Of a DNA stretch of 64,000 bases, positions 1-64,000 are shown in pieces. The notes beneath the pieces are model-generated. The model did no database searches, had not been told where the DNA came from, and saw nothing but the letters and a program-made list of their open reading frames with translations. The DNA is from Crenothrix polyspora (GTDB taxonomy: Bacteria > Pseudomonadota > Gammaproteobacteria > Methylococcales > Methylomonadaceae). The first letter of the stretch is position 1, and every line of letters starts with the position of its first letter. The translations under genes were made by a program, and so were the position numbers. The stretch is taken from contig NZ_FUKI01000057.1 of the NCBI RefSeq assembly GCF_900163755.1, positions 5,247 through 69,246 of the forward strand, read 5' to 3'.

Positions 1-606
1 CATGGCTTGTTGCATCTCCTGTGTACTCATCCAGTTAGATAAGACGGCACTGTCATTCAATTGTTCACCGTCTTTAAAAAATTTTAGCCAACGCTGGTCT
101 TCGCGTTCAATCTGGCTGACATTAAACTTGCTCAATTCCAACAGCCAAATACCACCGTGCTGGTTAAATACCCGTCCCTGCTCGTCACGCATTTTATAGT
201 GATGCATATACTCACTATCGTCAGATAACAACTTTTCAGCCAGCAGCCAAATCGAATACGTTGGCCTAAGTAAACTGTAATTTTGTCCACTTTTAAGCTG
301 TTGGCTGTAAATGTCAGTCCAGTTATACAGAATTCGTTCTGGCAAGCCGGTGTAACTAACAAGTTGGATTTCGATTTGGTAGAATCGATCATGGCTGTCT
401 TTGGCTTTAACATCAACAACGCTAAGCTTATCGCTCAGAAATTCTTTATCATTGTAAGGATTAATAATATCCACCGAAACCAAAGGTTCCGCCAGTTCTT
501 GCCCTAAAAAAGCATTCAGAAAATGGATTAACAGATTACGATTTTCATCGCTACCTAATAATGCTTTGAAGACACAGTCAATCTTAGGATCAATAGCGTG
601 TTTCAT
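1..606 (-). CDS. Rpn-family PD-(D/E)XK nuclease / putative transposase (partial, 3' end outside window)
   Basis: N-terminal 202 codons of a protein nearly identical to the complete gene at 1219-2100; the C-terminal tail lies before base 1. The start (MKHAIDPKIDCVFKALLGS) is the usual opening of the Rpn recombination-promoting nuclease/PDDEXK transposase family (PF12784-like), and the DVKAKD...YQIEIQ stretch carries the acidic and E-x-Q residues of the nuclease core. The two copies align without gaps. About 340 bases in the middle are almost identical, while the first ~110 coding bases differ more. Family members cut DNA, and some E. coli Rpn proteins act in phage defence; a role here is inference. 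Confidence 0.85.
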   Translation of the reverse strand, partial: MKHAIDPKIDCVFKALLGSDENRNLLIHFLNAFLGQELAEPLVSVDIINPYNDKEFLSDKLSVVDVKAKDSHDRFYQIEIQLVSYTGLPERILYNWTDIYSQQLKSGQNYSLLRPTYSIWLLAEKLLSDDSEYMHHYKMRDEQGRVFNQHGGIWLLELSKFNVSQIEREDQRWLKFFKDGEQLNDSAVLSNWMSTQEMQQAM

Positions 607-652
607 AAACGTATGGTTACCATAAATTAAGTTTTGGACATGATAATTGAGT

Positions 653-921
653 TTACAGGGTCTTCAACCGTTCTATTTCAGCTAAGGCCGCTTGTTCGCG
701 CTGCTGTGCTTGTATCAATATTTGCCGAGTTGCTTCTAATTCAAAGTAAATAGTCCGCTGTTCATTAAAATGTTCTTGTCGCGCTCTATACAAATCATAT
801 TTGGATAATTCTTCTCTAGGCTCTTCTTCTGTAAAGGTATTCATGATTTGCTTTATCTCCTGAGAAATCATCTAATCGGGTAAGGTGTCGTCAGTTAGGT
901 ATTCGTTAAAGTGCTGAACTA
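653..921 (-). pseudogene. Orphan 3' tail of an Rpn-family gene (copy A)
   Basis: Reading the minus strand from about 921, the translation lines up with the tail of the complete Rpn-family gene (FNEYLTDDTLPD, then MISQEIKQIMNTFTEEE), and it ends in the same ALAEIERLK signature. The conserved tryptophan before MISQ is a TAG stop, so the longest methionine-initiated product is 72 residues (653-871). The piece begins directly after the stop codon of the neighbouring tail copy, suggesting tandem duplication of the gene end. It is either debris or a small tail-only protein. Confidence 0.6.
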
Positions 922-924
922 ATT

Positions 925-1212
925 TTATTGACCAAGTAATGCTTTCAGGCGGGCTATTTCGGCTAAAGCAACATCTTCACGTTGCATTGTTTGTGCTAAT
1001 GCCAATCTTAATGATTGTACAGACTGCAACAATTGACGCTGGATAGTCAGTTGTTCACGATAATATTCTTCGCGAGCACGATTTCTGCTCTTTTCGCGCT
1101 CCTCTTCTGTAAAAGAAGTTAGTGTATTCATGGCTTGTTTTATCTCCTGAGTTGTTATCCAATCGAATAAAGTGTTGTCATTTAATCGCTTATCATCTTT
1201 GAAAAATTGTAA
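925..1212 (-). pseudogene. Orphan 3' tail of an Rpn-family gene (copy B)
   Basis: The minus-strand translation starts LQFFKDDKRLND, matching LKFFKDGEQLND of the complete gene upstream, and runs in frame through ITTQEIKQAMNT to ALAEIARLKALLGQ. It has no nuclease domain. A TGA stop lies just before the homology begins, only a few bases after the stop of the full gene at 1219. A 68-residue product could start at the internal methionine (1131), the same internal methionine present in the full-length gene. The tail is predicted helical/coiled coil. Confidence 0.6.
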
Positions 1213-1218
1213 TCACGT

Positions 1219-2100
1219 TTATTGCCTTAACAATGCTTTCAGGCGTTCTATTTCAGCTAAGGCCGCTTGTTTTTCCTGTAGCGCAGTTTCTTTTTCTTGC
1301 AATGCGGTGTCTTTTTCTTGCAGTGCAATGTCTTTTTCTTGCAAGGCAATGTTCTTTTCCCGCAATGCTACTGCTTCGCGTTGCTTGGCTTCTTCGGATT
1401 CAAGTTGCATAGTCCGCTGTTGACGCAAATACTCCTGACGAGCTTGATATTGAAAGTATCGGTGTTCTTTTTCTGAAAAAGCAGTTAATGTATTCATAGC
1501 TTGTTGCATCTCCTGTGTACTCATCCAGTTAGATAAGACGGCACTGTCATTCAATTGCTCACCGTCTTTAAAGAATTTTAGCCAACGCTGGTCTTCGCGC
1601 TCAATCTGGCTGACATTAAACTTGCTCAACTCCAACAGCCAAATACCACCGTGCTGGCTAAATACCCGTCCCTGCTCGTCACGCATTTTATAGTGATGCA
1701 TATACTCACTATCGTCAGATAACAACTTTTCAGCCAGCAGCCAAATCGAATACGTTGGCCTAAGTAAACTGTAATTTTGTCCACTTTTAAGCTGTTGGCT
1801 GTAAATGTCAGTCCAGTTATACAGAATTCGTTCTGGCAAGCCGGTGTAACTAACAAGTTGGATTTCGATTTGGTAGAATCGATCATGGCTGTCTTTGGCT
1901 TTAACATCAACAACGCTAAGCTTATCGCTCAGAAATTCTTTATCATTGTAAGGATTAATAATATCCACCGAAACCAAAGGTTCCGCCAGTTCTTGCTCTA
2001 AAAAAGCATTCAGAAAATGAATCAATAAATTCTGGTTTTCTTCGCTACCCAGCAACGCTTTGAAGACACAGTCGATTTTAGGGTCAATAGCGTGTTTCAT
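1219..2100 (-). CDS. Rpn-family PD-(D/E)XK nuclease / putative transposase
   Basis: Complete 293-residue member of the Rpn/PDDEXK transposase family (family typically about 280-310 residues). The nuclease core spans roughly residues 1-150, with acidic residues at VDVKAKD and EIQ in YQIEIQLVSY. A middle segment ends near WMSTQEMQQAM, and the charged C-terminal tail holds five exact heptads of the type ALQEKDI (residues 244-278), a likely coiled coil. These proteins are thought to act as DNA endonucleases promoting recombination, and some are antiphage toxins. No transposon ends were found around it, so it is not itself a recognisable mobile unit. It has a duplicate at 1-606 and two tail-only copies downstream. 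Confidence 0.88.
   Translation of the reverse strand: MKHAIDPKIDCVFKALLGSEENQNLLIHFLNAFLEQELAEPLVSVDIINPYNDKEFLSDKLSVVDVKAKDSHDRFYQIEIQLVSYTGLPERILYNWTDIYSQQLKSGQNYSLLRPTYSIWLLAEKLLSDDSEYMHHYKMRDEQGRVFSQHGGIWLLELSKFNVSQIEREDQRWLKFFKDGEQLNDSAVLSNWMSTQEMQQAMNTLTAFSEKEHRYFQYQARQEYLRQQRTMQLESEEAKQREAVALREKNIALQEKDIALQEKDTALQEKETALQEKQAALAEIERLKALLRQ
1267..1371 (-). repeat. Five tandem 21-bp repeats inside the Rpn-family gene
   Basis: Five consecutive 21-base units encode the heptads VALREKN, IALQEKD, IALQEKD, TALQEKE, TALQEKQ. The units differ by only a few bases, which suggests expansion by slippage or unequal crossover. The downstream tail copies contain no such expansion. Confidence 0.85.
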
Positions 2101-2474
2101 AAGATTATAATCAATAAACAGTTAAGAACAAGCCTGGAAGCTACAGGCTAAATAATGCTTTTCGACGTTTTTTAACACGAGTACAACAGTCAAGTTGAAA
2201 TATCGACTATTGTTTTTCATGATAATATCGTCGTTTAGATTTATAAGAAAAATAGTTGATCCTTAACAAAATAAGCTAATCTACTGATATATCTTACAAC
2301 AAGATGATAACGCAGCTAATGCACTGCATCATTCTTAATATTGGGCGCTCTTCTTGTACTGTTTTTTATATTCATTGTCAATCTTTGCTTTATGGATTAC
2401 GTATTTCCACAAAAAAGCCCGCATCGCACTAAAAAAGGCGTGCTACTTGGCCTACACTTCATGTCTTTTGTCCG
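2101..2474. other. Intergenic region, no gene recognised
   Basis: This 374-base AT-rich stretch lies between the divergently read Rpn-family gene and the DOMON-like gene. It must hold promoters for both, but I see no strong -35/-10 pair, RNA gene or long repeat. Short ORFs here show no familiar protein signature. Confidence 0.5.
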
Positions 2475-3023
2475 ATGATATATAACCTAGCTTACCACCC
2501 CAATTTAACCTGCCCAACCAATGTTGTTTTTACAGTTGATATACTGTGTTTATCCGGTGTTGGGCTACAGCTTAACTACTGTTTACAAGGTAATTTACAG
2601 CACTTGCGCATCCCTGAAACACAACCGCCTGCAATGATCGATGGCTTGTGGGAACACACCTGTTTTGAAGTGTTTATTGCTACAGAAGGTGATAGTGCTT
2701 ATCAGGAATTCAATTTTTCACCGTCTGGGCAATGGGCTAACTATGTGTTCAGCGATTACCGCCAGCGCCGCGCTTGGCATTCAGATCATGTGTATGCGCT
2801 TGATATTGTACGCAGCAATACCGATTTACAGATGAATGTCATTATCCCGTTAAATGAATTAGCCCTGATAGATAACAGCAAAACCGTGCAGATTGGCATA
2901 ACGGCGGTGCTGGAAACCGCCAACGGCGAGCTTTCATATTGGGCATTGCATCACCCCGCAAAAACACCGGACTTTCATCAGCGCGACGGTTTTATTTATT
3001 CTTTAGCACCACACTCACTATAA
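2475..3023 (+). CDS. DOMON-like domain-containing protein
   Basis: 182-residue protein resembling the proteobacterial 'DOMON-like' family, a beta-sandwich fold related to cytochrome or sugar-binding DOMON domains. Recognisable features are LWEHTCFEVFI near residues 57-67, the EFNFSPSGQWANYVFSDYR segment around 78-96, and the C-terminal WALHHPAKTPDFHQRDGF. There is no signal peptide, so it is probably cytoplasmic. The biochemical function of the family is unknown. It ends five bases before the start of namZ, so the two genes are likely co-transcribed. Confidence 0.8.
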   Translation: MIYNLAYHPNLTCPTNVVFTVDILCLSGVGLQLNYCLQGNLQHLRIPETQPPAMIDGLWEHTCFEVFIATEGDSAYQEFNFSPSGQWANYVFSDYRQRRAWHSDHVYALDIVRSNTDLQMNVIIPLNELALIDNSKTVQIGITAVLETANGELSYWALHHPAKTPDFHQRDGFIYSLAPHSL

Positions 3024-3028
3024 GCACC

Positions 3029-4231
3029 ATGAAATTTGGCATAGATCGATTACTTGAAGATTCTACCCTGCGTTTACCCTTAAAAGGTAAGCGCGTGGCT
3101 TTGTTAGCACACCCTGCATCAGTTACCCACGATTTAACCCATACACTGGATGCGCTGGCACGTTTGTCCGATATAACCTTAAGCGCCGCCTTTGGCCCAC
3201 AGCACGGGCTGCGTGGTGACAAGCAAGATAATATGATGGAATCGCCGGATTTTATCGATCCAGTGCTGAATATTCCCATCTTCAGTTTATACGGTGACGT
3301 GCGCTTTCCTACCGATGCCATGATGGCTACCTTTGATGTCCTGCTGGTAGATTTGCAAGATTTAGGCTGCCGTATCTACACGTTTATCACCACGTTGCGC
3401 TACGTGCTGGAAGCTGCCGCTAAGCATCATAAAACGGTATGGATATTGGATAGACCTAATCCGGTTGGTCGCCCAATAGAAGGCTTTACCTTGCGAACTG
3501 GTTGGGAAAGTTTTGTCGGCGCAGGCGCTATGCCCATGCGACATGGCCTAACAATGGGAGAAATAACCCAGTGGTTTATTAAAACGTTGGCGCTGAATGT
3601 CGATTGCCAAGTGATCACCATGCAAGGCTGGCAACCTGAAACAGCGCCAGGGCATGGTTGGCCGCTGGGCGAACGGGTATGGATTAATCCTAGCCCCAAT
3701 GCCCCCAATTTAGGCATGGCACGGTGTTATGCCGGCACGGTAATGTTAGAAGGTGCGACGCTTTCTGAAGGGCGTGGCACCACACGGCCACTGGAATTAT
3801 TTGGTGCGCCGGATATTGATGCTGGACGCATCATTAAAACCATGCGAAACATGGCACCGCAGTGGCTACAAGGCTGTCGCTTACGTGAATGCTGGTTTGA
3901 ACCCACCTTCCACAAACATGCCCATCAACTGTGTGCCGGTGTGCAGATACATGTAGAAGACGCGGCTTACGATCATGACGCATTCCGTCCCTGGCGCTTA
4001 CAAAGCTTGGCATTTAAGGCGATACGCACCTTACAGCCGGATTATCCACTGTGGCGAGATTTTCCGTATGAATACGAGTTGGATCGTTTGGCAATTGATG
4101 TTATCAATGGCTCGCCATTACTGCGTGAATGGGTAGATGATGCACAAGCGACACCCGACGATTTAGAAGCCCAAGTACAAGTCGATGAAAAAGCCTGGGA
4201 TGAGCAACGGCAAGCATTTTTATTATATTAG
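3029..4231 (+). CDS. namZ: Exo-beta-N-acetylmuramidase NamZ family (DUF1343)
   Basis: 400-residue DUF1343 protein; characterised relatives (Bacillus subtilis NamZ) release N-acetylmuramic acid from non-reducing ends of peptidoglycan fragments. Visible signatures are FGPQHGLRG (55-63), VDLQDLGCRIYTF (107-119) and DRPNP (141-145). I chose ATG 3029 because MKFGIDRLL is the normal family start; the frame stays open further 5' only through overlap with the DOMON-like gene. No signal peptide is seen, so this form should be cytoplasmic and may act in muropeptide recycling, with NagZ at 46045-47067 a possible functional partner. Confidence 0.88.
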   Translation: MKFGIDRLLEDSTLRLPLKGKRVALLAHPASVTHDLTHTLDALARLSDITLSAAFGPQHGLRGDKQDNMMESPDFIDPVLNIPIFSLYGDVRFPTDAMMATFDVLLVDLQDLGCRIYTFITTLRYVLEAAAKHHKTVWILDRPNPVGRPIEGFTLRTGWESFVGAGAMPMRHGLTMGEITQWFIKTLALNVDCQVITMQGWQPETAPGHGWPLGERVWINPSPNAPNLGMARCYAGTVMLEGATLSEGRGTTRPLELFGAPDIDAGRIIKTMRNMAPQWLQGCRLRECWFEPTFHKHAHQLCAGVQIHVEDAAYDHDAFRPWRLQSLAFKAIRTLQPDYPLWRDFPYEYELDRLAIDVINGSPLLREWVDDAQATPDDLEAQVQVDEKAWDEQRQAFLLY

Positions 4232-4390
4232 CCTACCTTGGTGTAATCCTGAGATTACCCATAACTCCACTCACAGAAATACTATCAATCTTTCGACGGT
4301 AAGCTGCGCGAAATGATTTCGACGGCTTACAAGACACGGCAATGATATGCGCTATAATGCCCGTGTTTTAAGCGACTGTAGGATACGGTA

Positions 4391-5011
4391 ATGGCTCAAA
4401 TTCTTCAAATACATCCGGAAAATCCGCAGTTGCGACTTATTCATCGCGCCGTGGATACACTCCGTAGTGGCGGGGTTATTGTTTACCCCACCGAATCGTC
4501 TTATGCACTCGCGTGTCAGGTAGACGACAAAAACGCTCTGGATAAAATACGCCGTATCAGGCAGTTGAGTGACAAGCATAACTTTACCTTGTTATGCAAA
4601 GACTTGGCGCAAATATCCATGTTTGTCAAACTCGGCAACGATGCCCATCGTTTGATAAAATCGTTAACACCTGGACCATTTACCTTCATTCTGGATGCCA
4701 CCCGCGAAGTGCCGCGACGTTTACAACATCCCAATAAAAAAACCATTGGTGTGCGTATTCCTAGCCATCCTATTGCGCAATTATTAATTGCAGAACTGGG
4801 CGAGCCGCTGTTCACCTCCACTTTAGTAATGCCTGGCGACACCGAAGCCATGAGTGATCCTTATGACATCAGGGAAAGATTAGAGTATGAAGCCGATTTA
4901 ATTATAGATGCCGGCATTATTCCATTTGAATCCAGCACCATGATTGAATTTACCAAAACCGGCGCAGAAATTATTAGACAAGGCATAGGCTTAGCGCCCA
5001 TGCTAAATTAG
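4391..5011 (+). CDS. yciO: YciO-type Sua5/YrdC-domain protein (threonylcarbamoyl-AMP synthase-like)
   Basis: 206 residues with the YrdC fold: GGVIVYPTESSYALAC (28-43), KRR-type nucleotide-binding positions in KIRRIRQLSDKHNFTLLC (52-69), and the TPGPFTFIL core (about 91-99). Length and lack of the C-terminal Sua5 domain match YciO/TsaC-like proteins. TsaC makes threonylcarbamoyl-AMP for tRNA t6A formation; whether YciO members do this efficiently in vivo is less certain. Gene order with the following site-2 protease and scpAB is common in gammaproteobacteria. Confidence 0.88.
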   Translation: MAQILQIHPENPQLRLIHRAVDTLRSGGVIVYPTESSYALACQVDDKNALDKIRRIRQLSDKHNFTLLCKDLAQISMFVKLGNDAHRLIKSLTPGPFTFILDATREVPRRLQHPNKKTIGVRIPSHPIAQLLIAELGEPLFTSTLVMPGDTEAMSDPYDIRERLEYEADLIIDAGIIPFESSTMIEFTKTGAEIIRQGIGLAPMLN

Positions 5012-5023
5012 AGAGACCCTATT

Positions 5024-5677
5024 ATGATGGATGAACTGTCGCTATTGCAGCGCATAGTAGTGTGGATATTGCCGGTTATTTTTGCTATTACCGTCCACGA
5101 AGTGGCACACGGTTGGGTGGCGCAACGCTACGGCGACAATACCGCATCCGCACTCGGTCGGTTGACACTTAATCCTATTAAGCACATGGATTTGGTTGGT
5201 ACGATTATTTTGCCTGGTTTATTATTGTTAACCGGTACGGGTTTTGTTTTTGGCTGGGCTAAACCCGTGCCGGTGGATGTACGCAATTTTAAAAATCCAC
5301 GCCAAGATATGGCTATCGTAGCGCTGGCAGGACCAGTGTCTAATTTATTGATGGCATTGGCCTGGGCGTTATTAGCCCGCGTAGGGGTTATTGTTAACGT
5401 GGAAAGCATCTCCATGCCACTTATTTATATGGGCATTGCCGGTATTTCTATCAATATCGCCTTGGCGGTGCTTAACTTATTACCCATTCCACCCTTAGAC
5501 GGCAGTCGTATTCTGACCGGTATGTTACCATCACGATTGGCCTGGCAATATAACCAGCTAGAACGTTATGGTTTTATTATTTTGTTAGTATTGCTGTATA
5601 CCAAAATCCTCAACGTGGTGTTGGAATACCCCATGTATATTGTTCAAAATATGTTTATGTCCATTGCTGGGCTATAG
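5024..5677 (+). CDS. Site-2 protease family intramembrane metalloprotease (M50, YwhC-like)
   Basis: 217-residue membrane protein with the zinc-binding HEVAH motif at residues 25-29 in the first membrane segment and NLLPIPPLDG (151-160), which supplies the second metal ligand. About five to six hydrophobic segments are seen. It lacks PDZ domains, so it is the short FtsH-neighbour/YwhC type rather than RseP. Substrate unknown. It starts 12 bases after yciO and normally stands directly before scpA; here a toxin-antitoxin pair intervenes. Confidence 0.88.
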   Translation: MMDELSLLQRIVVWILPVIFAITVHEVAHGWVAQRYGDNTASALGRLTLNPIKHMDLVGTIILPGLLLLTGTGFVFGWAKPVPVDVRNFKNPRQDMAIVALAGPVSNLLMALAWALLARVGVIVNVESISMPLIYMGIAGISINIALAVLNLLPIPPLDGSRILTGMLPSRLAWQYNQLERYGFIILLVLLYTKILNVVLEYPMYIVQNMFMSIAGL

Positions 5678-5731
5678 TTTGTTAAAATTACCCTACACAG
5701 AGACTAAAATTATTTTTGTTTGGAGATAACT

Positions 5732-5962
5732 ATGACGATTCAAGCATATATTTTTTTACCTGACGAAATATTTAATGAATTACAGCGTCGTGCGCCACAG
5801 CCAGAAAATCGTTCTGGTCTTGTTGCCGAAGCATTACGCTGTTTTTTCGCCACGCATAACGAATCTAGTAATGAGTTAGAACAAATTAACCTCCATGCGG
5901 AAGAGTTGAATCAGGAAGCCGCCGATGTACTGACTTATCAGATGAGTTATGAAAAGAGGTGA
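5732..5962 (+). CDS. Antitoxin of MazEF-like type II toxin-antitoxin module
   Basis: 76-residue protein with an N-terminal beta strand and two helices ([17 protein letters not shown]...[13 protein letters not shown]), as in ribbon-helix-helix antitoxins, followed by an acidic tail suited to toxin neutralisation. ATG 5732 is preceded by GGAG at 5722-5725 with six bases spacing, so I prefer it to the TTG at 5720. It overlaps the toxin gene by 14 bases. RHH antitoxins usually repress their own promoter; no operator palindrome is obvious. Confidence 0.72.
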
Positions 5963-6278
5963 CTTATATCGAGTGACTCATCCTACCACTCGCGATCCAA
6001 AACGTTCAAGAGTTTTTGTTATTGTTAGTCGTCAAATTTTGATTGATTCACAATTTTCAACTGTCATTTGTGCGCCTATTTATACCCAATATCATGGCTT
6101 TTCTACCCAAGTTCATGTTGATATTGACGACGGATTAAAACATTCAAGCAGTATTCATTGCGATGAGCTGATTAGTTTGCCCAAATCTGTGCTAACCGAT
6201 TATATAGGCGTATTGTCAATTTTTAAACTTACCGAGCTAAATAATGCATTGAAAATTGCATTAAGTCTTGAATTGTGA
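5949..6278 (+). CDS. MazF/PemK-family mRNA interferase toxin
   Basis: 109-residue protein starting [12 protein letters not shown], the beta-strand opening typical of MazF/PemK toxins, with RVFVIVSRQ (about 22-30), [10 protein letters not shown] (37-46) and a [15 protein letters not shown] segment (65-79) that matches the conserved substrate-groove region. These toxins cut mRNA at short sequences. It overlaps the antitoxin start-side gene and its stop overlaps the GTG start of scpA (TTGTGA at 6273-6278), so the module is embedded in an essential chromosome-segregation transcript. Confidence 0.85.
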
Positions 6279-7111
6279 CTGATTCCAGCCTTGAAATACC
6301 ACTTACCGAGCCAACACCCGTCTTACTACCCGCGTATGCGATGGTGAACGGCGAACCGTTTGCACAACTCCCCGATGATTTATATATTCCGGCCAATGCG
6401 CTGGAAGTGTTTTTAGAGCTATTTGAAGGCCCGCTGGATTTGTTGCTGTACTTGATAAAGCGGCAAAATCTCGATATTGTTAATATCCCCATCGCACAAA
6501 TTACCAAGCAATACATCCATTATATTCAAGTGATGGAGCATTTGAATCTGGAAATGGCGGCAGAGTATTTGGTCATGGCGGCCTTACTGGCCGAGATAAA
6601 ATCTAAAATGCTGTTGCCCAGGCAAGTTGATGCCGAAGGTGAAGAAGATGACCCACGCGCCACCTTAATCCGCAGGTTGCAGGAATATGAACGCATCAAG
6701 CAGGCAGCAGAAGACATAGAATTATTGCCACGCTTAGAACGTGATATATTTGCCATAACTGTTGATACCTCTAGGCTGGCCATTGTTCGGCCTTTGCCGG
6801 ATATTCAGCTCAAAGAAATGTTATTGGCATTTCAGGATGTATTAAAAAGAGCCGATCAACTGAGCCATCATCATATTAGTAAAGAGCCATTATCGGTGCG
6901 TGAGCGTATGAGCCGTATTTTAGACAGCTTAAGAGGCGTGGACACCCTGCTGTTTTCGCAATTATTTTTAAAAAAAGAAGGCCGAAGTGGTGTTGTGGTG
7001 TCGTTTTTGGCCATCTTGGAACTGAGCAAAGAGCGGCTAATTGACATTATTCAGCCAGAGCCATTTGCCGAGTTACGTGTTAAAACACCGTCGATCAGCA
7101 ACGCTAATTAA
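6275..7111 (+). CDS. scpA: Segregation and condensation protein ScpA
   Basis: 278-residue kleisin subunit of the SMC-ScpAB condensin. The family signature [23 protein letters not shown] lies at about residues 52-74, followed by ITKQYIHYI and [18 protein letters not shown], with a C-terminal winged-helix region. It bridges the SMC head domains. GTG 6275 overlaps the mazF stop, implying translational coupling. The N-terminal ~45 residues before the kleisin motif are somewhat long, but no better start is visible. Confidence 0.93.
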
Positions 7112-7125
7112 ATGCAGACAATAGC

Positions 7126-7746
7126 ATGGACATAAAACACATCGTCGAAGCCATTTTATTTGCCACTCAAAACCCCCTGACGGCCAAACAGATTCAACAG
7201 GTATTTCCTGAAATTGAACAGCCTGAACTGGATGACATACAGCGTGCAATAGAGGCCATTACTATTGAATACCAACCCCGCCCGATTGAATTAAAACGCG
7301 TCGCCAGTGGTTATCGCTTTCAGGTTAAACCGGCGTTATCACATTGGGTGTCACGGTTGTTTGAAGAAAAGCCGCCGCGTTATTCCAGAGCATTGTTAGA
7401 AACACTGGCGATTATTGCCTATCGGCAACCGGTAACCCGTGGCGATATTGAAGATATACGTGGTGTTAGCGTCAGTTCCAGTATTATTCAAACCTTGCTA
7501 GAACGTGAATGGGTACGTGTGGTAGCTCACAAAGAAGTGCCCGGCCGACCCGGATTATACGGAACAACTAAACAATTTCTTGATTATTTTAACATATCGT
7601 CATTAAATGAACTGCCGACTATACAACAAATAGTCGATCTTGATGTATCAGTAGACCCACAACCCATGCAGGTAAAGAGTGAAGAGCAGGAAACCGAACA
7701 AAGCGCCATCAAAACCAGAGAGTCCACGTCAGAAACCATCAGCTGA
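7126..7746 (+). CDS. scpB: Segregation and condensation protein ScpB
   Basis: 206-residue partner of ScpA with two winged-helix domains: KHIVEAILFATQNPLTAKQI at the N-terminus and RYSRALLETLAIIAYRQPVTRGDIEDIRGV in the middle (about 84-114), then the GRPGLYGTTKQFLDYF signature (about 140-155). It dimerises and stabilises the SMC-ScpA complex. It follows scpA by 14 bases. Its last ~68 bases overlap rluB in another frame, typical of this pair. Confidence 0.94.
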   Translation: MDIKHIVEAILFATQNPLTAKQIQQVFPEIEQPELDDIQRAIEAITIEYQPRPIELKRVASGYRFQVKPALSHWVSRLFEEKPPRYSRALLETLAIIAYRQPVTRGDIEDIRGVSVSSSIIQTLLEREWVRVVAHKEVPGRPGLYGTTKQFLDYFNISSLNELPTIQQIVDLDVSVDPQPMQVKSEEQETEQSAIKTRESTSETIS

Positions 7747-8620
7747 TAAAACACCCCGCTCGGTAGCAGAAAGAAAAAATATTGATGCTACCCAAGATGT
7801 TGGTGAGCGCGTCCAAAAAGTCTTAGCGCGAGGTGGCATTGGATCGCGTAGAGAGATTGAAGTATGGATTAGTGAAGGCCGATTAAAGCTAAATGGTAGC
7901 GTCGTTAAATTGGGTGATCGCTTAAATGTCGGCGACCATCTACTGCTTAATGATCGTTTAGTTAACTGGCAAAAATTTGCAATTCAACCAACGCGGGTAT
8001 TACTGTATCACAAGCCTGCCGGTGAAGTGGTAACACGCCGTGATCCTCAAGGTCGGCCGATTGTATTTACTCAATTACCTAAATTGGCCACCGCGCGGTG
8101 GATTGCCGTAGGTCGCTTGGATATTAATACCTCAGGTTTGTTATTGGTCACTAATAATGGCGAACTCGCCAATCGTTTAATGCACCCGTCATCACAAATC
8201 GAGCGCGAATACGCAGTGCGCGTGTTAGGCGAGGTATCTGATGCCATCATCGAAAAACTGAAAAAAGGCGTGGAACTGGAAGACGGTATTGCCAAATTTG
8301 ACGACATTAAATTCTATGCGGGTGAAGGCGCTAACAAATGGTATTACGTCACGGTCAGTGAAGGCCGAAATCGCTTGGTGAGACGTTTATGGGAATCGCA
8401 AGCTGTGGTGGTAAGCCGTTTAATTCGGGTACGTTATGGACCGATTGTGTTACCGGAGCGCTTAAAAAATCACTCTTTTTATGAAATTACTGACAAAGAA
8501 TTAGATTTACTGTTTGAATTTGCAAAACTTGACAAAACAGATGCTGAAGTTGTCGACAAAGCGCAGAGCATTAAACCCAGCAAGCCACATAAAATCAGGC
8601 CTCGTATTCACAAACCTTAA
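7679..8620 (+). CDS. rluB: 23S rRNA pseudouridine synthase RluB
   Basis: 313-residue RsuA/RluB-family enzyme that isomerises a uridine of 23S rRNA (U2605 in E. coli). An S4 RNA-binding domain (VQKVLARGGIGSRREIE..., about 44-105) precedes the catalytic domain with the conserved GRLDINTSGLLLVTNNGELANRLMHPS region (about 142-168), whose Asp is the catalytic nucleophile. The start GTG 7679 lies inside scpB, and the first ~35 residues are basic and low-complexity, so a start further in is possible. Its stop codon overlaps that of the convergent GGDEF gene (TTAA at 8617-8620). Confidence 0.92.
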   Translation: MKSRKPNKAPSKPESPRQKPSADKTPRSVAERKNIDATQDVGERVQKVLARGGIGSRREIEVWISEGRLKLNGSVVKLGDRLNVGDHLLLNDRLVNWQKFAIQPTRVLLYHKPAGEVVTRRDPQGRPIVFTQLPKLATARWIAVGRLDINTSGLLLVTNNGELANRLMHPSSQIEREYAVRVLGEVSDAIIEKLKKGVELEDGIAKFDDIKFYAGEGANKWYYVTVSEGRNRLVRRLWESQAVVVSRLIRVRYGPIVLPERLKNHSFYEITDKELDLLFEFAKLDKTDAEVVDKAQSIKPSKPHKIRPRIHKP

Positions 8621-9504
8621 TCAGTTAATACCACCTGATTTCTACCATTGGCTTTGGCTTTATACATGGCATGATCAGCACGCTTGATAAACGCATCAAA
8701 ACTGTCGTCACTGCGTAGCGTGCTAACGCCTAGACTAGCGGTAACTTTTATAGGTTTCTTATCGTACACAAGAATGTTACGCTCAATCTCTGAGCGAATT
8801 CTTTTGGCCAAAAGTTCAGCGTTTTTTAAACTCATCTGGTTAATCAAAATAACAAATTCTTCGCCACCAAAGCGGAACACGGTGTCGTTTTTACGTAAAT
8901 TTTCTTTAATCAGTTTGGCGACAGCTACCAGTGTACTGTCCCCGCAATCGTGTCCGTATTGGTCATTAATGGCTTTAAAATAATCAATGTCCAAAAAAAT
9001 AACCGATAAATGTGCGCTATTCAATTTTGCCCAATTCATTTCGTGCTTAACAGTATCATTAAATGAAACCCGATTAAGTGTTTGTGTTAACTCATCAGTG
9101 GCGGCCATTTTTAATGCTTTATGGTACAGCGTCGCATTTTTTAGCGGATACCGTAACGTACACAGTAAATTCTGAAATAAATCGAGTTCTGCATGAGTAA
9201 ATTCACGGTTACGCATTAAGGTAATTTCGCCGAGATCTTCGCCCTCAACCTTCAGCGGATAACTGCATAAATAATTACCCATTACGCCTTGTTTAATTTC
9301 CAAATCTAACAGTGTATTGCGATAAATGTAGGCATTGTGCGGAATAAGAGGGTGAATATTGCCACTGAAGAGCGTGAGTAATTTTTTAAACTCCAGTGTT
9401 GTTTGTAAAATATTGCTGAGCCCAAAACGCTGCTCATCAATCCTGTAATTGGCTTGAAAGCCGTTGTCACGGACAACTAACCGCTTTTGAGATATTTTGT
9501 TAAT
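8617..9504 (-). CDS. GGDEF-domain diguanylate cyclase with probable AUU start
   Basis: The C-terminal half (about residues 130-295) is a GGDEF domain making cyclic di-GMP from GTP. FGGEEF is intact, as are DIDYFKAIND and the terminal ADHAMYKAK motif. The reading frame is open without interruption up to about 9537, well beyond the first ordinary start (TTG 9301-9303). No ATG, GTG or TTG occurs in that extra stretch, but AAAGGAG (9512-9518) lies about seven bases before an ATT codon at 9502-9504. That start gives 295 residues with an N-terminal GAF-like region (FGLSNILQTTLEFKKLL...). No I-site (RxxD) is evident just before GGEEF. Confidence 0.82.
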   Translation of the reverse strand: MNKISQKRLVVRDNGFQANYRIDEQRFGLSNILQTTLEFKKLLTLFSGNIHPLIPHNAYIYRNTLLDLEIKQGVMGNYLCSYPLKVEGEDLGEITLMRNREFTHAELDLFQNLLCTLRYPLKNATLYHKALKMAATDELTQTLNRVSFNDTVKHEMNWAKLNSAHLSVIFLDIDYFKAINDQYGHDCGDSTLVAVAKLIKENLRKNDTVFRFGGEEFVILINQMSLKNAELLAKRIRSEIERNILVYDKKPIKVTASLGVSTLRSDDSFDAFIKRADHAMYKAKANGRNQVVLTD

Positions 9505-9660
9505 GACGGCGCTCCTTTTAATATGTCTTATAGTTACACATTAAATATAGCAAACTATACGAAATAGAAAAGGCAATGTTGACTAATTATATTTTTTGTA
9601 AGATATTTTCTGGTTTTACCAGCAGCTAGTCAGTATTTGTAAATACGCGCTATACAAACA

Positions 9661-9682
9661 CCGGACAGCAACGGCTGTCCGG
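9661..9682 (-). terminator. Hairpin downstream of htpX
   Basis: Perfect 9-bp stem (CCGGACAGC / GCTGTCCGG) with a 4-base loop, placed 14 bases after the htpX stop. It lacks a long T tract, so it may stabilise the mRNA end or terminate weakly. Confidence 0.6.
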
Positions 9683-9695
9683 TTAAGATTATTAT

Positions 9696-10571
9696 TTAGC
9701 CGTTGTTTTGTAATGCGGCAATGCGCTCTTCTAAAGGCGGATGGCTCATAAATAATTTACTAAAGCCACTGCCATTAATGCCGAAAGCTGCCAGTTGTCC
9801 TGGCAAATTAGGTGCTTCGTGACCGCGTTGTAAGGCGCGTAAGGCATTCACCATCTTGTCACGCCCCGCCAATAATGCACCACCGGCATCGGCTTTAAAT
9901 TCACGACGACGTGAAAACCACGCCACCAACATAGATGCCAAAAAGCCCAGTGCTATTTGTGCAACCATTTGCACAATATAATAGCCCATGCCTTGGCCGC
10001 GTTCGTTTTGAAAAACCGTCCGGTCAACCACATGGCCGATAACGGTGGCAAAAAAGTACACAAAGGTATTAACTACGCCCTGCATTAACGCCATTGTTAC
10101 CATATCGCCATTGGCAACGTGGGTGATTTCATGGCCGATGACAGCCTCGACTTCATCGGGGCTCATACTGTGTAACAACCCCGTACTTACTGCTACTAAA
10201 GCACTGTTTTTGTTCATACCAGTTGCAAACGCATTAGGTTCTGGGGTGTTAAAAATACCCACTTCAGGCATACCAATACCCGCTTGTTGCGCTTGCCGAG
10301 TGACGACTTCAAGCAACCATTGCTCGGTCTGGTTTTGAGCGCGATCAATAACCTGCACGCCCATTGCTCTTTTGGCAGACCACTTAGACATTGCCAAAGA
10401 GATGACCGAACCGGTAACGCCTACGATAGCCGATGTCATCAATAATGACGTTAAATTAAGATTAATACCTTGCGCATCAAGTACGCCACCCAAACCTAAA
10501 ACATTGAAAACAATGCTAATAACAATCATTATTGCAATGTTGGTTGCTAAAAAAAGAATGATTCGCATCAT
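9696..10571 (-). CDS. htpX: Membrane zinc protease HtpX
   Basis: 291-residue M48 family protease of the inner membrane that degrades misfolded membrane proteins together with FtsH. Two N-terminal membrane segments (about 4-24 and 38-60) precede the catalytic domain with HEITH at 147-151 and a later hydrophobic pair (about 160-180, 200-220), and the third zinc ligand in REFKADAGGA. Length matches gammaproteobacterial HtpX. GAGG occurs just before the ATG. Regulated by envelope stress in other species; no Cpx box was identified here. Confidence 0.94.
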   Translation of the reverse strand: MMRIILFLATNIAIMIVISIVFNVLGLGGVLDAQGINLNLTSLLMTSAIVGVTGSVISLAMSKWSAKRAMGVQVIDRAQNQTEQWLLEVVTRQAQQAGIGMPEVGIFNTPEPNAFATGMNKNSALVAVSTGLLHSMSPDEVEAVIGHEITHVANGDMVTMALMQGVVNTFVYFFATVIGHVVDRTVFQNERGQGMGYYIVQMVAQIALGFLASMLVAWFSRRREFKADAGGALLAGRDKMVNALRALQRGHEAPNLPGQLAAFGINGSGFSKLFMSHPPLEERIAALQNNG

Positions 10572-10675
10572 AAGTAAATCCTCGTTAAGTTAATGTATCG
10601 TAAAAGGGTAGCTTAATAAAAGTCAGGTAATATTCAAACGCTCCTTAACGTAATAATGGGGGTAATCTTTTATTT

Positions 10676-11815
10676 ATGAAAGACATGGTGTGTATTTTTA
10701 TGAAAAAAATAATGTTTGCCTTGCTTTTATTTAACACAAGTTTAGTTTTTGCACAACCTGACACCTATCAAACACTGATAAAACAGTTGCACGTTCCTGA
10801 GGGCTTTTCGTTATCTGTTTATGCTGATAACTTACCGGGGGCACGTAGCTTGACATTAGCTGACAACGGTGTCGTTTTTGTCGGCACAGGGCAAGAAGGC
10901 CAGGTATATGCCATCCAAGACACTAACGCCGATGGTAAGGCCGATAAACGTCATATTATCGCCACAAAATTAATGATGCCTAATGGGGTAGCATACCAAG
11001 AAGGTACCTTATTTGTAGCAGAGGTTAATCGTATCACGCGTTATGATCATATTTTAGAGCATTTAAATAACCCGCCCAAACCAGTGGTAATTTATGACCA
11101 ATTGCCTTCAGACCCGCATCATGGCTGGAAATATTTGCGCTTTGGTCCCGATGGAATGCTTTATACTGCGGTGGGTGCGCCGTGCAATATCTGTAAACCT
11201 AAAGAAGCCATTTACACATCTTTGGTGCGCTTAAATCCGGATGGTAGTCAATTTGAAATTATTGCCATTGGTATTCGTAATACCGTAGGTTTTGATTGGC
11301 AACCAGGTACCAAAACTTTGTTTTTTACTGATAATGGCCGTGATTATTTAGGTGACGATGCGCCCGCCGATGAGCTGAATCGTTGGTTGACTGTCGGTGA
11401 ACATTTTGGTTTCCCGTATTTTCATGCCGGTGATATTGCTGATCCCATAATGACCACGGATAAAAAAATATCCGACTTTACTCCGCCCGCCTGGAAGTTT
11501 AAAGCCCATGTCGCGCCTTTAGGCGCACGGTTTTACCGTGGCGATCAGTTTCCGCCACCGTATAAAAATCAATTATTTGTAGCGCAACATGGCTCATGGA
11601 ATCGTAGCAAACCAGATGGCTATCGTATTGCCTTAGTTAAATTCGATCACGATCTTCCTATTGCTGAAGACGTTTTTATTGACGGCTGGTTAGACAAGAA
11701 CGATAAGGTTTTAGGTCGGCCAGTTGATGTTTTGGAAATGCCCGACGGCAGCTTATTAATCAGTGACGATCAACTGGGTGTTATTTATCAAGTAAAATAC
11801 ACAGGAAAGCGATGA
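10676..11815 (+). CDS. Exported PQQ-dependent sugar dehydrogenase-like (sorbosone dehydrogenase family)
   Basis: Six-bladed beta-propeller protein of the soluble glucose/sorbosone dehydrogenase family (YliI-like). An N-terminal signal peptide (MKKIMFALLLFNTSLVFAQ) is followed by LHVPEGFSLSVYADNLPGARSL, HHGWKYLRFGPDGMLYTAVGAPCN, GIRNTVGFDWQPGT, and AQHGSWNRSKPDGYRI. Such enzymes oxidise aldoses or sorbosone with PQQ in the periplasm, but substrates are rarely known. The likelier start may be ATG 10700, which gives a cleaner signal peptide than 10676. It overlaps the NUDIX gene by four bases (ATGA). Confidence 0.82.
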   Translation: MKDMVCIFMKKIMFALLLFNTSLVFAQPDTYQTLIKQLHVPEGFSLSVYADNLPGARSLTLADNGVVFVGTGQEGQVYAIQDTNADGKADKRHIIATKLMMPNGVAYQEGTLFVAEVNRITRYDHILEHLNNPPKPVVIYDQLPSDPHHGWKYLRFGPDGMLYTAVGAPCNICKPKEAIYTSLVRLNPDGSQFEIIAIGIRNTVGFDWQPGTKTLFFTDNGRDYLGDDAPADELNRWLTVGEHFGFPYFHAGDIADPIMTTDKKISDFTPPAWKFKAHVAPLGARFYRGDQFPPPYKNQLFVAQHGSWNRSKPDGYRIALVKFDHDLPIAEDVFIDGWLDKNDKVLGRPVDVLEMPDGSLLISDDQLGVIYQVKYTGKR

Positions 11816-12414
11816 AAAAACAGTTTGAAATTATCAACAAAGACATTGTTTATAATGGTTTTTTTCGGATGGAAAAATACCGGCTAAAGCATACGCTGTA
11901 TGGCGGTGGCTGGAGCGAAGAAATCAGCCGCGAGTTATTTGTGCGCGGCAGTTGTGTGGCGGTTTTACTGTATGATCCTAGTGCGGATAAAGTAGTGTTA
12001 ATTGAACAATTTCGCGCTGGCGCAATGATTCGTCCTGAACAAGCCTGGTTAATTGAAATTGTTGCCGGTGCTATTGAAGCCGGAGAAAGCGCTGAACAAG
12101 TGGCGTATCGAGAATCATGGGAAGAGGCGGGCTGTGAAATACAGGCATTAATCACAATTAGCGAATTTTACACCACGCCAGGCGGGGCATCGGAGCGAAT
12201 TACTTTGTTTTGTGGCAAAGTAGAAAGCTCTAAAATTGGTGGTGTGCATGGTTTAGATGAAGAGCATGAAGATATTTTGGTCACTGCCGTACCGTTTGAA
12301 GAAGCGTATCACAAGGTACAAATCGGCGCGATAGAATCCGCTATTCCCATTATTGCTATACAGTGGTTGGCGCTGAACAGAGAGTCGTTACGGCAACAGT
12401 GGTTAATTAATTAG
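11812..12414 (+). CDS. nudF: ADP-ribose pyrophosphatase (NUDIX hydrolase, NudF type)
   Basis: 200 residues with an intact NUDIX box, GAIEAGESAEQVAYRESWEE (about 84-103, followed by AG), matching Gx5Ex7REUxEExGU. The upstream RGSCVAVLLYDPSADKVVLIEQFRAGA and downstream EFYTTPGGASERITLF regions are typical of NudF, which hydrolyses ADP-ribose to AMP and ribose 5-phosphate. Start overlaps the preceding stop (ATGA), so translation is probably coupled. Confidence 0.9.
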   Translation: MKKQFEIINKDIVYNGFFRMEKYRLKHTLYGGGWSEEISRELFVRGSCVAVLLYDPSADKVVLIEQFRAGAMIRPEQAWLIEIVAGAIEAGESAEQVAYRESWEEAGCEIQALITISEFYTTPGGASERITLFCGKVESSKIGGVHGLDEEHEDILVTAVPFEEAYHKVQIGAIESAIPIIAIQWLALNRESLRQQWLIN

Positions 12415-12493
12415 TCGCCTTAAGCTGGCGATAAAAAGTGCGCGTAGGTGTGCTATATTGCGTGTTCCCACATTAAAATAAAGGCCGTTATTT

Positions 12494-12877
12494 ATGCGAT
12501 TAACATCAGCACTGCTTTTTTTAGGTATGACTTTTACGGCGCATGCCGAAGTAAAATTAACTGAAAACGATATTTTAGGTGTATGGCAAATTGATTCCGA
12601 ATCGACCAGCAGCGACGGTACTCATGCCAAAAAACTTAATTCAACGTGGAATTTTCTTAAAGATGGCACTATGGAAGGCATAACCATTGATTCGGATGTT
12701 AACGCACGATCACCTGAAATGCGCGCGAGCATTACCTATTCCGTTGAAAATGGAAAACTTATTAAACAAACTATGCCAGGCAGATCAAAATTTGAAACCT
12801 GCACAGCGGTTGAAAAAAATGATCAGAAAATGACATTGGAATGCACTAATGTCTATTATTTTATGACTAAAAAATAA
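12494..12877 (+). CDS. Small exported protein, lipocalin-like, function unknown
   Basis: 127 residues with a clear signal peptide ending near THA-EVK (cleavage about residue 18). The mature part begins LTENDILGVWQIDSES and continues WNFLKDGTMEGI, a pattern of short beta strands like small lipocalin-type domains found in proteobacteria. Two cysteines (in FETCTAV and LECTNV) may form a disulfide in the periplasm. No partner gene is suggested by the surroundings. Confidence 0.7.
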   Translation: MRLTSALLFLGMTFTAHAEVKLTENDILGVWQIDSESTSSDGTHAKKLNSTWNFLKDGTMEGITIDSDVNARSPEMRASITYSVENGKLIKQTMPGRSKFETCTAVEKNDQKMTLECTNVYYFMTKK

Positions 12878-13231
12878 AACCACTTTGGGTCTTAATGCTA
12901 AAATTTTGGCAAGGTACTTATACCACTAAACCTTGCCAACCTACAGCACGTTGCCCAACAGCTAAAGTCGGAACACCTTCTCCACAGGGAGATTAAAAAC
13001 GGGAGCATTTCCGCTTGATTTTATAGCAATGCACGCCAAGTCACACTGACCCCATACGCACTCTGCTCAATACCACCCTTCTAAGAATTTTGATTCTCAA
13101 ACGATTCTGAACCAGATTTACGTACCTTCAAACACATTTAGCGCTAAATAAGGCTTAGAGCTGAATATTTACCTAAATTTGGATACAATGAAAATACACT
13201 GATCTTAAAACCCACAACCGAGTATCCTTGC
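12878..13231. other. Intergenic region before trpS with a 10-bp hairpin
   Basis: 354 bases without a recognisable gene. It contains an inverted repeat TTGGCAAGGT (12906-12915) / ACCTTGCCAA (12930-12939) with a 14-base loop but no following T tract, probably the transcript end of the small exported protein gene. A possible -10 (TACAAT, 13184-13189) for trpS has no good -35. No leader peptide with tandem Trp codons was seen. Confidence 0.5.
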
Positions 13232-14245
13232 ATGAGCAAACAGACTGTATTAACTGGCATCACCACCACTGGCACACCGCATTTAGGCAACTACGTGGGC
13301 GCAATACGCCCTGCCATTGCCGCCAGTAAAGATGCCAATGTCGCACCATTTTACTTTTTGGCCGATTATCACGCGCTTATCAAATGCCATGAGCCCGAAA
13401 AAGTGCGCCAGTCTAGCTTAGAAATTGCTGCCACCTGGCTGGCTTTAGGCCTTGATACCTCTAACGCGGTGTTTTACAGACAGTCCGACGTACCGGAAAT
13501 TATGGAATTAACCTGGATGCTTACCTGCGTAACCGCTAAAGGTTTAATGAACAGAGCCCACGCCTACAAAGCTTCGGTAGCCGATAACGAACACAACGGC
13601 GAAAATGATGCTGACAAAGGCATCAGTATGGGCTTGTTCAGCTATCCTGTGTTAATGGCCGCCGATATTTTAATGTTTAACGCTCATAAAGTACCGGTCG
13701 GTAAAGATCAAATCCAGCATATTGAAATGGCACGCGATATTGCCGCACGCTTCAATCATATTTACGGCGAGCATTTTGTGTTACCAGAAGCCATTATTGA
13801 TGCCAATACTGCAACTTTATCCGGTTTGGATGGTCGGAAGATGAGCAAAAGCTACAACAATACTATCCCTTTGTTTGAGCCGGAAAAAAAGTTGAAAAAA
13901 TTGATTAATAAAATCAAAACCAACTCGCAAGAACCCGGCGAACCCAAAGACCCTACCGATTGTACGCTATTCAGTATTTATCAAGCTTTTGCCACAGCCG
14001 AAGAAATTGCCGCCATAAAACAACGCTATGCCGATGGCATTGGCTGGGGTGACATGAAACAGCAATTGTTTGAGCTGATTAATACCCATGTTGCACCTGC
14101 CAGGGAGCATTACGATGAACTGATGCAAAAGCCACAACATATCGAAGAACAATTACAAGAAGGCGCACGTAAAGCCCGCGCCATCAGTGTGCCTTTTATT
14201 AAACAGCTGCGTGAGGCAGTGGGTATTTCCAGGATAGCATTGTGA
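13232..14245 (+). CDS. trpS: Tryptophan--tRNA ligase
   Basis: 337-residue class Ic aminoacyl-tRNA synthetase charging tRNA-Trp. The HIGH-like signature is TPHLGN (15-20) in [17 protein letters not shown], and KMSKS is at 203-207. DYHALI and the [30 protein letters not shown] segment form the ATP/Trp pocket. Length fits the bacterial enzyme. It overlaps the next gene by four bases. Confidence 0.95.
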
Positions 14246-14958
14246 TAAGAAAAGAAAAATTTGGCGAGTGGCTACAAGAATCGTTGTTATTTGTGAAACT
14301 TGATCCGTGGATATGGTGTGGCTACACTGTAGCGGTCGGCCTTATTTTGTTAATTGGCACGCTGTCTTTAGCCTTGGGCATTGTATGTGCGGTAGCCTCG
14401 TTATTTGTTGGTGTGGGGGTGTGCAAATACATCGACATGCGACATAACAAAGAAACCAATCAACCGCTGTCTTGGGCGATTAAAAAAAGTCTGCCGTTAG
14501 CGTTGTTGGCCGGCATAGCCATTATGGCGTGCTGGTTTGCTTTTATGACGTTTAGTAACTTGTTGTCTGGTGAATACGGTAAAATTTTAGATTTTTTCTT
14601 GCAATTAGATTTTTCCGACTTGCATATTAAACGTAGAACGGTGCGGGAAATTTCTAGCCAATTTTATGACTACGCTAGCGTTGCCTTAATGTTTACGTTA
14701 CTAATGCTGTGTACACTGGCCAATTGGTTCAGTTATCCACTGATGTTATTTCAGGATTACGGATTGAGTCGCGCTAAAGACCTTGGTATCAGCACGCTGG
14801 CCACACGCAAAAAAGCTTTCTATAACATGCTCGGTTTTATCTTTTTTGAAGCGCTGATGTGTGGTGGATTAACACCTTTATTAACACCCGTGCTGTATAT
14901 GCTGACCTCGACATTAATGTACGTGTCTTATAAGCATCTTTTTGAAATTAAAGCTTAA
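14242..14958 (+). CDS. Multi-pass inner-membrane protein, function unknown
   Basis: 238 residues with about six predicted membrane segments in two clusters (about 25-65, 80-105, 145-175, 190-225). The segments around [22 protein letters not shown] resemble the 'BPSS1780' or DUF-type membrane proteins of proteobacteria, but I cannot name the family. Start GTG overlaps the trpS stop, so the two are co-translated, although no functional link to tRNA charging is evident. Confidence 0.7.
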
Positions 14959-14979
14959 TTATTTACTGTACTGTAGAAA

Positions 14980-15016
14980 AGGCTTTAGCCGCAATATGGC
15001 GGAGTAAAGCCTGTTT
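14980..15016 (+). terminator. Terminator after trpS-membrane protein operon
   Basis: Stem AGGCTTTA (14980-14987) pairs with TAAAGCCT (15005-15012), with an additional inner CCGC/GGCG pairing, followed by GTTTT. It lies 21 bases after the stop and before the convergent IMPACT gene. Confidence 0.75.
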
Positions 15017-15052
15017 TGTAAGTAAAAATGCCAGAAAGCAACGAAAACGTCT

Positions 15053-15631
15053 TTAACTGTAGTGGGAAAATGACTGCAATAAAGTATCAACATGTTGCAC
15101 TGGCAATTGCACCAGCAACTGCACTTGACCAGAAAATTGTTGATTTATAACAATACCATCAAGTTTTTTTAACAGATACTCCAAAGGCTGCAACTGCTGG
15201 TAATCCAAAGTAAGTGGCACGTTTGCCATTTCAATATAAGGCACAATTTCAGCCGCTTCCAGCACATCTTTCGCCGTATTGCCATACGCACGCATTAATC
15301 CCCCTGCCCCCAACTTAATACCGCCGTAATAACGAATCACCACCACCAACACATTAATCAGATTTTTACCGTCAAGATGCTGAAAAATAGGTTTACCCGC
15401 GGTACCAGTGGGCTCTCCTGCATCATAAAAACGGTAGATAATGCCATTGTCGGTTTTAAGTCGGTAGGCAAACGCGATATGACTGGCATCAGCGTAATCA
15501 ATTGAAAACTGGTTAAGACTGATTTGTACATCTTGCACGCTATAACACGGCAATACCACACCGATAAATCGAGATTTTTTGAGCGTATTTTCAAGACTGT
15601 ATTTGATTTTTATACAACACGGTGTTGTCAT
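15053..15631 (-). CDS. IMPACT/YigZ family protein
   Basis: 192 residues of the UPF0029/IMPACT family. The signature is SHIAFAYRL...YRFYDAGEPTGTAGKPI...VLVVVIRYYGGIKLGAGGLMRAY (about 50-110), and a C-terminal DUF1949 ferredoxin-like domain follows. Bacterial YigZ has an unknown role, possibly translation or RNA related by analogy with eukaryotic IMPACT. It stands alone between hairpins. Confidence 0.9.
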   Translation of the reverse strand: MTTPCCIKIKYSLENTLKKSRFIGVVLPCYSVQDVQISLNQFSIDYADASHIAFAYRLKTDNGIIYRFYDAGEPTGTAGKPIFQHLDGKNLINVLVVVIRYYGGIKLGAGGLMRAYGNTAKDVLEAAEIVPYIEMANVPLTLDYQQLQPLEYLLKKLDGIVINQQFSGQVQLLVQLPVQHVDTLLQSFSHYS

Positions 15632-15957
15632 TTAAAAAAGCCAAGGTTATTTATAAATAATATGCCGCTGTGGTGTGGAAAAAACTCAGTGCCTGCATGG
15701 ATAGTATGTGTTCACTTCCCCCTTTTTCAAAGGAGGGAACTGAATAATTACCACGGATAATGTCTGCCATTAAATAATTGTCTAACTGATAATCCTGTAA
15801 AACTAAATGTTGATTCAGTTGCCATTAAGATAGTTGTGTTATATTTAAGCCGCTAAGGCATGTAAAAAACGGCGCTTTATCTCAACTGTAGCGTATTAAA
15901 CTGCCTATTACAGCTAAAGCGCAGTTAATCCATTTATAAACTAAAAAGGCTAAAACA
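15632..15957. other. Intergenic region between the IMPACT and OmpA-like genes
   Basis: 326 bases, divergent promoters expected. Holds an imperfect inverted repeat TTCCCCCTTT (15716-15725) / AAAGGAGGGAA (15729-15739) with one mismatch and a short loop. No gene recognised. Confidence 0.5.
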
Positions 15958-16725
15958 ATGATAAAAAAAATCTTGCTTGTTGGTATTAGCAGCAGCTTTC
16001 TATTAACAGCGTGCGTTACCGATCCTTATACAGGACAGTCTGGAATGAGTAAAACTGCCGCAGGCGGTGGTATTGGGGCTGTACTCGGTGCGGCGACAGG
16101 TACAGCATTTGGTGGTAACGATCTTAAAAATGCTGGCTGGGGCGCATTGGCAGGTGGCGCAGTAGGCGCGGCGGTAGGGGCTTATATGGATCATCAACAA
16201 AAAGAAATGCAGGCATCTTTGCAAGGCACCGGTATTGAAGTACAGCGTCTGTCTGACAATACTTTAAATCTCAATATGCCCAGCAGCATTACCTTTGGTT
16301 TTGATTCGTCAAATATCACCTCACAGGCAACAAGCGCTTTAGATTCGGTGGCTAACGTACTGAACAAATACCCTGACTCAACTATTACAGTAACGGGGCA
16401 TACAGACGATAAAGGTGCCGATAATTACAACCAAAATTTATCTGAAAGACGCGCATCCAGCGTTTCTGGCTATCTGTCTCAGCATGGTGTTAATGGCTCA
16501 CGCTTAAGCCAACAAGGTATGGGTGAAAGAATGCCCAAAATGGCCAATACCAGTGAAGAAAATCGCGCACAAAATCGCCGTGTAGAATTAGCCATTGTTG
16601 CCAATAATAATGCTGGGGCTCAGCAAGGCGGCTCTCAACAACAATACCAACAGCCACAGCAACAGCAGCAACCACAACAACCACAATATCAGCAGCAACA
16701 ACAATATCAACAACCTAGATATTAA
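15958..16725 (+). CDS. OmpA-family lipoprotein with glycine-zipper segment and Gln-rich tail
   Basis: 255 residues. A lipobox LLTAC puts the lipidated cysteine at residue 19. A glycine/alanine-zipper segment (GGIGAVLGAATGTAFGG ... AGGAVGAAVGAYMDHQ, about 38-80) is followed by an OmpA C-terminal peptidoglycan-binding domain with ITVTGHTDDKGADNYNQNLSERRA (about 141-164) and NRRVELAI. The architecture matches YiaD-type outer-membrane lipoproteins. The last ~37 residues are almost only Gln, Pro and Tyr, unusual for the family. Probably tethers outer membrane to peptidoglycan. Confidence 0.9.
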   Translation: MIKKILLVGISSSFLLTACVTDPYTGQSGMSKTAAGGGIGAVLGAATGTAFGGNDLKNAGWGALAGGAVGAAVGAYMDHQQKEMQASLQGTGIEVQRLSDNTLNLNMPSSITFGFDSSNITSQATSALDSVANVLNKYPDSTITVTGHTDDKGADNYNQNLSERRASSVSGYLSQHGVNGSRLSQQGMGERMPKMANTSEENRAQNRRVELAIVANNNAGAQQGGSQQQYQQPQQQQQPQQPQYQQQQQYQQPRY

Positions 16726-16795
16726 TAACTGAAAGCCACGCCAATAGTTAGTACTCGGCCAATCTTTATATGTCGGATATGTTCTGACCAACGTG

Positions 16796-16828
16796 AGACC
16801 TACGAGGTTTTAAAAACCTCGTAGGTCT
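16796..16828. repeat. Dispersed palindromic repeat, copy 1
   Basis: 33-base near-perfect palindrome: AGACCTACGAGGTTTT, one A, then its complement. Outer arms (TGTCGGATATGTT at 16771-16783 and AACATACGACA at 16832-16842) are also roughly complementary. The same arm-plus-palindrome sequence recurs at 28768-28812. It could also terminate the OmpA-like gene in either direction. Confidence 0.8.
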
Positions 16829-16851
16829 TTGCAACATACGACAGCACAAAA

Positions 16852-16953
16852 TTGTAGGGTAGATTCGCCGCTAGGCAATCCGCCCACAATACGTCTACTG
16901 GATGTTAATATGAGCATTGATTGGCGATTTGCTGGCGCGAAACCACCCTACAA
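16852..16953. repeat. MITE-like element with 9-bp terminal inverted repeats
   Basis: TTGTAGGGT (16852-16860) and ACCCTACAA (16945-16953) bound a 102-base non-coding segment with partial internal complementarity (ATTCGCC / GGCGCGA). The GTAGGGT end resembles short non-autonomous repeats common in proteobacterial intergenic regions. No transposase is inside. Confidence 0.5.
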
Positions 16954-17000
16954 GCGTTAGCTTAAATGGTAGCCCAAAATTAGATCAGTTTATATTTGAT

Positions 17001-17498
17001 CTAAATAAGCTGCCCTAAGGCAAATGCACCTAAATAAGTTGAAATAAAATAGAATAATGCTAACGCAATACCGGCGGCCGTATTAACAATAACGGTTCGT
17101 TTAAAAATATAGACCACCACAGCAAAATCCCACAGAAACAAAAGACCTAATAAGTAATAACTTAACGCCGACTCGCTCACTGTTAACCAAACCATTACTG
17201 GAACAATCGCAACCGAAATAACGTTGGCACAAAATAAAATCGCTGTGGTTATTTGCAGGTAAACAGAAAGCGTTTTATTTAAAAACAACATAAAACCCAA
17301 AAACAGCAAGGTTAAAACCGTTTCTATACCAACCTCGAAAAATGCTTCGAGTGGATCATCGGACATATTAGCTTGCATAAAATATTCTATAACAAAAGAA
17401 AACAGCAAATTTTGTCTAAAAAATGCCGCTGACTTAGGTAAGTCCAGTGGATTTGTTTTTAGCCAACACAGCGGCAAAAAGAGTTTTATAAGATCCAT
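17001..17498 (-). CDS. Predicted inner-membrane protein, function unknown
   Basis: 165 residues with about four hydrophobic segments (about 60-75, 80-105, 115-135, 140-165), an arrangement reminiscent of Yip1-domain proteins, but no motif is decisive. The N-terminal ~55 residues are less hydrophobic and include FFRQNLLFSFVIEYFMQANMSDDPLEAFFEVG. It follows the dynamin-like GTPase gene by 66 bases on the same strand, so they may be co-expressed. Confidence 0.6.
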   Translation of the reverse strand: MDLIKLFLPLCWLKTNPLDLPKSAAFFRQNLLFSFVIEYFMQANMSDDPLEAFFEVGIETVLTLLFLGFMLFLNKTLSVYLQITTAILFCANVISVAIVPVMVWLTVSESALSYYLLGLLFLWDFAVVVYIFKRTVIVNTAAGIALALFYFISTYLGAFALGQLI

Positions 17499-17564
17499 AA
17501 CTGTTTTAAGGTTAAACAGAGCGTGTGAATATTAGAATCTAATTAATAGCATATTTACTGACAC

Positions 17565-18932
17565 TTACGGCTGCATCTTATCGTGATACGTACCAAAACG
17601 ATCATTCAATGATTGCACCAACTCTTGGGTTTTATCGGATAATTGCACCAAACGCAGTTTCATTTTTTTATTCCAGCCTACGGGTTCAGAACTTGGCAGC
17701 ATAATGCGTGTAAAAGTCAGGTTTTTTTCAAAAAGCCCTGCCAAATTTTCCATGAGCCGTAGCGTGGCTTGCCGTTCAACTAAGTGTTTCGTAGTAATTT
17801 TTGCAAAAAGCTTATTAAACATCAGGTGCAACGGTATCATGATTGCAACCACCACAGCGAGAATTATCGGCCCTGTAACAGGATCTATCAAAAACTCCAA
17901 AAAGCCTATTTGCACTTCTGCTACCACCGCTAAGCAGGCAATAAAGCCAAGCACCACTAGGCTGGACATATTTGAACGCTCTTTCCAACTGGCAATGTTT
18001 TGCTTAACTTCGGGTATTATTACAGTTTCAAGCGCCTGTATATTGGCGGTAAGTGCATGCAAAATACGGTACGATCGGTTATGATCCACGTTATCCATGC
18101 GCTGATCGATAGCGGCAAAATCAATTCTGTTGCTTGGGCTATTAGTACCCTGATGATTGGGTACTACGATAAACTGGCCAGTATCTAAACCAAACTCAGC
18201 CAATTTTCGCTGCCAAGAGGCAATCAGATCGTCGTGTCGAGTGGGATAAAAAGTGGGCGCTGGCCCGTCAATTAAATAAATAAATTTATTAAAATCTTGC
18301 TGTTGACTAATATGCTCTATCAACTCTTCAATAAGCGGGGTGCTGGTGTCAAAAATATCGGTAAAGACAAACACCAGATCGGAATTCTCAACCACATGCC
18401 GAGTCAATAGTGAAATAACAGGACTATTTGCAGCGGCACTCATATTAGGTGCATCAATAAATAATCGTTCTTTTAAACGATCACTGTTAAGGGTACGCAA
18501 TTCCAAATAGGCATTAATGCGACTGCCTTCGCCCGCTTGCTTTTCCTCAATTTTATGACTGATTTGATAAAATGGATAGCGATGATCAACATCTAATGCC
18601 GTACCTGGCAAAATAGTTGAAGCAGCTTGATTATTATGCAATAACACCGTAAATTTATGATGCGCGGCTTGGATGCCAGAAAACAATTGCTCCGAACCGA
18701 AGTAGCTATTAATAAACCGAGATTTGGCGGTAGAATTACCGCCGATTAAACTCACAATTGGCCACCATGAATTTTTTCTGGCAGTGGTCTCGTCTTTATC
18801 AATAAGTCCTAAATCAAATTCAATCTGATCCAACTCCTGAAAAATTTTTGCCGCCTTTAATAATATCGGATTGTCATTAGCAAAGTGTTTTTCAAGATTG
18901 AGCAGGTACTTACTCACTGTCTTTTCAGTCAT
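17565..18932 (-). CDS. Dynamin-like / EHD-like membrane GTPase with variant P-loop
   Basis: 455 residues. An N-terminal helical region (1-55) leads to a P-loop-like GGNSTAKS (64-71), where Ala replaces the usual Gly before Lys. It continues FINSYFG, a FTVLLH switch region (about 94-99), DAPN (160-163) in place of DxPG, and VFVFTDIFDTST with a downstream FIYLIDG. Two adjacent hydrophobic segments (about 325-350 and 355-378) would anchor it in the membrane, followed by a helical C-terminus. The order of parts matches bacterial dynamin-family GTPases that remodel membranes. Whether it hydrolyses GTP is uncertain given the altered motifs. Confidence 0.7.
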   Translation of the reverse strand: MTEKTVSKYLLNLEKHFANDNPILLKAAKIFQELDQIEFDLGLIDKDETTARKNSWWPIVSLIGGNSTAKSRFINSYFGSEQLFSGIQAAHHKFTVLLHNNQAASTILPGTALDVDHRYPFYQISHKIEEKQAGEGSRINAYLELRTLNSDRLKERLFIDAPNMSAAANSPVISLLTRHVVENSDLVFVFTDIFDTSTPLIEELIEHISQQQDFNKFIYLIDGPAPTFYPTRHDDLIASWQRKLAEFGLDTGQFIVVPNHQGTNSPSNRIDFAAIDQRMDNVDHNRSYRILHALTANIQALETVIIPEVKQNIASWKERSNMSSLVVLGFIACLAVVAEVQIGFLEFLIDPVTGPIILAVVVAIMIPLHLMFNKLFAKITTKHLVERQATLRLMENLAGLFEKNLTFTRIMLPSSEPVGWNKKMKLRLVQLSDKTQELVQSLNDRFGTYHDKMQP

Positions 18933-19226
18933 GGATAGATCCTTGTTTGTTATATTTTTATAGCTATACTCAACGTAGCCTAGCGCGGGAATATTACAAC
19001 CATCGCCAATGCTTTAACTTAACGGTAATTATTATTTTTCGTATCATTAGCGGCCTCAGTGTCTTTTAACGCCGAGAACAAAGGCCTTATTTGCTTGATA
19101 ATAACTCGATAATACAAAAAACACGAACAATGTTAAAGGTATTTTATTGGAGTAGAATTGTAAACCGCACCATGATTTTTTTTTGCATGCACACAACTGC
19201 GCTGTAAAGCCTGTTTAGACTTTGAC

Positions 19227-19670
19227 ATGACTGATATACCGACAAAAATGCTGAGACAATCACACATTAACCACCTGCTCACCTTGCGTTATTTTGTGAT
19301 TAACACACTGATGATAACCATTTTAACGGGGTGTTCATCTTTAGGTACTTACGGCACTAAAGGACAATCCAAAGAAGATTTTATCCGCTATGTAGAAGAA
19401 GTGTTTCGCTTACAAAATAAAATGACCAGCGAAATGATGGCATTGTCTGATGATGACGCTACAACGCCATGCAATCCCTCCTTATCGCATGCCGAACAGC
19501 AGATGCAAACGGTGTGTGCTGACTTAAATGAATATGTATCCCGTGACATCGACGGGTTAAGCACAGGGCTTTTATTACGAAGGCGAGTTGAAAAATCTGC
19601 GGTAAGCTGTGAAAAAGCCGCACTTGCCATTGACGTTTTATTAAAAAAATACAGCGCGTCAGCGCATTAA
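19227..19670 (+). CDS. Small predicted lipoprotein, function unknown
   Basis: 147 residues. A hydrophobic stretch ends in ILTGCSS, a good lipobox with cysteine near residue 36, longer than usual, so translation may start at the internal ATG 19248. The mature part is helical ([22 protein letters not shown]) with two or three more cysteines. Its stop overlaps that of the convergent nadB (TTAA, 19667-19670). I do not recognise the family. Confidence 0.65.
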
Positions 19671-21283
19671 TTTTTTACAAATATGGCGGGTGTCAAAATA
19701 CTATTTTGTGCCGGTCGGCTATCATCTGTTTCAGGGTAATCCAAGGTATAGTGCAGACCTCGGCTTTCTTTGCGTAATAAAGCACAGCGCACAATCAACT
19801 CGGCCACAATCACCAAATTACGTAGTTCCAATAAATCACTGGTCACTCGAAAATTACCGTAATACTCAGCAATTTCTTTTTGCAGCAATTCTATGCGGCT
19901 CATCGCTCTGTACAAGCGCTTATCGGTTCTGACAATACCAACATAATCCCACATAAAATGGCGCAGCTCATTCCAATTATGCGACACCACCACTTCTTCA
20001 TCAGAATCACTGACCTTGGATTCATCCCAATCTGCGATAGCACCAACCGATGGAATAGTGTCAATATTGCGTAAAATATCTTCACTGGCACGGTCTGCAA
20101 ACACCAAACATTCTAATAATGAATTACTCGCCATACGATTAGCACCGTGTAAGCCCGTACTGGCCACCTCACCCACCGCATACAAATTAGCAATGTCTGT
20201 ACGGGCGTAGCTGTCGGTCATCACACCACCGCAAGTATAATGTGCAGCAGGAACAACAGGAATGGGCTGCTCGGTAATATCAATACCAAACGCCAGACAT
20301 TGCTGGTAAATCATCGGAAAATGTTCGCGAATAAAAGCTTCGGACTTATGACTGATATCCAGATAAACACAATCCAGGCCACGTTTTTTCATTTCATGGT
20401 CAATAGCGCGAGCAACAATGTCTCTGGGCGCTAACTCAGCGCGTGCATCAAAATGCTGCATAAACGCTGAGCCATCCGGTAAAATAAGCTTACCGCCCTC
20501 ACCTCTTAACGCCTCGCTAATAAGAAACGAACTGCCTTTGGGGTCGTACAAACACGTAGGATGAAACTGCATAAACTCCATATTGCTGACCCGACAACCC
20601 GCCCGCCATGCCAAAGCAATGCCGTCACCGGTTGAGCTTTGCGGATTAGTGCTGTACAGATACACTTTACTAGCCCCACCAGTAGCCAATACCACCACGC
20701 GTGCGGCAATGGTTTTTACTTGTTGGTGCTTACTATCCAGCACATACGCGCCCTGCACTGTTTTTTCGGTACAGGAGACAGTTTTAGTAATTAATTCAAT
20801 GACATTATGATTTTCTAATAAATCAATATTACTGTGTTCACGGGCACGTTCAATTAACGACAATGACACCGCCTTGCCAGTCGCATCGGCCGCATGTACA
20901 ACACGGCGATGCGAATGCCCGCCTTCGCGTGTTAAATGCAGTTTTGTCTCGCCCGAATTGGTTTTTTCTTCGGTAAAGTTCACACCTTGCTGGCGTAACC
21001 AATCAATGGAATTTTTACCTTCAGTGACCGTTAAGCGCACGATTTCAGGGTCGCACAGCCCAGCTCCCGCATTGAGCGTATCGTCTATGTGCGATTCAAT
21101 CGAATCATCCGCATCAAAGACCGCTGAAATGCCACCCTGGGCATAATGCGTGCTGCCTGCGGTTAGGGCAAACTTGGATAAAACAGCAACGCGCGGGCAA
21201 TGTTCGGCCAGTTTAAGCGCTAGACTTAAACCCGCTGCACCGCTACCAATGATAAGAATATCGTATGTTGTAGATAAAGACAT
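19667..21283 (-). CDS. nadB: L-aspartate oxidase
   Basis: 538 residues from ATG 21283, matching the usual ~540. The FAD-binding motif [17 protein letters not shown] is at the N-terminus, followed by [28 protein letters not shown] and [15 protein letters not shown] with the [17 protein letters not shown] segment. It oxidises aspartate to iminoaspartate in the first step of NAD synthesis. The frame continues 13 codons further 5', but the conserved start is [13 protein letters not shown]. Divergent from rpoE, as in many gammaproteobacteria. Confidence 0.94.
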
Positions 21284-21379
21284 AAAGTGAAAATTACCAT
21301 CCCATCTGTGGCTTAGTCGCATTAGTTCGGCGATAATAAAGCTTTTTAGGGTGATAGCAATTATTTTTTACCCACTATA

Positions 21380-21406
21380 GAACTTATAGAAGTTAATTTT
21401 GTCTCT
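21380..21406 (+). promoter_or_regulatory. Possible sigma-E-type promoter of rpoE
   Basis: GAACTT (21380-21385), 16 bases, then TCTCT (21402-21406), resembling the sigma-E -35/-10 pattern (GGAACTT / TCTGA-like), 19 bases before the GTG of rpoE. Autoregulation of rpoE is usual in the family; the assignment is by pattern only. Confidence 0.5.
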
Positions 21407-21424
21407 TCAACATAAAACTAAATC

Positions 21425-22015
21425 GTGAATAGCCATAACAAACAAAGTGAACAACTCGACGAAGACTTAGTCACCAAAGTCCAGCAGGGCGACAAAAAAT
21501 CTTTTGACCTATTGGTTATAAAATATCAGCACAGAATTATTCAGCTGGTTAACCGTTATGTCAAAGATCCAAGTGAAGCGCAAGATGTGGCTCAAGAAAC
21601 CTTTGTTAAGGCGTACAGGGCGCTCGGTGGTTTCAGAGGCGAATCGGCGTTTTATACTTGGCTATACCGCATTGCTATTAATACTGCAAAAAATTATTTA
21701 GTGGCACGCACGCGGCGCAGCTCCGATTATGAAGTGGATATCGACGATGCGGAGTCTTTTGAGAATGCGCCACAATTACAAGGTTTAGAAACCCCTGAAC
21801 GCTTGCTGATGAGTCAAGAGATTGTAGACACAATTAAAACAGCGATTGAAAAACTACCCGAAGAAATGCGCGTTGCCTTTATGCTACGCGAATTTGAAGG
21901 TATGAGTTATGAAGAGATTGCTGAGGCAATGGATTGTCCTGTAGGTACGATAAGATCGCGCCTGTTTAGAGCGCGTGAAGCTATCGATAGTAAGTTAACC
22001 CCCTTATTAGATTAA
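21425..22015 (+). CDS. rpoE: RNA polymerase sigma-E factor (RpoE/AlgU)
   Basis: 196-residue ECF sigma factor for envelope stress. Region 2 carries FDLLVIKYQHRIIQLVNRYVKDPSEAQDVAQETFVKAYRAL (about 24-64) and FYTWLYRIAINTAKN (about 74-88), while region 4 has MSYEEIAEAMDCPVGTIRSRLFRAREAI (about 161-188). Very close to E. coli RpoE in length and motifs. Start is GTG 21425 with a poor ribosome-binding site. It is followed 12 bases later by its anti-sigma gene. Confidence 0.95.
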   Translation: MNSHNKQSEQLDEDLVTKVQQGDKKSFDLLVIKYQHRIIQLVNRYVKDPSEAQDVAQETFVKAYRALGGFRGESAFYTWLYRIAINTAKNYLVARTRRSSDYEVDIDDAESFENAPQLQGLETPERLLMSQEIVDTIKTAIEKLPEEMRVAFMLREFEGMSYEEIAEAMDCPVGTIRSRLFRAREAIDSKLTPLLD

Positions 22016-22027
22016 CGGTGATTTTAG

Positions 22028-22567
22028 ATGCACGAACATACAAATGAGAAAATTTCTCAATTTCTTGATAATGAGCTCAATGCCAATGAGTCGATGACTT
22101 TAATGCAGCAGATGCTTTTAGATAAAGATTTAAAAAACAGGCTACTACGCTATGAAGCCATTGGACAGGCGCTAAAAACAGAAACCTTTATCCTGCCCAG
22201 AGCTGATTTTTTAGATCGAATTCATCAAGAACTTGAACACGAACCGGTTTATTTGTTGCCGCAGCGCAAACAGCCGTTAACCATTAAGCCACAACACAAA
22301 ATGCTGGCATTAGTCGCCTCTGCTGCCTTAATTGCTGTCATTTTACCCAAAGATGTAACGACAATAAATGGCTCGCAAATGAAAGCGGCATCAGCGATGA
22401 CACAGGCACAGCGACAAGCCAAAAAAAATCCAGAGGGCATTATTAAACAGTTACCGCTGAATACACAAATTAATGATTATATGCAGGCTCAAAGTAAAAA
22501 TGCCGTACCAACTGCCGATAAATCAGCAAGTCATATTGCAGAAACTGCCGCCTTTAACAGAAAATAA
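22028..22567 (+). CDS. rseA: Anti-sigma-E factor RseA
   Basis: 179 residues. The N-terminal sigma-binding domain (EKISQFLDNELNANESMTLMQQML...LLRYEAIGQALK, about 7-56) matches RseA/MucA, followed by one membrane segment (MLALVASAALIAVILP, about 95-110) and a periplasmic tail of ~70 residues that DegS-type proteases would cut. Shorter than E. coli RseA (216). rseB, normally next, is absent here: the next gene is a DegP-type protease after a 477-base gap. Confidence 0.88.
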   Translation: MHEHTNEKISQFLDNELNANESMTLMQQMLLDKDLKNRLLRYEAIGQALKTETFILPRADFLDRIHQELEHEPVYLLPQRKQPLTIKPQHKMLALVASAALIAVILPKDVTTINGSQMKAASAMTQAQRQAKKNPEGIIKQLPLNTQINDYMQAQSKNAVPTADKSASHIAETAAFNRK

Positions 22568-23044
22568 CGCTGTATTTTTAAGCCTTAAAGACATAACGCA
22601 GGAGTAACACACGTCTTCAGCAGTGCAGCAACTAAAATCACTGCACTTTTCAGTAGTCGTTAAGGGGCGGTTACTGACTGAAGACCACTGTTATTTTACT
22701 CCCAGCCAATATAAGCGCATTTACCCATTCTAAAAACCCACAGGCCACCGTTGAGGAAAAAACGCCCTCTGCTGATAGAGAGAATTGAGACGAGGACAAT
22801 AAAATTAACCCGCTAAATCTCTCTCATCCGTAAGCTTCTCACTCTGAAAAAGAGTCTGCTGTTAACTTAAATAACAGTGCTACGCGGCACTTACCCCATC
22901 GATATTAGCTTTAAAATGTATCGACTCACCCAATAAATCAGCACTATACTGTACAAGAAATTTATAGTATTCACTTTAGCTGGTAATATTACAGGTGTAA
23001 TACTTAAATAACTGTTTTGTCACTGTTTGTAGAATGAGGAATTT
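22568..23044. other. Intergenic region between rseA and the DegP-type protease gene
   Basis: 477 bases with no convincing gene and no trace of rseB. A GTGCAG...CTGCAC hairpin near 22624-22650 may end the rpoE-rseA transcript. A protease promoter is expected in the last 100 bases, but no strong sigma-E match was found there. Confidence 0.5.
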
Positions 23045-24466
23045 ATGCTCAAAAAATTAAGTTGGTATTTTTTTCTGGTTATTTTGTTTTCTGAACCGAC
23101 CCGTGCTGAATTACCAGATTTCACCCAAATGGTAAAAGCCAATGGCACGGCTATCGTTAATATCAGCACAACTCAAAAGGCCAATGCCTTGGAGATGGAT
23201 GCCGCAATTAAACAACAAATGCCCGAAGGCATCCCACCTGAAATGGAAGAGTTATTCAAACATTTCTTAGAAAACCCTAATGGCCAAGGCGGCGGTGCGC
23301 CAGGTGGCTCTGCGCCAGAAGAAGCACAATCACTAGGATCAGGCTTTATTATTTCGCAAGATGGCTTTGTCTTAACCAACCACCACGTAGTAAAAGATGC
23401 TGCTGAAATTGTGGTTAAACTGACCGACAGAAGAGAATTGGTTGCTAAATTAATCGGCTCTGATGCGCGTACCGATATTGCCCTACTCAAAGTAAATGCA
23501 ACCGGTTTACCTGTCGTTAACATAGGTTCAGCGGCACAACTTCAGGTTGGTGAATGGGTGTTAGCTATCGGCTCACCGTTTGGCTTTGAACAATCTGCGA
23601 CTGCCGGTATCGTTAGCGCCAAAGGCCGAAGCCTACCAGGCGGTAATTATGTGCCTTTTATTCAGACCGATGTTGCGATAAATCCAGGTAACTCAGGCGG
23701 ACCACTGTTTAATATGAAAGGCGAAGTAGTCGGCATTAACTCACAAATTTACAGCCGCACCGGTGGCTTCATGGGGCTTTCATTCTCTATCCCGATGGAT
23801 ATTGCTATGAACGTGGTTAATCAAATCAAGTCCAATGGTAAAGCCTCGCACGGCTGGCTAGGTGTGCAAATTCAAGATGTCACACGGCAATTGGCAGAAT
23901 CTTTTGGTATGAAAAAACCACAAGGTGCGTTGATTTCCAAGGTATTGCCTAACAGTCCTGCCGAAAAAGCCAGCTTGCAAATTGGCGACGTTATTACTGA
24001 GTTTAATGGTCAGCAAATCGAAAAATCCGGCGATTTACCACCGATGGTAGGTGTAACACCCATTAACGAAGAAGCAACCTTAACCATCATCAGACAAGGT
24101 GATACTGAAAAAGTAAACTTTAAAATCGGTTTATTACCCGATCAAGATGAAAAAATAGTTGAAAGTAAAGCAGAGAAAAAACCCACTAATAAACTGGGTA
24201 TTAGCGTTAGTAATTTAACCCCCGAACAAACGGAAGCCTTGCAAAATATTACCGGCGGTGTATTGGTTCAAGAAGTCGGTAAGGGCTCAGCACGCGATGC
24301 CGGCATTATGCGTGGCGATGTAATTTTACGCATACAAAACAAAGTGATTAATGATACCGATGACTTTAATAAAGCCATTAATAATATGGCTGAGGGCAAA
24401 TCGGTTGCGGTATTAATACAGCGTCGTGGTAGCCCAATATTCCTTGCATTAAAAATCGGCAAATAA
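23045..24466 (+). CDS. mucD: Periplasmic Do-type serine protease (DegP/MucD)
   Basis: 473 residues. A signal peptide ends near TRA-ELP (about 21), followed by a trypsin-like domain with catalytic His114 (TNHHVV), Asp144 (ARTDIALLK) and Ser217 (GNSGGPLF), then two PDZ domains (about 280-370 and 385-470). It degrades or refolds damaged envelope proteins. A Gly/Pro-rich insert (NPNGQGGGAPGGSAPEE, about 77-93) sits in the LA-loop region. Its position after rpoE-rseA matches MucD of Pseudomonas, so sigma-E control is likely. Confidence 0.92.
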   Translation: MLKKLSWYFFLVILFSEPTRAELPDFTQMVKANGTAIVNISTTQKANALEMDAAIKQQMPEGIPPEMEELFKHFLENPNGQGGGAPGGSAPEEAQSLGSGFIISQDGFVLTNHHVVKDAAEIVVKLTDRRELVAKLIGSDARTDIALLKVNATGLPVVNIGSAAQLQVGEWVLAIGSPFGFEQSATAGIVSAKGRSLPGGNYVPFIQTDVAINPGNSGGPLFNMKGEVVGINSQIYSRTGGFMGLSFSIPMDIAMNVVNQIKSNGKASHGWLGVQIQDVTRQLAESFGMKKPQGALISKVLPNSPAEKASLQIGDVITEFNGQQIEKSGDLPPMVGVTPINEEATLTIIRQGDTEKVNFKIGLLPDQDEKIVESKAEKKPTNKLGISVSNLTPEQTEALQNITGGVLVQEVGKGSARDAGIMRGDVILRIQNKVINDTDDFNKAINNMAEGKSVAVLIQRRGSPIFLALKIGK

Positions 24467-24497
24467 TACCTTAGCTGCTAGACTGTACGTCAAAACG

Positions 24498-24532
24498 CTC
24501 TTGTATCTTACAACAGTAAAGATGCAAGAGCA
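24498..24532 (+). terminator. Hairpin after the DegP-type protease gene
   Basis: GCTCTTGTATCTT pairs with AAGATGCAAGAGC (one mismatch) across a short loop, about 30 bases after the protease stop. No strong T tract, so termination efficiency is unclear. Confidence 0.55.
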
Positions 24533-24649
24533 CTCACACTAGCCACAATTGTTTTTAGCAACCATATTTTTATACCTAATCCAGGCAATTGGTGATAGAT
24601 TAGCGAGTTAAAATCCGCTCTATTTCAACTGCTTCAATGGAATCTACTC

Positions 24650-25345
24650 ATGACAATTAAACAACTTTTTGCACCTTGCACACTGATTGTTTTATTAACA
24701 AGTTGTGCCGGTGAATACCAAAACAACTATCCCGCACCTGTCTACGGAGGTGATATTCCCGCCCCTCCACCCCCTGTATATAAACCTATTGCCCCGCCAC
24801 CTACAGTAGTTACCAAGCCTTTAAAAGAGTTTAACCCGCACGCTGTCCCTATAGAAATAACACCCGACCCCGTCAGACAAAAACCGAAACCCCCAAGACC
24901 GATACCAGAAGAAAAAGTAGAAGAGCTGCCGCCATTCGTTGAAGAAAACCCTGTACCCGTACCAGAAGTACCCGCAGAACCAGACACACCCGTAGCCTTT
25001 ACACCGCTAGAGTCCAATGCACACTTATCTGCGCCAGTTAATGCTTTGGTATTGGCTGCCAAGCAAGATACTGACCGCGGCAATCCAGAAGCGGCTGGTG
25101 TCGCTCTTGAACGCGCCATTAGAATTGAACCCAGAAATGCCACCTTGTATTACAAACTGGCAGTGGCAAGACTTAACCAATCGCAACCGCGTTTAGCTGA
25201 AGATTTGGCTAAAAAAGCCGCGCTATTAGCATCAGAGGATAGGGAATTAAAAAAACATAGCTGGCTGTTAATTGCCAAGGCCAGAGAGTTACTGAGCAAT
25301 CCAGAAGGCGCTAAAGCAGCAAGAAAAAAAGCGGAGGGATTTTAA
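24650..25345 (+). CDS. Proline-rich lipoprotein with TPR-like C-terminus
   Basis: 231 residues. The lipobox LLTSC gives Cys19. Residues about 25-120 are very Pro-rich (PAPPPPVYKPIAPPP, VPEVPAEPDTP), likely a flexible spacer through the periplasm. The C-terminal ~100 residues form TPR-like helices (LVLAAKQDTDRGNPEAAGVALERAIRIEPRNATLYYKLAVARLNQ). Likely anchored in the outer membrane as an adaptor, possibly with peptidoglycan or penicillin-binding proteins, by analogy to other TPR lipoproteins. Its specific role is unknown. Confidence 0.8.
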   Translation: MTIKQLFAPCTLIVLLTSCAGEYQNNYPAPVYGGDIPAPPPPVYKPIAPPPTVVTKPLKEFNPHAVPIEITPDPVRQKPKPPRPIPEEKVEELPPFVEENPVPVPEVPAEPDTPVAFTPLESNAHLSAPVNALVLAAKQDTDRGNPEAAGVALERAIRIEPRNATLYYKLAVARLNQSQPRLAEDLAKKAALLASEDRELKKHSWLLIAKARELLSNPEGAKAARKKAEGF

Positions 25346-25372
25346 AAACAGGTACGCCATATCCAGATAGCC

Positions 25373-25401
25373 ACGCGTGTTGGCTTAAATCCAACACGCG
25401 T
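25373..25401. terminator. Bidirectional-type hairpin between lipoprotein and tetR genes
   Basis: Perfect 11-bp stem ACGCGTGTTGG / CCAACACGCGT with a 7-base loop, lying between two convergent genes. No long T tract on either side. Confidence 0.65.
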
Positions 25402-25474
25402 AGCCAACCCAAGCAGCTCTCCAGATTAAGCGAAGTCTCTCAACAAAATCTGGACAACTAACTTTAAAGCATTA

Positions 25475-26077
25475 CTAACGTTTGTTAGCAATTACGTTCC
25501 AGGCAGAAAGCCAGGTTTGTGCTTGGTAGGCATCGGCTTTTTTATCTAACTCGCGAGACAACACCGAGCGCAAGGTATTATTAATAATCCCGAAAAAATG
25601 TGTATTAATCAGAGCCGAATCTACATTGCGGATTTCTCCGGCTTTAATGCCCGCTTGAATGATCTTAATGATTTTAACAAAAGCAGCCGATTCCATCAGC
25701 GGTTTTTCGTCAGGCAAAAATTCGTTAAATCTTAGCAATAACAAAAAGCGCATCACGTCGGGCGCGTCATCGGTCAATTTAAATAATAAATCCACAATAC
25801 CGCGCAACTGTTCGGATGATTTTTGATTACGGCGACGAATATCATCAATAGAGATATTCAAGCTATCAATAATATTAGCGTACAAAGCCGCTGCAATCGC
25901 GTATTTAGTGGGAAAATGTTGATACAGAATCGCCAGGGTTTTTATGCCCGCAGCCTGTTTGATATCAATTAACGAGGTATTAAAATAGCCTTTTTCAGTA
26001 AATAACTTTAAAGCTGCCAGTAATATTTGATCCTGTGTGTCAACGGTTGTATGCGTATCTAGTTTTTCTTGATCCAT
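25475..26077 (-). CDS. TetR/AcrR family transcriptional regulator
   Basis: 200 residues. The N-terminal helix-turn-helix is typical: QILLAALKLFTEKGYFNTSLIDIKQAAGIKTLAILYQHFPTKYAIAAAL (about 17-66). The ligand-binding C-terminal half is diverse, so its target is unknown. It stands alone, with pgsA following at 144 bases on the same strand; neither neighbour points to an obvious regulated efflux or catabolic gene. Confidence 0.88.
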   Translation of the reverse strand: MDQEKLDTHTTVDTQDQILLAALKLFTEKGYFNTSLIDIKQAAGIKTLAILYQHFPTKYAIAAALYANIIDSLNISIDDIRRRNQKSSEQLRGIVDLLFKLTDDAPDVMRFLLLLRFNEFLPDEKPLMESAAFVKIIKIIQAGIKAGEIRNVDSALINTHFFGIINNTLRSVLSRELDKKADAYQAQTWLSAWNVIANKR

Positions 26078-26220
26078 TCTTCTTCTGTCGTAACGTATCC
26101 AATGGGCTATATAGGTATTTTTTAAAGCCCAAGCGGCTGATTTTTATCTTGCTATATAGTAGTAGGGCTTAACGCAAAAGCATCAATCTGAACGTTGTAT
26201 GCGCTAATGATGTATATGTG

Positions 26221-26787
26221 TTAATTATTTTCCGATAATACCGAAAAAGCTGCTTTTAAGTAGCTAATCATAGACCATAATGTCAGTATGGCCGCGATGT
26301 ACAGCAATGTATAACCGCAATAATTGATAGGAATACCTAACAAATCTTCGCGGTAAAGTAGCATACCAATGGCCAGCATCTGCGCCGAGGTTTTCCACTT
26401 ACCTAGTTGCGATACCTTAACCGTCGCTTGTTGACCAATTTCTGCCATCCATTCCCGCAGCGATGCAATAGTGATTTCTCTACCAATAATAATCGCTGCC
26501 GGAATAGCCAAGGCGGCACTGGCTTGTTGTTGCACTAATAATACCAGCACAATAGCCACCATCAACTTATCGGCCACAGGGTCTAAGAAAGCACCGAACG
26601 GGGTTTCTAACTGCATTTTTCGAGCAAAATAGCCATCTAACCAATCAGTAATACCCGCCGCCAAAAATATAAACATACAGGCCACGTTAGCGTTTTGCCA
26701 GGGCAAGTAAAAAACTACCGCTAACAAAGGTATTAACGCGATCCTCAGGAGTGTTAAATTGGTCGGTAAGTTAAATTCAATTTTCAT
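26221..26787 (-). CDS. pgsA: CDP-diacylglycerol--glycerol-3-phosphate 3-phosphatidyltransferase
   Basis: 188-residue membrane enzyme that makes phosphatidylglycerol phosphate. The CDP-alcohol phosphotransferase motif Dx2DGx2ARx8Gx3Dx3D is intact in ITDWLDGYFARKM...FGAFLDPVADK (about 46-72). About five membrane segments. It starts inside the uvrC 3' end (11-base overlap), the usual uvrC-pgsA arrangement. Confidence 0.94.
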   Translation of the reverse strand: MKIEFNLPTNLTLLRIALIPLLAVVFYLPWQNANVACMFIFLAAGITDWLDGYFARKMQLETPFGAFLDPVADKLMVAIVLVLLVQQQASAALAIPAAIIIGREITIASLREWMAEIGQQATVKVSQLGKWKTSAQMLAIGMLLYREDLLGIPINYCGYTLLYIAAILTLWSMISYLKAAFSVLSENN

Positions 26788-28612
26788 CTTGGTGAAATAA
26801 TGCGTAAATGCGTTGTGCCAATGCCCGGCTAATGCCGTCTATACTGCAAAGCGCGTCAATGCCTGCGCCTGCTACCCCTTGCAGCCCCCCAAACTGTTTC
26901 AATAAAAGCTGACGGCGTTTAGGCCCTAACCCGGCCACGTCTTCCAACACCGATTGCTGCATGGCTTTGGCGCGGCGCTGTTTATGGCCTGTTATGGCAA
27001 AACGGTGCGCCTCGTCGCGGATATGCTGGATTAATAACAGCGCACTGGCGCGGGGATTAATATCCAGTGGGCATTCTTGCCCCACCACAATCATTTTTTC
27101 CATACCGGCTTTTCTGTCAGGCCCCTTAGAAACGCCGACTATCATAACACTGTTTATGTCTAATTCTATCAATGCCTTTTGCGCAGCAGCGACCTGGCCT
27201 TTGCCGCCGTCAATAAACAAAATATCCGGCGCGACAATTTCATTTTGCTTAATGCGTTTAAAGCGCCGGTACACTGCTTGATGAATAGCCGCATAATCAT
27301 CACCCGCCGTAATATCTTCTATATTAAAGATGCGATACGCTGATTTTACCGGACCTTCCCTATCAAACACCACGCAAGAGGCCACGGTTTGCTGGCCTTG
27401 AGTGTGGCTAATATCAAAGCATTCCAGTCGCTTAGGGATTTCTTGCAACCCTAGCACGTCTTGCAGACTCAAAAAACGTGCATAACTGTCTTGCTTATTC
27501 GCCAACTTGCTAAGCAAGGTATTTTCGGCATTAGTGATGGCCATCTGTAGCCATTTTAACCTTTCTCCACGCACCCGTGGGGAAATGATTACCGCATGTT
27601 TGGCTTGGTTGGCTAAAACCTCAGCCAGTAAAATAGATTCCTCCAGCTCATGGCTGACAATAAACTCATGCGGCACCGGTTTATCAAAATAATATTGAGC
27701 CATAAATGCCTGAATAACGGCGGCGGGGTCGTTTGCATCGGTCATTTTAGGGAAGAAGGCTTTGTTGCCCAAATGCTGGCCGTTGCGGATAAAAAACACC
27801 TGGATACAGGCCAGATTGGCCTTGGTCGCACAAGCAATAATATCGACATCGCCTTTTTCACCTTCAATAAAATTTTGCTCCAACACCAGGCGCAGCTTAA
27901 CAATTTGATCTCTAAAGCTGGCAGCCAGTTCATAATTTAATTCAATGGCGGCATTTTCCATGTTGATGATCAGTTGATCAAGCAGTGCGCCGCCCTTGCC
28001 TTCTAAAAATAAGATTGTGTTATCAACATCATGTGCATAACTGATTTTGTCGATTAAACCCACGCACGGGCCAGTGCAACGTTTAATCTGGTATTGCAGA
28101 CAAGGTCGCGTGCGGTTGTTGTACACCGAATCATCGCACTGACGAATCGGGAAAATTTTTTGTAACATCTTAAGGCTGTCTTTGGCGGCGCTGGCGCTAG
28201 GGTACGGGCCAAAATACTGGCCGGATTTTTTCTTGGCACCCCGGTGCAGGCCAATTTGCGGAAACTCGTGGCTGGACAAATGGATATACGGGTAAGAACG
28301 GTCATCACGCAGACAGATATTATAGCGGGGCTTGTGGTGCCGGATTTGCTGGGCTTCCAGCAACAGCGCTTCGGTTTCGGTGTGGGTGACGGTGACATCT
28401 ATGCTGGTTATTTTAGTGACCATCGCCTGTTGTTTGGGCGAGGCGCTTTGCGTTCTAAAATAACTGGACACGCGATTTTTAAGATTTTTGGCTTTACCGA
28501 TATAAATGATGTCGCCTTGATCATTGAGCATTTTATAAATACCTGGCCGAGTGGTCAGGTTCTTTAAAAATGTGGGGATATCAAAACTGTTTTCTGTTAT
28601 TTCAGGGTTCAC
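26777..28612 (-). CDS. uvrC: Excinuclease ABC subunit C
   Basis: 611-residue nucleotide-excision repair nuclease. The GIY-YIG domain is at the N-terminus (RPGIYKMLNDQGDIIYIGKAKNLKNRVSSYF, about 22-52), then a Cys-rich RPCLQYQIKRCTGPCVG segment, a UVR region (about 200-240), the RNase H-like C-terminal nuclease (ECFDISHTQGQQTVAS, LFIDGGKGQ) and helix-hairpin-helix motifs at the end. Makes both incisions around UvrB-bound lesions. Confidence 0.96.
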   Translation of the reverse strand: MNPEITENSFDIPTFLKNLTTRPGIYKMLNDQGDIIYIGKAKNLKNRVSSYFRTQSASPKQQAMVTKITSIDVTVTHTETEALLLEAQQIRHHKPRYNICLRDDRSYPYIHLSSHEFPQIGLHRGAKKKSGQYFGPYPSASAAKDSLKMLQKIFPIRQCDDSVYNNRTRPCLQYQIKRCTGPCVGLIDKISYAHDVDNTILFLEGKGGALLDQLIINMENAAIELNYELAASFRDQIVKLRLVLEQNFIEGEKGDVDIIACATKANLACIQVFFIRNGQHLGNKAFFPKMTDANDPAAVIQAFMAQYYFDKPVPHEFIVSHELEESILLAEVLANQAKHAVIISPRVRGERLKWLQMAITNAENTLLSKLANKQDSYARFLSLQDVLGLQEIPKRLECFDISHTQGQQTVASCVVFDREGPVKSAYRIFNIEDITAGDDYAAIHQAVYRRFKRIKQNEIVAPDILFIDGGKGQVAAAQKALIELDINSVMIVGVSKGPDRKAGMEKMIVVGQECPLDINPRASALLLIQHIRDEAHRFAITGHKQRRAKAMQQSVLEDVAGLGPKRRQLLLKQFGGLQGVAGAGIDALCSIDGISRALAQRIYALFHQDEN

Positions 28613-28668
28613 TCAGACTCTCGATATTTAGCTATCAACGTAAATTGGGGCAAAAATAAGGTACTGAT

Positions 28669-28747
28669 GTAGGTTGGTGGTGACGTTAGAAACCCCAACG
28701 CCAAAACACATTCAATGTTGTAGTTCGTTACCGCACTACCAACCTAC
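28669..28747. repeat. MITE-like element with 13-bp terminal inverted repeats
   Basis: GTAGGTTGGTGGT (28669-28681) and ACTACCAACCTAC (28735-28747) are inverted repeats with one mismatch around a 53-base core, giving a 79-base non-coding element. Similar in style to the element at 16852-16953 but not identical in sequence. Confidence 0.6.
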
Positions 28748-28767
28748 TACTCAGTCAGTTTTATCCT

Positions 28768-28812
28768 GTCGGATATTGCAAAGACCTACGAAGTTTTTAA
28801 AACCTCGTGTTT
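28768..28812. repeat. Dispersed palindromic repeat, copy 2 (degenerate)
   Basis: Contains TGTCGGATATTGCAAAGACC and TACGAAGTTTTTAAAACCTCG in the same order as the arm and palindrome at 16771-16828, but the right arm is lost. The stem is therefore shorter (CGAAGTTTT / AAAACCTCG with a mismatch). Confidence 0.65.
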
Positions 28813-28979
28813 GAAATTTACTCGACATTTAATGAATGACTAAGTACTACGTATTGTCCCTGCTTAAATGAGTAGCCCTATATTTCAACCAATTACTCAA
28901 GATATTGGCGTTTCTTTACACAGTGTTCTACCATGAGCGGAAAATCGCAATACAGCTTCTCGTATTCTTTAGTGACGCA

Positions 28980-30899
28980 ATGACAAATTTAGAAAAAATC
29001 TTCAGTGCCGATGGCGCATTATCACACAGCATAACCGGTTATCAGCCTCGTGCAGCGCAGACCGAAATGGCCAGCGCTATCGCTTCGGCTATTGATGACA
29101 ATCACAATCTAATCGCGGAAGCGGGCACCGGCACCGGCAAAACCTTTGCCTATCTCATACCGGCCATTTTATCCGAAAAAAAAGTTATCATTTCAACCGG
29201 CACCAAAAATTTGCAGGACCAATTATTTAACAACGATGTGCCGATTATCCGCAACGCCTTAAAAATCCCGTTTAAGGCCACGTTGCTAAAAGGGCGCAGC
29301 AATTATCTGTGCAAATACCGGCTGAGGGATGCCTTGGATTATATCCGTGGCTACAGCAAAGAAGAGGCGGTCGCACTGTCGAAAATAAAACTGTGGGCAA
29401 AAAAAACTAAAATTGGCGATATCGCCGAAGTAGCCGACATTGCGGAAGGTGATCCGGTATGGCAACACGCCACCTCCACACAAGACAATTGTTTAGGCCA
29501 AGAGTGCCCCGATTACGACGAATGTTTTTTGGTGAAAGCGCGTAGACGGGCGCAAGAATGCGATGTGCTGGTGATTAACCACCATTTGCTGTGTGCCGAT
29601 TGGTCGATTAAAGACAATGGTTTTGGCGAGTTATTACCCGAAGCCGAAGTGATTATTATTGATGAGGCTCACCAACTGGCCGATACCGCCTCCAACTTTT
29701 TAGGCATCAGTATCGGTAGCAAAAGACTACTGGATCTTTCCAGCGATACTCTGCAAGAATATTTTAAAGATGCCACCGACATGCCGGTATTGCGCAGCGC
29801 GTCGGAAGATTTGGCAACCGAGGTGAAAGATTTGCGCCTAGCGTTTGGTGTGGAGCAAAAACGCGGCGATTGGCAAGATATTGCCGGCAATCCTAATATT
29901 CTGGCCAGCCTTAATAAGCTCAAAACCCAATTGCAGCGCTTAACCAAGCAACTGGAACTGGCTTCGGTAAAAGCCAAGGGTCTGGAATCATGTTATAAAC
30001 GCGCCGACGAGCTCATGGCGCAGCTCACTGTTATTATGGACGACAAAAGCGGCCAATGGATACGCTGGTACGAAACCTATAAAAAATCCTTTACCCTGAG
30101 CCGCACACCGCTGGATATTGCCTCGGAGTTCCGTAACTTTATGCAATATTATCAAGCGAGCTGGATATTTACCTCGGCTACCTTGAGCGTAGCCAATACC
30201 TTTGATTACTTTGCCCACAGCTTAGGGCTTAGCAACACAGTCAGCAAAAGCTGGGACAGTCCGTTTGATTACCCCAACCAATCGCTATTTTATCACCCCA
30301 AAGGCTTGCCGCTGCCCAATTCACCGAATTTTGTGCCGGATATTATCGAATTTGCCCTGCCAGTGCTGCAAGCCAGTCGAGGAAGGGCATTTTTTCTGTT
30401 CACCAGCCACCGCGCCTTAAAACAGGCGGCGGATATTTTGGCCGATCAACTCGACTACCCGTTATTAATCCAGGGCAGCCAGCCCAAAGCCCAGTTATTG
30501 GCGGAATTCAAACAACTGGGCAATGCGGTATTACTCGGTACATCGAGTTTTTGGGAAGGTATTGACGTGCGGGGCGAGGCCTTATCGTGTGTTATTATAG
30601 ACAAATTACCGTTCGCATCGCCGGGTGATCCGGTGTTAAAAGCACGGCTGGATACGCTAAACCAACAAGGCCGCAATGCATTTTTTGAGCATCAATTGCC
30701 GGTTGCCATTATTACTTTACGGCAAGGCATCGGCCGGTTAATCCGCGATGTTAATGACCGTGGCGTATTAATGATCTGTGACCGGCGTTTGTTAAAAAAC
30801 AGTTACGGACAATTGTTCTTGGACAGTATTCCCGCCATGAAACGCACCCGTCATATCGACGACGTGACTGCATTTTTCCAAGACCCACCAACTGAATGA
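28980..30899 (+). CDS. yoaA: ATP-dependent DNA helicase, YoaA/DinG family
   Basis: 639 residues from ATG 28980, as long as E. coli YoaA. An XPD-like Fe-S superfamily 2 helicase: Walker A AGTGTGKT (48-55), four cysteines likely to bind 4Fe-4S (111, 171, 176, 182), DEAH (228-231), and C-terminal motifs GTSSFWEGIDVRGE and RQGIGRLIRD. YoaA helps repair replication-blocking damage together with the HolC clamp-loader subunit. The frame is open 25 codons upstream, but MTNLEKIFS is the expected start. Its stop overlaps the tsaB ATG (ATGA). Confidence 0.92.
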   Translation: MTNLEKIFSADGALSHSITGYQPRAAQTEMASAIASAIDDNHNLIAEAGTGTGKTFAYLIPAILSEKKVIISTGTKNLQDQLFNNDVPIIRNALKIPFKATLLKGRSNYLCKYRLRDALDYIRGYSKEEAVALSKIKLWAKKTKIGDIAEVADIAEGDPVWQHATSTQDNCLGQECPDYDECFLVKARRRAQECDVLVINHHLLCADWSIKDNGFGELLPEAEVIIIDEAHQLADTASNFLGISIGSKRLLDLSSDTLQEYFKDATDMPVLRSASEDLATEVKDLRLAFGVEQKRGDWQDIAGNPNILASLNKLKTQLQRLTKQLELASVKAKGLESCYKRADELMAQLTVIMDDKSGQWIRWYETYKKSFTLSRTPLDIASEFRNFMQYYQASWIFTSATLSVANTFDYFAHSLGLSNTVSKSWDSPFDYPNQSLFYHPKGLPLPNSPNFVPDIIEFALPVLQASRGRAFFLFTSHRALKQAADILADQLDYPLLIQGSQPKAQLLAEFKQLGNAVLLGTSSFWEGIDVRGEALSCVIIDKLPFASPGDPVLKARLDTLNQQGRNAFFEHQLPVAIITLRQGIGRLIRDVNDRGVLMICDRRLLKNSYGQLFLDSIPAMKRTRHIDDVTAFFQDPPTE

Positions 30900-31594
30900 A
30901 ATTATTAGCCGTAGAAACCGCCACCGAAGCCTGTTCCGCCGCCCTTTTTGTTGCTGGCGGGATACTGGAACGTTTTGAAATCGCCCCGCAGCAACACACC
31001 AAGCTTATTTTGCCGATGATTGATTCGCTATTGGCCGAAGCGGGTTTAAAACCTGCTGATCTGGATGCGTTGGCATTTGGCTGTGGCCCAGGTTCGTTTA
31101 CTGGGGTCAGGATTGCTACCGGTGTTATCCAAGGCATTGCCTTTGGGCTGGATATTCCAGTCGTACCGGTGTCTACTTTAGCAGCATTGGCACAAGGTTT
31201 TTTCAACCATAATACTGCGGAGTTGGATGTGGTGTTTGCAGCGATGGATGCGCGATTAGGCGAGATTTTTTGGGGCGTTTATCAACGCGATAGCCAAGGT
31301 TTTGCGCAATTAATTGGCCAGGAAGTTGTTACTCCCGCTAGTTTGGTTGTAGCACCTGAATTACGAGGCATTGGGGTTGGCTCAGCTTGGTCTGTGTATC
31401 AAGATGAATTACAGTTGCGTTTAGATGACAAGCTTAGCTATTTTGAGGCGCAGCATTTACCCAGTGCGCGGACTGTTGCTAAGTTGGGGGTACACGGTTT
31501 TGCGCAAGGTTTGGCGGTGGGTGCAGAATTGGCCATGCCGGTGTATTTACGCGATAAGGTGGCTAAAACAGAGTTGGAGCGAAAATCGGTTTAA
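30896..31594 (+). CDS. tsaB: tRNA t6A biosynthesis protein TsaB
   Basis: 232-residue ASKHA-fold protein. MKLLAVETATEACSAALF (1-18), QHTKLILPMIDSLLAEAG, FGCGPGSFTGVRIATGVIQGIAFGL (about 61-85) and a conserved middle DARLGEIFWG are characteristic. It partners TsaD and TsaE in transferring threonylcarbamoyl to A37 of tRNA. Usually follows a yoaA-type helicase in this group, as here. Confidence 0.94.
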   Translation: MKLLAVETATEACSAALFVAGGILERFEIAPQQHTKLILPMIDSLLAEAGLKPADLDALAFGCGPGSFTGVRIATGVIQGIAFGLDIPVVPVSTLAALAQGFFNHNTAELDVVFAAMDARLGEIFWGVYQRDSQGFAQLIGQEVVTPASLVVAPELRGIGVGSAWSVYQDELQLRLDDKLSYFEAQHLPSARTVAKLGVHGFAQGLAVGAELAMPVYLRDKVAKTELERKSV

Positions 31595-31650
31595 CACAGC
31601 TATAGTTACCGTATTGTTCTGTGCTAATTTGAAATATTAATACCTTATCC

Positions 31651-33642
31651 ATGATGGAAAAATATTCTACTAACCCATTAACAACTAGCCCACACTACCG
31701 ACCCGACATTGATGGCCTACGCGCTGTTGCGGTGTTATTGGTTGTGGGTTTTCACGCCTTTCCAGAATGGCTAAAAGGCGGCTTCATCGGTGTAGATATT
31801 TTCTTTGTTATTTCCGGCTTTCTAATATCGCGCATTATTCTTACCGATATTACCCGCCAACATTTCAGCTTTCGCACTTTCTACACAAAACGCATCAAAC
31901 GCATTTTTCCGGCGTTAATTGTGGTGTTAAGCGCCTGTTTTGGCGTGGGCTGGTTTATTCTATTACCCGACGAATTCAAAGAACTTGGCAAGCACATCGC
32001 AGGCGGTGCGGGCTTTGTCGCCAATCTTGTCTTGTGGAGTGAATCCGGTTATTTTGACAACCAAGCCGAACTTAAACCACTCTTACATTTGTGGTCTTTA
32101 GGCATTGAAGAACAATTTTATTTCGTGTGGCCCGTTGTATTGATAATTGCCACTAAAAAACGTTACAACTTACTTTGGCTAATGCTGGCGTTTATTCTGG
32201 CTTCCTTTGTATTTAATATCCGCAGTGTTCATACTGATCCAATTAGCGATTTTTATTCACCCTTTACACGATTTTGGGAATTAATGGCAGGATCGCTGCT
32301 TGCTTATCTAAGCGTATTACCAGGCCAATCACATCGGCCACTATCTCCCACTGAAGGGCGTGGCGACAAGAACAATAAACGCTCATACGCGTCATTGCTT
32401 AAAAATACAGCGGCATTTATCGGTGGTTTATGCATTGCCATTGCTGTGTTTTACTTAGACAAGACTAAGGCATTTCCTGGTTGGTGGGCGATACTGCCAG
32501 TGCTGGGTGCAACTTTGCTAATTTTTGCGGGCACTACAGCCTGGTTTAACAAAAAACTATTAGCACATCCCGCTTTGGTTTTTATCGGTCTGATCAGTTT
32601 TCCGCTGTACTTATGGCATTGGCCTTTACTGAGCTTCGCTCGCATTATGGTATTGGGCACACCAACACTGGCGCTGCGATTAAGCCTAGTCGCTGCCAGT
32701 ATTTTTCTGGCGTGGTTAACCTATCGCATCGTTGAGCAACCCATCCGCTTTGGCGCAAACACACACCATAAAACCACAGGGCTTTGTGTGCTATTAACCT
32801 TATTACTGGCAGTAGGCTATAGCACACAAACCGCCAATGGCTTTGCTTTTCGTATGCAAGATAAGGTTGATTACAGCGAATTTTTTGCTGGCCTCAATTA
32901 CACGCACAGCCACCATTTAGTTGCCTTGGAACATCACGAGTGCAATTTTTACGACATCGAAAAATCCACGCCCAGAGCCGAAATTGATAGCCGGTGCTAC
33001 ACACCCCATTCTAAAAATGTGGTATTTCTGTGGGGTGATTCTCACATGCAGCATTTAAATTACGGCTTGACACATAATCTACCAACGGATGTCTCGCTGT
33101 TACAAGCCGGGGCTTCTGGCTGCCCACCTACGACACAGCGTTTAAATCCTGACCCTTTGCAAACCTGCAATAAAGCTAATCAGTTTATTTTAGAAAAAAT
33201 TCAACAATTAAAGCCGAAGGTCGTTATTTTGGCGCAACAGAAAAATCATGAAAATAATGACTATGACAAAACTATTTTGCACCTAAAAGCCGCCGGAGTA
33301 GCGCATATTATCTTAGTAGGTCCTGTGCCACAATGGCAGCCATTTTTATATAAAATCATGCTAAGACAGCACTGGATGGATTATCCGCAGCGCATGAACA
33401 CGCATCTTGACAAAGCGGTGCTGCATACCGATACGCTGTTGCACGCTAAGTACAACAATTCAAAAGAGGTGAGATATGTGTCCTTGATTAATCCATTATG
33501 CGATAAACACGGCTGCATCACCTATCTTAACAATGATCGTAAAGAAGGCTTAATTACTTACGATTACGGACATTTTACTTTAGTCGCCTCAGACTTTGTC
33601 GCTAAAACGATATTAATGCCGGTTATTCGTGGTTTTATCTAA
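31651..33642 (+). CDS. Acyltransferase 3 / SGNH O-acyltransferase (OafA/YrhL type)
   Basis: 663 residues. The N-terminal half is an acyltransferase-3 domain with about ten membrane segments; it opens YRPDIDGLRAVAVLLVVGFHA (about 16-36) and has FIGVDIFFVISGFLISRII and HLWSLGIEEQFYFVWP. The C-terminal ~230 residues form a periplasmic SGNH-like domain (VVFLWGDSHMQHL near 455-467 for block I; DYGHFT near the end for the His block). Such proteins O-acetylate surface glycans. It lies upstream of wecBC, which suggests a polysaccharide role. Confidence 0.9.
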   Translation: MMEKYSTNPLTTSPHYRPDIDGLRAVAVLLVVGFHAFPEWLKGGFIGVDIFFVISGFLISRIILTDITRQHFSFRTFYTKRIKRIFPALIVVLSACFGVGWFILLPDEFKELGKHIAGGAGFVANLVLWSESGYFDNQAELKPLLHLWSLGIEEQFYFVWPVVLIIATKKRYNLLWLMLAFILASFVFNIRSVHTDPISDFYSPFTRFWELMAGSLLAYLSVLPGQSHRPLSPTEGRGDKNNKRSYASLLKNTAAFIGGLCIAIAVFYLDKTKAFPGWWAILPVLGATLLIFAGTTAWFNKKLLAHPALVFIGLISFPLYLWHWPLLSFARIMVLGTPTLALRLSLVAASIFLAWLTYRIVEQPIRFGANTHHKTTGLCVLLTLLLAVGYSTQTANGFAFRMQDKVDYSEFFAGLNYTHSHHLVALEHHECNFYDIEKSTPRAEIDSRCYTPHSKNVVFLWGDSHMQHLNYGLTHNLPTDVSLLQAGASGCPPTTQRLNPDPLQTCNKANQFILEKIQQLKPKVVILAQQKNHENNDYDKTILHLKAAGVAHIILVGPVPQWQPFLYKIMLRQHWMDYPQRMNTHLDKAVLHTDTLLHAKYNNSKEVRYVSLINPLCDKHGCITYLNNDRKEGLITYDYGHFTLVASDFVAKTILMPVIRGFI

Positions 33643-33975
33643 ATCTCAAAGCCAACAGCTAAAACCTGCAATGATTTTATTGTGTGGTATTTTAACCGTA
33701 AAATGCTGCAAATTAACTATAATGCTCTATGCTTTAATGCAAATATTCTTTACCAAATACAAGCAATTAATGCAAAAAACTAATTTTTTTAACGACAAAA
33801 CTATCATAATAATTAACATTGAAAGCGCATTGCACGAGGTATTAACGTGCTTAATTAAAAAGTCTTCAGACTTACAATTGATAATGACACCTCTATTTTT
33901 TTCAAAAAAGGTAAAGGTTAATATTTTTCAGGCGCTATTTGTCAAAAATACTATTTATACAATAACTTTAAGCCT
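33643..33975. other. AT-rich intergenic region upstream of wecB
   Basis: 333 bases, much richer in A/T than the flanking genes. An open frame runs through it (33629-33979), but its product is low-complexity and unlike any family I know, so I do not call it. A wecB promoter is likely here; no JUMPstart/ops element was seen. Confidence 0.5.
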
Positions 33976-35121
33976 ATGAAAATACTTACCGTGTTCGGAA
34001 CGCGCCCAGAAGCCATTAAAATGGCACCGTTGGTTAAATTATTGGCGCAACAACCGGAATTTGATAGTCGTGTCTGTGTCACAGCGCAACATCGACACAT
34101 GCTTGACCAGGTTTTAGAACTGTTTGAGATAACGCCAGATTATGATCTTAACATTATGCAGCCTGGGCAAACGCTGTCTGGAATTACCACAGAAATCCTC
34201 AGCCGCATAGAACCTGTGCTAATAGAATTTAAGCCCGATTTAGTGCTAGTGCATGGCGACACCTCCACCACATTTTGCACCACACTGGCTGCATTTTATC
34301 AACGCATCGCGGTGGGGCATGTAGAAGCAGGCTTGCGTACCGGCAATATGTATTCACCCTGGCCAGAAGAAGCTAATCGCAAACTGACCAGTGCGCTCGC
34401 ACGCTTGCACTTTGCACCTACCCCACAATCCCAGGATAATTTGCTCAAGGAAGCCGTGCCGGCAGGCAGCATACATGTCACAGGCAATACCGTTATTGAT
34501 GCACTGTTGTGGGTAAAGGAAAAGTTAGAAGCCGATAAGGCCGTTAACGCATCACTGCATAAAAACTTCCCCTACCTGCGTGATAATGCGCGGTTAGTGC
34601 TAATTACCGGACATCGACGAGAAAATTTTGGCGATGGCTTCAAAAATATCTGTGCTGCTATTCAACAATTGGCCCTACAGTTTCCAGATGTTGATTTTTT
34701 GTACCCTGTACATTTAAACCCCAATGTTTTAGAGCCAGTGAATCGATTACTCGGCAATGTCGCCAATGTGCATTTGATTGAGCCACAAGATTATCTGCCT
34801 TTTGTGTATTTAATGACACGATCTTACATTATCCTTACCGACTCCGGTGGTATCCAGGAAGAAGCGCCCTCGTTAGGCAAACCGGTCTTGGTTATGCGCA
34901 ACACCACCGAACGCCCTGAAGCGCTGAGTGCCGGTACGGTGAAGCTCGTCGGTACCAACACTGCCATTATCACCGAAGCCATCACGACACTATTAACCAA
35001 TCAAGACGAATACAATCGCATGAGTTACGCCCATAACCCATATGGTGATGGCAAGGCTTGCCAGCACATTGTCAATATTATTAAAAACGATCAACAAGGA
35101 ATCACCCATGCAGCAATTTAA
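33976..35121 (+). CDS. wecB: UDP-N-acetylglucosamine 2-epimerase (non-hydrolysing)
   Basis: 381 residues, typical length. [23 protein letters not shown] (1-23), [10 protein letters not shown] (about 115-124), the EEANRKLT segment, and [31 protein letters not shown] (about 291-321) are family hallmarks. It converts UDP-GlcNAc to UDP-ManNAc. The 3' end overlaps wecC by 14 bases, so the pair is co-translated to supply UDP-ManNAcA for a surface polysaccharide. Confidence 0.95.
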
Positions 35122-36376
35122 TATCTCTACCGCGTCTGTTATTGGTCTTGGCTATATTGGCTTACCAACCGCAGCTATGCTGGCTTCGCGCAAAATCAAA
35201 GTGATTGGTGTTGATGTTAACCAGCACGCAGTAGATACCATTAATCAAGGTAAAATCCACATTGTTGAACCTGATTTGGATATGCTGGTGCATGCGTCCG
35301 TCACTCAAGGCTACTTACGCGCCACGACAAAACCCGAACCCGCCGATGTCTTTCTCATTGCCGTGCCTACGCCGTTTATAGGCGACCACGCACCTGATTT
35401 GAGCTACGTGCAAGCCGCCGTAGAATCCATTGCGCCGGTACTGGAAAAAGGTAATATTATTATTCTGGAATCGACATCCCCTGTCGGCACTACTGAAAAA
35501 ATACTGGATTGGCTAAGTTTGGCCAGACCGGATTTACGCCTGCCTGTAGAGCATGAACTTGATCCTGACATTAATATTGCCTACTGCCCAGAACGTGTAC
35601 TGCCGGGGCATGTGGTGCGGGAATTGGTGGAAAATGACCGTATCATCGGCGGCTTGAGTGATGCGTGCTCAAAACGTGCCGCAGATGTTTACCGAATTTT
35701 TGTGACCGGTAAATTACTGATTAGCAACGCCCGCACGGCAGAAATGTGCAAATTGACCGAAAATGCTTTTCGTGACATCAATATTGCCTTTGCCAATGAA
35801 TTGTCAATGATCTGCGATAAGCTCGACATCAATCCTTGGGAGCTGATTAAGCTTGCCAACCATCATCCACGGGTCAATATTTTACAACCCGGCTGCGGTG
35901 TTGGCGGCCATTGTATCGCGGTAGACCCTTGGTTTATTGTCGATAAAACTCCCAATGAAGCCAGGCTTATCCGTGCTGCGCGGGAGGTTAACGACCACAA
36001 ACCAGACTGGGTGCTTGGTAAGATTCGTCATGCGGTTGCTAGCTTAACAGCTAGCGGCCTTGAAGAATCCAGACTTAAAGTGGCGGTTTTAGGCTTGGCA
36101 TTTAAGCCCAATATTGACGATTTGCGGGAAAGCCCTGCTTTGCATATTGCCAAACAATTTGCCAAAACCACAACGACGCAATTGTTACTGGTCGAGCCTA
36201 ATATCAGGGCATTACCGAAACCATTAGCTAATCATCAGCTAGTGTCTTTAAATGACGCAATCACCCAAGCAGATATTTTGGTGTTGCTGGTTAATCACCG
36301 AGAGTTTGCCGGTGTCAAACACTGCATTAATAAAAAGACCTTGTTAGTGGATGCCATCGGCATCGACTTTATTTAA
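35108..36376 (+). CDS. wecC: UDP-N-acetyl-D-mannosamine dehydrogenase
   Basis: 422 residues from ATG 35108, chosen because [25 protein letters not shown] places the NAD-binding GxGxxG normally. Further motifs: [14 protein letters not shown] (about 119-132), CPERVLPG, the catalytic-cysteine region [20 protein letters not shown] (about 257-276), and [17 protein letters not shown]. It oxidises UDP-ManNAc to UDP-ManNAcA. No wecA, wecD-G or other polymer genes follow, so the polymer is not defined here. Confidence 0.94.
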
Positions 36377-36393
36377 CTTCAAAAGCTACCAAC

Positions 36394-36428
36394 AAAAAAG
36401 CCGATGCAAAAACTGCATCGGCTTTTTT
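36394..36428. terminator. Strong bidirectional terminator between wecC and fba
   Basis: GCCGATGCA / TGCATCGGC stem with AAAAAA before and TTTTTT after, so it reads as a rho-independent terminator on both strands. It lies between the convergent stops of wecC (36376) and fba (36449). Confidence 0.92.
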
Positions 36429-36448
36429 ACATCAAATGCTTGTGTATC

Positions 36449-37528
36449 TTACAAAGAATCAACCGCGTTTAAATCTGAAAACGCCTGTTCCAAACGGGTC
36501 ACAATGCTGACTTCACTAGCACGTTGCCATACACGCGGGTCATAGTATTTTTTGTTCGGTTTGTCATCGCCATCTGGGTTGCCGATCTGGCCTTGCAGAT
36601 AGCCTTCATTCTTTATGTAGAACTGTCTAATACCGTCCCAAGCTGCCCATTGGGTGTCGGTATCAATGTTCATTTTGATAACGCCGTAGCTGATCGATTC
36701 GCTGATTTCTTGTTCAGAAGAGCCAGAACCACCGTGGAAAACAAAATTCAGGGTATTGGTAGGCACGCCGTATTTTTCAGACACATACGCTTGTGAATTG
36801 GCCAAGATAGTCGGTGTCAGTTTAACATTGCCTGGCTTATACACGCCATGCACGTTACCGAAAGACGCTGCAATGGTAAAACGTGGGCTGATTTTACTGA
36901 GTTCTTCATAGGCATACGCAACATCTTCAGGTTGTGTATACAACAAAGAATGGTCTAAACCACTGTTGTCTACGCCATCTTCTTCGCCACCGGTGACACC
37001 TAATTCAATTTCCAACGTCATGTCCATTTTAGACATGCGTTTTAGGTATTCGCCACAAATTTCAATATTTTCTTTCAGGCTTTCTTCAGAAAGATCAAGC
37101 ATGTGTGAACTGAACAACGGTTTGCCGGTTGCAGCAAAGTGTTTTTCACCGGCATCTAACAGCCCGTCTATCCAAGGCAATAATTTTTTAGCGGCATGGT
37201 CGGTATGCAAAATAACCGGTACGCCGTAAGCTTCTGCCATAGCGTGTACATGTTGTGCGCCAGAAATAGCGCCCAAAATAGCTGCTTGCTGGCCTTCTGC
37301 TTTAAGGCCTTTACCGGCAACATACTGTGCGCCGCCATGCGAAAATTGAATGATAACTGCCGACTTAACCTTGGCAGCGGCTTCTAAAACCGCATTGATT
37401 GAGCCGGTGCTGATCACGTTAACCGCCGGTAATGCCATTTTGTTTGCTTTGCAAATGGCAAATATTTTTTGCACATCTTCACCGGTGACAACGCCGGGCT
37501 TCACTACATCTAAAATTTTCTGTGACAT
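36449..37528 (-). CDS. fbaA: Class II fructose-bisphosphate aldolase
   Basis: 359 residues, the E. coli FbaA type. Zinc-binding and catalytic features are VPVILHTDHAAKKLLPW (about 104-120), LEIELGVTGGEEDGVDNS (about 172-189), FGNVHGVYKPG and FVFHGGSGSSEQEI. In RuMP metabolism it cleaves fructose 1,6-bisphosphate into triose phosphates. Last gene of the minus-strand cluster, separated from tal by a hairpin, so it may have its own promoter. Confidence 0.95.
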   Translation of the reverse strand: MSQKILDVVKPGVVTGEDVQKIFAICKANKMALPAVNVISTGSINAVLEAAAKVKSAVIIQFSHGGAQYVAGKGLKAEGQQAAILGAISGAQHVHAMAEAYGVPVILHTDHAAKKLLPWIDGLLDAGEKHFAATGKPLFSSHMLDLSEESLKENIEICGEYLKRMSKMDMTLEIELGVTGGEEDGVDNSGLDHSLLYTQPEDVAYAYEELSKISPRFTIAASFGNVHGVYKPGNVKLTPTILANSQAYVSEKYGVPTNTLNFVFHGGSGSSEQEISESISYGVIKMNIDTDTQWAAWDGIRQFYIKNEGYLQGQIGNPDGDDKPNKKYYDPRVWQRASEVSIVTRLEQAFSDLNAVDSL

Positions 37529-37608
37529 ATTTAATTTTTATAAAAACAGGAGTTTAAGCCGTGCAGTAACACACGACCGAAATAAAATTTTCAGGCGTTG
37601 GTTTGCAA

Positions 37609-37640
37609 GATTTCAGTCGAGGATTAATCCTCGACTGAAA
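37609..37640. terminator. Perfect palindromic hairpin between tal and fba
   Basis: A 32-base perfect palindrome (ATTTCAGTCGAGGATT followed by its complement), lying 8 bases after the tal stop on the minus strand. Likely terminates or attenuates transcription from tal into fba. As a perfect dyad it could also be a protein-binding site. Confidence 0.7.
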
Positions 37641-37648
37641 TACAGGAT

Positions 37649-38635
37649 TTAACCTTCCAAACTGGCCAAACGAGCGGATAACAATTCTTCCAAAGCTTCC
37701 AGGGCTTTTTCAAAGCCTACGATACCTTCAGCCAATTTATCAGTTGCCATGCGATTTTCCGCATGCATACTGTCAAAGGTAGCTTTATCCATAGCGATTT
37801 TTTCGATAGGCATAGCCGCCGCTTTTGCTGGGTCAAGCTTGCGTGGCAAATCCGCTTCGGTGGCTTGCAATTCAGCCAATAAAGACGGTGCAATCGTCAA
37901 TAAATCACTGCCAGCCAATTCGGTAATTTCGCCAATGTTACGGAAGCTTGCGCCCATTACTTCGGTTTTGTAACCAAATTTCTTGTAATAATTGTAAACG
38001 TCAGTGACTGACACTACGCCTGGATCTTCATTGGCAGGATAAGAATCACGGCCAGTATCTTTTTTATACCAATCCAAAATACGACCCACGAAAGGCGAAA
38101 TCAGCGTGATGCCGTTTTCAGCGCAGGCAATCGCCTGATGCAAACCAAACAACAAGGTCAAGTTGCAGTGTATGCCTTCTTTTTCCAACACGGCAGCTGC
38201 TTGAATACCTTCCCAAGTAGAAGCGATTTTTATTAAAATACGATCAGAATCAACGCCATTTGCCACATATTGGGCAATAATTTCACGGCCTTTAGCAATC
38301 GTCGCTTCCGTATCGTAAGATAAACGCGCATCTACTTCAGTGGAAACGCGACCTGGAATAATTTCCAGTATTTTAAGGCCAAAAGACACCGCCAAACGGT
38401 CAAACGCCAAGTTAGCCACTTCAGCAGCAGATGCGTCTGCACCTAAACTTGCGCGTGCCGCTTTTAAAGTATCGTCTACAATACCTTGGTATTGCGGCAT
38501 TTGTGCCGCAGCGGTAATTAATGACGGGTTAGTGGTCGCATCTTGTGGCTTAAATTTTTCAATCGCCTCAATATCGCCGGTATCAGACACGACTACAGTC
38601 ACTTCTCTGAGTTGTTCCAACAAATTCTTTGCCAT
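37649..38635 (-). CDS. tal: Transaldolase
   Basis: 328 residues, TalB-type. Catalytic lysine in [17 protein letters not shown] (Lys about 136), with DATTNPSLI (about 33-41), [14 protein letters not shown] and [17 protein letters not shown] motifs. It transfers dihydroxyacetone units between sugar phosphates and regenerates ribulose 5-phosphate in the RuMP cycle. Separated from the KYL-repeat genes upstream by a 257-base gap with a hairpin. Confidence 0.95.
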
Positions 38636-38815
38636 ACGCAGTACCTACTTTCAAGTTAAAAAAATCGACAACCCCAAGCCATAAAGTCTTGCATCAGAAG
38701 CGGTTGGACATTTATGGCAATGGAAAATTCATTCAGTGGCAATACCGAAGTTAACACTTACTCGGCTATAGTGACGGGCATGGGATAAAACCTCGACACC
38801 CCACTGTATAACTGA

Positions 38816-38852
38816 CTTCGGGGTATTACCACGTATGGCAGCTACCCCGAAG
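38816..38852 (-). terminator. Hairpin downstream of the soluble KYL-repeat gene
   Basis: CTTCGGGGTA (38816-38825) pairs perfectly with TACCCCGAAG (38843-38852), 17-base loop, about 40 bases after the KYL-gene stop and before tal. No long T tract on the minus strand. Confidence 0.6.
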
Positions 38853-38892
38853 CTAAAAATACCGATAGAAAACGGTTTATTTATACGCAAGC

Positions 38893-40014
38893 CTAAGATG
38901 CCGCTGTACTATTACGAAGATACTTAGCCACACCTGTCACAGCCTCTTGACCTGCTGGTATAAATTCACCTTCTAGCAGTTTAGTTCGACTGTGTTTTTC
39001 TAAATAACGAGACAGCCCTGTTGTGCCTGGTTCAAAATTGACAACAATGATGTTGCTTTGTTTGATGTCAGCAAGCGCTGTCGCTTGCACAGCCAAATAT
39101 TTAGCAACTTTGCTTTCTAATGGTTTGGCTTTAACATTGCCAGCTTCTTTAATAAGGTATTTCTCAACACCGCTGACCACAGGATACACCCGCGCAGGCA
39201 AACTGGCTTGCGATTTCAGGTATTTACTGACACCACTGACAACTGGCCTGGGTATGATACTACGCTGCTGCAAAGCAACATATTTGTCAACGCCGCTTTG
39301 CGGTGGCCGTTTTTTTTCTGCAATCAGCAGCTTAGCTAAATACTTGGCAACACCGCTGGCACCTGGTTTCCCCGCCGCACGCTTTGCTTGTTGTTGGCTA
39401 TATTTTTCAACGCTAGTTAATACTGAGTCATCTTGCGTAACTAACGGCTCTGTGACAACAGATGCAGCAACTAAGGCCGCTTCTGCTTTGTCTTGGGCAA
39501 GTTTGGCTTCTTGCACAACAAAACGGGCAATAATCGCAGCGGCCGCAGTTTTACGAGCAGCGCAGTCCTTCTCCGCCTGATATTTAGCCACGCCTGTTAA
39601 ACGCGTAATAGGCTGAGCTTCAACATCTTGCTTAGCAAGATAGTTTGCCACACTGCTTAGCTTAACCGCCGTAACCGGAACTTCAGTTTTCAGTTTGACA
39701 GTATATTTTGCAACACCGGTCATAGCAGGGCTTGCCCTGTCAATAACCGCTTGTTTAAGCAAATACTTAGCAACACTGGTTATAGGTGATGACAGGTCTT
39801 TTTTCCGTAAATACTTACCCACCGATGACACGGTTTGCATAGTCTCCATGTACTTGGAAACTCCAGTAACAGATGGCCGAGTCGCCAAATATCTCGCCAC
39901 ACCGGTCACTTTATTGCTAGGATTAACAGCAACCAAAAAATTCTCCTGGCTTTCAATCGGTTTACGACGAGATAACGATTTATCGATTAAATCGATTGCG
40001 CGACTGCGTGCCAT
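38893..40014 (-). CDS. Soluble KYL-repeat protein (15 copies of a TGVxKYL motif), possible scaffold
   Basis: 373 residues, basic, no signal peptide or membrane segment. It carries 15 copies of a short motif with consensus [TS]-[GS]-V-x-[KR]-Y-L-x-[KR]; the tyrosines are at 42, 55, 68, 84, 104, 125, 145, 205, 225, 245, 265, 286, 306, 337 and 365. Most spacings are 20 or 21. In the 145-205 gap, IIARFVV puts a phenylalanine at 165, a decayed unit in register. Between motifs the sequence is variable, Pro/Lys/Ala-rich and probably disordered. I do not recognise a family. GGAG eight bases before the ATG lies in the last codons of the membrane KYL gene, so translation is coupled. Position in the RuMP cluster suggests a multivalent linker for its enzymes (inference). 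Confidence 0.85.
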   Translation of the reverse strand: MARSRAIDLIDKSLSRRKPIESQENFLVAVNPSNKVTGVARYLATRPSVTGVSKYMETMQTVSSVGKYLRKKDLSSPITSVAKYLLKQAVIDRASPAMTGVAKYTVKLKTEVPVTAVKLSSVANYLAKQDVEAQPITRLTGVAKYQAEKDCAARKTAAAAIIARFVVQEAKLAQDKAEAALVAASVVTEPLVTQDDSVLTSVEKYSQQQAKRAAGKPGASGVAKYLAKLLIAEKKRPPQSGVDKYVALQQRSIIPRPVVSGVSKYLKSQASLPARVYPVVSGVEKYLIKEAGNVKAKPLESKVAKYLAVQATALADIKQSNIIVVNFEPGTTGLSRYLEKHSRTKLLEGEFIPAGQEAVTGVAKYLRNSTAAS

Positions 40015-40017
40015 CTA

Positions 40018-40656
40018 TTATCTCCGATTACGTAGGTATTTTTCAACGCCGGTAGCCGCGCTAGCTTTTACCGATTGTACGTGTTTGTCCAAATAACGGC
40101 TCACACCGGTACCAGAGGCTTTACTCAAATATTTAGCAACACCAGTCAATCCACCGCCGCCGTTCGACTTAGCTGCGCTAGAAGGCGCGGCAGCAGAGTT
40201 GGCAGATTTTGTACATTTACCACAGTTGCGACTTCTAAAAAAGGCAACACCACCTAAAGCCATTACCACCAAACCAATCAAATAACTGGTTAACGTATCA
40301 GCTGGCGCGGCTGCGGCATCAGGTGCGGCACTTGCTGCTGCGGAACTAACAGTTGAATCTACTGAAGCGCTCGCTGGCATTTTGCTGGGTTTATAGTCAG
40401 CATCATAATAAATAACTTCTGATTTATGGGTAGCCGCAGGATATTTATCATCTGAAGCAGAGCTTTCTGCTTTAGCCGCTGCTGGTGCAGTTTGGCTGCT
40501 GGTTGCAGATTTGCTGTCTTTGGCGATGTAGGCATCATCCGAATACACCACGGACGGTTGGAAATCTGCAGCCGGATATTGATCATCAGCACAAACAATG
40601 CCGCTACTCAACACTAACACGGCTAATAGACCATTTTTAAAATTATTCTTTTTCAC
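40018..40656 (-). CDS. Membrane-anchored KYL-repeat protein (3 motifs on predicted cytoplasmic tail)
   Basis: About 212 residues from GTG 40656 (AGGTG six bases before); GTG 40665 is an alternative. A signal-peptide-like N-terminus (NGLLAVLVLSSGIVCA) precedes ~100 low-complexity Ala/Ser residues with two copies of a DD-x-YPAA...V-x-Y-x-D-x-x-Y unit. One membrane segment follows (SYLIGLVVMALGGVAFF, about 124-140), then basic residues and CGKC. A Gly-rich linker leads to three KYL motifs, LTGVAKYLSK, GTGVSRYLDK and ATGVEKYLRN, ending RR. The positive charge after the segment predicts a cytoplasmic tail. It shares its motif with the downstream soluble protein, three bases away, so the two very likely work together. 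Confidence 0.85.
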   Translation of the reverse strand: MKKNNFKNGLLAVLVLSSGIVCADDQYPAADFQPSVVYSDDAYIAKDSKSATSSQTAPAAAKAESSASDDKYPAATHKSEVIYYDADYKPSKMPASASVDSTVSSAAASAAPDAAAAPADTLTSYLIGLVVMALGGVAFFRSRNCGKCTKSANSAAAPSSAAKSNGGGGLTGVAKYLSKASGTGVSRYLDKHVQSVKASAATGVEKYLRNRR

Positions 40657-40684
40657 GTTGTTCACCTATGAGTCAAAAGAAGTG

Positions 40685-40721
40685 GTGAGTGTTGTTAAAG
40701 CGGCGCTTCAACAACACTCAC
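40685..40721 (-). terminator. Hairpin between tkt and the KYL-repeat genes
   Basis: 12-bp perfect stem GTGAGTGTTGTT / AACAACACTCAC with a 13-base loop, 40 bases past the tkt stop and about 30 bases before the KYL membrane gene. It may separate or attenuate KYL expression relative to tkt. Confidence 0.7.
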
Positions 40722-40761
40722 CTAATGGTATGTCGTAAGTTATTCTCGTATGGCCTTAGAA

Positions 40762-42756
40762 TTAAAGCACCATTTCAACGTGTTTTACCACGTTGTCAAC
40801 GGTAAAACCGAATTCTTTGAACAAATCACCCGCAGGTGCAGATTCACCAAAACGATCCAAACCGACAATCTTGCCATTCGTGCCAACATATTTCCACCAA
40901 CCATCGGTGACACCCGCTTCAACCGCAACGCGTTGAGTAACACACGCAGGTAAAACAGACTCACGGTAAGCCGCGTCTTGTGCATCGAAAATATTGGTAG
41001 ATGGCATGGAAACCACACGAATCTTTTTACCCGCAGCTTTCAATTGTTCAGCTGCTTTCACAGCCAATTCAACTTCAGAACCGGTGGCAATAATAATTGC
41101 ATCAGGTTGGCCATCGGTATCAACCAACACATAAGCACCGCGTGAAATCGCCGCAATTTGTGCTGGCGTGCGTGGCATGTGCGGTAAGTTTTGACGTGAG
41201 AATACCAAAATAGACGGGCCATTTTGACGTTCAATTGCAGCCTTCCAAGAAATAGTGGTTTCCACCGCATCACACGGACGCCACACTTGAATACCTGGAA
41301 TCAATCGCAAGGTTGCTGTTTGCTCAACCGGTTGATGAGTCGGACCGTCTTCGCCAAGGCCGATAGAGTCATGGGTATACACGAAAATAGAACGTATCTT
41401 CATTAATGAAGCCATACGCAAAGCGTTACGCGCATATTCCGAGAACATCAGGAAGGTTGCGCCAAACGGGATAACGCCGCCGTGCAATGCCAAACCGTTC
41501 ATGATGGCTGACATACCAAACTCACGTACACCGTAATTGATGTAGTTAGCGTCAGGCTTGTTAGCACGCATGGGTTTATAACCTTTCCATTCGGTCATAT
41601 TGGAACAACCCAAATCCGCAGAACCACCAAAAATTTCTGGCAATAAATCGGCAAAACCTTGGATAGCCGCCAAAGAAGACAACCGTGTTGCGGTGGTTTT
41701 AGCTTCTGCATTGACCGCTGTTACAAATGCTTCTGCATCAGCCGCCCACGTAGCAGGTAAATCACCTGCCATACGGCGAGTAAATTCACTGGCTAGTTCT
41801 GGGTGCGCCGCTTGATAGGCGGCAAATTTTGTATCCCACGCTTGTTCAGCAGCAGCGCCTTTGGCTTTACCATCCCAACCCGCATACACTTCAGCAGGCA
41901 CCTCAAACGCACCGTATTTCCAGCCTAACGCTTCTTTAGTCAGATCAACCTCTGGCTGGCCTAATGCCGCACCGTGACAGGCATGGCTACCGGCTTTATT
42001 AGGTGAACCAAAACCGATAATAGTTTTACAGCAAATCATGCTCGGTTTATCAGTCACCGCGTGAGCCGCTTTGATGGCATCGGCAATGGCTTCTGGATTA
42101 TGGCCGTCAACGTCAGCAATCACATGCCAACCGTAAGACTCAAAACGCATCGGGGTATTGTCGGTAAACCAGCCATCAACGTGACCGTCAATAGAAATAC
42201 CGTTGTCATCCCAGAACGCAATCAAGTTGCCTAAACCGAGCGTGCCCGCCAATGAACAGGCTTCATGCGAGATACCTTCCATCAAACAACCATCACCTAA
42301 AAACGCATAGGTTTTATGGTTGACGATGTCGTGGCCGTCTCTATTAAACTGTGCAGCCAAGGCTTTTTCAGCAATAGCCATGCCGACCGCGTTGGTGATA
42401 CCCTGGCCTAATGGGCCAGTAGTGGTTTCTACGCCAGGCGCATAACCGTATTCAGGGTGACCCGCTGTTCTGGAATGCAACTGACGAAATTGCTTCAAGT
42501 CATCAATGGACAAATCATAACCCGCCAAGTGCAACAGCGAATAGATCAACATGGATCCATGACCATTTGACAGCACAAAACGGTCACGGTTTGACCAGCT
42601 TGGGTTGGTCGGATTATGACTCATGAAGTCATTCCATAATACTTCAGCAATGTCCGCCATCCCCATCGGGGCGCCCGGATGTCCAGAGTTTGCCTTTTGT
42701 ACGGCATCCATGCTCAAAGCGCGTATGGCGTTCGCTAATTCTCGACGCGAAGTCAT
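40762..42756 (-). CDS. tkt: Transketolase
   Basis: 664 residues. Thiamine diphosphate binding is shown by [32 protein letters not shown] (about 154-185), with the [12 protein letters not shown] (about 24-35) and [18 protein letters not shown] motifs at the N-terminus and [17 protein letters not shown] (about 465-481) in the pyrimidine domain. It moves two-carbon units in the rearrangement part of the RuMP cycle. Length and motifs match TktA. Confidence 0.96.
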
Positions 42757-42867
42757 ATTATTCCCCTTAAATTTTCAATAAATGATTAAACACTGCAATA
42801 CTTAAGTTATTATTATGTATCGCGAAATTCTTTGATGGCGGTCATCATTCAGCATGACAGACACGCG

Positions 42868-42896
42868 GAGCGAATAACCGTAACGGCTATTCGCTC
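42868..42896 (-). terminator. Hairpin between phi and tkt
   Basis: GAGCGAATA (42868-42876) pairs with TATTCGCTC (42888-42896), with an inner CCGTAACGG, 11 bases after the phi stop. Probably ends or attenuates the hps-phi transcript. Confidence 0.7.
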
Positions 42897-42906
42897 TACT
42901 GATGTA

Positions 42907-43440
42907 TTACTCCAAGTTAGCGTGACGCTCTCTCATTAACTCTTCGGTAATTCCCTTGTCGTGAATGATGTGAGACACCGTTGCTTCCAGGAATACCAAG
43001 GTGGACAGCTCAAACACTGTACCCATTGGCATACCCAAAAGTTTGCCGTATTGATCGGCACTACCAATAGTAAATACAGCCTCGGCCATATCACCAATAG
43101 TAGAACTGCTTTTCGCAGAGATCAAAATAATGCTGGCACCTACTTTTTTAGCACTCTTGGTGAATGCAATCAATTGCTCTGTTTCACCAGAGCCAGAGAT
43201 AATTATCAGTAAGTCGCCGCTCTTAATGCTGGGTGTAACCACTTCACCAACAACACTGACATCGTAACCGCTGTGTACCAGTCTCATTGCAAAAAAGTTA
43301 CCCACCAGCTTAGAACGACCTGCACCGGCAATATAAATACGCTTAGCAGCATCAAGAAGCTGCGTCAGCTTTCCATCATACGAACTATCGGTTGCCTCAA
43401 GAATACTTGAAATTTTGTCTATGATAAGCTTCTGATGCAT
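42907..43440 (-). CDS. hxlB: 6-phospho-3-hexuloisomerase
   Basis: 177 residues, SIS-domain enzyme converting hexulose 6-phosphate to fructose 6-phosphate, the second step of formaldehyde fixation. SIS features are IYIAGAGRSKLVGNFFAMRLVHSGYDVSVVGE (about 35-66) and LLIIISGSGETEQLI (about 76-90), then the PMGTVFELSTLVFLEA segment. 18 bases separate it from hps, so both belong to one operon. Confidence 0.95.
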   Translation of the reverse strand: MHQKLIIDKISSILEATDSSYDGKLTQLLDAAKRIYIAGAGRSKLVGNFFAMRLVHSGYDVSVVGEVVTPSIKSGDLLIIISGSGETEQLIAFTKSAKKVGASIILISAKSSSTIGDMAEAVFTIGSADQYGKLLGMPMGTVFELSTLVFLEATVSHIIHDKGITEELMRERHANLE

Positions 43441-43458
43441 GTGCTTGACTCTCTGTAA

Positions 43459-44100
43459 TTATACAGCGTCAACCAATTCACGAATTTCACGCGCTGATTC
43501 AGCAGGTGATGGCGCACCGTAGATAGCTGCACCGACAACGATAATGTTCGCGCCTGCTCTAACTACGTCTTGTACGGTAGATTGTTTAATACCACCCGCC
43601 ACTGAAATTCTAACGGGCAAACCTAATCTAGCGATGTCATTCAAATCACCAAATGGCGTGTCACCAGCCGCTTGAGCGTCAAGACCTGTGTGAATACCGA
43701 CAATTTGAGCGCCAGCTTCTGCTGTTGCGCGTGCGCAAGCTACTTTGTCAGACACGTTGATCAAGTCGATTTGCGCTTCAGCACCGTGTGCATTGGCCGC
43801 TTTAATAACACCTTTGCAAGTTGCAAGACCAGATACACCTAAAACGGTGCAAATGTCCGCGCCAGCAGCGTAAAATGGTGTGGCTTCGTATTCGCCAGCG
43901 TCCATCGTTTTTAAGTCAACCAACAATAATTTGTCTGGGAATTTAGCTCTTAATGCTTTAACCAGATTAACACCGTTGTGTTTAATGCAAGGTGTGCCGA
44001 TTTCAAAAATATCAACGTGTGGCGCAACTTGCTCTGCAAGCGCAACGGTTGCGTCAAAATCCAAAGAGTCTAAAGCCATTTGAATTAAAGGTCTTGCCAT
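43459..44100 (-). CDS. hxlA: 3-hexulose-6-phosphate synthase
   Basis: 213 residues from ATG 44100, a TIM-barrel enzyme of the orotidine-decarboxylase superfamily that condenses formaldehyde with ribulose 5-phosphate. Motifs: MARPLIQMALDSLDF, EIGTPCIKHNGV (about 32-43), LLVDLKTMDAGEYEA (about 57-71), QIVGIHTGLDAQAAG and VRISVAGGIKQSTV. GGAG nine bases before the start supports it; a longer open frame upstream runs into the promoter and is not used. Defines the organism as an RuMP user. Confidence 0.96.
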   Translation of the reverse strand: MARPLIQMALDSLDFDATVALAEQVAPHVDIFEIGTPCIKHNGVNLVKALRAKFPDKLLLVDLKTMDAGEYEATPFYAAGADICTVLGVSGLATCKGVIKAANAHGAEAQIDLINVSDKVACARATAEAGAQIVGIHTGLDAQAAGDTPFGDLNDIARLGLPVRISVAGGIKQSTVQDVVRAGANIIVVGAAIYGAPSPAESAREIRELVDAV

Positions 44101-44760
44101 GATATACACTCCAAAATGATTAAAATAGTTATAGTAAATTACATATTCTTTATGCGGCAGTAACTGTAAAGTAGAAAGGGGACAGATGTCAATGCCCAAT
44201 ACTGAACACCAACTATCAACCTTATAAATACCTTCGCCTGACCGACATAATAATACTTCAAAAATCACAACACAAATATTAAAAATTTGCGTCAGTTCAA
44301 TACGGTGTCGCCACTGTAAAATTTTTTACTGGAAAAACCACAAAACCAGACATACGATCTACTTTAATGCCCGATAAACTTGATGGTGGTCAAAACAGCT
44401 TGACTAAAATCTTTAAAATACAGACTGTTTGGTGATTTTGAAAAGCCCGTAGTTAAGGCTTTAAATCGATGGTGTTGCTCAAAAACGCTTACCCAGAAAC
44501 TGATGTAGAACGAAACATTGTCAAAAAATTACTGAGCACCCAATACTCAAGATTTTTTGACACGCTAAGAAAAATTAACAGATCAAGGTGTTTTCATCAA
44601 TCCCCCAGATGCTTCATGATAGCATTTAAGTGGTAAGACTTAATTTAGTAAGTCACTTTAAAATCAAGAATTAAAAACTTAATCATTGAACGAGGTAGTG
44701 TAGATGAATTTAGTTGGTAATTGTGAAATTCTGACGAATGAATCCAAATTAGTGATGACC
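44101..44760. other. Long intergenic region upstream of hps
   Basis: 660 bases between hps and the MTIP gene (both minus strand). The hps-proximal 100 bases hold the promoter. The rest is AT-rich with only short open frames (for example 56 codons from 44469, plus strand) that match nothing I know; it may contain decayed coding DNA or regulatory sequence. Confidence 0.5.
44163..44192 (-). promoter_or_regulatory. Probable sigma-70 promoter of the hps-phi operon
   Basis: Minus strand: TTGACA (44187-44192), 17-18 bases, then TTACAG/TACAGT (44163-44169), about 60 bases before the hps ATG. The -35 is a perfect consensus, the -10 weaker. Confidence 0.6.
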
Positions 44761-45504
44761 CTATTCTGTGCTACTGATAAACGCCTCTAATACGCCAAGT
44801 GCATTCGCCATACCTGCGTGCAAGTTGTGTTCAATTTCCGTCATGGTGATTTCGCCTTCGGTTTTACCCGCCCCCCAATTGGCAACGACCGCAAGTGCCG
44901 CATATTCAAGCTGGAGCTCACGCGCTAGCACCGCTTCTGGCATACCTGTCATACCAACCAAATCACAACCATCGCGCTCCATGCGTTTAATTTCTGCCGA
45001 GGTTTCCAGGCGCGGGCCTTGTGTACAACCGTAAGTTCCAGTATTTACCAGTTGAATGTTGGCATGCGCTGCCGCCACAATCAACTGTGCTCGTAATGCT
45101 GAGCTGTACGGCGCGGTAAAATCGATATGGGTTACAGGGGTGGTGTCATCATCAAAAAACGTGTGTTTACGACCATAAGTGTAATCAATTATTTGATCAG
45201 GCAAAGCCAAGCACGCAGGTGCCATCGCCGCAGTAATACCGCCCACTGCTGCCACCGCAATAATACTTTGTACGCCCAGATGCTTTAACGCCCACAGATT
45301 GGCGCGGTAATTGATACTGTGTGGCGGTATAGCGTGCGGATTACCGTGCCTGGCTAAAAATACAATGTGCTTGTTATGCAGCTTACCGGTAATAAGCTCG
45401 GCAGAAGGCAATCCATAAGGCGTATCGATTTTCTCACTACTGATGAGCTGTAAGCCGTTGAGCTGCGTTAACCCTGTACCGCCAATGATTGCTATTTTTT
45501 TCAT
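44761..45504 (-). CDS. S-methyl-5'-thioinosine / methylthioadenosine phosphorylase
   Basis: 247 residues of the PNP/MTAP family: MKKIAIIGGTGLTQL, FLARHGNPHAIPPHSINYRANLWAL (about 49-73), YGCTQGPRLETSAEI (about 158-172) and MTGMPEAVLARELQLEYAALAVVANWGAG (about 182-210). The order nagZ-hpt-this gene resembles Pseudomonas aeruginosa, where the counterpart (PA3004) uses methylthioinosine, so that substrate is likely. Overlaps hpt by four bases. Confidence 0.88.
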   Translation of the reverse strand: MKKIAIIGGTGLTQLNGLQLISSEKIDTPYGLPSAELITGKLHNKHIVFLARHGNPHAIPPHSINYRANLWALKHLGVQSIIAVAAVGGITAAMAPACLALPDQIIDYTYGRKHTFFDDDTTPVTHIDFTAPYSSALRAQLIVAAAHANIQLVNTGTYGCTQGPRLETSAEIKRMERDGCDLVGMTGMPEAVLARELQLEYAALAVVANWGAGKTEGEITMTEIEHNLHAGMANALGVLEAFISSTE

Positions 45505-46052
45505 AATGATTGTGCCTGTTGTGCAGCATAAATACCAGCGGCATTACGTAAATAGCCTTTATAATCCATACCATAACCAAATACATAATGATTTTCTACA
45601 TCTAGGCCAATAAAATCTGCTGTAATAGGTTTTTCATGATCGAGTAACTTATTAACTAAAACAGCGCTGTACACCGCTGTAGCGCCTTGCTCAAAGCAAT
45701 AATCATAAATGGCTTTTAAGGTAATGCCAGCGTCGAGAATATCATCCACAATCAGCACTGTTCTGTCTTTAAGTGTCGTCGATGGCTTGACCACCCACGC
45801 AATTGTTTGACCAACCGTTTTATTTTGGTAACGACTGGCATTAATGGCATCGAGCGTGAGCGACATGGTCAATCGGGGCAGCAACTTGCCAGCGACAACA
45901 ATCCCGCCATTCATCACGCATAACACTAACGGATTTTTATCAGCCAATGCGATATTAATTTGCCGTGCCATGGTATCTAATGCGGCTTCAACTTGTCGCT
46001 CGGTGTGCAGTAACTGCGCCGTCTCTTGAATGTGTTGGATTTCGTTAAGCAT
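45501..46052 (-). CDS. hpt: Hypoxanthine-guanine phosphoribosyltransferase
   Basis: 183 residues. The PRPP-binding motif DRTVLIVDDILDAGITLKAI (about 96-115) and LCVMNGGIVVAGKLLPRL (about 43-60) are intact; YVFGYGMDYKGYLRNAAGIYA ends the protein. It salvages hypoxanthine released by the neighbouring phosphorylase, which explains the shared operon. Confidence 0.93.
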   Translation of the reverse strand: MLNEIQHIQETAQLLHTERQVEAALDTMARQINIALADKNPLVLCVMNGGIVVAGKLLPRLTMSLTLDAINASRYQNKTVGQTIAWVVKPSTTLKDRTVLIVDDILDAGITLKAIYDYCFEQGATAVYSAVLVNKLLDHEKPITADFIGLDVENHYVFGYGMDYKGYLRNAAGIYAAQQAQSL

Positions 46053-47067
46053 GTTTAGCCATGAGTTGATTGATCAGCGCAACACTGTGTTGCCATTTAT
46101 CGGTCTGCTGTAATTGTGCAAGACCCAGCGCCCCTGCCCTGCCCTGCATGGCGGTTAAGCGCTGCTCTCGCATTGAGTTTTGCGTTATAGGTAATGACTC
46201 CAACACCTGTTCGGCTGCCTTAGGATTATTACAGACCAGTAGCATATCGCAACCCGCTTGCTGAGCCATACGAGCACGCGCGGGAAAATCACCTGCAAAG
46301 GCCGCACCTTCCATACTCAAATCATCACTGAACACAGTACCGTTAAAATTAAGCTGTTTACGTAACACCTGTTGTATCCAAAAATCTGAAAAACCCGCAG
46401 GATTGGCATCTACTTTAGAATACACTACATGGGCAGGCATAATGGCTTCCAAGCCTTCAGCAATCAACTGCTTAAAGGGCAGCACGTCTTTAGTCATAAT
46501 GCTATCAAAGTCTCGTTCATCTATGGGCAATGCCAAGTGTGAGTCTGCTGACACTGCGCCATGCCCTGGAAAATGTTTACCCGTTGCCGCCATACCCGCG
46601 CTGTTCATACCCGCCCTGAAGGCACTGGCCAACGTTGCAGCCTCAGTGCATTGGCTTGAAAAAGATCGGTCACCAATCACTTGACTGATACCACAATCCA
46701 CATCCAATACTGGCGCAAAACTAAAATCAACTCCCACGGCGCGTAATTCTGCCGCCATTAACCAACCGGCGGCCTTTGCCAAACTGGCTGTACCTGCATA
46801 GCAACTGGCTGACGGCAAACGGGTAAAGCCGTCACGAAAACGCTGCACACACCCACCTTCCTGATCGACAGCAATCAAAATATCACCTTGCCGTGCAGCG
46901 CGAATGTCATTAATCAGATGGGTAATTTGTTCTGGACTTTGGTAATTTCTAGCAAAAAAGATAACTGCGCCGGTATTAGGGTGATTAATAACAGTGCGCT
47001 CATGCTGCGTTAGCGTTAAGCCAGCAACATCAAGCATTACAGGACCAATGGGCAGGTGAATCGTCAT
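46045..47067 (-). CDS. nagZ: Beta-N-acetylglucosaminidase NagZ
   Basis: 340-residue glycoside hydrolase family 3 enzyme that trims GlcNAc from cytoplasmic anhydro-muropeptides. Signatures: ILIAVDQEGGCVQRFRDGFTRLPS (about 60-83), ATGKHFPGHGAVSADSHLALP (about 161-181, catalytic His region) and VFSDDLSMEGA (about 239-249) with the nucleophile Asp. No signal peptide, as expected. Starts the nagZ-hpt-phosphorylase operon (8-base overlap with hpt). Confidence 0.95.
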   Translation of the reverse strand: MTIHLPIGPVMLDVAGLTLTQHERTVINHPNTGAVIFFARNYQSPEQITHLINDIRAARQGDILIAVDQEGGCVQRFRDGFTRLPSASCYAGTASLAKAAGWLMAAELRAVGVDFSFAPVLDVDCGISQVIGDRSFSSQCTEAATLASAFRAGMNSAGMAATGKHFPGHGAVSADSHLALPIDERDFDSIMTKDVLPFKQLIAEGLEAIMPAHVVYSKVDANPAGFSDFWIQQVLRKQLNFNGTVFSDDLSMEGAAFAGDFPARARMAQQAGCDMLLVCNNPKAAEQVLESLPITQNSMREQRLTAMQGRAGALGLAQLQQTDKWQHSVALINQLMAKHA

Positions 47068-47291
47068 TATTTAGCGGTAGGTTAAGGTGAGATAGTTTAC
47101 ACAGTCTTTTAAGTGCTGCGCTTGATTGTAACAGGAAAACTGAATACGATTAGCCGATAAATCTTACAATTTTAAAGAAAACCAAGCTTGGCACACTGAA
47201 AAGTGCAAAATTTCTTAAAGCGCGTGCGTACCTAAATAACCAGCAAAGCAAGACAGCGCAGACACTTGACAGCTTAAAAATAACACGCTTA

Positions 47292-48104
47292 CTATCGCGC
47301 TAAATCGCCATATAAAAGAGCTGGTTGAGACGCTGTAGCATTTTGTTTTTGAATTCCTGTGAGTGTGTAATTAAACAAATAATTATTGGCACTTAAGTAA
47401 ACATCATTGTTTTGTCCACTGATAAGTCCCGTTATTTCAAAGGCGGTAGAAAAAGATGACGATTGCGCCAGCGTGGTTAAATCCCTTATTGAAACACCGC
47501 GTTGTGAACCAGAATATGACGACAATAGTTTACCGCACATAATAGCCACATGATTATAATAGAGTCCTTTATCAGAAAAAGTGATTGATGCCAATAACGT
47601 TCCGTTACTTTGATAGCGATATAAGCTGTTACCCGATGCCAAATACAGCTCATTATTAGCGCCTGCCGCAATAGCATTAATTATAAAACTTGTGCTAAAG
47701 CTCGATACCGAATTCAAAGCGAGATCACGAACGTTAACACCACGATTATAACCTGAGTAAGACGCATAAACGCGATCACCCATAACGGAAATACCCGTAT
47801 AATTAACCGTAGACTTAGACTCTAGGCTTTTAATCAGTACGCCATCAGCCGTGTAATTATAGATACGATTACCAGAAACCAAATACACATCATTATTTAA
47901 TCCTACCGCCAGTGCAGTAACCGGAAATGGCGTACTAAATGAGGTTAATGCTTGTAACTTAAACGTATGCAGTGTAACGCCTTGTTGAATACCATGCGTC
48001 GCCACATAAAAATTGTTAGCACTCGCATTGGCTTGCACGCCTATTATCAAACTGATCAGAGCTGTGATTTTAAATGCGGCTAGTAAAGATATTTTTTTGC
48101 TCAT
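47292..48104 (-). CDS. Exported protein of three ~75-residue repeats, function unknown
   Basis: 270 residues with an N-terminal signal peptide (LLAAFKITALISLIIGVQANASA). The mature part repeats about three times: FSTxFxxxALAxGxNNDVYLxSGNxIYxY, then a VMGDRVYASYSGYNRGVxxRDL-type segment. Strand-rich repeats of this form suggest part of a beta-propeller. Sites are variable, so no enzyme activity can be assigned. No neighbour suggests a function, and no PEP-CTERM-type sorting signal is present at the end. Confidence 0.75.
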   Translation of the reverse strand: MSKKISLLAAFKITALISLIIGVQANASANNFYVATHGIQQGVTLHTFKLQALTSFSTPFPVTALAVGLNNDVYLVSGNRIYNYTADGVLIKSLESKSTVNYTGISVMGDRVYASYSGYNRGVNVRDLALNSVSSFSTSFIINAIAAGANNELYLASGNSLYRYQSNGTLLASITFSDKGLYYNHVAIMCGKLLSSYSGSQRGVSIRDLTTLAQSSSFSTAFEITGLISGQNNDVYLSANNYLFNYTLTGIQKQNATASQPALLYGDLAR

Positions 48105-48369
48105 TGTACGCCACTCCGTTATGAGTTTTTAGCTTGAAGTAGGCTAAGTTTAGTTCAACTTGAATACTTTACTGAAGCCTTGCCATACCTTGTATAAGGC
48201 GGCTAGCAACTTAAGCTAAAAAGTGCAGCTTGACTTGAGCGCGCTTCTCAAGCCAACATAACCAACCCGTTTACCATGTTGGGTTACCAAACAGCAGGCA
48301 GCACAATCTACTTGATCATTATTATTTTTGTGAAAATATAACAATACGTTAACATGACTATCACTGACT

Positions 48370-49149
48370 TTAGTTTGAGGAAAGATTAAACAGCGTATAA
48401 AAATTTTCAGTCGATAAATCGGCAATTTTATTGAGGGTTGTGCCGCGCAAATCGGCAATATGCTCGGCCACATAACGTACATAAGTAGGGTAATTAGTTC
48501 TACCGCGAAACGGTACCGGCGCTAGATACGGTGAATCCGTTTCAATCAAAAAACGATCTGCCGGTATTTTTTTGGCAGCCTCTTTAATGTCCTGGGCACT
48601 GTTAAAAGTTACAATGCCGGAAAAAGAAATATAAAAATTCAAATCCATCGCTTTTTTGGCAAACGCCCAATCTTCGCTAAAACAGTGAATAATACCGCCT
48701 ACTTCACCGGCATTTTCTTCGGCAAGAATACGCAAGGTATCTTCTTTGGCTTGCCGCGTATGGATAATCAACGGTTTTTTTAAAATTTTAGCCGCACGAA
48801 TATGGTTTCTAAAGCGCTGCTGTTGCCATTCTAAGTCACCCTCACTGCGAAAATAATCCAGTCCGGTTTCACCTATACCAATCACGCGGGTATTTTGGCC
48901 TAAGCTAACCAGCTCATCAACACTGGGATCGTGACAATCTTGCGTATTAGGGTGTACACCAACGGTGGCCGATATGCGCGAAAATCCGTCAATTAATGTC
49001 AGCATCGCCGGATAATTTTCAAGATCAATCGCTATGCACAGTAAATATTCAATCTGACTGTGAGTGGCCTCATCCATAAAGCGAGCAAAATCGCCATCGT
49101 AAGGCGTTAGATCAATACGATCCAAATGGCAATGGGAGTCTATTAACAT
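48370..49149 (-). CDS. tatD: TatD-family metal-dependent hydrolase
   Basis: 259 residues. Metal ligands are in MLIDSHCHLD (1-10), GIGETGLDYF (about 91-100), LIIHTRQA (about 126-133), GGIIHCFS (about 150-157) and LIETDSPYLAPVPFRGRTNYP (about 205-225). TatD proteins act as 3'-5' DNA exonucleases or deacylases; this one belongs to the YcfH branch, which normally ends the fab-mltG-tmk-holB-pilZ cluster as it does here. Confidence 0.92.
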   Translation of the reverse strand: MLIDSHCHLDRIDLTPYDGDFARFMDEATHSQIEYLLCIAIDLENYPAMLTLIDGFSRISATVGVHPNTQDCHDPSVDELVSLGQNTRVIGIGETGLDYFRSEGDLEWQQQRFRNHIRAAKILKKPLIIHTRQAKEDTLRILAEENAGEVGGIIHCFSEDWAFAKKAMDLNFYISFSGIVTFNSAQDIKEAAKKIPADRFLIETDSPYLAPVPFRGRTNYPTYVRYVAEHIADLRGTTLNKIADLSTENFYTLFNLSSN

Positions 49150-49164
49150 TATAAATTCAATTAG

Positions 49165-49518
49165 TTACATGGTATGTGTAGAGCGATCAGCAGCCAATGC
49201 ACCTGCCAAATAAGTTTCTATTTTATTACGCGCAAGACCACCGTCTTGATCGCTGAATTGCACACCCACACCACATGCGCGATAGCTGCCTGAGCCAACA
49301 GGTGTTTTCCAAATAATTTTGCCAGCAATCGGTAAACGCTCAGTTTCTTCCATTAAATTGAGCAACATGAATACCTCTTGCCCCATGTCATAGTCTCGGT
49401 TAGTCGGAATAAATAAACCACCATGAACAACAAAAGGCATATAAGCGGCGTAAAGTGCGCTTTTGTCTTTTATTGCCAAGGATAATATACCACTTTGCCT
49501 GGTTGATGATTCTGCCAT
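49165..49518 (-). CDS. pilZ: Type IV pilus-type PilZ domain protein
   Basis: 117 residues matching PilZ of the Pseudomonas type IV pilus system: LYAAYMPFVVHGGLFIPTNRDYDMGQEVFMLLNLME, KIIWKTPVG and GVGVQFSDQDG. As in that PilZ, the RxxxR cyclic di-GMP-binding motif at the N-terminus is absent, so it probably works through protein contacts (with FimX/PilB in Pseudomonas). Its place after holB is conserved. Confidence 0.9.
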   Translation of the reverse strand: MAESSTRQSGILSLAIKDKSALYAAYMPFVVHGGLFIPTNRDYDMGQEVFMLLNLMEETERLPIAGKIIWKTPVGSGSYRACGVGVQFSDQDGGLARNKIETYLAGALAADRSTHTM

Positions 49519-49522
49519 GATT

Positions 49523-50515
49523 TTAGTGCGTCGCGCTAAGGTTAGACCAAGTAATTAAAATTTCTTCTAATAGTAACTGTTTATTAATTTGCGTATGCAG
49601 CTGTTTGTGGCTGGTCAGCAGCAAATCATATAATGCGTACAAGTCCGTTAATTTTAGCTGTCTTGCCAGTTCTTGCAAGGGTTTTGTTAAGTCTGCATTA
49701 TACAGATGCTCAGCTTGCACTTGATGAACACATTTAATTAAATCCATTACCCAGCTAGTAAGCCAAAATAATAAGGCCGTGTCGGGTAAAGCCAGCCATT
49801 GCTCGGCGACAATTACCGGATGATTTTGGTGTTTTGCAATCGCAAGCCAACTAGCAAAACACGCCAGTCGGCTAGCAATATGATTTTCAGTGGCAACTTG
49901 CAGAGCTAGTAGAGGTGCATTTCTAGTCAATTTTCCCAGTATTTCTAAATCATTGTGAATATTATTATGTTTTAACCACGCATGCAGAGTTGCGGTATCC
50001 GGTGTGCTGATACTCAGTTTTTGGCAGCGACTTCTAATAGTGGCAGGCAGTCGACTGGGGGTTGCTGTGATTAAAATAATACTGGTACGTTCTGTCGGCT
50101 CTTCCAGACACTTGAGAAACGCATTGGCTGCTGCGTTATTCATCTGCTCAGCGGGATTAACAATGACCACACGGTAACTGTCAAATTGTGGCTTTAACGT
50201 GAGCGCTGTGTTTAAGCTGCGAATCTGAGCGATTGTAATTTTTTTGCCAATTTCTTCCGGTTCAACATAGATGAGATCGGGGTGGGTTTTGGCATTAAAT
50301 AACAAGCAGCTTTGACACTGTCCACAGGCTATACCGTGTGCATCAGACTGTCCACACAGTAAAACACGGGCAAACTGATCAGCCAACTGACGCTTGCCTA
50401 AACCGTTAGTACCGGTAATCAGCAACGCTTGCGGAGTACGCTTTTGCACAATATAGCGTTGCAAATACTGCCATTCTTGGTGTTGCCAAGGCAATATTTC
50501 GGCTAACGCGCTCAT
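49523..50515 (-). CDS. holB: DNA polymerase III subunit delta'
   Basis: 330-residue clamp-loader AAA+ subunit. The Walker A region is altered as usual for delta' (LLITGTNGLGKRQLADQFARVLLC, about 33-56), the zinc-binding cysteines are in ACGQCQSCLLF (about 62-72), and FLKCLEEPTERTSIILITATPSRLPATIRSRCQ (about 133-165) holds the SRC motif. Overlaps tmk by four bases. Confidence 0.93.
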   Translation of the reverse strand: MSALAEILPWQHQEWQYLQRYIVQKRTPQALLITGTNGLGKRQLADQFARVLLCGQSDAHGIACGQCQSCLLFNAKTHPDLIYVEPEEIGKKITIAQIRSLNTALTLKPQFDSYRVVIVNPAEQMNNAAANAFLKCLEEPTERTSIILITATPSRLPATIRSRCQKLSISTPDTATLHAWLKHNNIHNDLEILGKLTRNAPLLALQVATENHIASRLACFASWLAIAKHQNHPVIVAEQWLALPDTALLFWLTSWVMDLIKCVHQVQAEHLYNADLTKPLQELARQLKLTDLYALYDLLLTSHKQLHTQINKQLLLEEILITWSNLSATH

Positions 50516-51141
50516 GCTGCTATCAGCGCATCCAGTAACGCTACCAGTGTTTGCTGCACCTCTGGCAGGGTTTGCTGAGCATTGATAATTTTAAACCTGT
50601 GCGGATTTTGCCGTGCTCTTGTTAAATAGGTGTGGCGAACCCGTTCAAAAAAACTCATTTTTTCCGCTTCAAAGCGATCAATCCCCGCCCCTCTTTGTGT
50701 AACTCGCGCCATACCAATTTCAACAGGCGCATCAAATAGCAGCGTTACATCCGGTCGTAATGCGCCTTGAACTAAATTTTCCAGCCACGCGATATTGTCC
50801 AAACTAATACCGCGCCCCCCACCTTGATAAGCATAAGTAGCATCGGTAAAACGATCACATAATACCCAGCAACCTTGTGCCAAAGCCGGCTGAATAACAT
50901 GCTTAATGTGTTGCGCTCTGCCGGCAAACATCAACAGTAATTCCGTATGATCCGAGAATGACTCAGCGTCAGGATTGAGTAATAATTGGCGTATTTTTTC
51001 AGCCAACTCAGTGCCTCCAGGCTCGCGGGTACTCACAACTTTAAACCCGCGCTGCTGTAAATAATCACGCACAAAACAGATATTGGTGGTTTTACCTAAA
51101 CCTTCGCCACCTTCAAAGGTGATAAATTTTCCTATTGGCAC
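50512..51141 (-). CDS. tmk: Thymidylate kinase
   Basis: 209 residues. P-loop GGEGLGKTT (about 10-18), DR-Y region VLCDRFTDATYAYQGGGRG (about 93-111) and LID-like GAGIDRFEAEKMSFFERV. It phosphorylates dTMP to dTDP for DNA synthesis. Two bases separate it from mltG. Confidence 0.95.
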   Translation of the reverse strand: MPIGKFITFEGGEGLGKTTNICFVRDYLQQRGFKVVSTREPGGTELAEKIRQLLLNPDAESFSDHTELLLMFAGRAQHIKHVIQPALAQGCWVLCDRFTDATYAYQGGGRGISLDNIAWLENLVQGALRPDVTLLFDAPVEIGMARVTQRGAGIDRFEAEKMSFFERVRHTYLTRARQNPHRFKIINAQQTLPEVQQTLVALLDALIAA

Positions 51142-51143
51142 AG

Positions 51144-52154
51144 TTAATTTGCTTTCCTTTGATGAGTATTTACGGCTGCATTATGATCTTTAAGTGAGGC
51201 TGAAAACACATGTGTGCCAGAGCCATCACCGCGCGCAACAAAATACAGGCTGTCACCAGCGGCTGGGTGTAAGGTTGCGACAATGGCATCTCTGCCAGGC
51301 AAAGCAATCGGTGTAGGAGGCAAGCCTTTGATAGTATAAGTATTATATGTAGTCGGCGTACGTAAATCTTTAAGCGTAATATTACCCTGGTAATTATCGC
51401 CCATACCGTAAATAACGGTTGGGTCAGTTTGCAGTAACATACCAATCTCCAGTCTTCTGGTAAAAACGCCGGCAATCAGCGGGCGCTCAACTTTAGCACC
51501 GGTTTCTTTTTCAACAATAGAAGCCAAAATCAGCGCTTCATAAGGTGATTTTAACGGTAAGTTAGCTTCTTTTTTGCCCCATTCTTCATTTAACACCACC
51601 TGCATTTTATCGTAGGCGCGTTTGAGTATGGCAATATCGGTGGTATTTTTTTCAAAAAAGTAAGTGTCAGGAAAAAACAAACCTTCCGGGTGGTTTTTTT
51701 CTACCTTTAATTTCGCCATTAAGGCGGAGAAATCAATTGTGCTATCGGTTAATGTGTGTTCAATATAAGAATTTTTAGCAATCTCTTGCAAAATTTCTTT
51801 AAAAGCCCAGCCTTCTGGAAAGGTAATTGAATATTGTTTTTGTTTGCCACTGACCAAAACCGCCAATAATTCAGGTGCCGTCATACCACCCTTAAGCACG
51901 TACTCACCAATTTTTATTTTTGTTGTCGCCTTCTCTTGCATTGCCACTACTTTAAACCAAAATGGCTTGATATTGACATTTTGGGCGATTAATTTATGAG
52001 TGATGTTGTCAAATGAGTCACCTTTTTTAATATCAATGGATACTTGTTCACCAGGAACAGCCAGTGTGTTTCTTGCGCTTTGGTATTCTGTCCAAGACCA
52101 GCCACCTATGATCACCAATAAAAGTAATATACTTGCTAAAACTTTATAAATCAT
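51144..52154 (-). CDS. mltG: Endolytic murein transglycosylase MltG
   Basis: 336-residue membrane protein. One N-terminal membrane segment (about 3-20) precedes a LysM-like and YceG catalytic domain; the catalytic glutamate lies in LILASIVEKETG (about 210-221), followed by RPLIAGVFTRRLEIGMLLQTDPTVIYG and TYNTYTIKGLPPTPIALPG. It cleaves nascent glycan strands and sets their length. Confidence 0.94.
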   Translation of the reverse strand: MIYKVLASILLLLVIIGGWSWTEYQSARNTLAVPGEQVSIDIKKGDSFDNITHKLIAQNVNIKPFWFKVVAMQEKATTKIKIGEYVLKGGMTAPELLAVLVSGKQKQYSITFPEGWAFKEILQEIAKNSYIEHTLTDSTIDFSALMAKLKVEKNHPEGLFFPDTYFFEKNTTDIAILKRAYDKMQVVLNEEWGKKEANLPLKSPYEALILASIVEKETGAKVERPLIAGVFTRRLEIGMLLQTDPTVIYGMGDNYQGNITLKDLRTPTTYNTYTIKGLPPTPIALPGRDAIVATLHPAAGDSLYFVARGDGSGTHVFSASLKDHNAAVNTHQRKAN

Positions 52155-52163
52155 AATCGCATC

Positions 52164-53000
52164 CTATTCTTTTTTGAGTTGATCTAGCCACACTTGCAGT
52201 TGTTGTGTTAATGAACCTATACGAAAAACGGTTGTTTCGAGCTGCTTTATCGGCCATATACCAATAATTGAGTTAGTGACAAATATTTCGTCGGCTGATA
52301 ATAGCATTTCTTTATCAAAGAAATGCTCACAAATAGTAATGTGATGGCGGTAAGCTAATGTAAAGACAAGGTTACGAACGATGCCAGAAATGCCTGAATG
52401 CGACAATACCGGTGTATGCAATATGCCGTCTTTGCTAAAGAATATATTGCTCATCGTGCCTTCGATAATGTGATTATTAATGTCCAGCATAATGCCCTCC
52501 TGAATATCAAGAGTACTCCATTCTGCACGCGCTATAACCTGTTCTAAACGATTTAAATGTTTTATGCCCGCTAATAATGGATTTAAGCCTAAGCGTGTCT
52601 GGCAAAAACGGGCGTTAATACCGTGCAGTTGATAACTGGAGGGATAATCAGGGGAAGGGTGTAAACTGATGATGCGCGTGGGTTCAACACTGTCAGGCGG
52701 ACGATAACCGCGCCCACCAGAACCGCGTGTGACGATAATTTTTAAGACGCAATCGCTGGATTGCCAAGTTACGTGATCAGAGTGTTCAAGAAGTGCTACG
52801 ATTTCGCAGCCGATGTGTTGGGCACTAGGTACTGGGATATGCAGCCTAAGACAACCTTGTTGTAAGCGAGCCAGATGCTGCTTTAAAAATACCGGCTTAC
52901 CACCTCGTACTTCAATGGTTTCAAATAAGCCGTCCCCGTATTGTAAGCCGCGATCAGTAACCGGAATATAATCCTTGGCCTCACCGTTGACCAGCAGCAT
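52164..53000 (-). CDS. pabC: Aminodeoxychorismate lyase
   Basis: 278-residue PLP enzyme of the class IV aminotransferase fold, forming 4-aminobenzoate for folate. RGLQYGDGLFETI (about 17-29), the PLP lysine in LAGIKHLNRLEQVIARAEW (about 142-160), and IIEGTMSNIFF and SGISGIVRNLV motifs. It lies between fabF and mltG as is standard. Confidence 0.92.
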   Translation of the reverse strand: MLLVNGEAKDYIPVTDRGLQYGDGLFETIEVRGGKPVFLKQHLARLQQGCLRLHIPVPSAQHIGCEIVALLEHSDHVTWQSSDCVLKIIVTRGSGGRGYRPPDSVEPTRIISLHPSPDYPSSYQLHGINARFCQTRLGLNPLLAGIKHLNRLEQVIARAEWSTLDIQEGIMLDINNHIIEGTMSNIFFSKDGILHTPVLSHSGISGIVRNLVFTLAYRHHITICEHFFDKEMLLSADEIFVTNSIIGIWPIKQLETTVFRIGSLTQQLQVWLDQLKKE

Positions 53001-53026
53001 AACGCGAGGCGACTTTGGGCATGTAT

Positions 53027-54271
53027 TTATAAGTAACGCTTAAAGATTAACGTGCCGTTAGTGCCACCAAAACCAAAGGAATTAGACATGGCGATATCAA
53101 TTTTCATCGGTCTTGCAACATTAGGCACAAAATCGAGATCGCATTGTGGATCTTGATTTTCCATATTAATCGTTGGTGGGGCAATTTGATTTTTAATACT
53201 TAGCACTGTCAAAACAGCTTCAATACCGCCCGCAGCACCCAACATATGACCAAGCATAGACTTTGTCGAACTTACCGCAACTTTATACGCATGCTCACCT
53301 AATGCGGCTTTCATAGCTTGGGTTTCGCCAACATCACCTGCGGGTGTTGAGGTACCGTGCGCGTTAATGTAGTCGATATTTTCTGGATTTAATTGTGCAT
53401 CGCGCATGGCATTACGCATACAGCGTGCAGCACCTTCACCACCGGGCGCGGGGCTAGTAATATGATACGCATCGCCGCTCATGCCGTAACCGATAACTTC
53501 TGCGTAAATTTTAGCGCCACGGGCTTTAGCGTGTTCCAGTTCCTCTAGCACAACAACCCCTGCGCCATCACTTAATACAAAACCATCGCGGTCTCTATCC
53601 CACGGACGACTAGCCGCTTGTGGATTATCATTACGGCGCGACAAGGCTTTAGCGGAGGCAAAACCACCCATCGCAGTAGGCGACGAGGTACAGCGTTCAG
53701 CACCACCGGCTACCATCACATCCGCATCACCGTATTGGATTATACGCAGAGCATCACCAATATTGTGCGTACCGGTTGTGCAGGCGGTAACAATGGCAAA
53801 ATTGGGGCCTTTTAAACCGTATTTAATCGATAAATTACCGGAAATCATGTTGATGATGTTTCCAGGCACAAAAAACGGTGAAATTCTACGTGGCCCACCT
53901 TTTTCATAGGTTGCGTAACACTCTTCAATACCAGTAACACCGCCTATACCTGCACCTATAGCAACACCGATACGTTCAGCATTGGCTTCGGTGATTTCTA
54001 AGCCTGAATCATCAAGTGCCTGACAACCAGCTGCAATACCGTAATGAATAAAGCCATCCATGCGTTTAGCATCTTTTTCAGAAATGTATTGGCTGATATC
54101 CAGGTTTCTGATAACACCGCCAAAGGTGCTGGCGAAAGGAGAAATATCAAAGGAATCTATCGCGCTTATACCGCTTCTACCATTGACAATACCATCCCAA
54201 GTTTCTGCAACCGTATTAGCCAGTGGGGTCACCGCCCCTAATCCAGTTATTACAACTCGACGTTTACTCAA
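53027..54271 (-). CDS. fabF: 3-oxoacyl-ACP synthase II (FabF)
   Basis: 414 residues from TTG 54271, giving the family start [20 protein letters not shown]. Catalytic Cys164 ([10 protein letters not shown]) and the two histidines in [11 protein letters not shown] and GHMLGAAGG are present. It elongates fatty acids on acyl carrier protein. The open frame continues 27 codons 5', but that stretch covers the acpP-fabF hairpin and is not conserved-looking. No good Shine-Dalgarno precedes the TTG. Confidence 0.94.
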
Positions 54272-54327
54272 TGTAATGTACCGTAGGAAAAACAAATAAA
54301 AGAGAATTGAGAAAGAGGGTGTTACGG

Positions 54328-54356
54328 TTAGTGGATGAAAAAATTCATCCACTAAA
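54328..54356 (-). terminator. Hairpin between acpP and fabF
   Basis: 12-bp stem TTAGTGGATGAA / TTCATCCACTAA with a 4-base A-rich loop, 8 bases past the acpP stop. Probably a partial terminator giving acpP excess over fabF, or an mRNA-stabilising end. Confidence 0.7.
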
Positions 54357-54364
54357 CTTTCAAC

Positions 54365-54607
54365 TCAAGATGCGTTTTTTGTTACATAATCAATGGCTTG
54401 CTGAACAGTGGTTATTTTCTCAGCTTCATCGTCTGGAATTTCGCATTCAAACTCTTCTTCAAGCGCCATAACGAGTTCAACAGTGTCTAATGAATCGGCA
54501 CCCAGATCATCTACAAAAGAGGAGTCGTTCGCATTAACCATATCTTCTGGTTTTACGCCTAATTGCTCTGCAACAATCTTTTTTACTCGTTCTTCAACAT
54601 TACTCAT
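54365..54607 (-). CDS. acpP: Acyl carrier protein
   Basis: 80 residues from ATG 54607 (GAGG nine bases before). The phosphopantetheine attachment serine is Ser39 in [21 protein letters not shown]. Highly acidic, normal ACP length. Carries fatty acyl chains for fabH, fabG and fabF around it; a nine-codon upstream extension of the frame is not used. Confidence 0.96.
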
Positions 54608-54688
54608 AATTATTATCCTCAAACAATGCAAGCTTAATCAGCGTTAACGCGACACTCACAAGGGTATTATCATTAGTTTTACTAGAAA

Positions 54689-54718
54689 CCCCGTCACTGG
54701 CAATCCCAGACGGCGGGG
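54689..54718 (-). terminator. GC-rich hairpin between fabG and acpP
   Basis: CCCCGTC and GACGGCGGGG pair with one bulge across a ~13-base loop, about 35 bases after the fabG stop. Could attenuate transcription into acpP, which is likely to have its own promoter. Confidence 0.5.
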
Positions 54719-54752
54719 GAATTATACTTGATATTGCAACAATGTCACACTA

Positions 54753-55481
54753 TTAAGGCATGAACATGCCACCGTTAACATGCAGGGTTTCACCTGTAAT
54801 GTAAGCTGCACCTTCAGAGGCTAAAAATGAAACTGCGTGCGCAATTTCATTTGCTTGTCCTAACCGTGCCAGCGGAATAGCGGCTAACAAGGTAGTTTTA
54901 ATGTCGTCACTTAACTCTTTGGTCATATCAGTATCGATAAAACCAGGGGCGACCGTGTTGACAGTAATATTGCGTGAGCCGACTTCCTTGGCCATTGATT
55001 TGGTAAAGCCTATCATACCGGCTTTGGCAGCGGCATAATTGGCCTGGCCTGCGTTACCGGTAGAGCCAACTACCGATGAAATATTAATAATGCGACCGGT
55101 TTTAGCTTTCATCATGCCGCGTAATACCGCTTTGCTCATGCGAAACACCGAGCTTAGGTTGGTATTGATAATATCGTCCCATTCCGTATCTTTCATGCGC
55201 ATCAATAGATTATCGCGGGTTATGCCTGCATTGTTAACTAATACCGCCGGTGTGCCGTAGGTATCGGTAATGGTTTTAATAAGCTCAGCAACCGATTCAG
55301 CATCGGCAACATCCAGCTTTAAACCAGCGCCATTAGCACTCAAATACGCTGAAATAGCTTCAGCGCCACTGTCAGATGTGGCTGTGCCCAACACAAAAAA
55401 ACCATCATCGGCCAGTCTTTCGGCAATGGCTTTGCCAATACCGCGACTTGCGCCGGTTACCAAAGCGACTTTTTTAGTCAT
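54753..55481 (-). CDS. fabG: 3-oxoacyl-ACP reductase FabG
   Basis: 242-residue short-chain dehydrogenase: NADPH motif TGASRGIGKAIAERL (about 9-23), NNAGITRDNLLMRM (about 83-96), Ser in ISSVVGSTGNAGQ and YAAAKAG (about 149-155) with catalytic Tyr and Lys. Reduces 3-oxoacyl-ACP in each elongation cycle. Overlaps fabD by eight bases. Confidence 0.95.
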   Translation of the reverse strand: MTKKVALVTGASRGIGKAIAERLADDGFFVLGTATSDSGAEAISAYLSANGAGLKLDVADAESVAELIKTITDTYGTPAVLVNNAGITRDNLLMRMKDTEWDDIINTNLSSVFRMSKAVLRGMMKAKTGRIINISSVVGSTGNAGQANYAAAKAGMIGFTKSMAKEVGSRNITVNTVAPGFIDTDMTKELSDDIKTTLLAAIPLARLGQANEIAHAVSFLASEGAAYITGETLHVNGGMFMP

Positions 55482-56424
55482 GCAGTTGCTCCATTGTCGT
55501 ATTTAAAGTTTCGCTGTCATAAAAAGTGTAATGCTCGGCTTCTTTAACAATGCGTTTGTTAAGACCGATGAGTACTTTACCTGGCCCACACTCTACAAAG
55601 CGGGTTACGCCGTGTTCTGCCATCCATTTAACGCTATCGACCCAGCGTACTGGTTGATACAGCTGCTGTTTTAATGCGCTACGGATCGCCACAGGGTCAG
55701 CATGCGTCATCACATCGACATTGTGTAGCAATGGAATGTCAGGCACATTAAAGACAGTATTTTGTAGATAGCTATCAAGTTGCTCGGCCGCAGGTAGCAT
55801 TAAAGCGCAATGTGACGGCACACTAACCGGCAACGGCACGGTACGTTTAGCACCAGCCGCTTTGCACGCTAACATGGCACGTTCTACAGCGGCTGTGTTG
55901 CCGGCAATAACCACTTGACCTGGCGAGTTAAAATTAACCGCAGACACCACTTCATCTTCAGCGGCCGCTGCACAAATGTCAATAATCTGTGCGTCATTCA
56001 AACCCAAAATAGCGGCCATTGCACCGACACCAGCAGGCACGGCGGCTTGCATCAACAATCCTCGCTGTGCAACCAGCTTAATGCCGTCTTCAAAAGACAG
56101 CGCGTTAGCACACACTAAGGCAGTGTATTCACCTAAACTATGGCCTGCAAGCCACGCAGGGCGCACCGTGCTGTGTTTGCACCAGATTTTCCATAACGCA
56201 ACACCGGCTGCTAATAAGGCAGGCTGGGTATTATAGGTTTGGTTTAATTCGGTTTCAGGGCCTTGTGTCACTATCTGCCACAGGTCTTTGCTCAATACAT
56301 CAGAAGCTATGGTAAACAGTTGGCGTACTTCAGGGTAGTTGTTCGCCAGGTCGGTGATCATACCGACTGACTGCGAACCTTGTCCTGGAAAAACGAATGC
56401 GAGATTATTATGTGTATGAGTCAT
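55474..56424 (-). CDS. fabD: Malonyl-CoA:ACP transacylase FabD
   Basis: 316 residues from ATG 56424 (MTHTHNNLAFVFPGQGSQSVGM). The active serine is Ser96 in LAGHSLGEYTALVCA, and the second-site histidine lies in SVPSHCALM. The frame is open 12 codons upstream, overlapping fabH, but the family begins near FVFPGQG. Confidence 0.94.
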   Translation of the reverse strand: MTHTHNNLAFVFPGQGSQSVGMITDLANNYPEVRQLFTIASDVLSKDLWQIVTQGPETELNQTYNTQPALLAAGVALWKIWCKHSTVRPAWLAGHSLGEYTALVCANALSFEDGIKLVAQRGLLMQAAVPAGVGAMAAILGLNDAQIIDICAAAAEDEVVSAVNFNSPGQVVIAGNTAAVERAMLACKAAGAKRTVPLPVSVPSHCALMLPAAEQLDSYLQNTVFNVPDIPLLHNVDVMTHADPVAIRSALKQQLYQPVRWVDSVKWMAEHGVTRFVECGPGKVLIGLNKRIVKEAEHYTFYDSETLNTTMEQLHD

Positions 56425-56432
56425 GGCTATAT

Positions 56433-57401
56433 TTAGTATCGAATTAACGCAGAACCCCAAGTGAAGCCTGCACCAAAAGCTTCCAGCAACACAATGTGTC
56501 CGCGTTGTATACGGCCATCGCGCACACCTTCATTAAAGGCCAGCAATACCGATGCTGATGAAGTGTTGCCTTGGCCTTCCAGCGTAACAATCACCTGCTC
56601 CATCGACATATTTAATTTTTTGGCGGTCGCCGCTAAAATGCGAATATTAGCTTGATGCGGTACTAACCAGTCGACATCGGATTTCTCCAGCTGATTAGCA
56701 TCTAAGGTTTCATCAACAATGCGGCCTAATGTGTTAACGGCCACCTTGAACACTTCATTACCACGCATTTGAATGTAACCGGCTTCAGCGCTATTTTCAG
56801 CACTGGCCGCCTGCGGATTAGGGCAAAACAACAGGTCTTCAAACTCGCCGTCGGAATGAATATGAGTAGATAATATGCCCGGCTTATCGCTAGCGGCCAA
56901 TACCACCGCGCCCGCGCCATCGCCAAATAAAATACAAGTGCCCCGATCTGTCCAGTCGGTAATGCGCGAGCACAGTTCTGCACCGACGATCAACACGGTT
57001 TTGACCATGCCCGATTTAATGTATTGATCGGCAATACTCAAGGCAAAAATAGCCCCAGAACAGGCAGCTTGCACATCAAACGCCACACAATTTTTAATGC
57101 CCAAACGTTTTTGCAATAAGCAACCGGTGCTAGGGTAAACCCGATCCGGTGTGCCGGTGGCGACAATAATCATATCAATCTGTTCAGGATCAATATCTGC
57201 CATCGCTAAGGCTTGTCTGGCAGCGGCTTCGCCCATACTGGAAGCGGTTTCATGCGCGGCGGCAATGCGGCGACTTTTAATACCGGTACGCTCAAAAATC
57301 CAACTATCCGAGGTATCAACCGTCTGTGAAATATCAGCATTAGTACGGATTTCTTCCGGTAAATACCCGCCAGTACCGATGACTTTTGAATAACGGGTCA
57401 T
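56433..57401 (-). CDS. fabH: 3-oxoacyl-ACP synthase III (FabH)
   Basis: 322 residues. Catalytic triad: Cys114 in [13 protein letters not shown], His in [12 protein letters not shown] (about 243-254) and Asn in [11 protein letters not shown] (about 273-283). It starts fatty-acid synthesis by joining acetyl-CoA and malonyl-ACP. The start ATG overlaps the plsX stop by four bases. Confidence 0.96.
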
Positions 57402-58426
57402 GCAATGTTCCTTAGCGCCAAAGTTTTTTCAATTTGTTCGCTGATTTTGCGGATCACATCTTTTTCAACTTCAATTTCAGCCAATTTTATCGCGGTTTTA
57501 AAGGCTAAAATGTCTGCGCCGCCGTGGCTTTTAATAACAAGTCCTCGCAAACCTAGAAAACTAGCACCGTTATATAAGCGCGGATCAATGCGATCTTTGA
57601 ACGATTTTAATACTGGGTAAGCAATTAAGCCGACTAATTTAGTGAGCAGATTTTTAGAAAATGCCGTTTTCAGTGCGGTGCTGATCATTTTAGCCGCCCC
57701 TTCAATGGATTTTAATGCCACATTGCCGACAAAACCATCTGCGACAATCAAATCCACTTTAATGGTACCCGCATTCAGGGAATTGCCTTCCACATAACCA
57801 ATGTAGTTTAAATGCGAATTTTCCAGCAATTTGGCTGCCGCTTTTACTTGCTCATTGCCTTTGACATCTTCTTCGCCAATGTTCAGCAAACCCACTTTAG
57901 GGTTTTCAATATTATCCACTGCTTTGACTAATTCAGCACCCATGACGGCAAATTGAAACAAATGTTCGGCAGTACAATCGACGTTAGCGCCTAAGTCAAG
58001 GACATGAGTATGGCCAAACGTAGACGGTAAAATTGAAATAATAGCTGGGCGATCAACGCCAGGGATCATTTTGAGTACGAAACGTGCGGTGGCCATTAAT
58101 GCGCCAGTGTTGCCTGCACTGACGCAGGCATCCGCCACCCCTTCATGCACTAAATTAATAGCGACACGCATAGAAGAGTCTTTTTTGTTTTTCAATGCCT
58201 TGGCAGGCGACTCATCCATTTCAACGCGTTGAGAGGTATGCCGGATTACCAAGCGATCTTGATAGTCAACAGAGAATTGTGACAAATGCTGCTGGATAAC
58301 TGTTTCATCACCAACCAAGATGAGTTTAAGTTCTGCGCTGTCTTTTAAGCAGTCCAGTGATGCGGGTATGGTCACTTCTGGGCCAATATCTCCGCCCATT
58401 GCATCAATCGAAATTGTTAGGCTCAC
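57398..58426 (-). CDS. plsX: Phosphate acyltransferase PlsX
   Basis: 342 residues. [20 protein letters not shown] (4-23), [31 protein letters not shown] (about 84-114) and [22 protein letters not shown] define PlsX, which makes acyl-phosphate from acyl-ACP for phospholipid synthesis. Stands between rpmF and fabH in the common gammaproteobacterial order. Confidence 0.95.
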
Positions 58427-58462
58427 GCTGACGAATGACTCCTGAATTGTTTTTATAAAGAG

Positions 58463-58484
58463 GCCGAATCAGAGTTGATTCGGC
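58463..58484 (-). terminator. Hairpin between rpmF and plsX
   Basis: Perfect 8-bp stem GCCGAATC / GATTCGGC with a 6-base loop, between the rpmF stop (58516) and the plsX start (58426). Possible attenuator that lowers fab expression relative to ribosomal protein L32. Confidence 0.6.
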
Positions 58485-58515
58485 AGTCTATCATTCTAAA
58501 GCTAAGCAATGACGT

Positions 58516-58698
58516 TTATTCGTCATCGCCTTTAACAACAATTTGACGACCTTTGAAGAAGCCATCAGGTGTCATATGATGACGCAAATGCGTTTCGCCA
58601 GTAATCGCATCTTGCGATAAGGTTTTTGCGGTTAAAGCATCGTGTGACCGACGTTGACCACGTCTTGAACGCGATATTTTACTTTTTGGAACTGCCAT
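58516..58698 (-). CDS. rpmF: 50S ribosomal protein L32
   Basis: 60 residues: [24 protein letters not shown], exactly the bacterial L32 start, ending [14 protein letters not shown]. It lacks the zinc-binding cysteines, as do many gammaproteobacterial L32 proteins. Overlaps the end of yceD by 20 bases. Confidence 0.96.
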
Positions 58699-59224
58699 TT
58701 AAATCTCCAGTATTTTTTAAGTTAGCTAAAATGGAAAAAGGATTGGTTTTTTGCGATGGCTTGCTTTGTATCGGCGCATCCGTATGGCTAATATCTGCAA
58801 GTAAGGCAAGACAATCATGTTGGTGCTTAGGATACGCGGGTAATGTCAGCAATAATTCATCTTCGATAATATCTTTAAGATGTACCGTGTCACCTTCGAG
58901 CAACAAAGGCTCAATATCTTCCGGTAATCTGTTGGCTTGTTCTATGGTTTTTACAATACCCAGTTTTACACGGTGTTTAACCGGCCAAATCACTGGCAGC
59001 AAACAATTTTGGCATTGCAAATGCAAAACTGTGTTTAGTTCGCCTTCAATTCTGGGCAAACGCGCCTCACGGCTAAAATAAAGCTCAACCGTTACCTCGC
59101 CTGTATCAGCCGCCAGTAAACCACTTAAGCGATCTAAATCGCTGACAGGTATGTGCCCTTTTAATTCACCCCGCTTATCGGCGAGCTGCAAAGGTTCTAT
59201 ATATTTAGGTAATCGAGATAACAT
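58679..59224 (-). CDS. yceD: DUF177 protein YceD (23S rRNA accumulation protein)
   Basis: 181 residues. Two conserved blocks: [35 protein letters not shown] (about 45-79, with CxxC) and [19 protein letters not shown] (about 115-133). Family members affect 23S rRNA levels; the mechanism is unknown. First gene of the yceD-rpmF-plsX-fab operon. Confidence 0.9.
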
Positions 59225-59448
59225 AACTTGATAATGATATATGGAAACCGCACTTGCGTCAAACCGACGATAGTATCACGAAGCCATCGTTAGTGGTAAA
59301 GTGAACGGTTAAATTTATAAGCAATATTACACGGTATAGGTTAATTATTGTTATACCACCCAGATGATAAGACGTAACCATCATCGTTAAATAATCTTTT
59401 ATTTCCAGTGAATTATTAAAATTAGTTTAGAGTGAGGTACAAACATCC

Positions 59449-61662
59449 GTGAGCAGTGAAACTACACTGGCGACCAATGTCGCGCACAATAACGCCGTAA
59501 CCGCCCTCATCAGCACGTTAAATGATGCGCAGTGCCAAGCGGTTACCACCCCCGCGCACTCCGTGTTGGTGCTGGCGGGTGCTGGCAGCGGTAAAACACG
59601 GGTTTTAGTACACCGTATTGCCTGGCAAATTCAGGTGATGGGGACTTCTATGCACAGCATTTTAGCGGTAACGTTTACCAATAAAGCCGCCAAAGAAATG
59701 CGTGGCCGAATTGAAGATTTACTACAGGTGTCGGCGCGTGCCATGTGGATCGGCACGTTTCACGGCTTGGCGCACCGCTTGTTACGCAGCCACGCCAAGC
59801 AAGCCAACTTACCCGATACGTTCCAGGTAATGGACACTTCAGATCAACTGCGCTTGATTAAACGTTTGCTGGCGGGCTTAAACCTGGATGAAGACAAATG
59901 GCCGCCACGGCAAGTGCAGTGGTATATCAACGGCCAAAAAGATGAAGGCATTCGTGCCAAACATTGCGTGGCGGGTTACGATTTGTACCAGCAAAATCAG
60001 CTTAAAATCTACCAGGCCTATGAAGCGCTGTGCGAGCGTTCAGGGCTGGTCGATTTTGGCGAACTGTTGCTACGTGCCCACGAATTACTGCGCGACAACC
60101 CCGATGTATTGGCGTTTTATCAGCAACGCTTCCGGCATGTGTTGGTTGATGAGTTTCAAGATACCAATACTGTGCAATACGCATGGTTGCGCTTATTAAC
60201 CCAAGGCCGCGATGATATTTTTGTGGTCGGTGATGACGACCAATCCATTTACGGTTGGCGCGGCGCTAAAGTTGAAAATATTTTTAGCTTTCAAAAGCAT
60301 TACCCTGACCATCAAATTATCAAGCTGGAACAAAATTACCGCTCGACCGGCTTTATTCTTAAAGCCGCCAACGCGGTGGTGGCCAATAACGAAGGCCGCA
60401 TGGGCAAAGCCTTGTGGACGGCATCCGCCGATGGCGACCCGATTGCGTTATATGCTGCTTTTAATGAACAAGATGAAGCCTATTTTGTGGTGGAGCGTAT
60501 TCGATCTTGGCTGAAAGACGGCGGCAAGCACAACGATGTCGCCATTTTGTACCGTTCTAACGCACAATCGCGGCAATTTGAAGAACGCTTGATGACGGCG
60601 GCGATTCCGTACCGCGTATACGGTGGCTTGCGGTTTTTTGAACGCGCAGAAATTAAAAATGCCCTCGCCTATTTACGGATGGTTACCAACCGTCATGACG
60701 ATGCCTCGTTTGAACGTATTATCAACACGCCGACACGCGGTATCGGGGCAAAAACCGTTGATGATATTCGCCAGGTTGCCCGTGATCAGGGCATATCACT
60801 GTGGGCAGCCATGCTGTTATGTGTGGAGCAAGGCCAACTCAGCGCCCGCGCCAGTAATGCCTTGGCAAGTTTTGCTCAATTGATTAAACACCTCGATCAA
60901 CTGGCAGAGGACTTGGAGCTATTCGAAAAAGTGCAACTGGTAGTGGAAAAAACCGGTTTGTTAGATTTTCACAGCAAGGAAAAAGCTGATAAAGGCGATG
61001 AAAAAGTCGAAAACTTACACGAGTTAGTCAATGCGGCACGGCTGTTTGATTTTGACAGCACCCTGGAAGGCATGGAAAACTTAAGTGAACTGGATATGTT
61101 TTTGGCGTATGCCTCTTTAGAAGCTGGCGATATGCAAGCCGATGATTTTGAAGATTGCGTACAGTTGATGACCTTGCATTCAGCCAAAGGTTTGGAATTT
61201 AAGCTGGTATTTTTAGTCGGGCTGGAAGAGGGCTTGTTTCCCTCCCAGCAATCGCTGGATGATGCCGGACGCTTGCAAGAAGAGCGTCGCTTATGTTACG
61301 TAGGCATTACCCGCGCCATGCAGTATTTGTACGTAAGCTATGCAGAATCCAGGCGCTTATACGGCCGGGAAAGCTATCCCAGACCGTCACGGTTTTTACG
61401 GGAGATTCCATCGGAGTGTGTTCAGGAAGTGCGCTTGCGTGCTGAGGTAAGTCGCCCTGTTACCGCCGTTAAAACTTATTCAGCACCCTTGCAAGCGCAA
61501 GGCCAATACTGTTTGGGGCAGCGAGTCAGCCATATTAAATTTGGTGAAGGTGTCATTCTGCAAACCGAAGGCGCGGGTGAACAAGAACGGGTGCAGATTA
61601 ATTTTAAGCAGGCAGGAATTAAGTGGCTAATGCTGGCTTATGCCAAATTGAATGCTATGTGA
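59449..61662 (+). CDS. uvrD: DNA helicase II
   Basis: 737-residue superfamily 1 helicase for mismatch and excision repair. Walker A AGAGSGKT (43-50), FTNKAAKEMRGRI (76-88), DEFQDTN (234-240), DDDQSIYGWRGA (about 263-274), QNYRST and the C-terminal LMTLHSAKGLEFKLVFLVGLEEGLFPSQ plus a Tudor-like tail (GQRVSHIKFGEGVILQTEG). Start GTG 59449 with GAGG about 12 bases before; no LexA box was found. Confidence 0.95.
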   Translation: MSSETTLATNVAHNNAVTALISTLNDAQCQAVTTPAHSVLVLAGAGSGKTRVLVHRIAWQIQVMGTSMHSILAVTFTNKAAKEMRGRIEDLLQVSARAMWIGTFHGLAHRLLRSHAKQANLPDTFQVMDTSDQLRLIKRLLAGLNLDEDKWPPRQVQWYINGQKDEGIRAKHCVAGYDLYQQNQLKIYQAYEALCERSGLVDFGELLLRAHELLRDNPDVLAFYQQRFRHVLVDEFQDTNTVQYAWLRLLTQGRDDIFVVGDDDQSIYGWRGAKVENIFSFQKHYPDHQIIKLEQNYRSTGFILKAANAVVANNEGRMGKALWTASADGDPIALYAAFNEQDEAYFVVERIRSWLKDGGKHNDVAILYRSNAQSRQFEERLMTAAIPYRVYGGLRFFERAEIKNALAYLRMVTNRHDDASFERIINTPTRGIGAKTVDDIRQVARDQGISLWAAMLLCVEQGQLSARASNALASFAQLIKHLDQLAEDLELFEKVQLVVEKTGLLDFHSKEKADKGDEKVENLHELVNAARLFDFDSTLEGMENLSELDMFLAYASLEAGDMQADDFEDCVQLMTLHSAKGLEFKLVFLVGLEEGLFPSQQSLDDAGRLQEERRLCYVGITRAMQYLYVSYAESRRLYGRESYPRPSRFLREIPSECVQEVRLRAEVSRPVTAVKTYSAPLQAQGQYCLGQRVSHIKFGEGVILQTEGAGEQERVQINFKQAGIKWLMLAYAKLNAM

Positions 61663-61665
61663 TTT

Positions 61666-62745
61666 TTAAAAGCTACTTTTTAAAAGTAGCTGATTTAAAA
61701 CTATAATTAAGTGCTTAGCTTGCTCTTGTTTAGAATATTTAATCAGCACAGAGTCGCGTGCAAGTTCACCCATATCTTTTCTTGCCAGAGGATCACGCAA
61801 ACTATCCAAACAATCATGCCATTCTCGTATTGAATGCGCTAAAAAACCATTTTTACCTTGTCTTATAACCGGTTCATAAGCCGGGATGGGTGTCGCAATT
61901 ACCGGCAAGCCAACGCACATTTTCATGGTTAATCTGTTTTCAGACTTAATTTGCCACGCAGGAGGCGACTGCTCAGTCGTTGCTGTAGTATCTATTGGGA
62001 TAATACCTATATCAGCCTGCTGGAGGATTTTGTAAACCTGAGTAGGATGCCAAGCAATGCGGGCAATGCGGCGATGCGCTAAAAACTGAAGATACTCTAT
62101 GCGCAAAGCTGTATTTGGCTTTGCCAAAAATTGCCAACGCATTGCTTGTAAGTTTTGTAGTATCTGCTCGGCAGGTGGATAGCGTCCAACAATAGAAATT
62201 TTCAACCAATTGGGGATGCTGTTTAATATAGGTAATTTATCCAAAGACGAAGAGGTCACCAGTACGGCATGCAGTGGCTTATTACGAGAACCGTACGTTG
62301 GATTATAGCTTATTTTGTGGTGTTCCGGATGCTCAATTCCATCATGAACAACACTGATTTTGGCTTGCAGTGCTTGAGGGTATAGGCTCTTAAGGTAATC
62401 GGTGACCACAAGAGTTATATCGGTTGCCCTGACCATCGCCTCATTTACCAAATCACACACACCGTACACGGTTTTAATCCCTAATACAGAAAGTTGTTGG
62501 GCAAGATTTTCTGCACTAGAGCCGTGTATTTTTTGAAAATAAATAATTTGAAAATCTTCCAACACGATACGAGACATCAAACCATCAAGTTGCGGTGTTT
62601 CATTGCCATACTCCGGTTCAAACACAATGTGCGGCTCAAAGTTAGCAGCTCGCAAAAAAGGCAGCATATTTAACACCGCTATGCGTGTGCTGGGGATGGG
62701 ATTTTTTGAATTTGATAACAGTATAAATCCAATCTTTATTGGCAT
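61666..62745 (-). CDS. Glycosyltransferase (GT4-like), surface polysaccharide
   Basis: 359 residues with a Rossmann-like two-domain layout of GT-B glycosyltransferases. The middle has SVVHDGIEHPEHH (about 134-146), a hallmark position of GT4 enzymes. The C-terminal half holds ADIGIIPIDTT (about 247-257), then RLTMKMCVGLPVIATPIPAYEPVIRQGKNGFL (about 272-303), equivalent to the nucleotide-sugar-binding motif with the E replaced. Sugar and acceptor unknown. The final codons contain the hairpin AGCTACTTTT / AAAAGTAGCT, which may also end uvrD transcription. Confidence 0.8.
   Translation of the reverse strand: MPIKIGFILLSNSKNPIPSTRIAVLNMLPFLRAANFEPHIVFEPEYGNETPQLDGLMSRIVLEDFQIIYFQKIHGSSAENLAQQLSVLGIKTVYGVCDLVNEAMVRATDITLVVTDYLKSLYPQALQAKISVVHDGIEHPEHHKISYNPTYGSRNKPLHAVLVTSSSLDKLPILNSIPNWLKISIVGRYPPAEQILQNLQAMRWQFLAKPNTALRIEYLQFLAHRRIARIAWHPTQVYKILQQADIGIIPIDTTATTEQSPPAWQIKSENRLTMKMCVGLPVIATPIPAYEPVIRQGKNGFLAHSIREWHDCLDSLRDPLARKDMGELARDSVLIKYSKQEQAKHLIIVLNQLLLKSSF
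61670..61690. terminator. Hairpin at the convergent uvrD/glycosyltransferase ends
   Basis: AGCTACTTTTT / AAAAGTAGCT stem immediately after the uvrD stop, and within the last codons of the opposing glycosyltransferase gene. AT-rich, with short T or A runs on both sides. Confidence 0.6.
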
Positions 62746-62774
62746 TTTTATAGGAGTAATTATAGATTACTTGA

Positions 62775-63707
62775 CTAATAAAACATTTTTTTAAATAATC
62801 TTATGAAGTAGGAATGATGTGATTTTTTATCCCAGCGCAGTAATTCTTTTATCTCGTTAGAAAAATTATTTGATCCGTGTTTCATGCATTTTAATAAGCG
62901 CTCTTCAAAACCCTCTTCATGGATCCGGTTGTAAAACGATTTGTAGGCAATTTTTTGATAACGATCCCTTAATAATTGATTAATTTCCGAATCGAAGCAG
63001 CCTATCATAGCATCCAGATAATTAAGTATTTTTAAATCCACATTGTCTTGTGATGACCAGACTCCCCCCTCGTGAATTCTGTAAACAGCCATATTCTCAG
63101 AAAGTCGTTTAATATAACCATAGCGTGCATTGAGCATATGGAAAAAATAATCACCAACCGATGACGAAAAAAAACTGGCAGGAAATTCGACGAATAATCC
63201 CGCCCTAAAAACAACAGAGCAGGTATGCATAAAATTTCCTTTGGCTAAATCTTTTATACTGCTAATTTCTGGAGCATCAAGTGTTAACGTGTCAGATTCC
63301 AGTTTATGATTGCGTAACACTTGAACAGGGTGGTAACACATGGAAAATTCTGGATTTGATTCTAAAAAATCGACTTGCTGTTGTAATTTTAAAGGCTGTG
63401 TCCAGAAATCATCACCTTCTAATAAGGCAATATAAGTACCGTCACATTCTGATAATGTCTTGGTAAAATTGGCTAGCATACCCAAATTTGTATTATTTAA
63501 TCTGGCTTTAATTCTAATGCCAGTAGCATTTTTAAATTGTTGTATTTTAGTGGCGGTTTCATCAGTACTGGCATCTTCTCCAATAACTAGCTCAATACTA
63601 AAATTGGCTGTCTGTGCTAAAACGCTTTCGATCGCTTGTTCAATATACTGGGCATGATTATAGGTAATCATGCAAACACTGAGTTTTGGCGAAAAATCAC
63701 TGGGCAT
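62775..63707 (-). CDS. Family 2 glycosyltransferase
   Basis: 310 residues of GT-A fold: LSVCMITYNHAQYIEQAIESVLAQ (about 9-32), EDASTDETATKIQQF (about 44-58), and the DxD-like YIALLEGDDFWTQPLKL (about 92-108). The rest (CYHPVQVLRN, HTCSVVFRAGLF) is usual for bacterial surface-glycan GT2 enzymes. Starts inside the end of the acetyltransferase gene (11-base overlap), so both belong to one polysaccharide operon reading leftward. Confidence 0.9.
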   Translation of the reverse strand: MPSDFSPKLSVCMITYNHAQYIEQAIESVLAQTANFSIELVIGEDASTDETATKIQQFKNATGIRIKARLNNTNLGMLANFTKTLSECDGTYIALLEGDDFWTQPLKLQQQVDFLESNPEFSMCYHPVQVLRNHKLESDTLTLDAPEISSIKDLAKGNFMHTCSVVFRAGLFVEFPASFFSSSVGDYFFHMLNARYGYIKRLSENMAVYRIHEGGVWSSQDNVDLKILNYLDAMIGCFDSEINQLLRDRYQKIAYKSFYNRIHEEGFEERLLKCMKHGSNNFSNEIKELLRWDKKSHHSYFIRLFKKMFY

Positions 63708-63999
63708 TTAAAAATTCCTTTTCAATATCAAGTAATTTTTTGCTGCGATTTTTAATTTTTTTGGCGGGAATACCAGCATAAATGCTAAATTCTTCACAGT
63801 CACTATTAACTAAAGATAATGCTCCAATTGCACAACCCTCATTTAATATAATATGAGGTAAGATAACAGAACCACTGCCAATAATAGTGTGACGTTTTAA
63901 AATAACTGGGCCATGAGTGACATTTTTATAGTTTTCAGATATTGTTGGGTTAGTTAGTTTTTTACCAGAATAATCATCACTGCTTGAATAAATAGAAAC
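63697..63999 (-). CDS. Hexapeptide-repeat acetyltransferase, C-terminal part (cut by window edge)
   Basis: Reading leftward from 63999 the frame is open to TGA at 63697-63699, about 100 residues. It contains left-handed beta-helix hexads (HTIIGSGSVILPHIILNEGCAIGALSLVNSD) and the end EFSIYAGIPAKKIKNR, which is the normal C-terminus of sugar O- or N-acetyltransferases of the LbH class. The start lies beyond 64000. Likely modifies a sugar of the polysaccharide assembled by the two glycosyltransferases. Confidence 0.85.
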   Translation of the reverse strand, partial: VSIYSSSDDYSGKKLTNPTISENYKNVTHGPVILKRHTIIGSGSVILPHIILNEGCAIGALSLVNSDCEEFSIYAGIPAKKIKNRSKKLLDIEKEFLNAQ

Positions 64000-64000
64000 A

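Follow-up and report, generated by a model that had tools for sequence, protein, structure and literature searches.

A repeated, probably helical motif in two proteins of the RuMP cluster of Crenothrix polyspora: a possible formaldehyde-fixation scaffold with HPS as its likeliest client

The window, by which we mean the whole stretch of 64,000 nucleotides of Crenothrix polyspora DNA that was analysed, carries on its minus strand a RuMP gene cluster in the order hps-phi-tkt-kylB-kylA-tal-fba, in which kylA and kylB encode two proteins sharing a short repeated motif, here called the KYL motif. The names phi, tkt, tal and fba follow the initial annotation of this DNA; relatives of HPS with solved structures include 3ajx and 3f4w. 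The genes of the cluster and one element between them are as follows.

43459..44100, minus strand: hps, 3-hexulose-6-phosphate synthase (HPS), the proposed client; sole match in this genome at E <= 1e-20
42907..43440, minus strand: phi, 6-phospho-3-hexuloisomerase (PHI)
40762..42756, minus strand: tkt, transketolase (Tkt)
40684..40722, minus strand: inverted repeat of 18 pairs between tkt and kylB, an RNA hairpin, terminator-like by pattern (z -5.4)
40018..40665, minus strand: kylB, one-pass membrane protein, 215 aa from the first GTG
38893..40014, minus strand: kylA, soluble basic repeat protein, 373 aa, pI 9.95, 15 KYL motifs
37649..38635, minus strand: tal, transaldolase (Tal)
36449..37528, minus strand: fba, fructose-bisphosphate aldolase

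The initial annotation had described two adjacent genes between tkt and tal with a gap of 3 bases, and the open reading frames were confirmed at that place (gap at 40015-40017), with a second possible GTG start of kylB at 40656, the end that had been given to the gene. Its count of 15 motif copies in KylA and 3 in KylB holds under a loose reading which includes one TGLSRY; the pattern as it was written, [TS][GS]Vx[KR]YLx[KR], matches just 4 and 2 copies, respectively, and is thus too strict. With the pattern [TS][GSAK]V.[KRN]Y, 14 matches were obtained in KylA and 3 in KylB, in comparison to means of 0.016 and 0.018 for 2000 shuffles of each protein, and the six frames of the window hold 20 matches in total, 17 of them in the KylA and KylB reading frames and the remaining 3 in frames of at most 45 codons. 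The 1616 copies in the 214 KYL proteins with at least three motifs in the loci examined gave the consensus [TS]-G-V-x-[KR]-Y-[LMVI]-x-x-Q, in which V and Y were imposed by the search pattern. The first position is T in a fraction of 0.62 and S in 0.38 of these copies (A, E and N were also permitted by the pattern), position +4 is K or R in 0.99 (N being permitted as well), and position +9 is Q in 0.58, while the most frequent spacing between motifs was 20 residues, with 127 cases in the loci counted.

The features of KylA are the following.

39628..39906, minus strand: motifs 1-6 (residues 37, 50, 63, 79, 99 and 120), with a modelled helix start at each
39457..39597, minus strand: motif 7 (TGVAKYQAEK), running into a long predicted helix, residues 142-186
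38908..39417, minus strand: motifs 8-15 (residues 200 to 360)
38950..38976, minus strand: segment LEGEFIPAG, present in many homologues (consensus LEGExIxA, 19 rows)

Inspection of KylA by eye revealed neither a signal sequence nor a membrane span. When KylA was modelled by AlphaFold2 along with 18 relatives, the mean pLDDT was 62.8 and the pTM 0.23, with 106 residues below 50 and 16 separate helices, and in this low-confidence model a helix starts 1-2 residues past the T/S in all 15 motifs while the linkers are weak. KylA therefore has, as far as so weak a model can suggest, the look of helical stickers on loose linkers rather than of a folded domain. It shares with the Rubisco linkers EPYC1 and PYCO1 the many copies of a short motif and a mostly disordered chain, the low AlphaFold2 confidence being read here as a sign of disorder, and it shows neither a Pfam repeat match nor, with its pTM of 0.23, the model expected of a folded repeat solenoid of the TPR, HEAT or ankyrin kind. 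In line with the earlier remark that neither protein resembles a familiar family, no family in Pfam or NCBIfam scored above its curated cut-off for KylA or KylB, and a PDB search gave one match each, at the chance level (E 0.11 for KylA and 3.1 for KylB). A plasmid search with KylA and one KYL protein of family f10 as queries gave no match, and the titles and abstract openings of open-access literature (part of the hits, with few subscription journals) nowhere describe KYL proteins. By sequence, the KYL family is unrelated to Pfam, NCBIfam and PDB entries, and only its design principle is known.

KylB is organised differently, with the motifs confined to a short tail behind a membrane span.

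40588..40665, minus strand: signal-peptide-like N terminus, about residues 1-26 (by eye, from sequence and alignment)
40519..40578, minus strand: first YPA repeat, of the YPAADFQPxVVYxDxxY type, predicted periplasmic; Y30, P31 and P37 invariant in 20 rows
40384..40443, minus strand: second YPA repeat, likewise predicted periplasmic; P76 and A77 invariant in the 20-row alignment
40237..40296, minus strand: membrane span by hydropathy, about residues 124-143
40024..40146, minus strand: three KYL motifs in the basic C-terminal tail, predicted cytoplasmic

The tail has a pI of 10.4, and the number of KYL motifs per KylB tail, which is 3 here, is 2-5 in relatives. For the counts given below, KYL proteins with CQA or CQS were placed in class C, those with a YPA repeat in the first 80 residues in class B, and the rest in class A, which takes in 13 proteins with a membrane-like span as well as the f10 proteins. 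The basic character of the repeats raises the possibility that they are amphipathic helices which coat intracytoplasmic membranes or bind nucleic acid, with the RuMP neighbourhood being secondary. Gammaproteobacterial methanotrophs have stacked membranes, and the pI of KylA is matched by a median pI of 9.7 for the 112 class A proteins; however, 6 of these 112 are acidic, with pI down to 4.2, the T/S and K/R positions show a stricter preference than amphipathicity would require, and f10 retains the same RuMP neighbourhood with an ERYIQ variant of the motif, so that we consider this explanation very improbable.

The surroundings of KYL genes in other genomes point to the RuMP cluster. The gene order hps-phi-tkt-kylB-kylA-tal-fba recurs in family f1, KYL genes lie between tkt and tal of the same cluster in f3 and f5, and kylB usually stands immediately before hps in f4, while in f10 the gene for a KYL protein of 97-187 aa is flanked by one hps and by tal, and another hps and phi lie farther on. 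Tandem hps-phi-tkt copies in genomes G004 and G011 each have their own KYL gene. For 199 of the 214 KYL proteins with at least three motifs, a gene for an enzyme of the RuMP cluster (hps, phi, tkt, tal, fba or prk) was found no more than 1 kb away, a count that describes neighbours and not independent events since the loci were mostly chosen for holding KYL or hps. By class, the figures were 103 of 112 for class A, 96 of 97 for class B, and 0 of 5 for class C. Among the nine class A exceptions, three are within 3.5 kb of such a gene, two are near a contig end, one (L202) is a misfiled KylC, and three (L138, L145 and L146) are truly away from RuMP genes in the stretch examined.

The nearest enzyme gene within 1 kb was tal for 83 of 103 class A proteins and tkt for 86 of 96 class B proteins (chiefly in f1), so that KYL genes adjoin tkt or tal rather than hps in most loci, and this favours a RuMP scaffold whose motif binds transketolase, transaldolase or PHI, or several of them. 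Against a client other than HPS, no tkt was found around the KYL gene in three f10 loci, and one cluster copy in genome G162 (L207) is reduced to hps-phi-kylA alone. Together with the sequence comparisons of PHI, Tkt and Tal given further below, these loci lead us to regard another cluster enzyme as an unlikely client.

A first look among relatives showed that a KylA query matched 23 of 41 genomes, its own included. A profile for the repeats, A3, was built from 15 natural three-repeat segments, and the presence of HPS was taken as a TIGR03128 match above its cut-off. A3 was used for the counts in preference to the KylB profile A1, which matched 218 of 251 genomes, because A1 also finds YPA membrane proteins without KYL motifs (L131 and L141, in f2 and f6). 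Among the 251 genomes of the order, A3 matched 204 and HPS was above its cut-off in 214; both were present in 196, HPS only in 18, repeats only in 8, and neither in 29, in a cross-table which was compiled by hand and in which genomes not listed were counted by difference. The association is strong when kinship is ignored (Fisher p 1e-18), yet relatives are not independent and a small number of gains and losses may underlie it. Across the class, in a sample of 369 genomes, A3 matched 6 and HPS was found in the identical 6, with neither in the other 363; the six comprise G000, G011 and G027 from the order and G254, G411 and G613 from family f10, which lies outside the order and which by gene content is a RuMP methylotroph, presumably similar to Methylophaga.

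The genomes that depart from this agreement can be described in part. The 8 with repeats only are all of family f1, and their assemblies, of 60 to 440 contigs, gave no more than weak or partial hits for HPS. The HPS-only group of 18 comprises 8 of f4, 8 of f6 and 2 of f1, at least one of the latter (G194) having a short KYL gene with two motifs, and it indicates that HPS is not dependent on KYL. The f6 genome G040 was considered as a case of KYL together with the other type of HPS, and was set aside because its KYL contig agrees with one of the f3 genome G026 at 99.955% identity across 11,200 bases, which makes misbinning likely; it stays under both in the cross-table. In genus g39, the one KYL genome (G099) has a KYL-type HPS at 79% identity in comparison to 66-68% for five KYL-less genomes, and we give it little weight because its KYL contig is just 4.8 kb. 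A pattern search for named relatives of KylB gave 185 matches, of which 177 could be confirmed; 80 were retained, and the titles of 78 refer to Methylococcales, Methylococcaceae or genera of known methanotrophs, the remaining two belonging to a gill symbiont described as methanotrophic and to one 'Gammaproteobacteria bacterium'. The loci of Methylovulum miyakonense HT12 (L216) and Methylobacter tundripaludum SV96 (L240), which are cultured relatives, hold both the KylB match and a KYL-linked HPS. The closest among the 80 was from Crenothrix polyspora RSM_CP2, with 72% identity over the best segment.

The repeats are therefore present where the presumed client enzyme occurs, as expected for an enzyme scaffold, both across the class sample and, with the exceptions just described, within the order, and the co-occurrence and co-location with hps-phi to which the initial annotation had looked were found in the class sample and in the neighbourhood of the KYL genes. 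The opposite outcome, a motif found chiefly in genomes that lack RuMP genes or next to loci with no connection to them, did not come true within this class. Vertical inheritance in one order accounts for much of the co-occurrence, and it might be argued from this that KylA and KylB are operon passengers, unrelated proteins merely held within an old conserved cluster. We find this hardly credible, since the KYL gene stays with hps across the different gene orders of f1, f3, f4, f5 and f10, and was duplicated along with hps in the tandem copies.

To compare the enzymes of genomes with and without KYL proteins, an HPS tree was made from 72 rows out of 128 distinct ones, with only one in six retained of the KYL-linked rows more than 84% identical to that of the window. 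All 48 KYL-linked rows, f10 included, fall on the same side of a branch with support 99/97. The same side also holds 8 KYL-less rows, mostly on long branches, and 2 fused rows, while the other side consists of 13 rows of KYL-less genomes or G040 along with one fused hps-phi from a KYL genome. The KYL label changes 6 times on the tree in comparison to 20.4 times in shuffles, and does not form one clean clade.

Within family f4, the best HPS identity to that of the window was on average 76.6% (73-79%) in 26 KYL genomes in comparison to 67.3% (62-73%) in 8 KYL-less genomes (p 2e-5). For PHI, the values were 71.0% (65-76%) in 25 KYL genomes and 69.2% (67-71%) in 6 KYL-less genomes, which overlap and give no clear difference (p 0.08). 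Columns conserved in 97% or more of the KYL-linked rows numbered 109 in HPS and 69 in PHI, and of these 12 and 1, respectively, were changed in at least two of four KYL-less groups. The KYL-less genome G078 has Tkt, Tal and PHI at 70%, 85% and 71% identity to those of the window, similar to the 73%, 82% and 70% of the KYL genome G072, while its HPS is distant, at 61-62% in comparison to 79%; this comparison of Tkt and Tal covers few loci only. These results argue against a client other than HPS. Since HPS, more than PHI, diverges where KYL is missing, HPS appears from the sequences to be the likeliest client of the KYL motif. Several KYL-less genomes carry another HPS lineage (the HPS of f6, G078 and G053 form a separate one), and the HPS-specific divergence may thus partly be ascribed to enzyme replacement and not to loss of a binding site.

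Three HPS residues followed the KYL proteins closely, with numbering from window:43462-44106 in which the start Met is residue 3. Among 104 KYL-linked rows, L60, E110 and R166 were conserved in 101, 104 and 101, respectively, and all 4 unlinked rows of KYL genomes had them as well, in comparison to 2, 3 and 1 of 20 rows of other genomes. The three rows that deviate at residues 60 and 166 all belong to f10, being the hps copies at the greater distance from the KYL gene. The residues open strands 3, 5 and 7 and may belong to a packed layer of the barrel, for which reason we do not claim them as a docking site.

The motif was also found in proteins other than KylA and KylB. KylC is a protein of about 257-321 aa with 4-6 motifs, an Ala/Pro/Lys linker and a C-terminal domain in which C, C, C and H are invariant in 7 rows; its neighbours vary, and none of five has a RuMP enzyme gene close by. 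In this genome, about 3 kb separate its gene from fae (by Pfam) and from genes which by eye resemble those of the H4MPT pathway, an arrangement that we do not take as proof of a wider formaldehyde link, with five other genomes having no adjacent formaldehyde gene recognised by eye. In f10, motif copies also occur in a large ChpA/PilL-like kinase with Hpt, HATPase, CheW and receiver domains, encoded away from RuMP genes. The kinase of G254, whose contig holds only the Hpt part, has six TSVERY at residues 566-656, that of G613 has three TSVDRY/TSVDKY at residues 573-632, and that of G411 has five looser motifs at residues 836-959, and in none of the three do the motifs fall within the best Hpt match. 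The variant TSVERYIQ is common to the RuMP-cluster protein and the kinase of G254, as would be expected if the two bind one partner.

These kinase motifs are unexplained by a pure enzyme scaffold, unless the kinase recruits the assembly. They agree better with the idea that the motif binds a localisation hub, such as a polar, cytoskeletal or membrane factor, at which KYL proteins would place RuMP enzymes or other cargo: ChpA/PilL-like chemosensory arrays are polar in other bacteria, KylC has the motif without RuMP neighbours, and KylB places it at the membrane. We nevertheless judge a hub to be quite improbable, as it would predict neither the exact match between repeats and HPS across the class sample nor a divergence specific to HPS, and no candidate hub gene was noticed in a non-systematic look.

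Taken with the gene neighbourhoods and the HPS comparisons, our preferred reading is that KylA and KylB are two halves of a natural formaldehyde-fixation scaffold, in which the motif binds HPS and KylB tethers the assembly, and we give this reading an even chance of being right. The KYL motif would act as a helical sticker, most likely binding HPS, the formaldehyde-capturing enzyme; KylA, whose 15 stickers follow one another mostly at intervals of about 20 residues along flexible linkers, would cross-link HPS and anything bound to it into a dense assembly, the stickers on the cytoplasmic tail of KylB would anchor this assembly at the membrane, and the periplasmic YPA repeats may hold a periplasmic partner. 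Direct binding of HPS, formation of a network or condensate, and tethering by KylB are what we infer. The initial annotation had read the pair as a multivalent scaffold for RuMP enzymes in general, docked at the membrane where formaldehyde would enter the cell, and the repeats modelled as short helices, the co-occurrence with HPS and the RuMP neighbourhood agree with the scaffold part of that reading; it does not account for the motif away from RuMP genes (KylC, the ChpA-like kinase and a few others), and the data point to HPS first.

A wider picture, which we offer tentatively and think more doubtful than the scaffold itself, would be a formaldehyde-fixing condensate in gammaproteobacterial methanotrophs and some other RuMP methylotrophs, a counterpart to the pyrenoid, with KylA as the linker, HPS cross-linked, KylB as a tether whose YPA repeats maybe reach the methane- or methanol-oxidising machinery, KylC as a zinc-binding-like adaptor, and, in one methylotroph family, the sticker plugging the assembly into a chemosensory kinase.

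How methanotrophs prevent the leakage of toxic formaldehyde between its source and the RuMP cycle is, to our knowledge, an open question. Multivalent bacterial proteins that organise Rubisco are known from carboxysomes, where CsoS2 and CcmM work with a protein shell, and the KYL proteins would resemble them as multivalent bacterial proteins gathering an enzyme of C1 fixation. A closer likeness is offered by EPYC1, the Rubisco linker of the Chlamydomonas pyrenoid, a repeat protein whose evenly spaced helical stickers recur in variant form elsewhere among the pyrenoid proteins (PMC10288592), much as KylA, KylB and KylC have the KYL motif in common. EPYC1 differs in that it is from an alga, has Rubisco as its client and has had its binding shown, while in the KYL case the organism is a bacterium, the client is probably HPS, and binding is inferred. 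PYCO1, a Rubisco linker of diatoms, cross-links the central carbon-fixing enzyme by a repeated KWSPRGGS which is helical when bound, and its authors, where they deal with the sticker, had met no other protein with it apart from a short isoform (PMC10288592). The KYL motif is unrelated to it and is found in several proteins per genome. No relation to the Rubisco linkers was found at the Pfam or NCBIfam cut-offs, and our best reading, by analogy, is that a KYL scaffold would work like the Rubisco linkers while being unrelated to them.

A benefit from such a scaffold is plausible because engineered assemblies of HPS, PHI and methanol dehydrogenase, made by SH3 ligand or linker fusions, raised methanol use (PMC13001265). 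Their purpose is the same, to hold the formaldehyde-using enzymes together, with the difference that they are man-made and the KYL scaffold would be natural. HPS and PHI were also tied artificially in synthetic strains so as to mend formaldehyde leakage (PMC13001265). If the scaffold reading is true, a natural, sequence-defined sticker common to a linker and a membrane tether would open the question of leakage to testing, and would provide a portable part for synthetic methylotrophy. As a minor observation, two KylC relatives matched the diatom pyrenoid component DPC2 with E 0.005-0.01 and 17-18 bits, in comparison to a cut-off of 70.

Proteins with YPA repeats, which form part of the one-pass membrane protein KylB, were also found without KYL motifs:

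L122:9290-9577 (contig C20 of the window's own genome, G000), 95-aa YPA protein with two YPA repeats, secreted-looking
L131:1004-1648 and L141:9223-9867, YPA membrane proteins of families f2 and f6, with an acidic tail

The f2 and f6 membrane proteins carry no KYL motif, and RuMP genes were absent around their genes within the stretch fetched at the two loci; the YPA repeats apparently serve a function of their own. The 95-aa protein has neither a membrane span nor KYL motifs, and its gene is flanked by apparent histidine-biosynthesis genes and an apparent ABC transporter (neighbours judged by eye); a short YPA protein resembling it replaces kylB, ahead of kylA, in the second cluster copies of genomes G060 and G095.

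The KYL motif itself was found in a further protein of the window's genome and in kinases of family f10, which lies outside Methylococcales:

L069:9755-10528 (contig C108 of G000), KylC, with KYL motifs and a zinc-binding-like C-terminal domain
L175:3-2549, L176:6745-12852 and L177:5601-11207, ChpA/PilL-like Hpt-CheA kinases of f10

In the kinases the motif copies are close to the best Hpt match but outside it. At the KylC locus, fae lies about 3 kb away and nearby genes resemble the H4MPT formaldehyde pathway.

Within the window, three further features were recorded at kylA and upstream of kylB:

40684-40722, minus strand, 18-pair inverted repeat in the tkt-kylB gap, z -5.4, terminator-like by simple pattern
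39023-39580, plus strand, long open frame antisense to kylA, 185 aa
39695-40096, plus strand, long open frame antisense to kylA, 133 aa

RNA folding in the tkt-kylB gap was compared between the window and seven relatives (loci L031, L032, L033, L037, L048, L052 and L206) and was also observed in the relatives tried, with z < -2 in seven of the eight, the window counted, and -1.4 for L206. The hairpin may set the tkt : kyl ratio. The antisense frames are probably a by-product of codon use in the kylA repeats.

Locus L135 (genome G040) was 99.955% identical to L132 (G026) across 11,200 bases. The genomes belong to two families, and the contig is probably misbinned.

Some KYL genomes also hold second copies of hps-phi as fused genes:

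L296:8794, L297:8777 and L299:8363, fused hps-phi genes

No KYL gene adjoins them at these three loci, and the fused genes retain the HPS residues 60, 110 and 166 characteristic of KYL-linked HPS.
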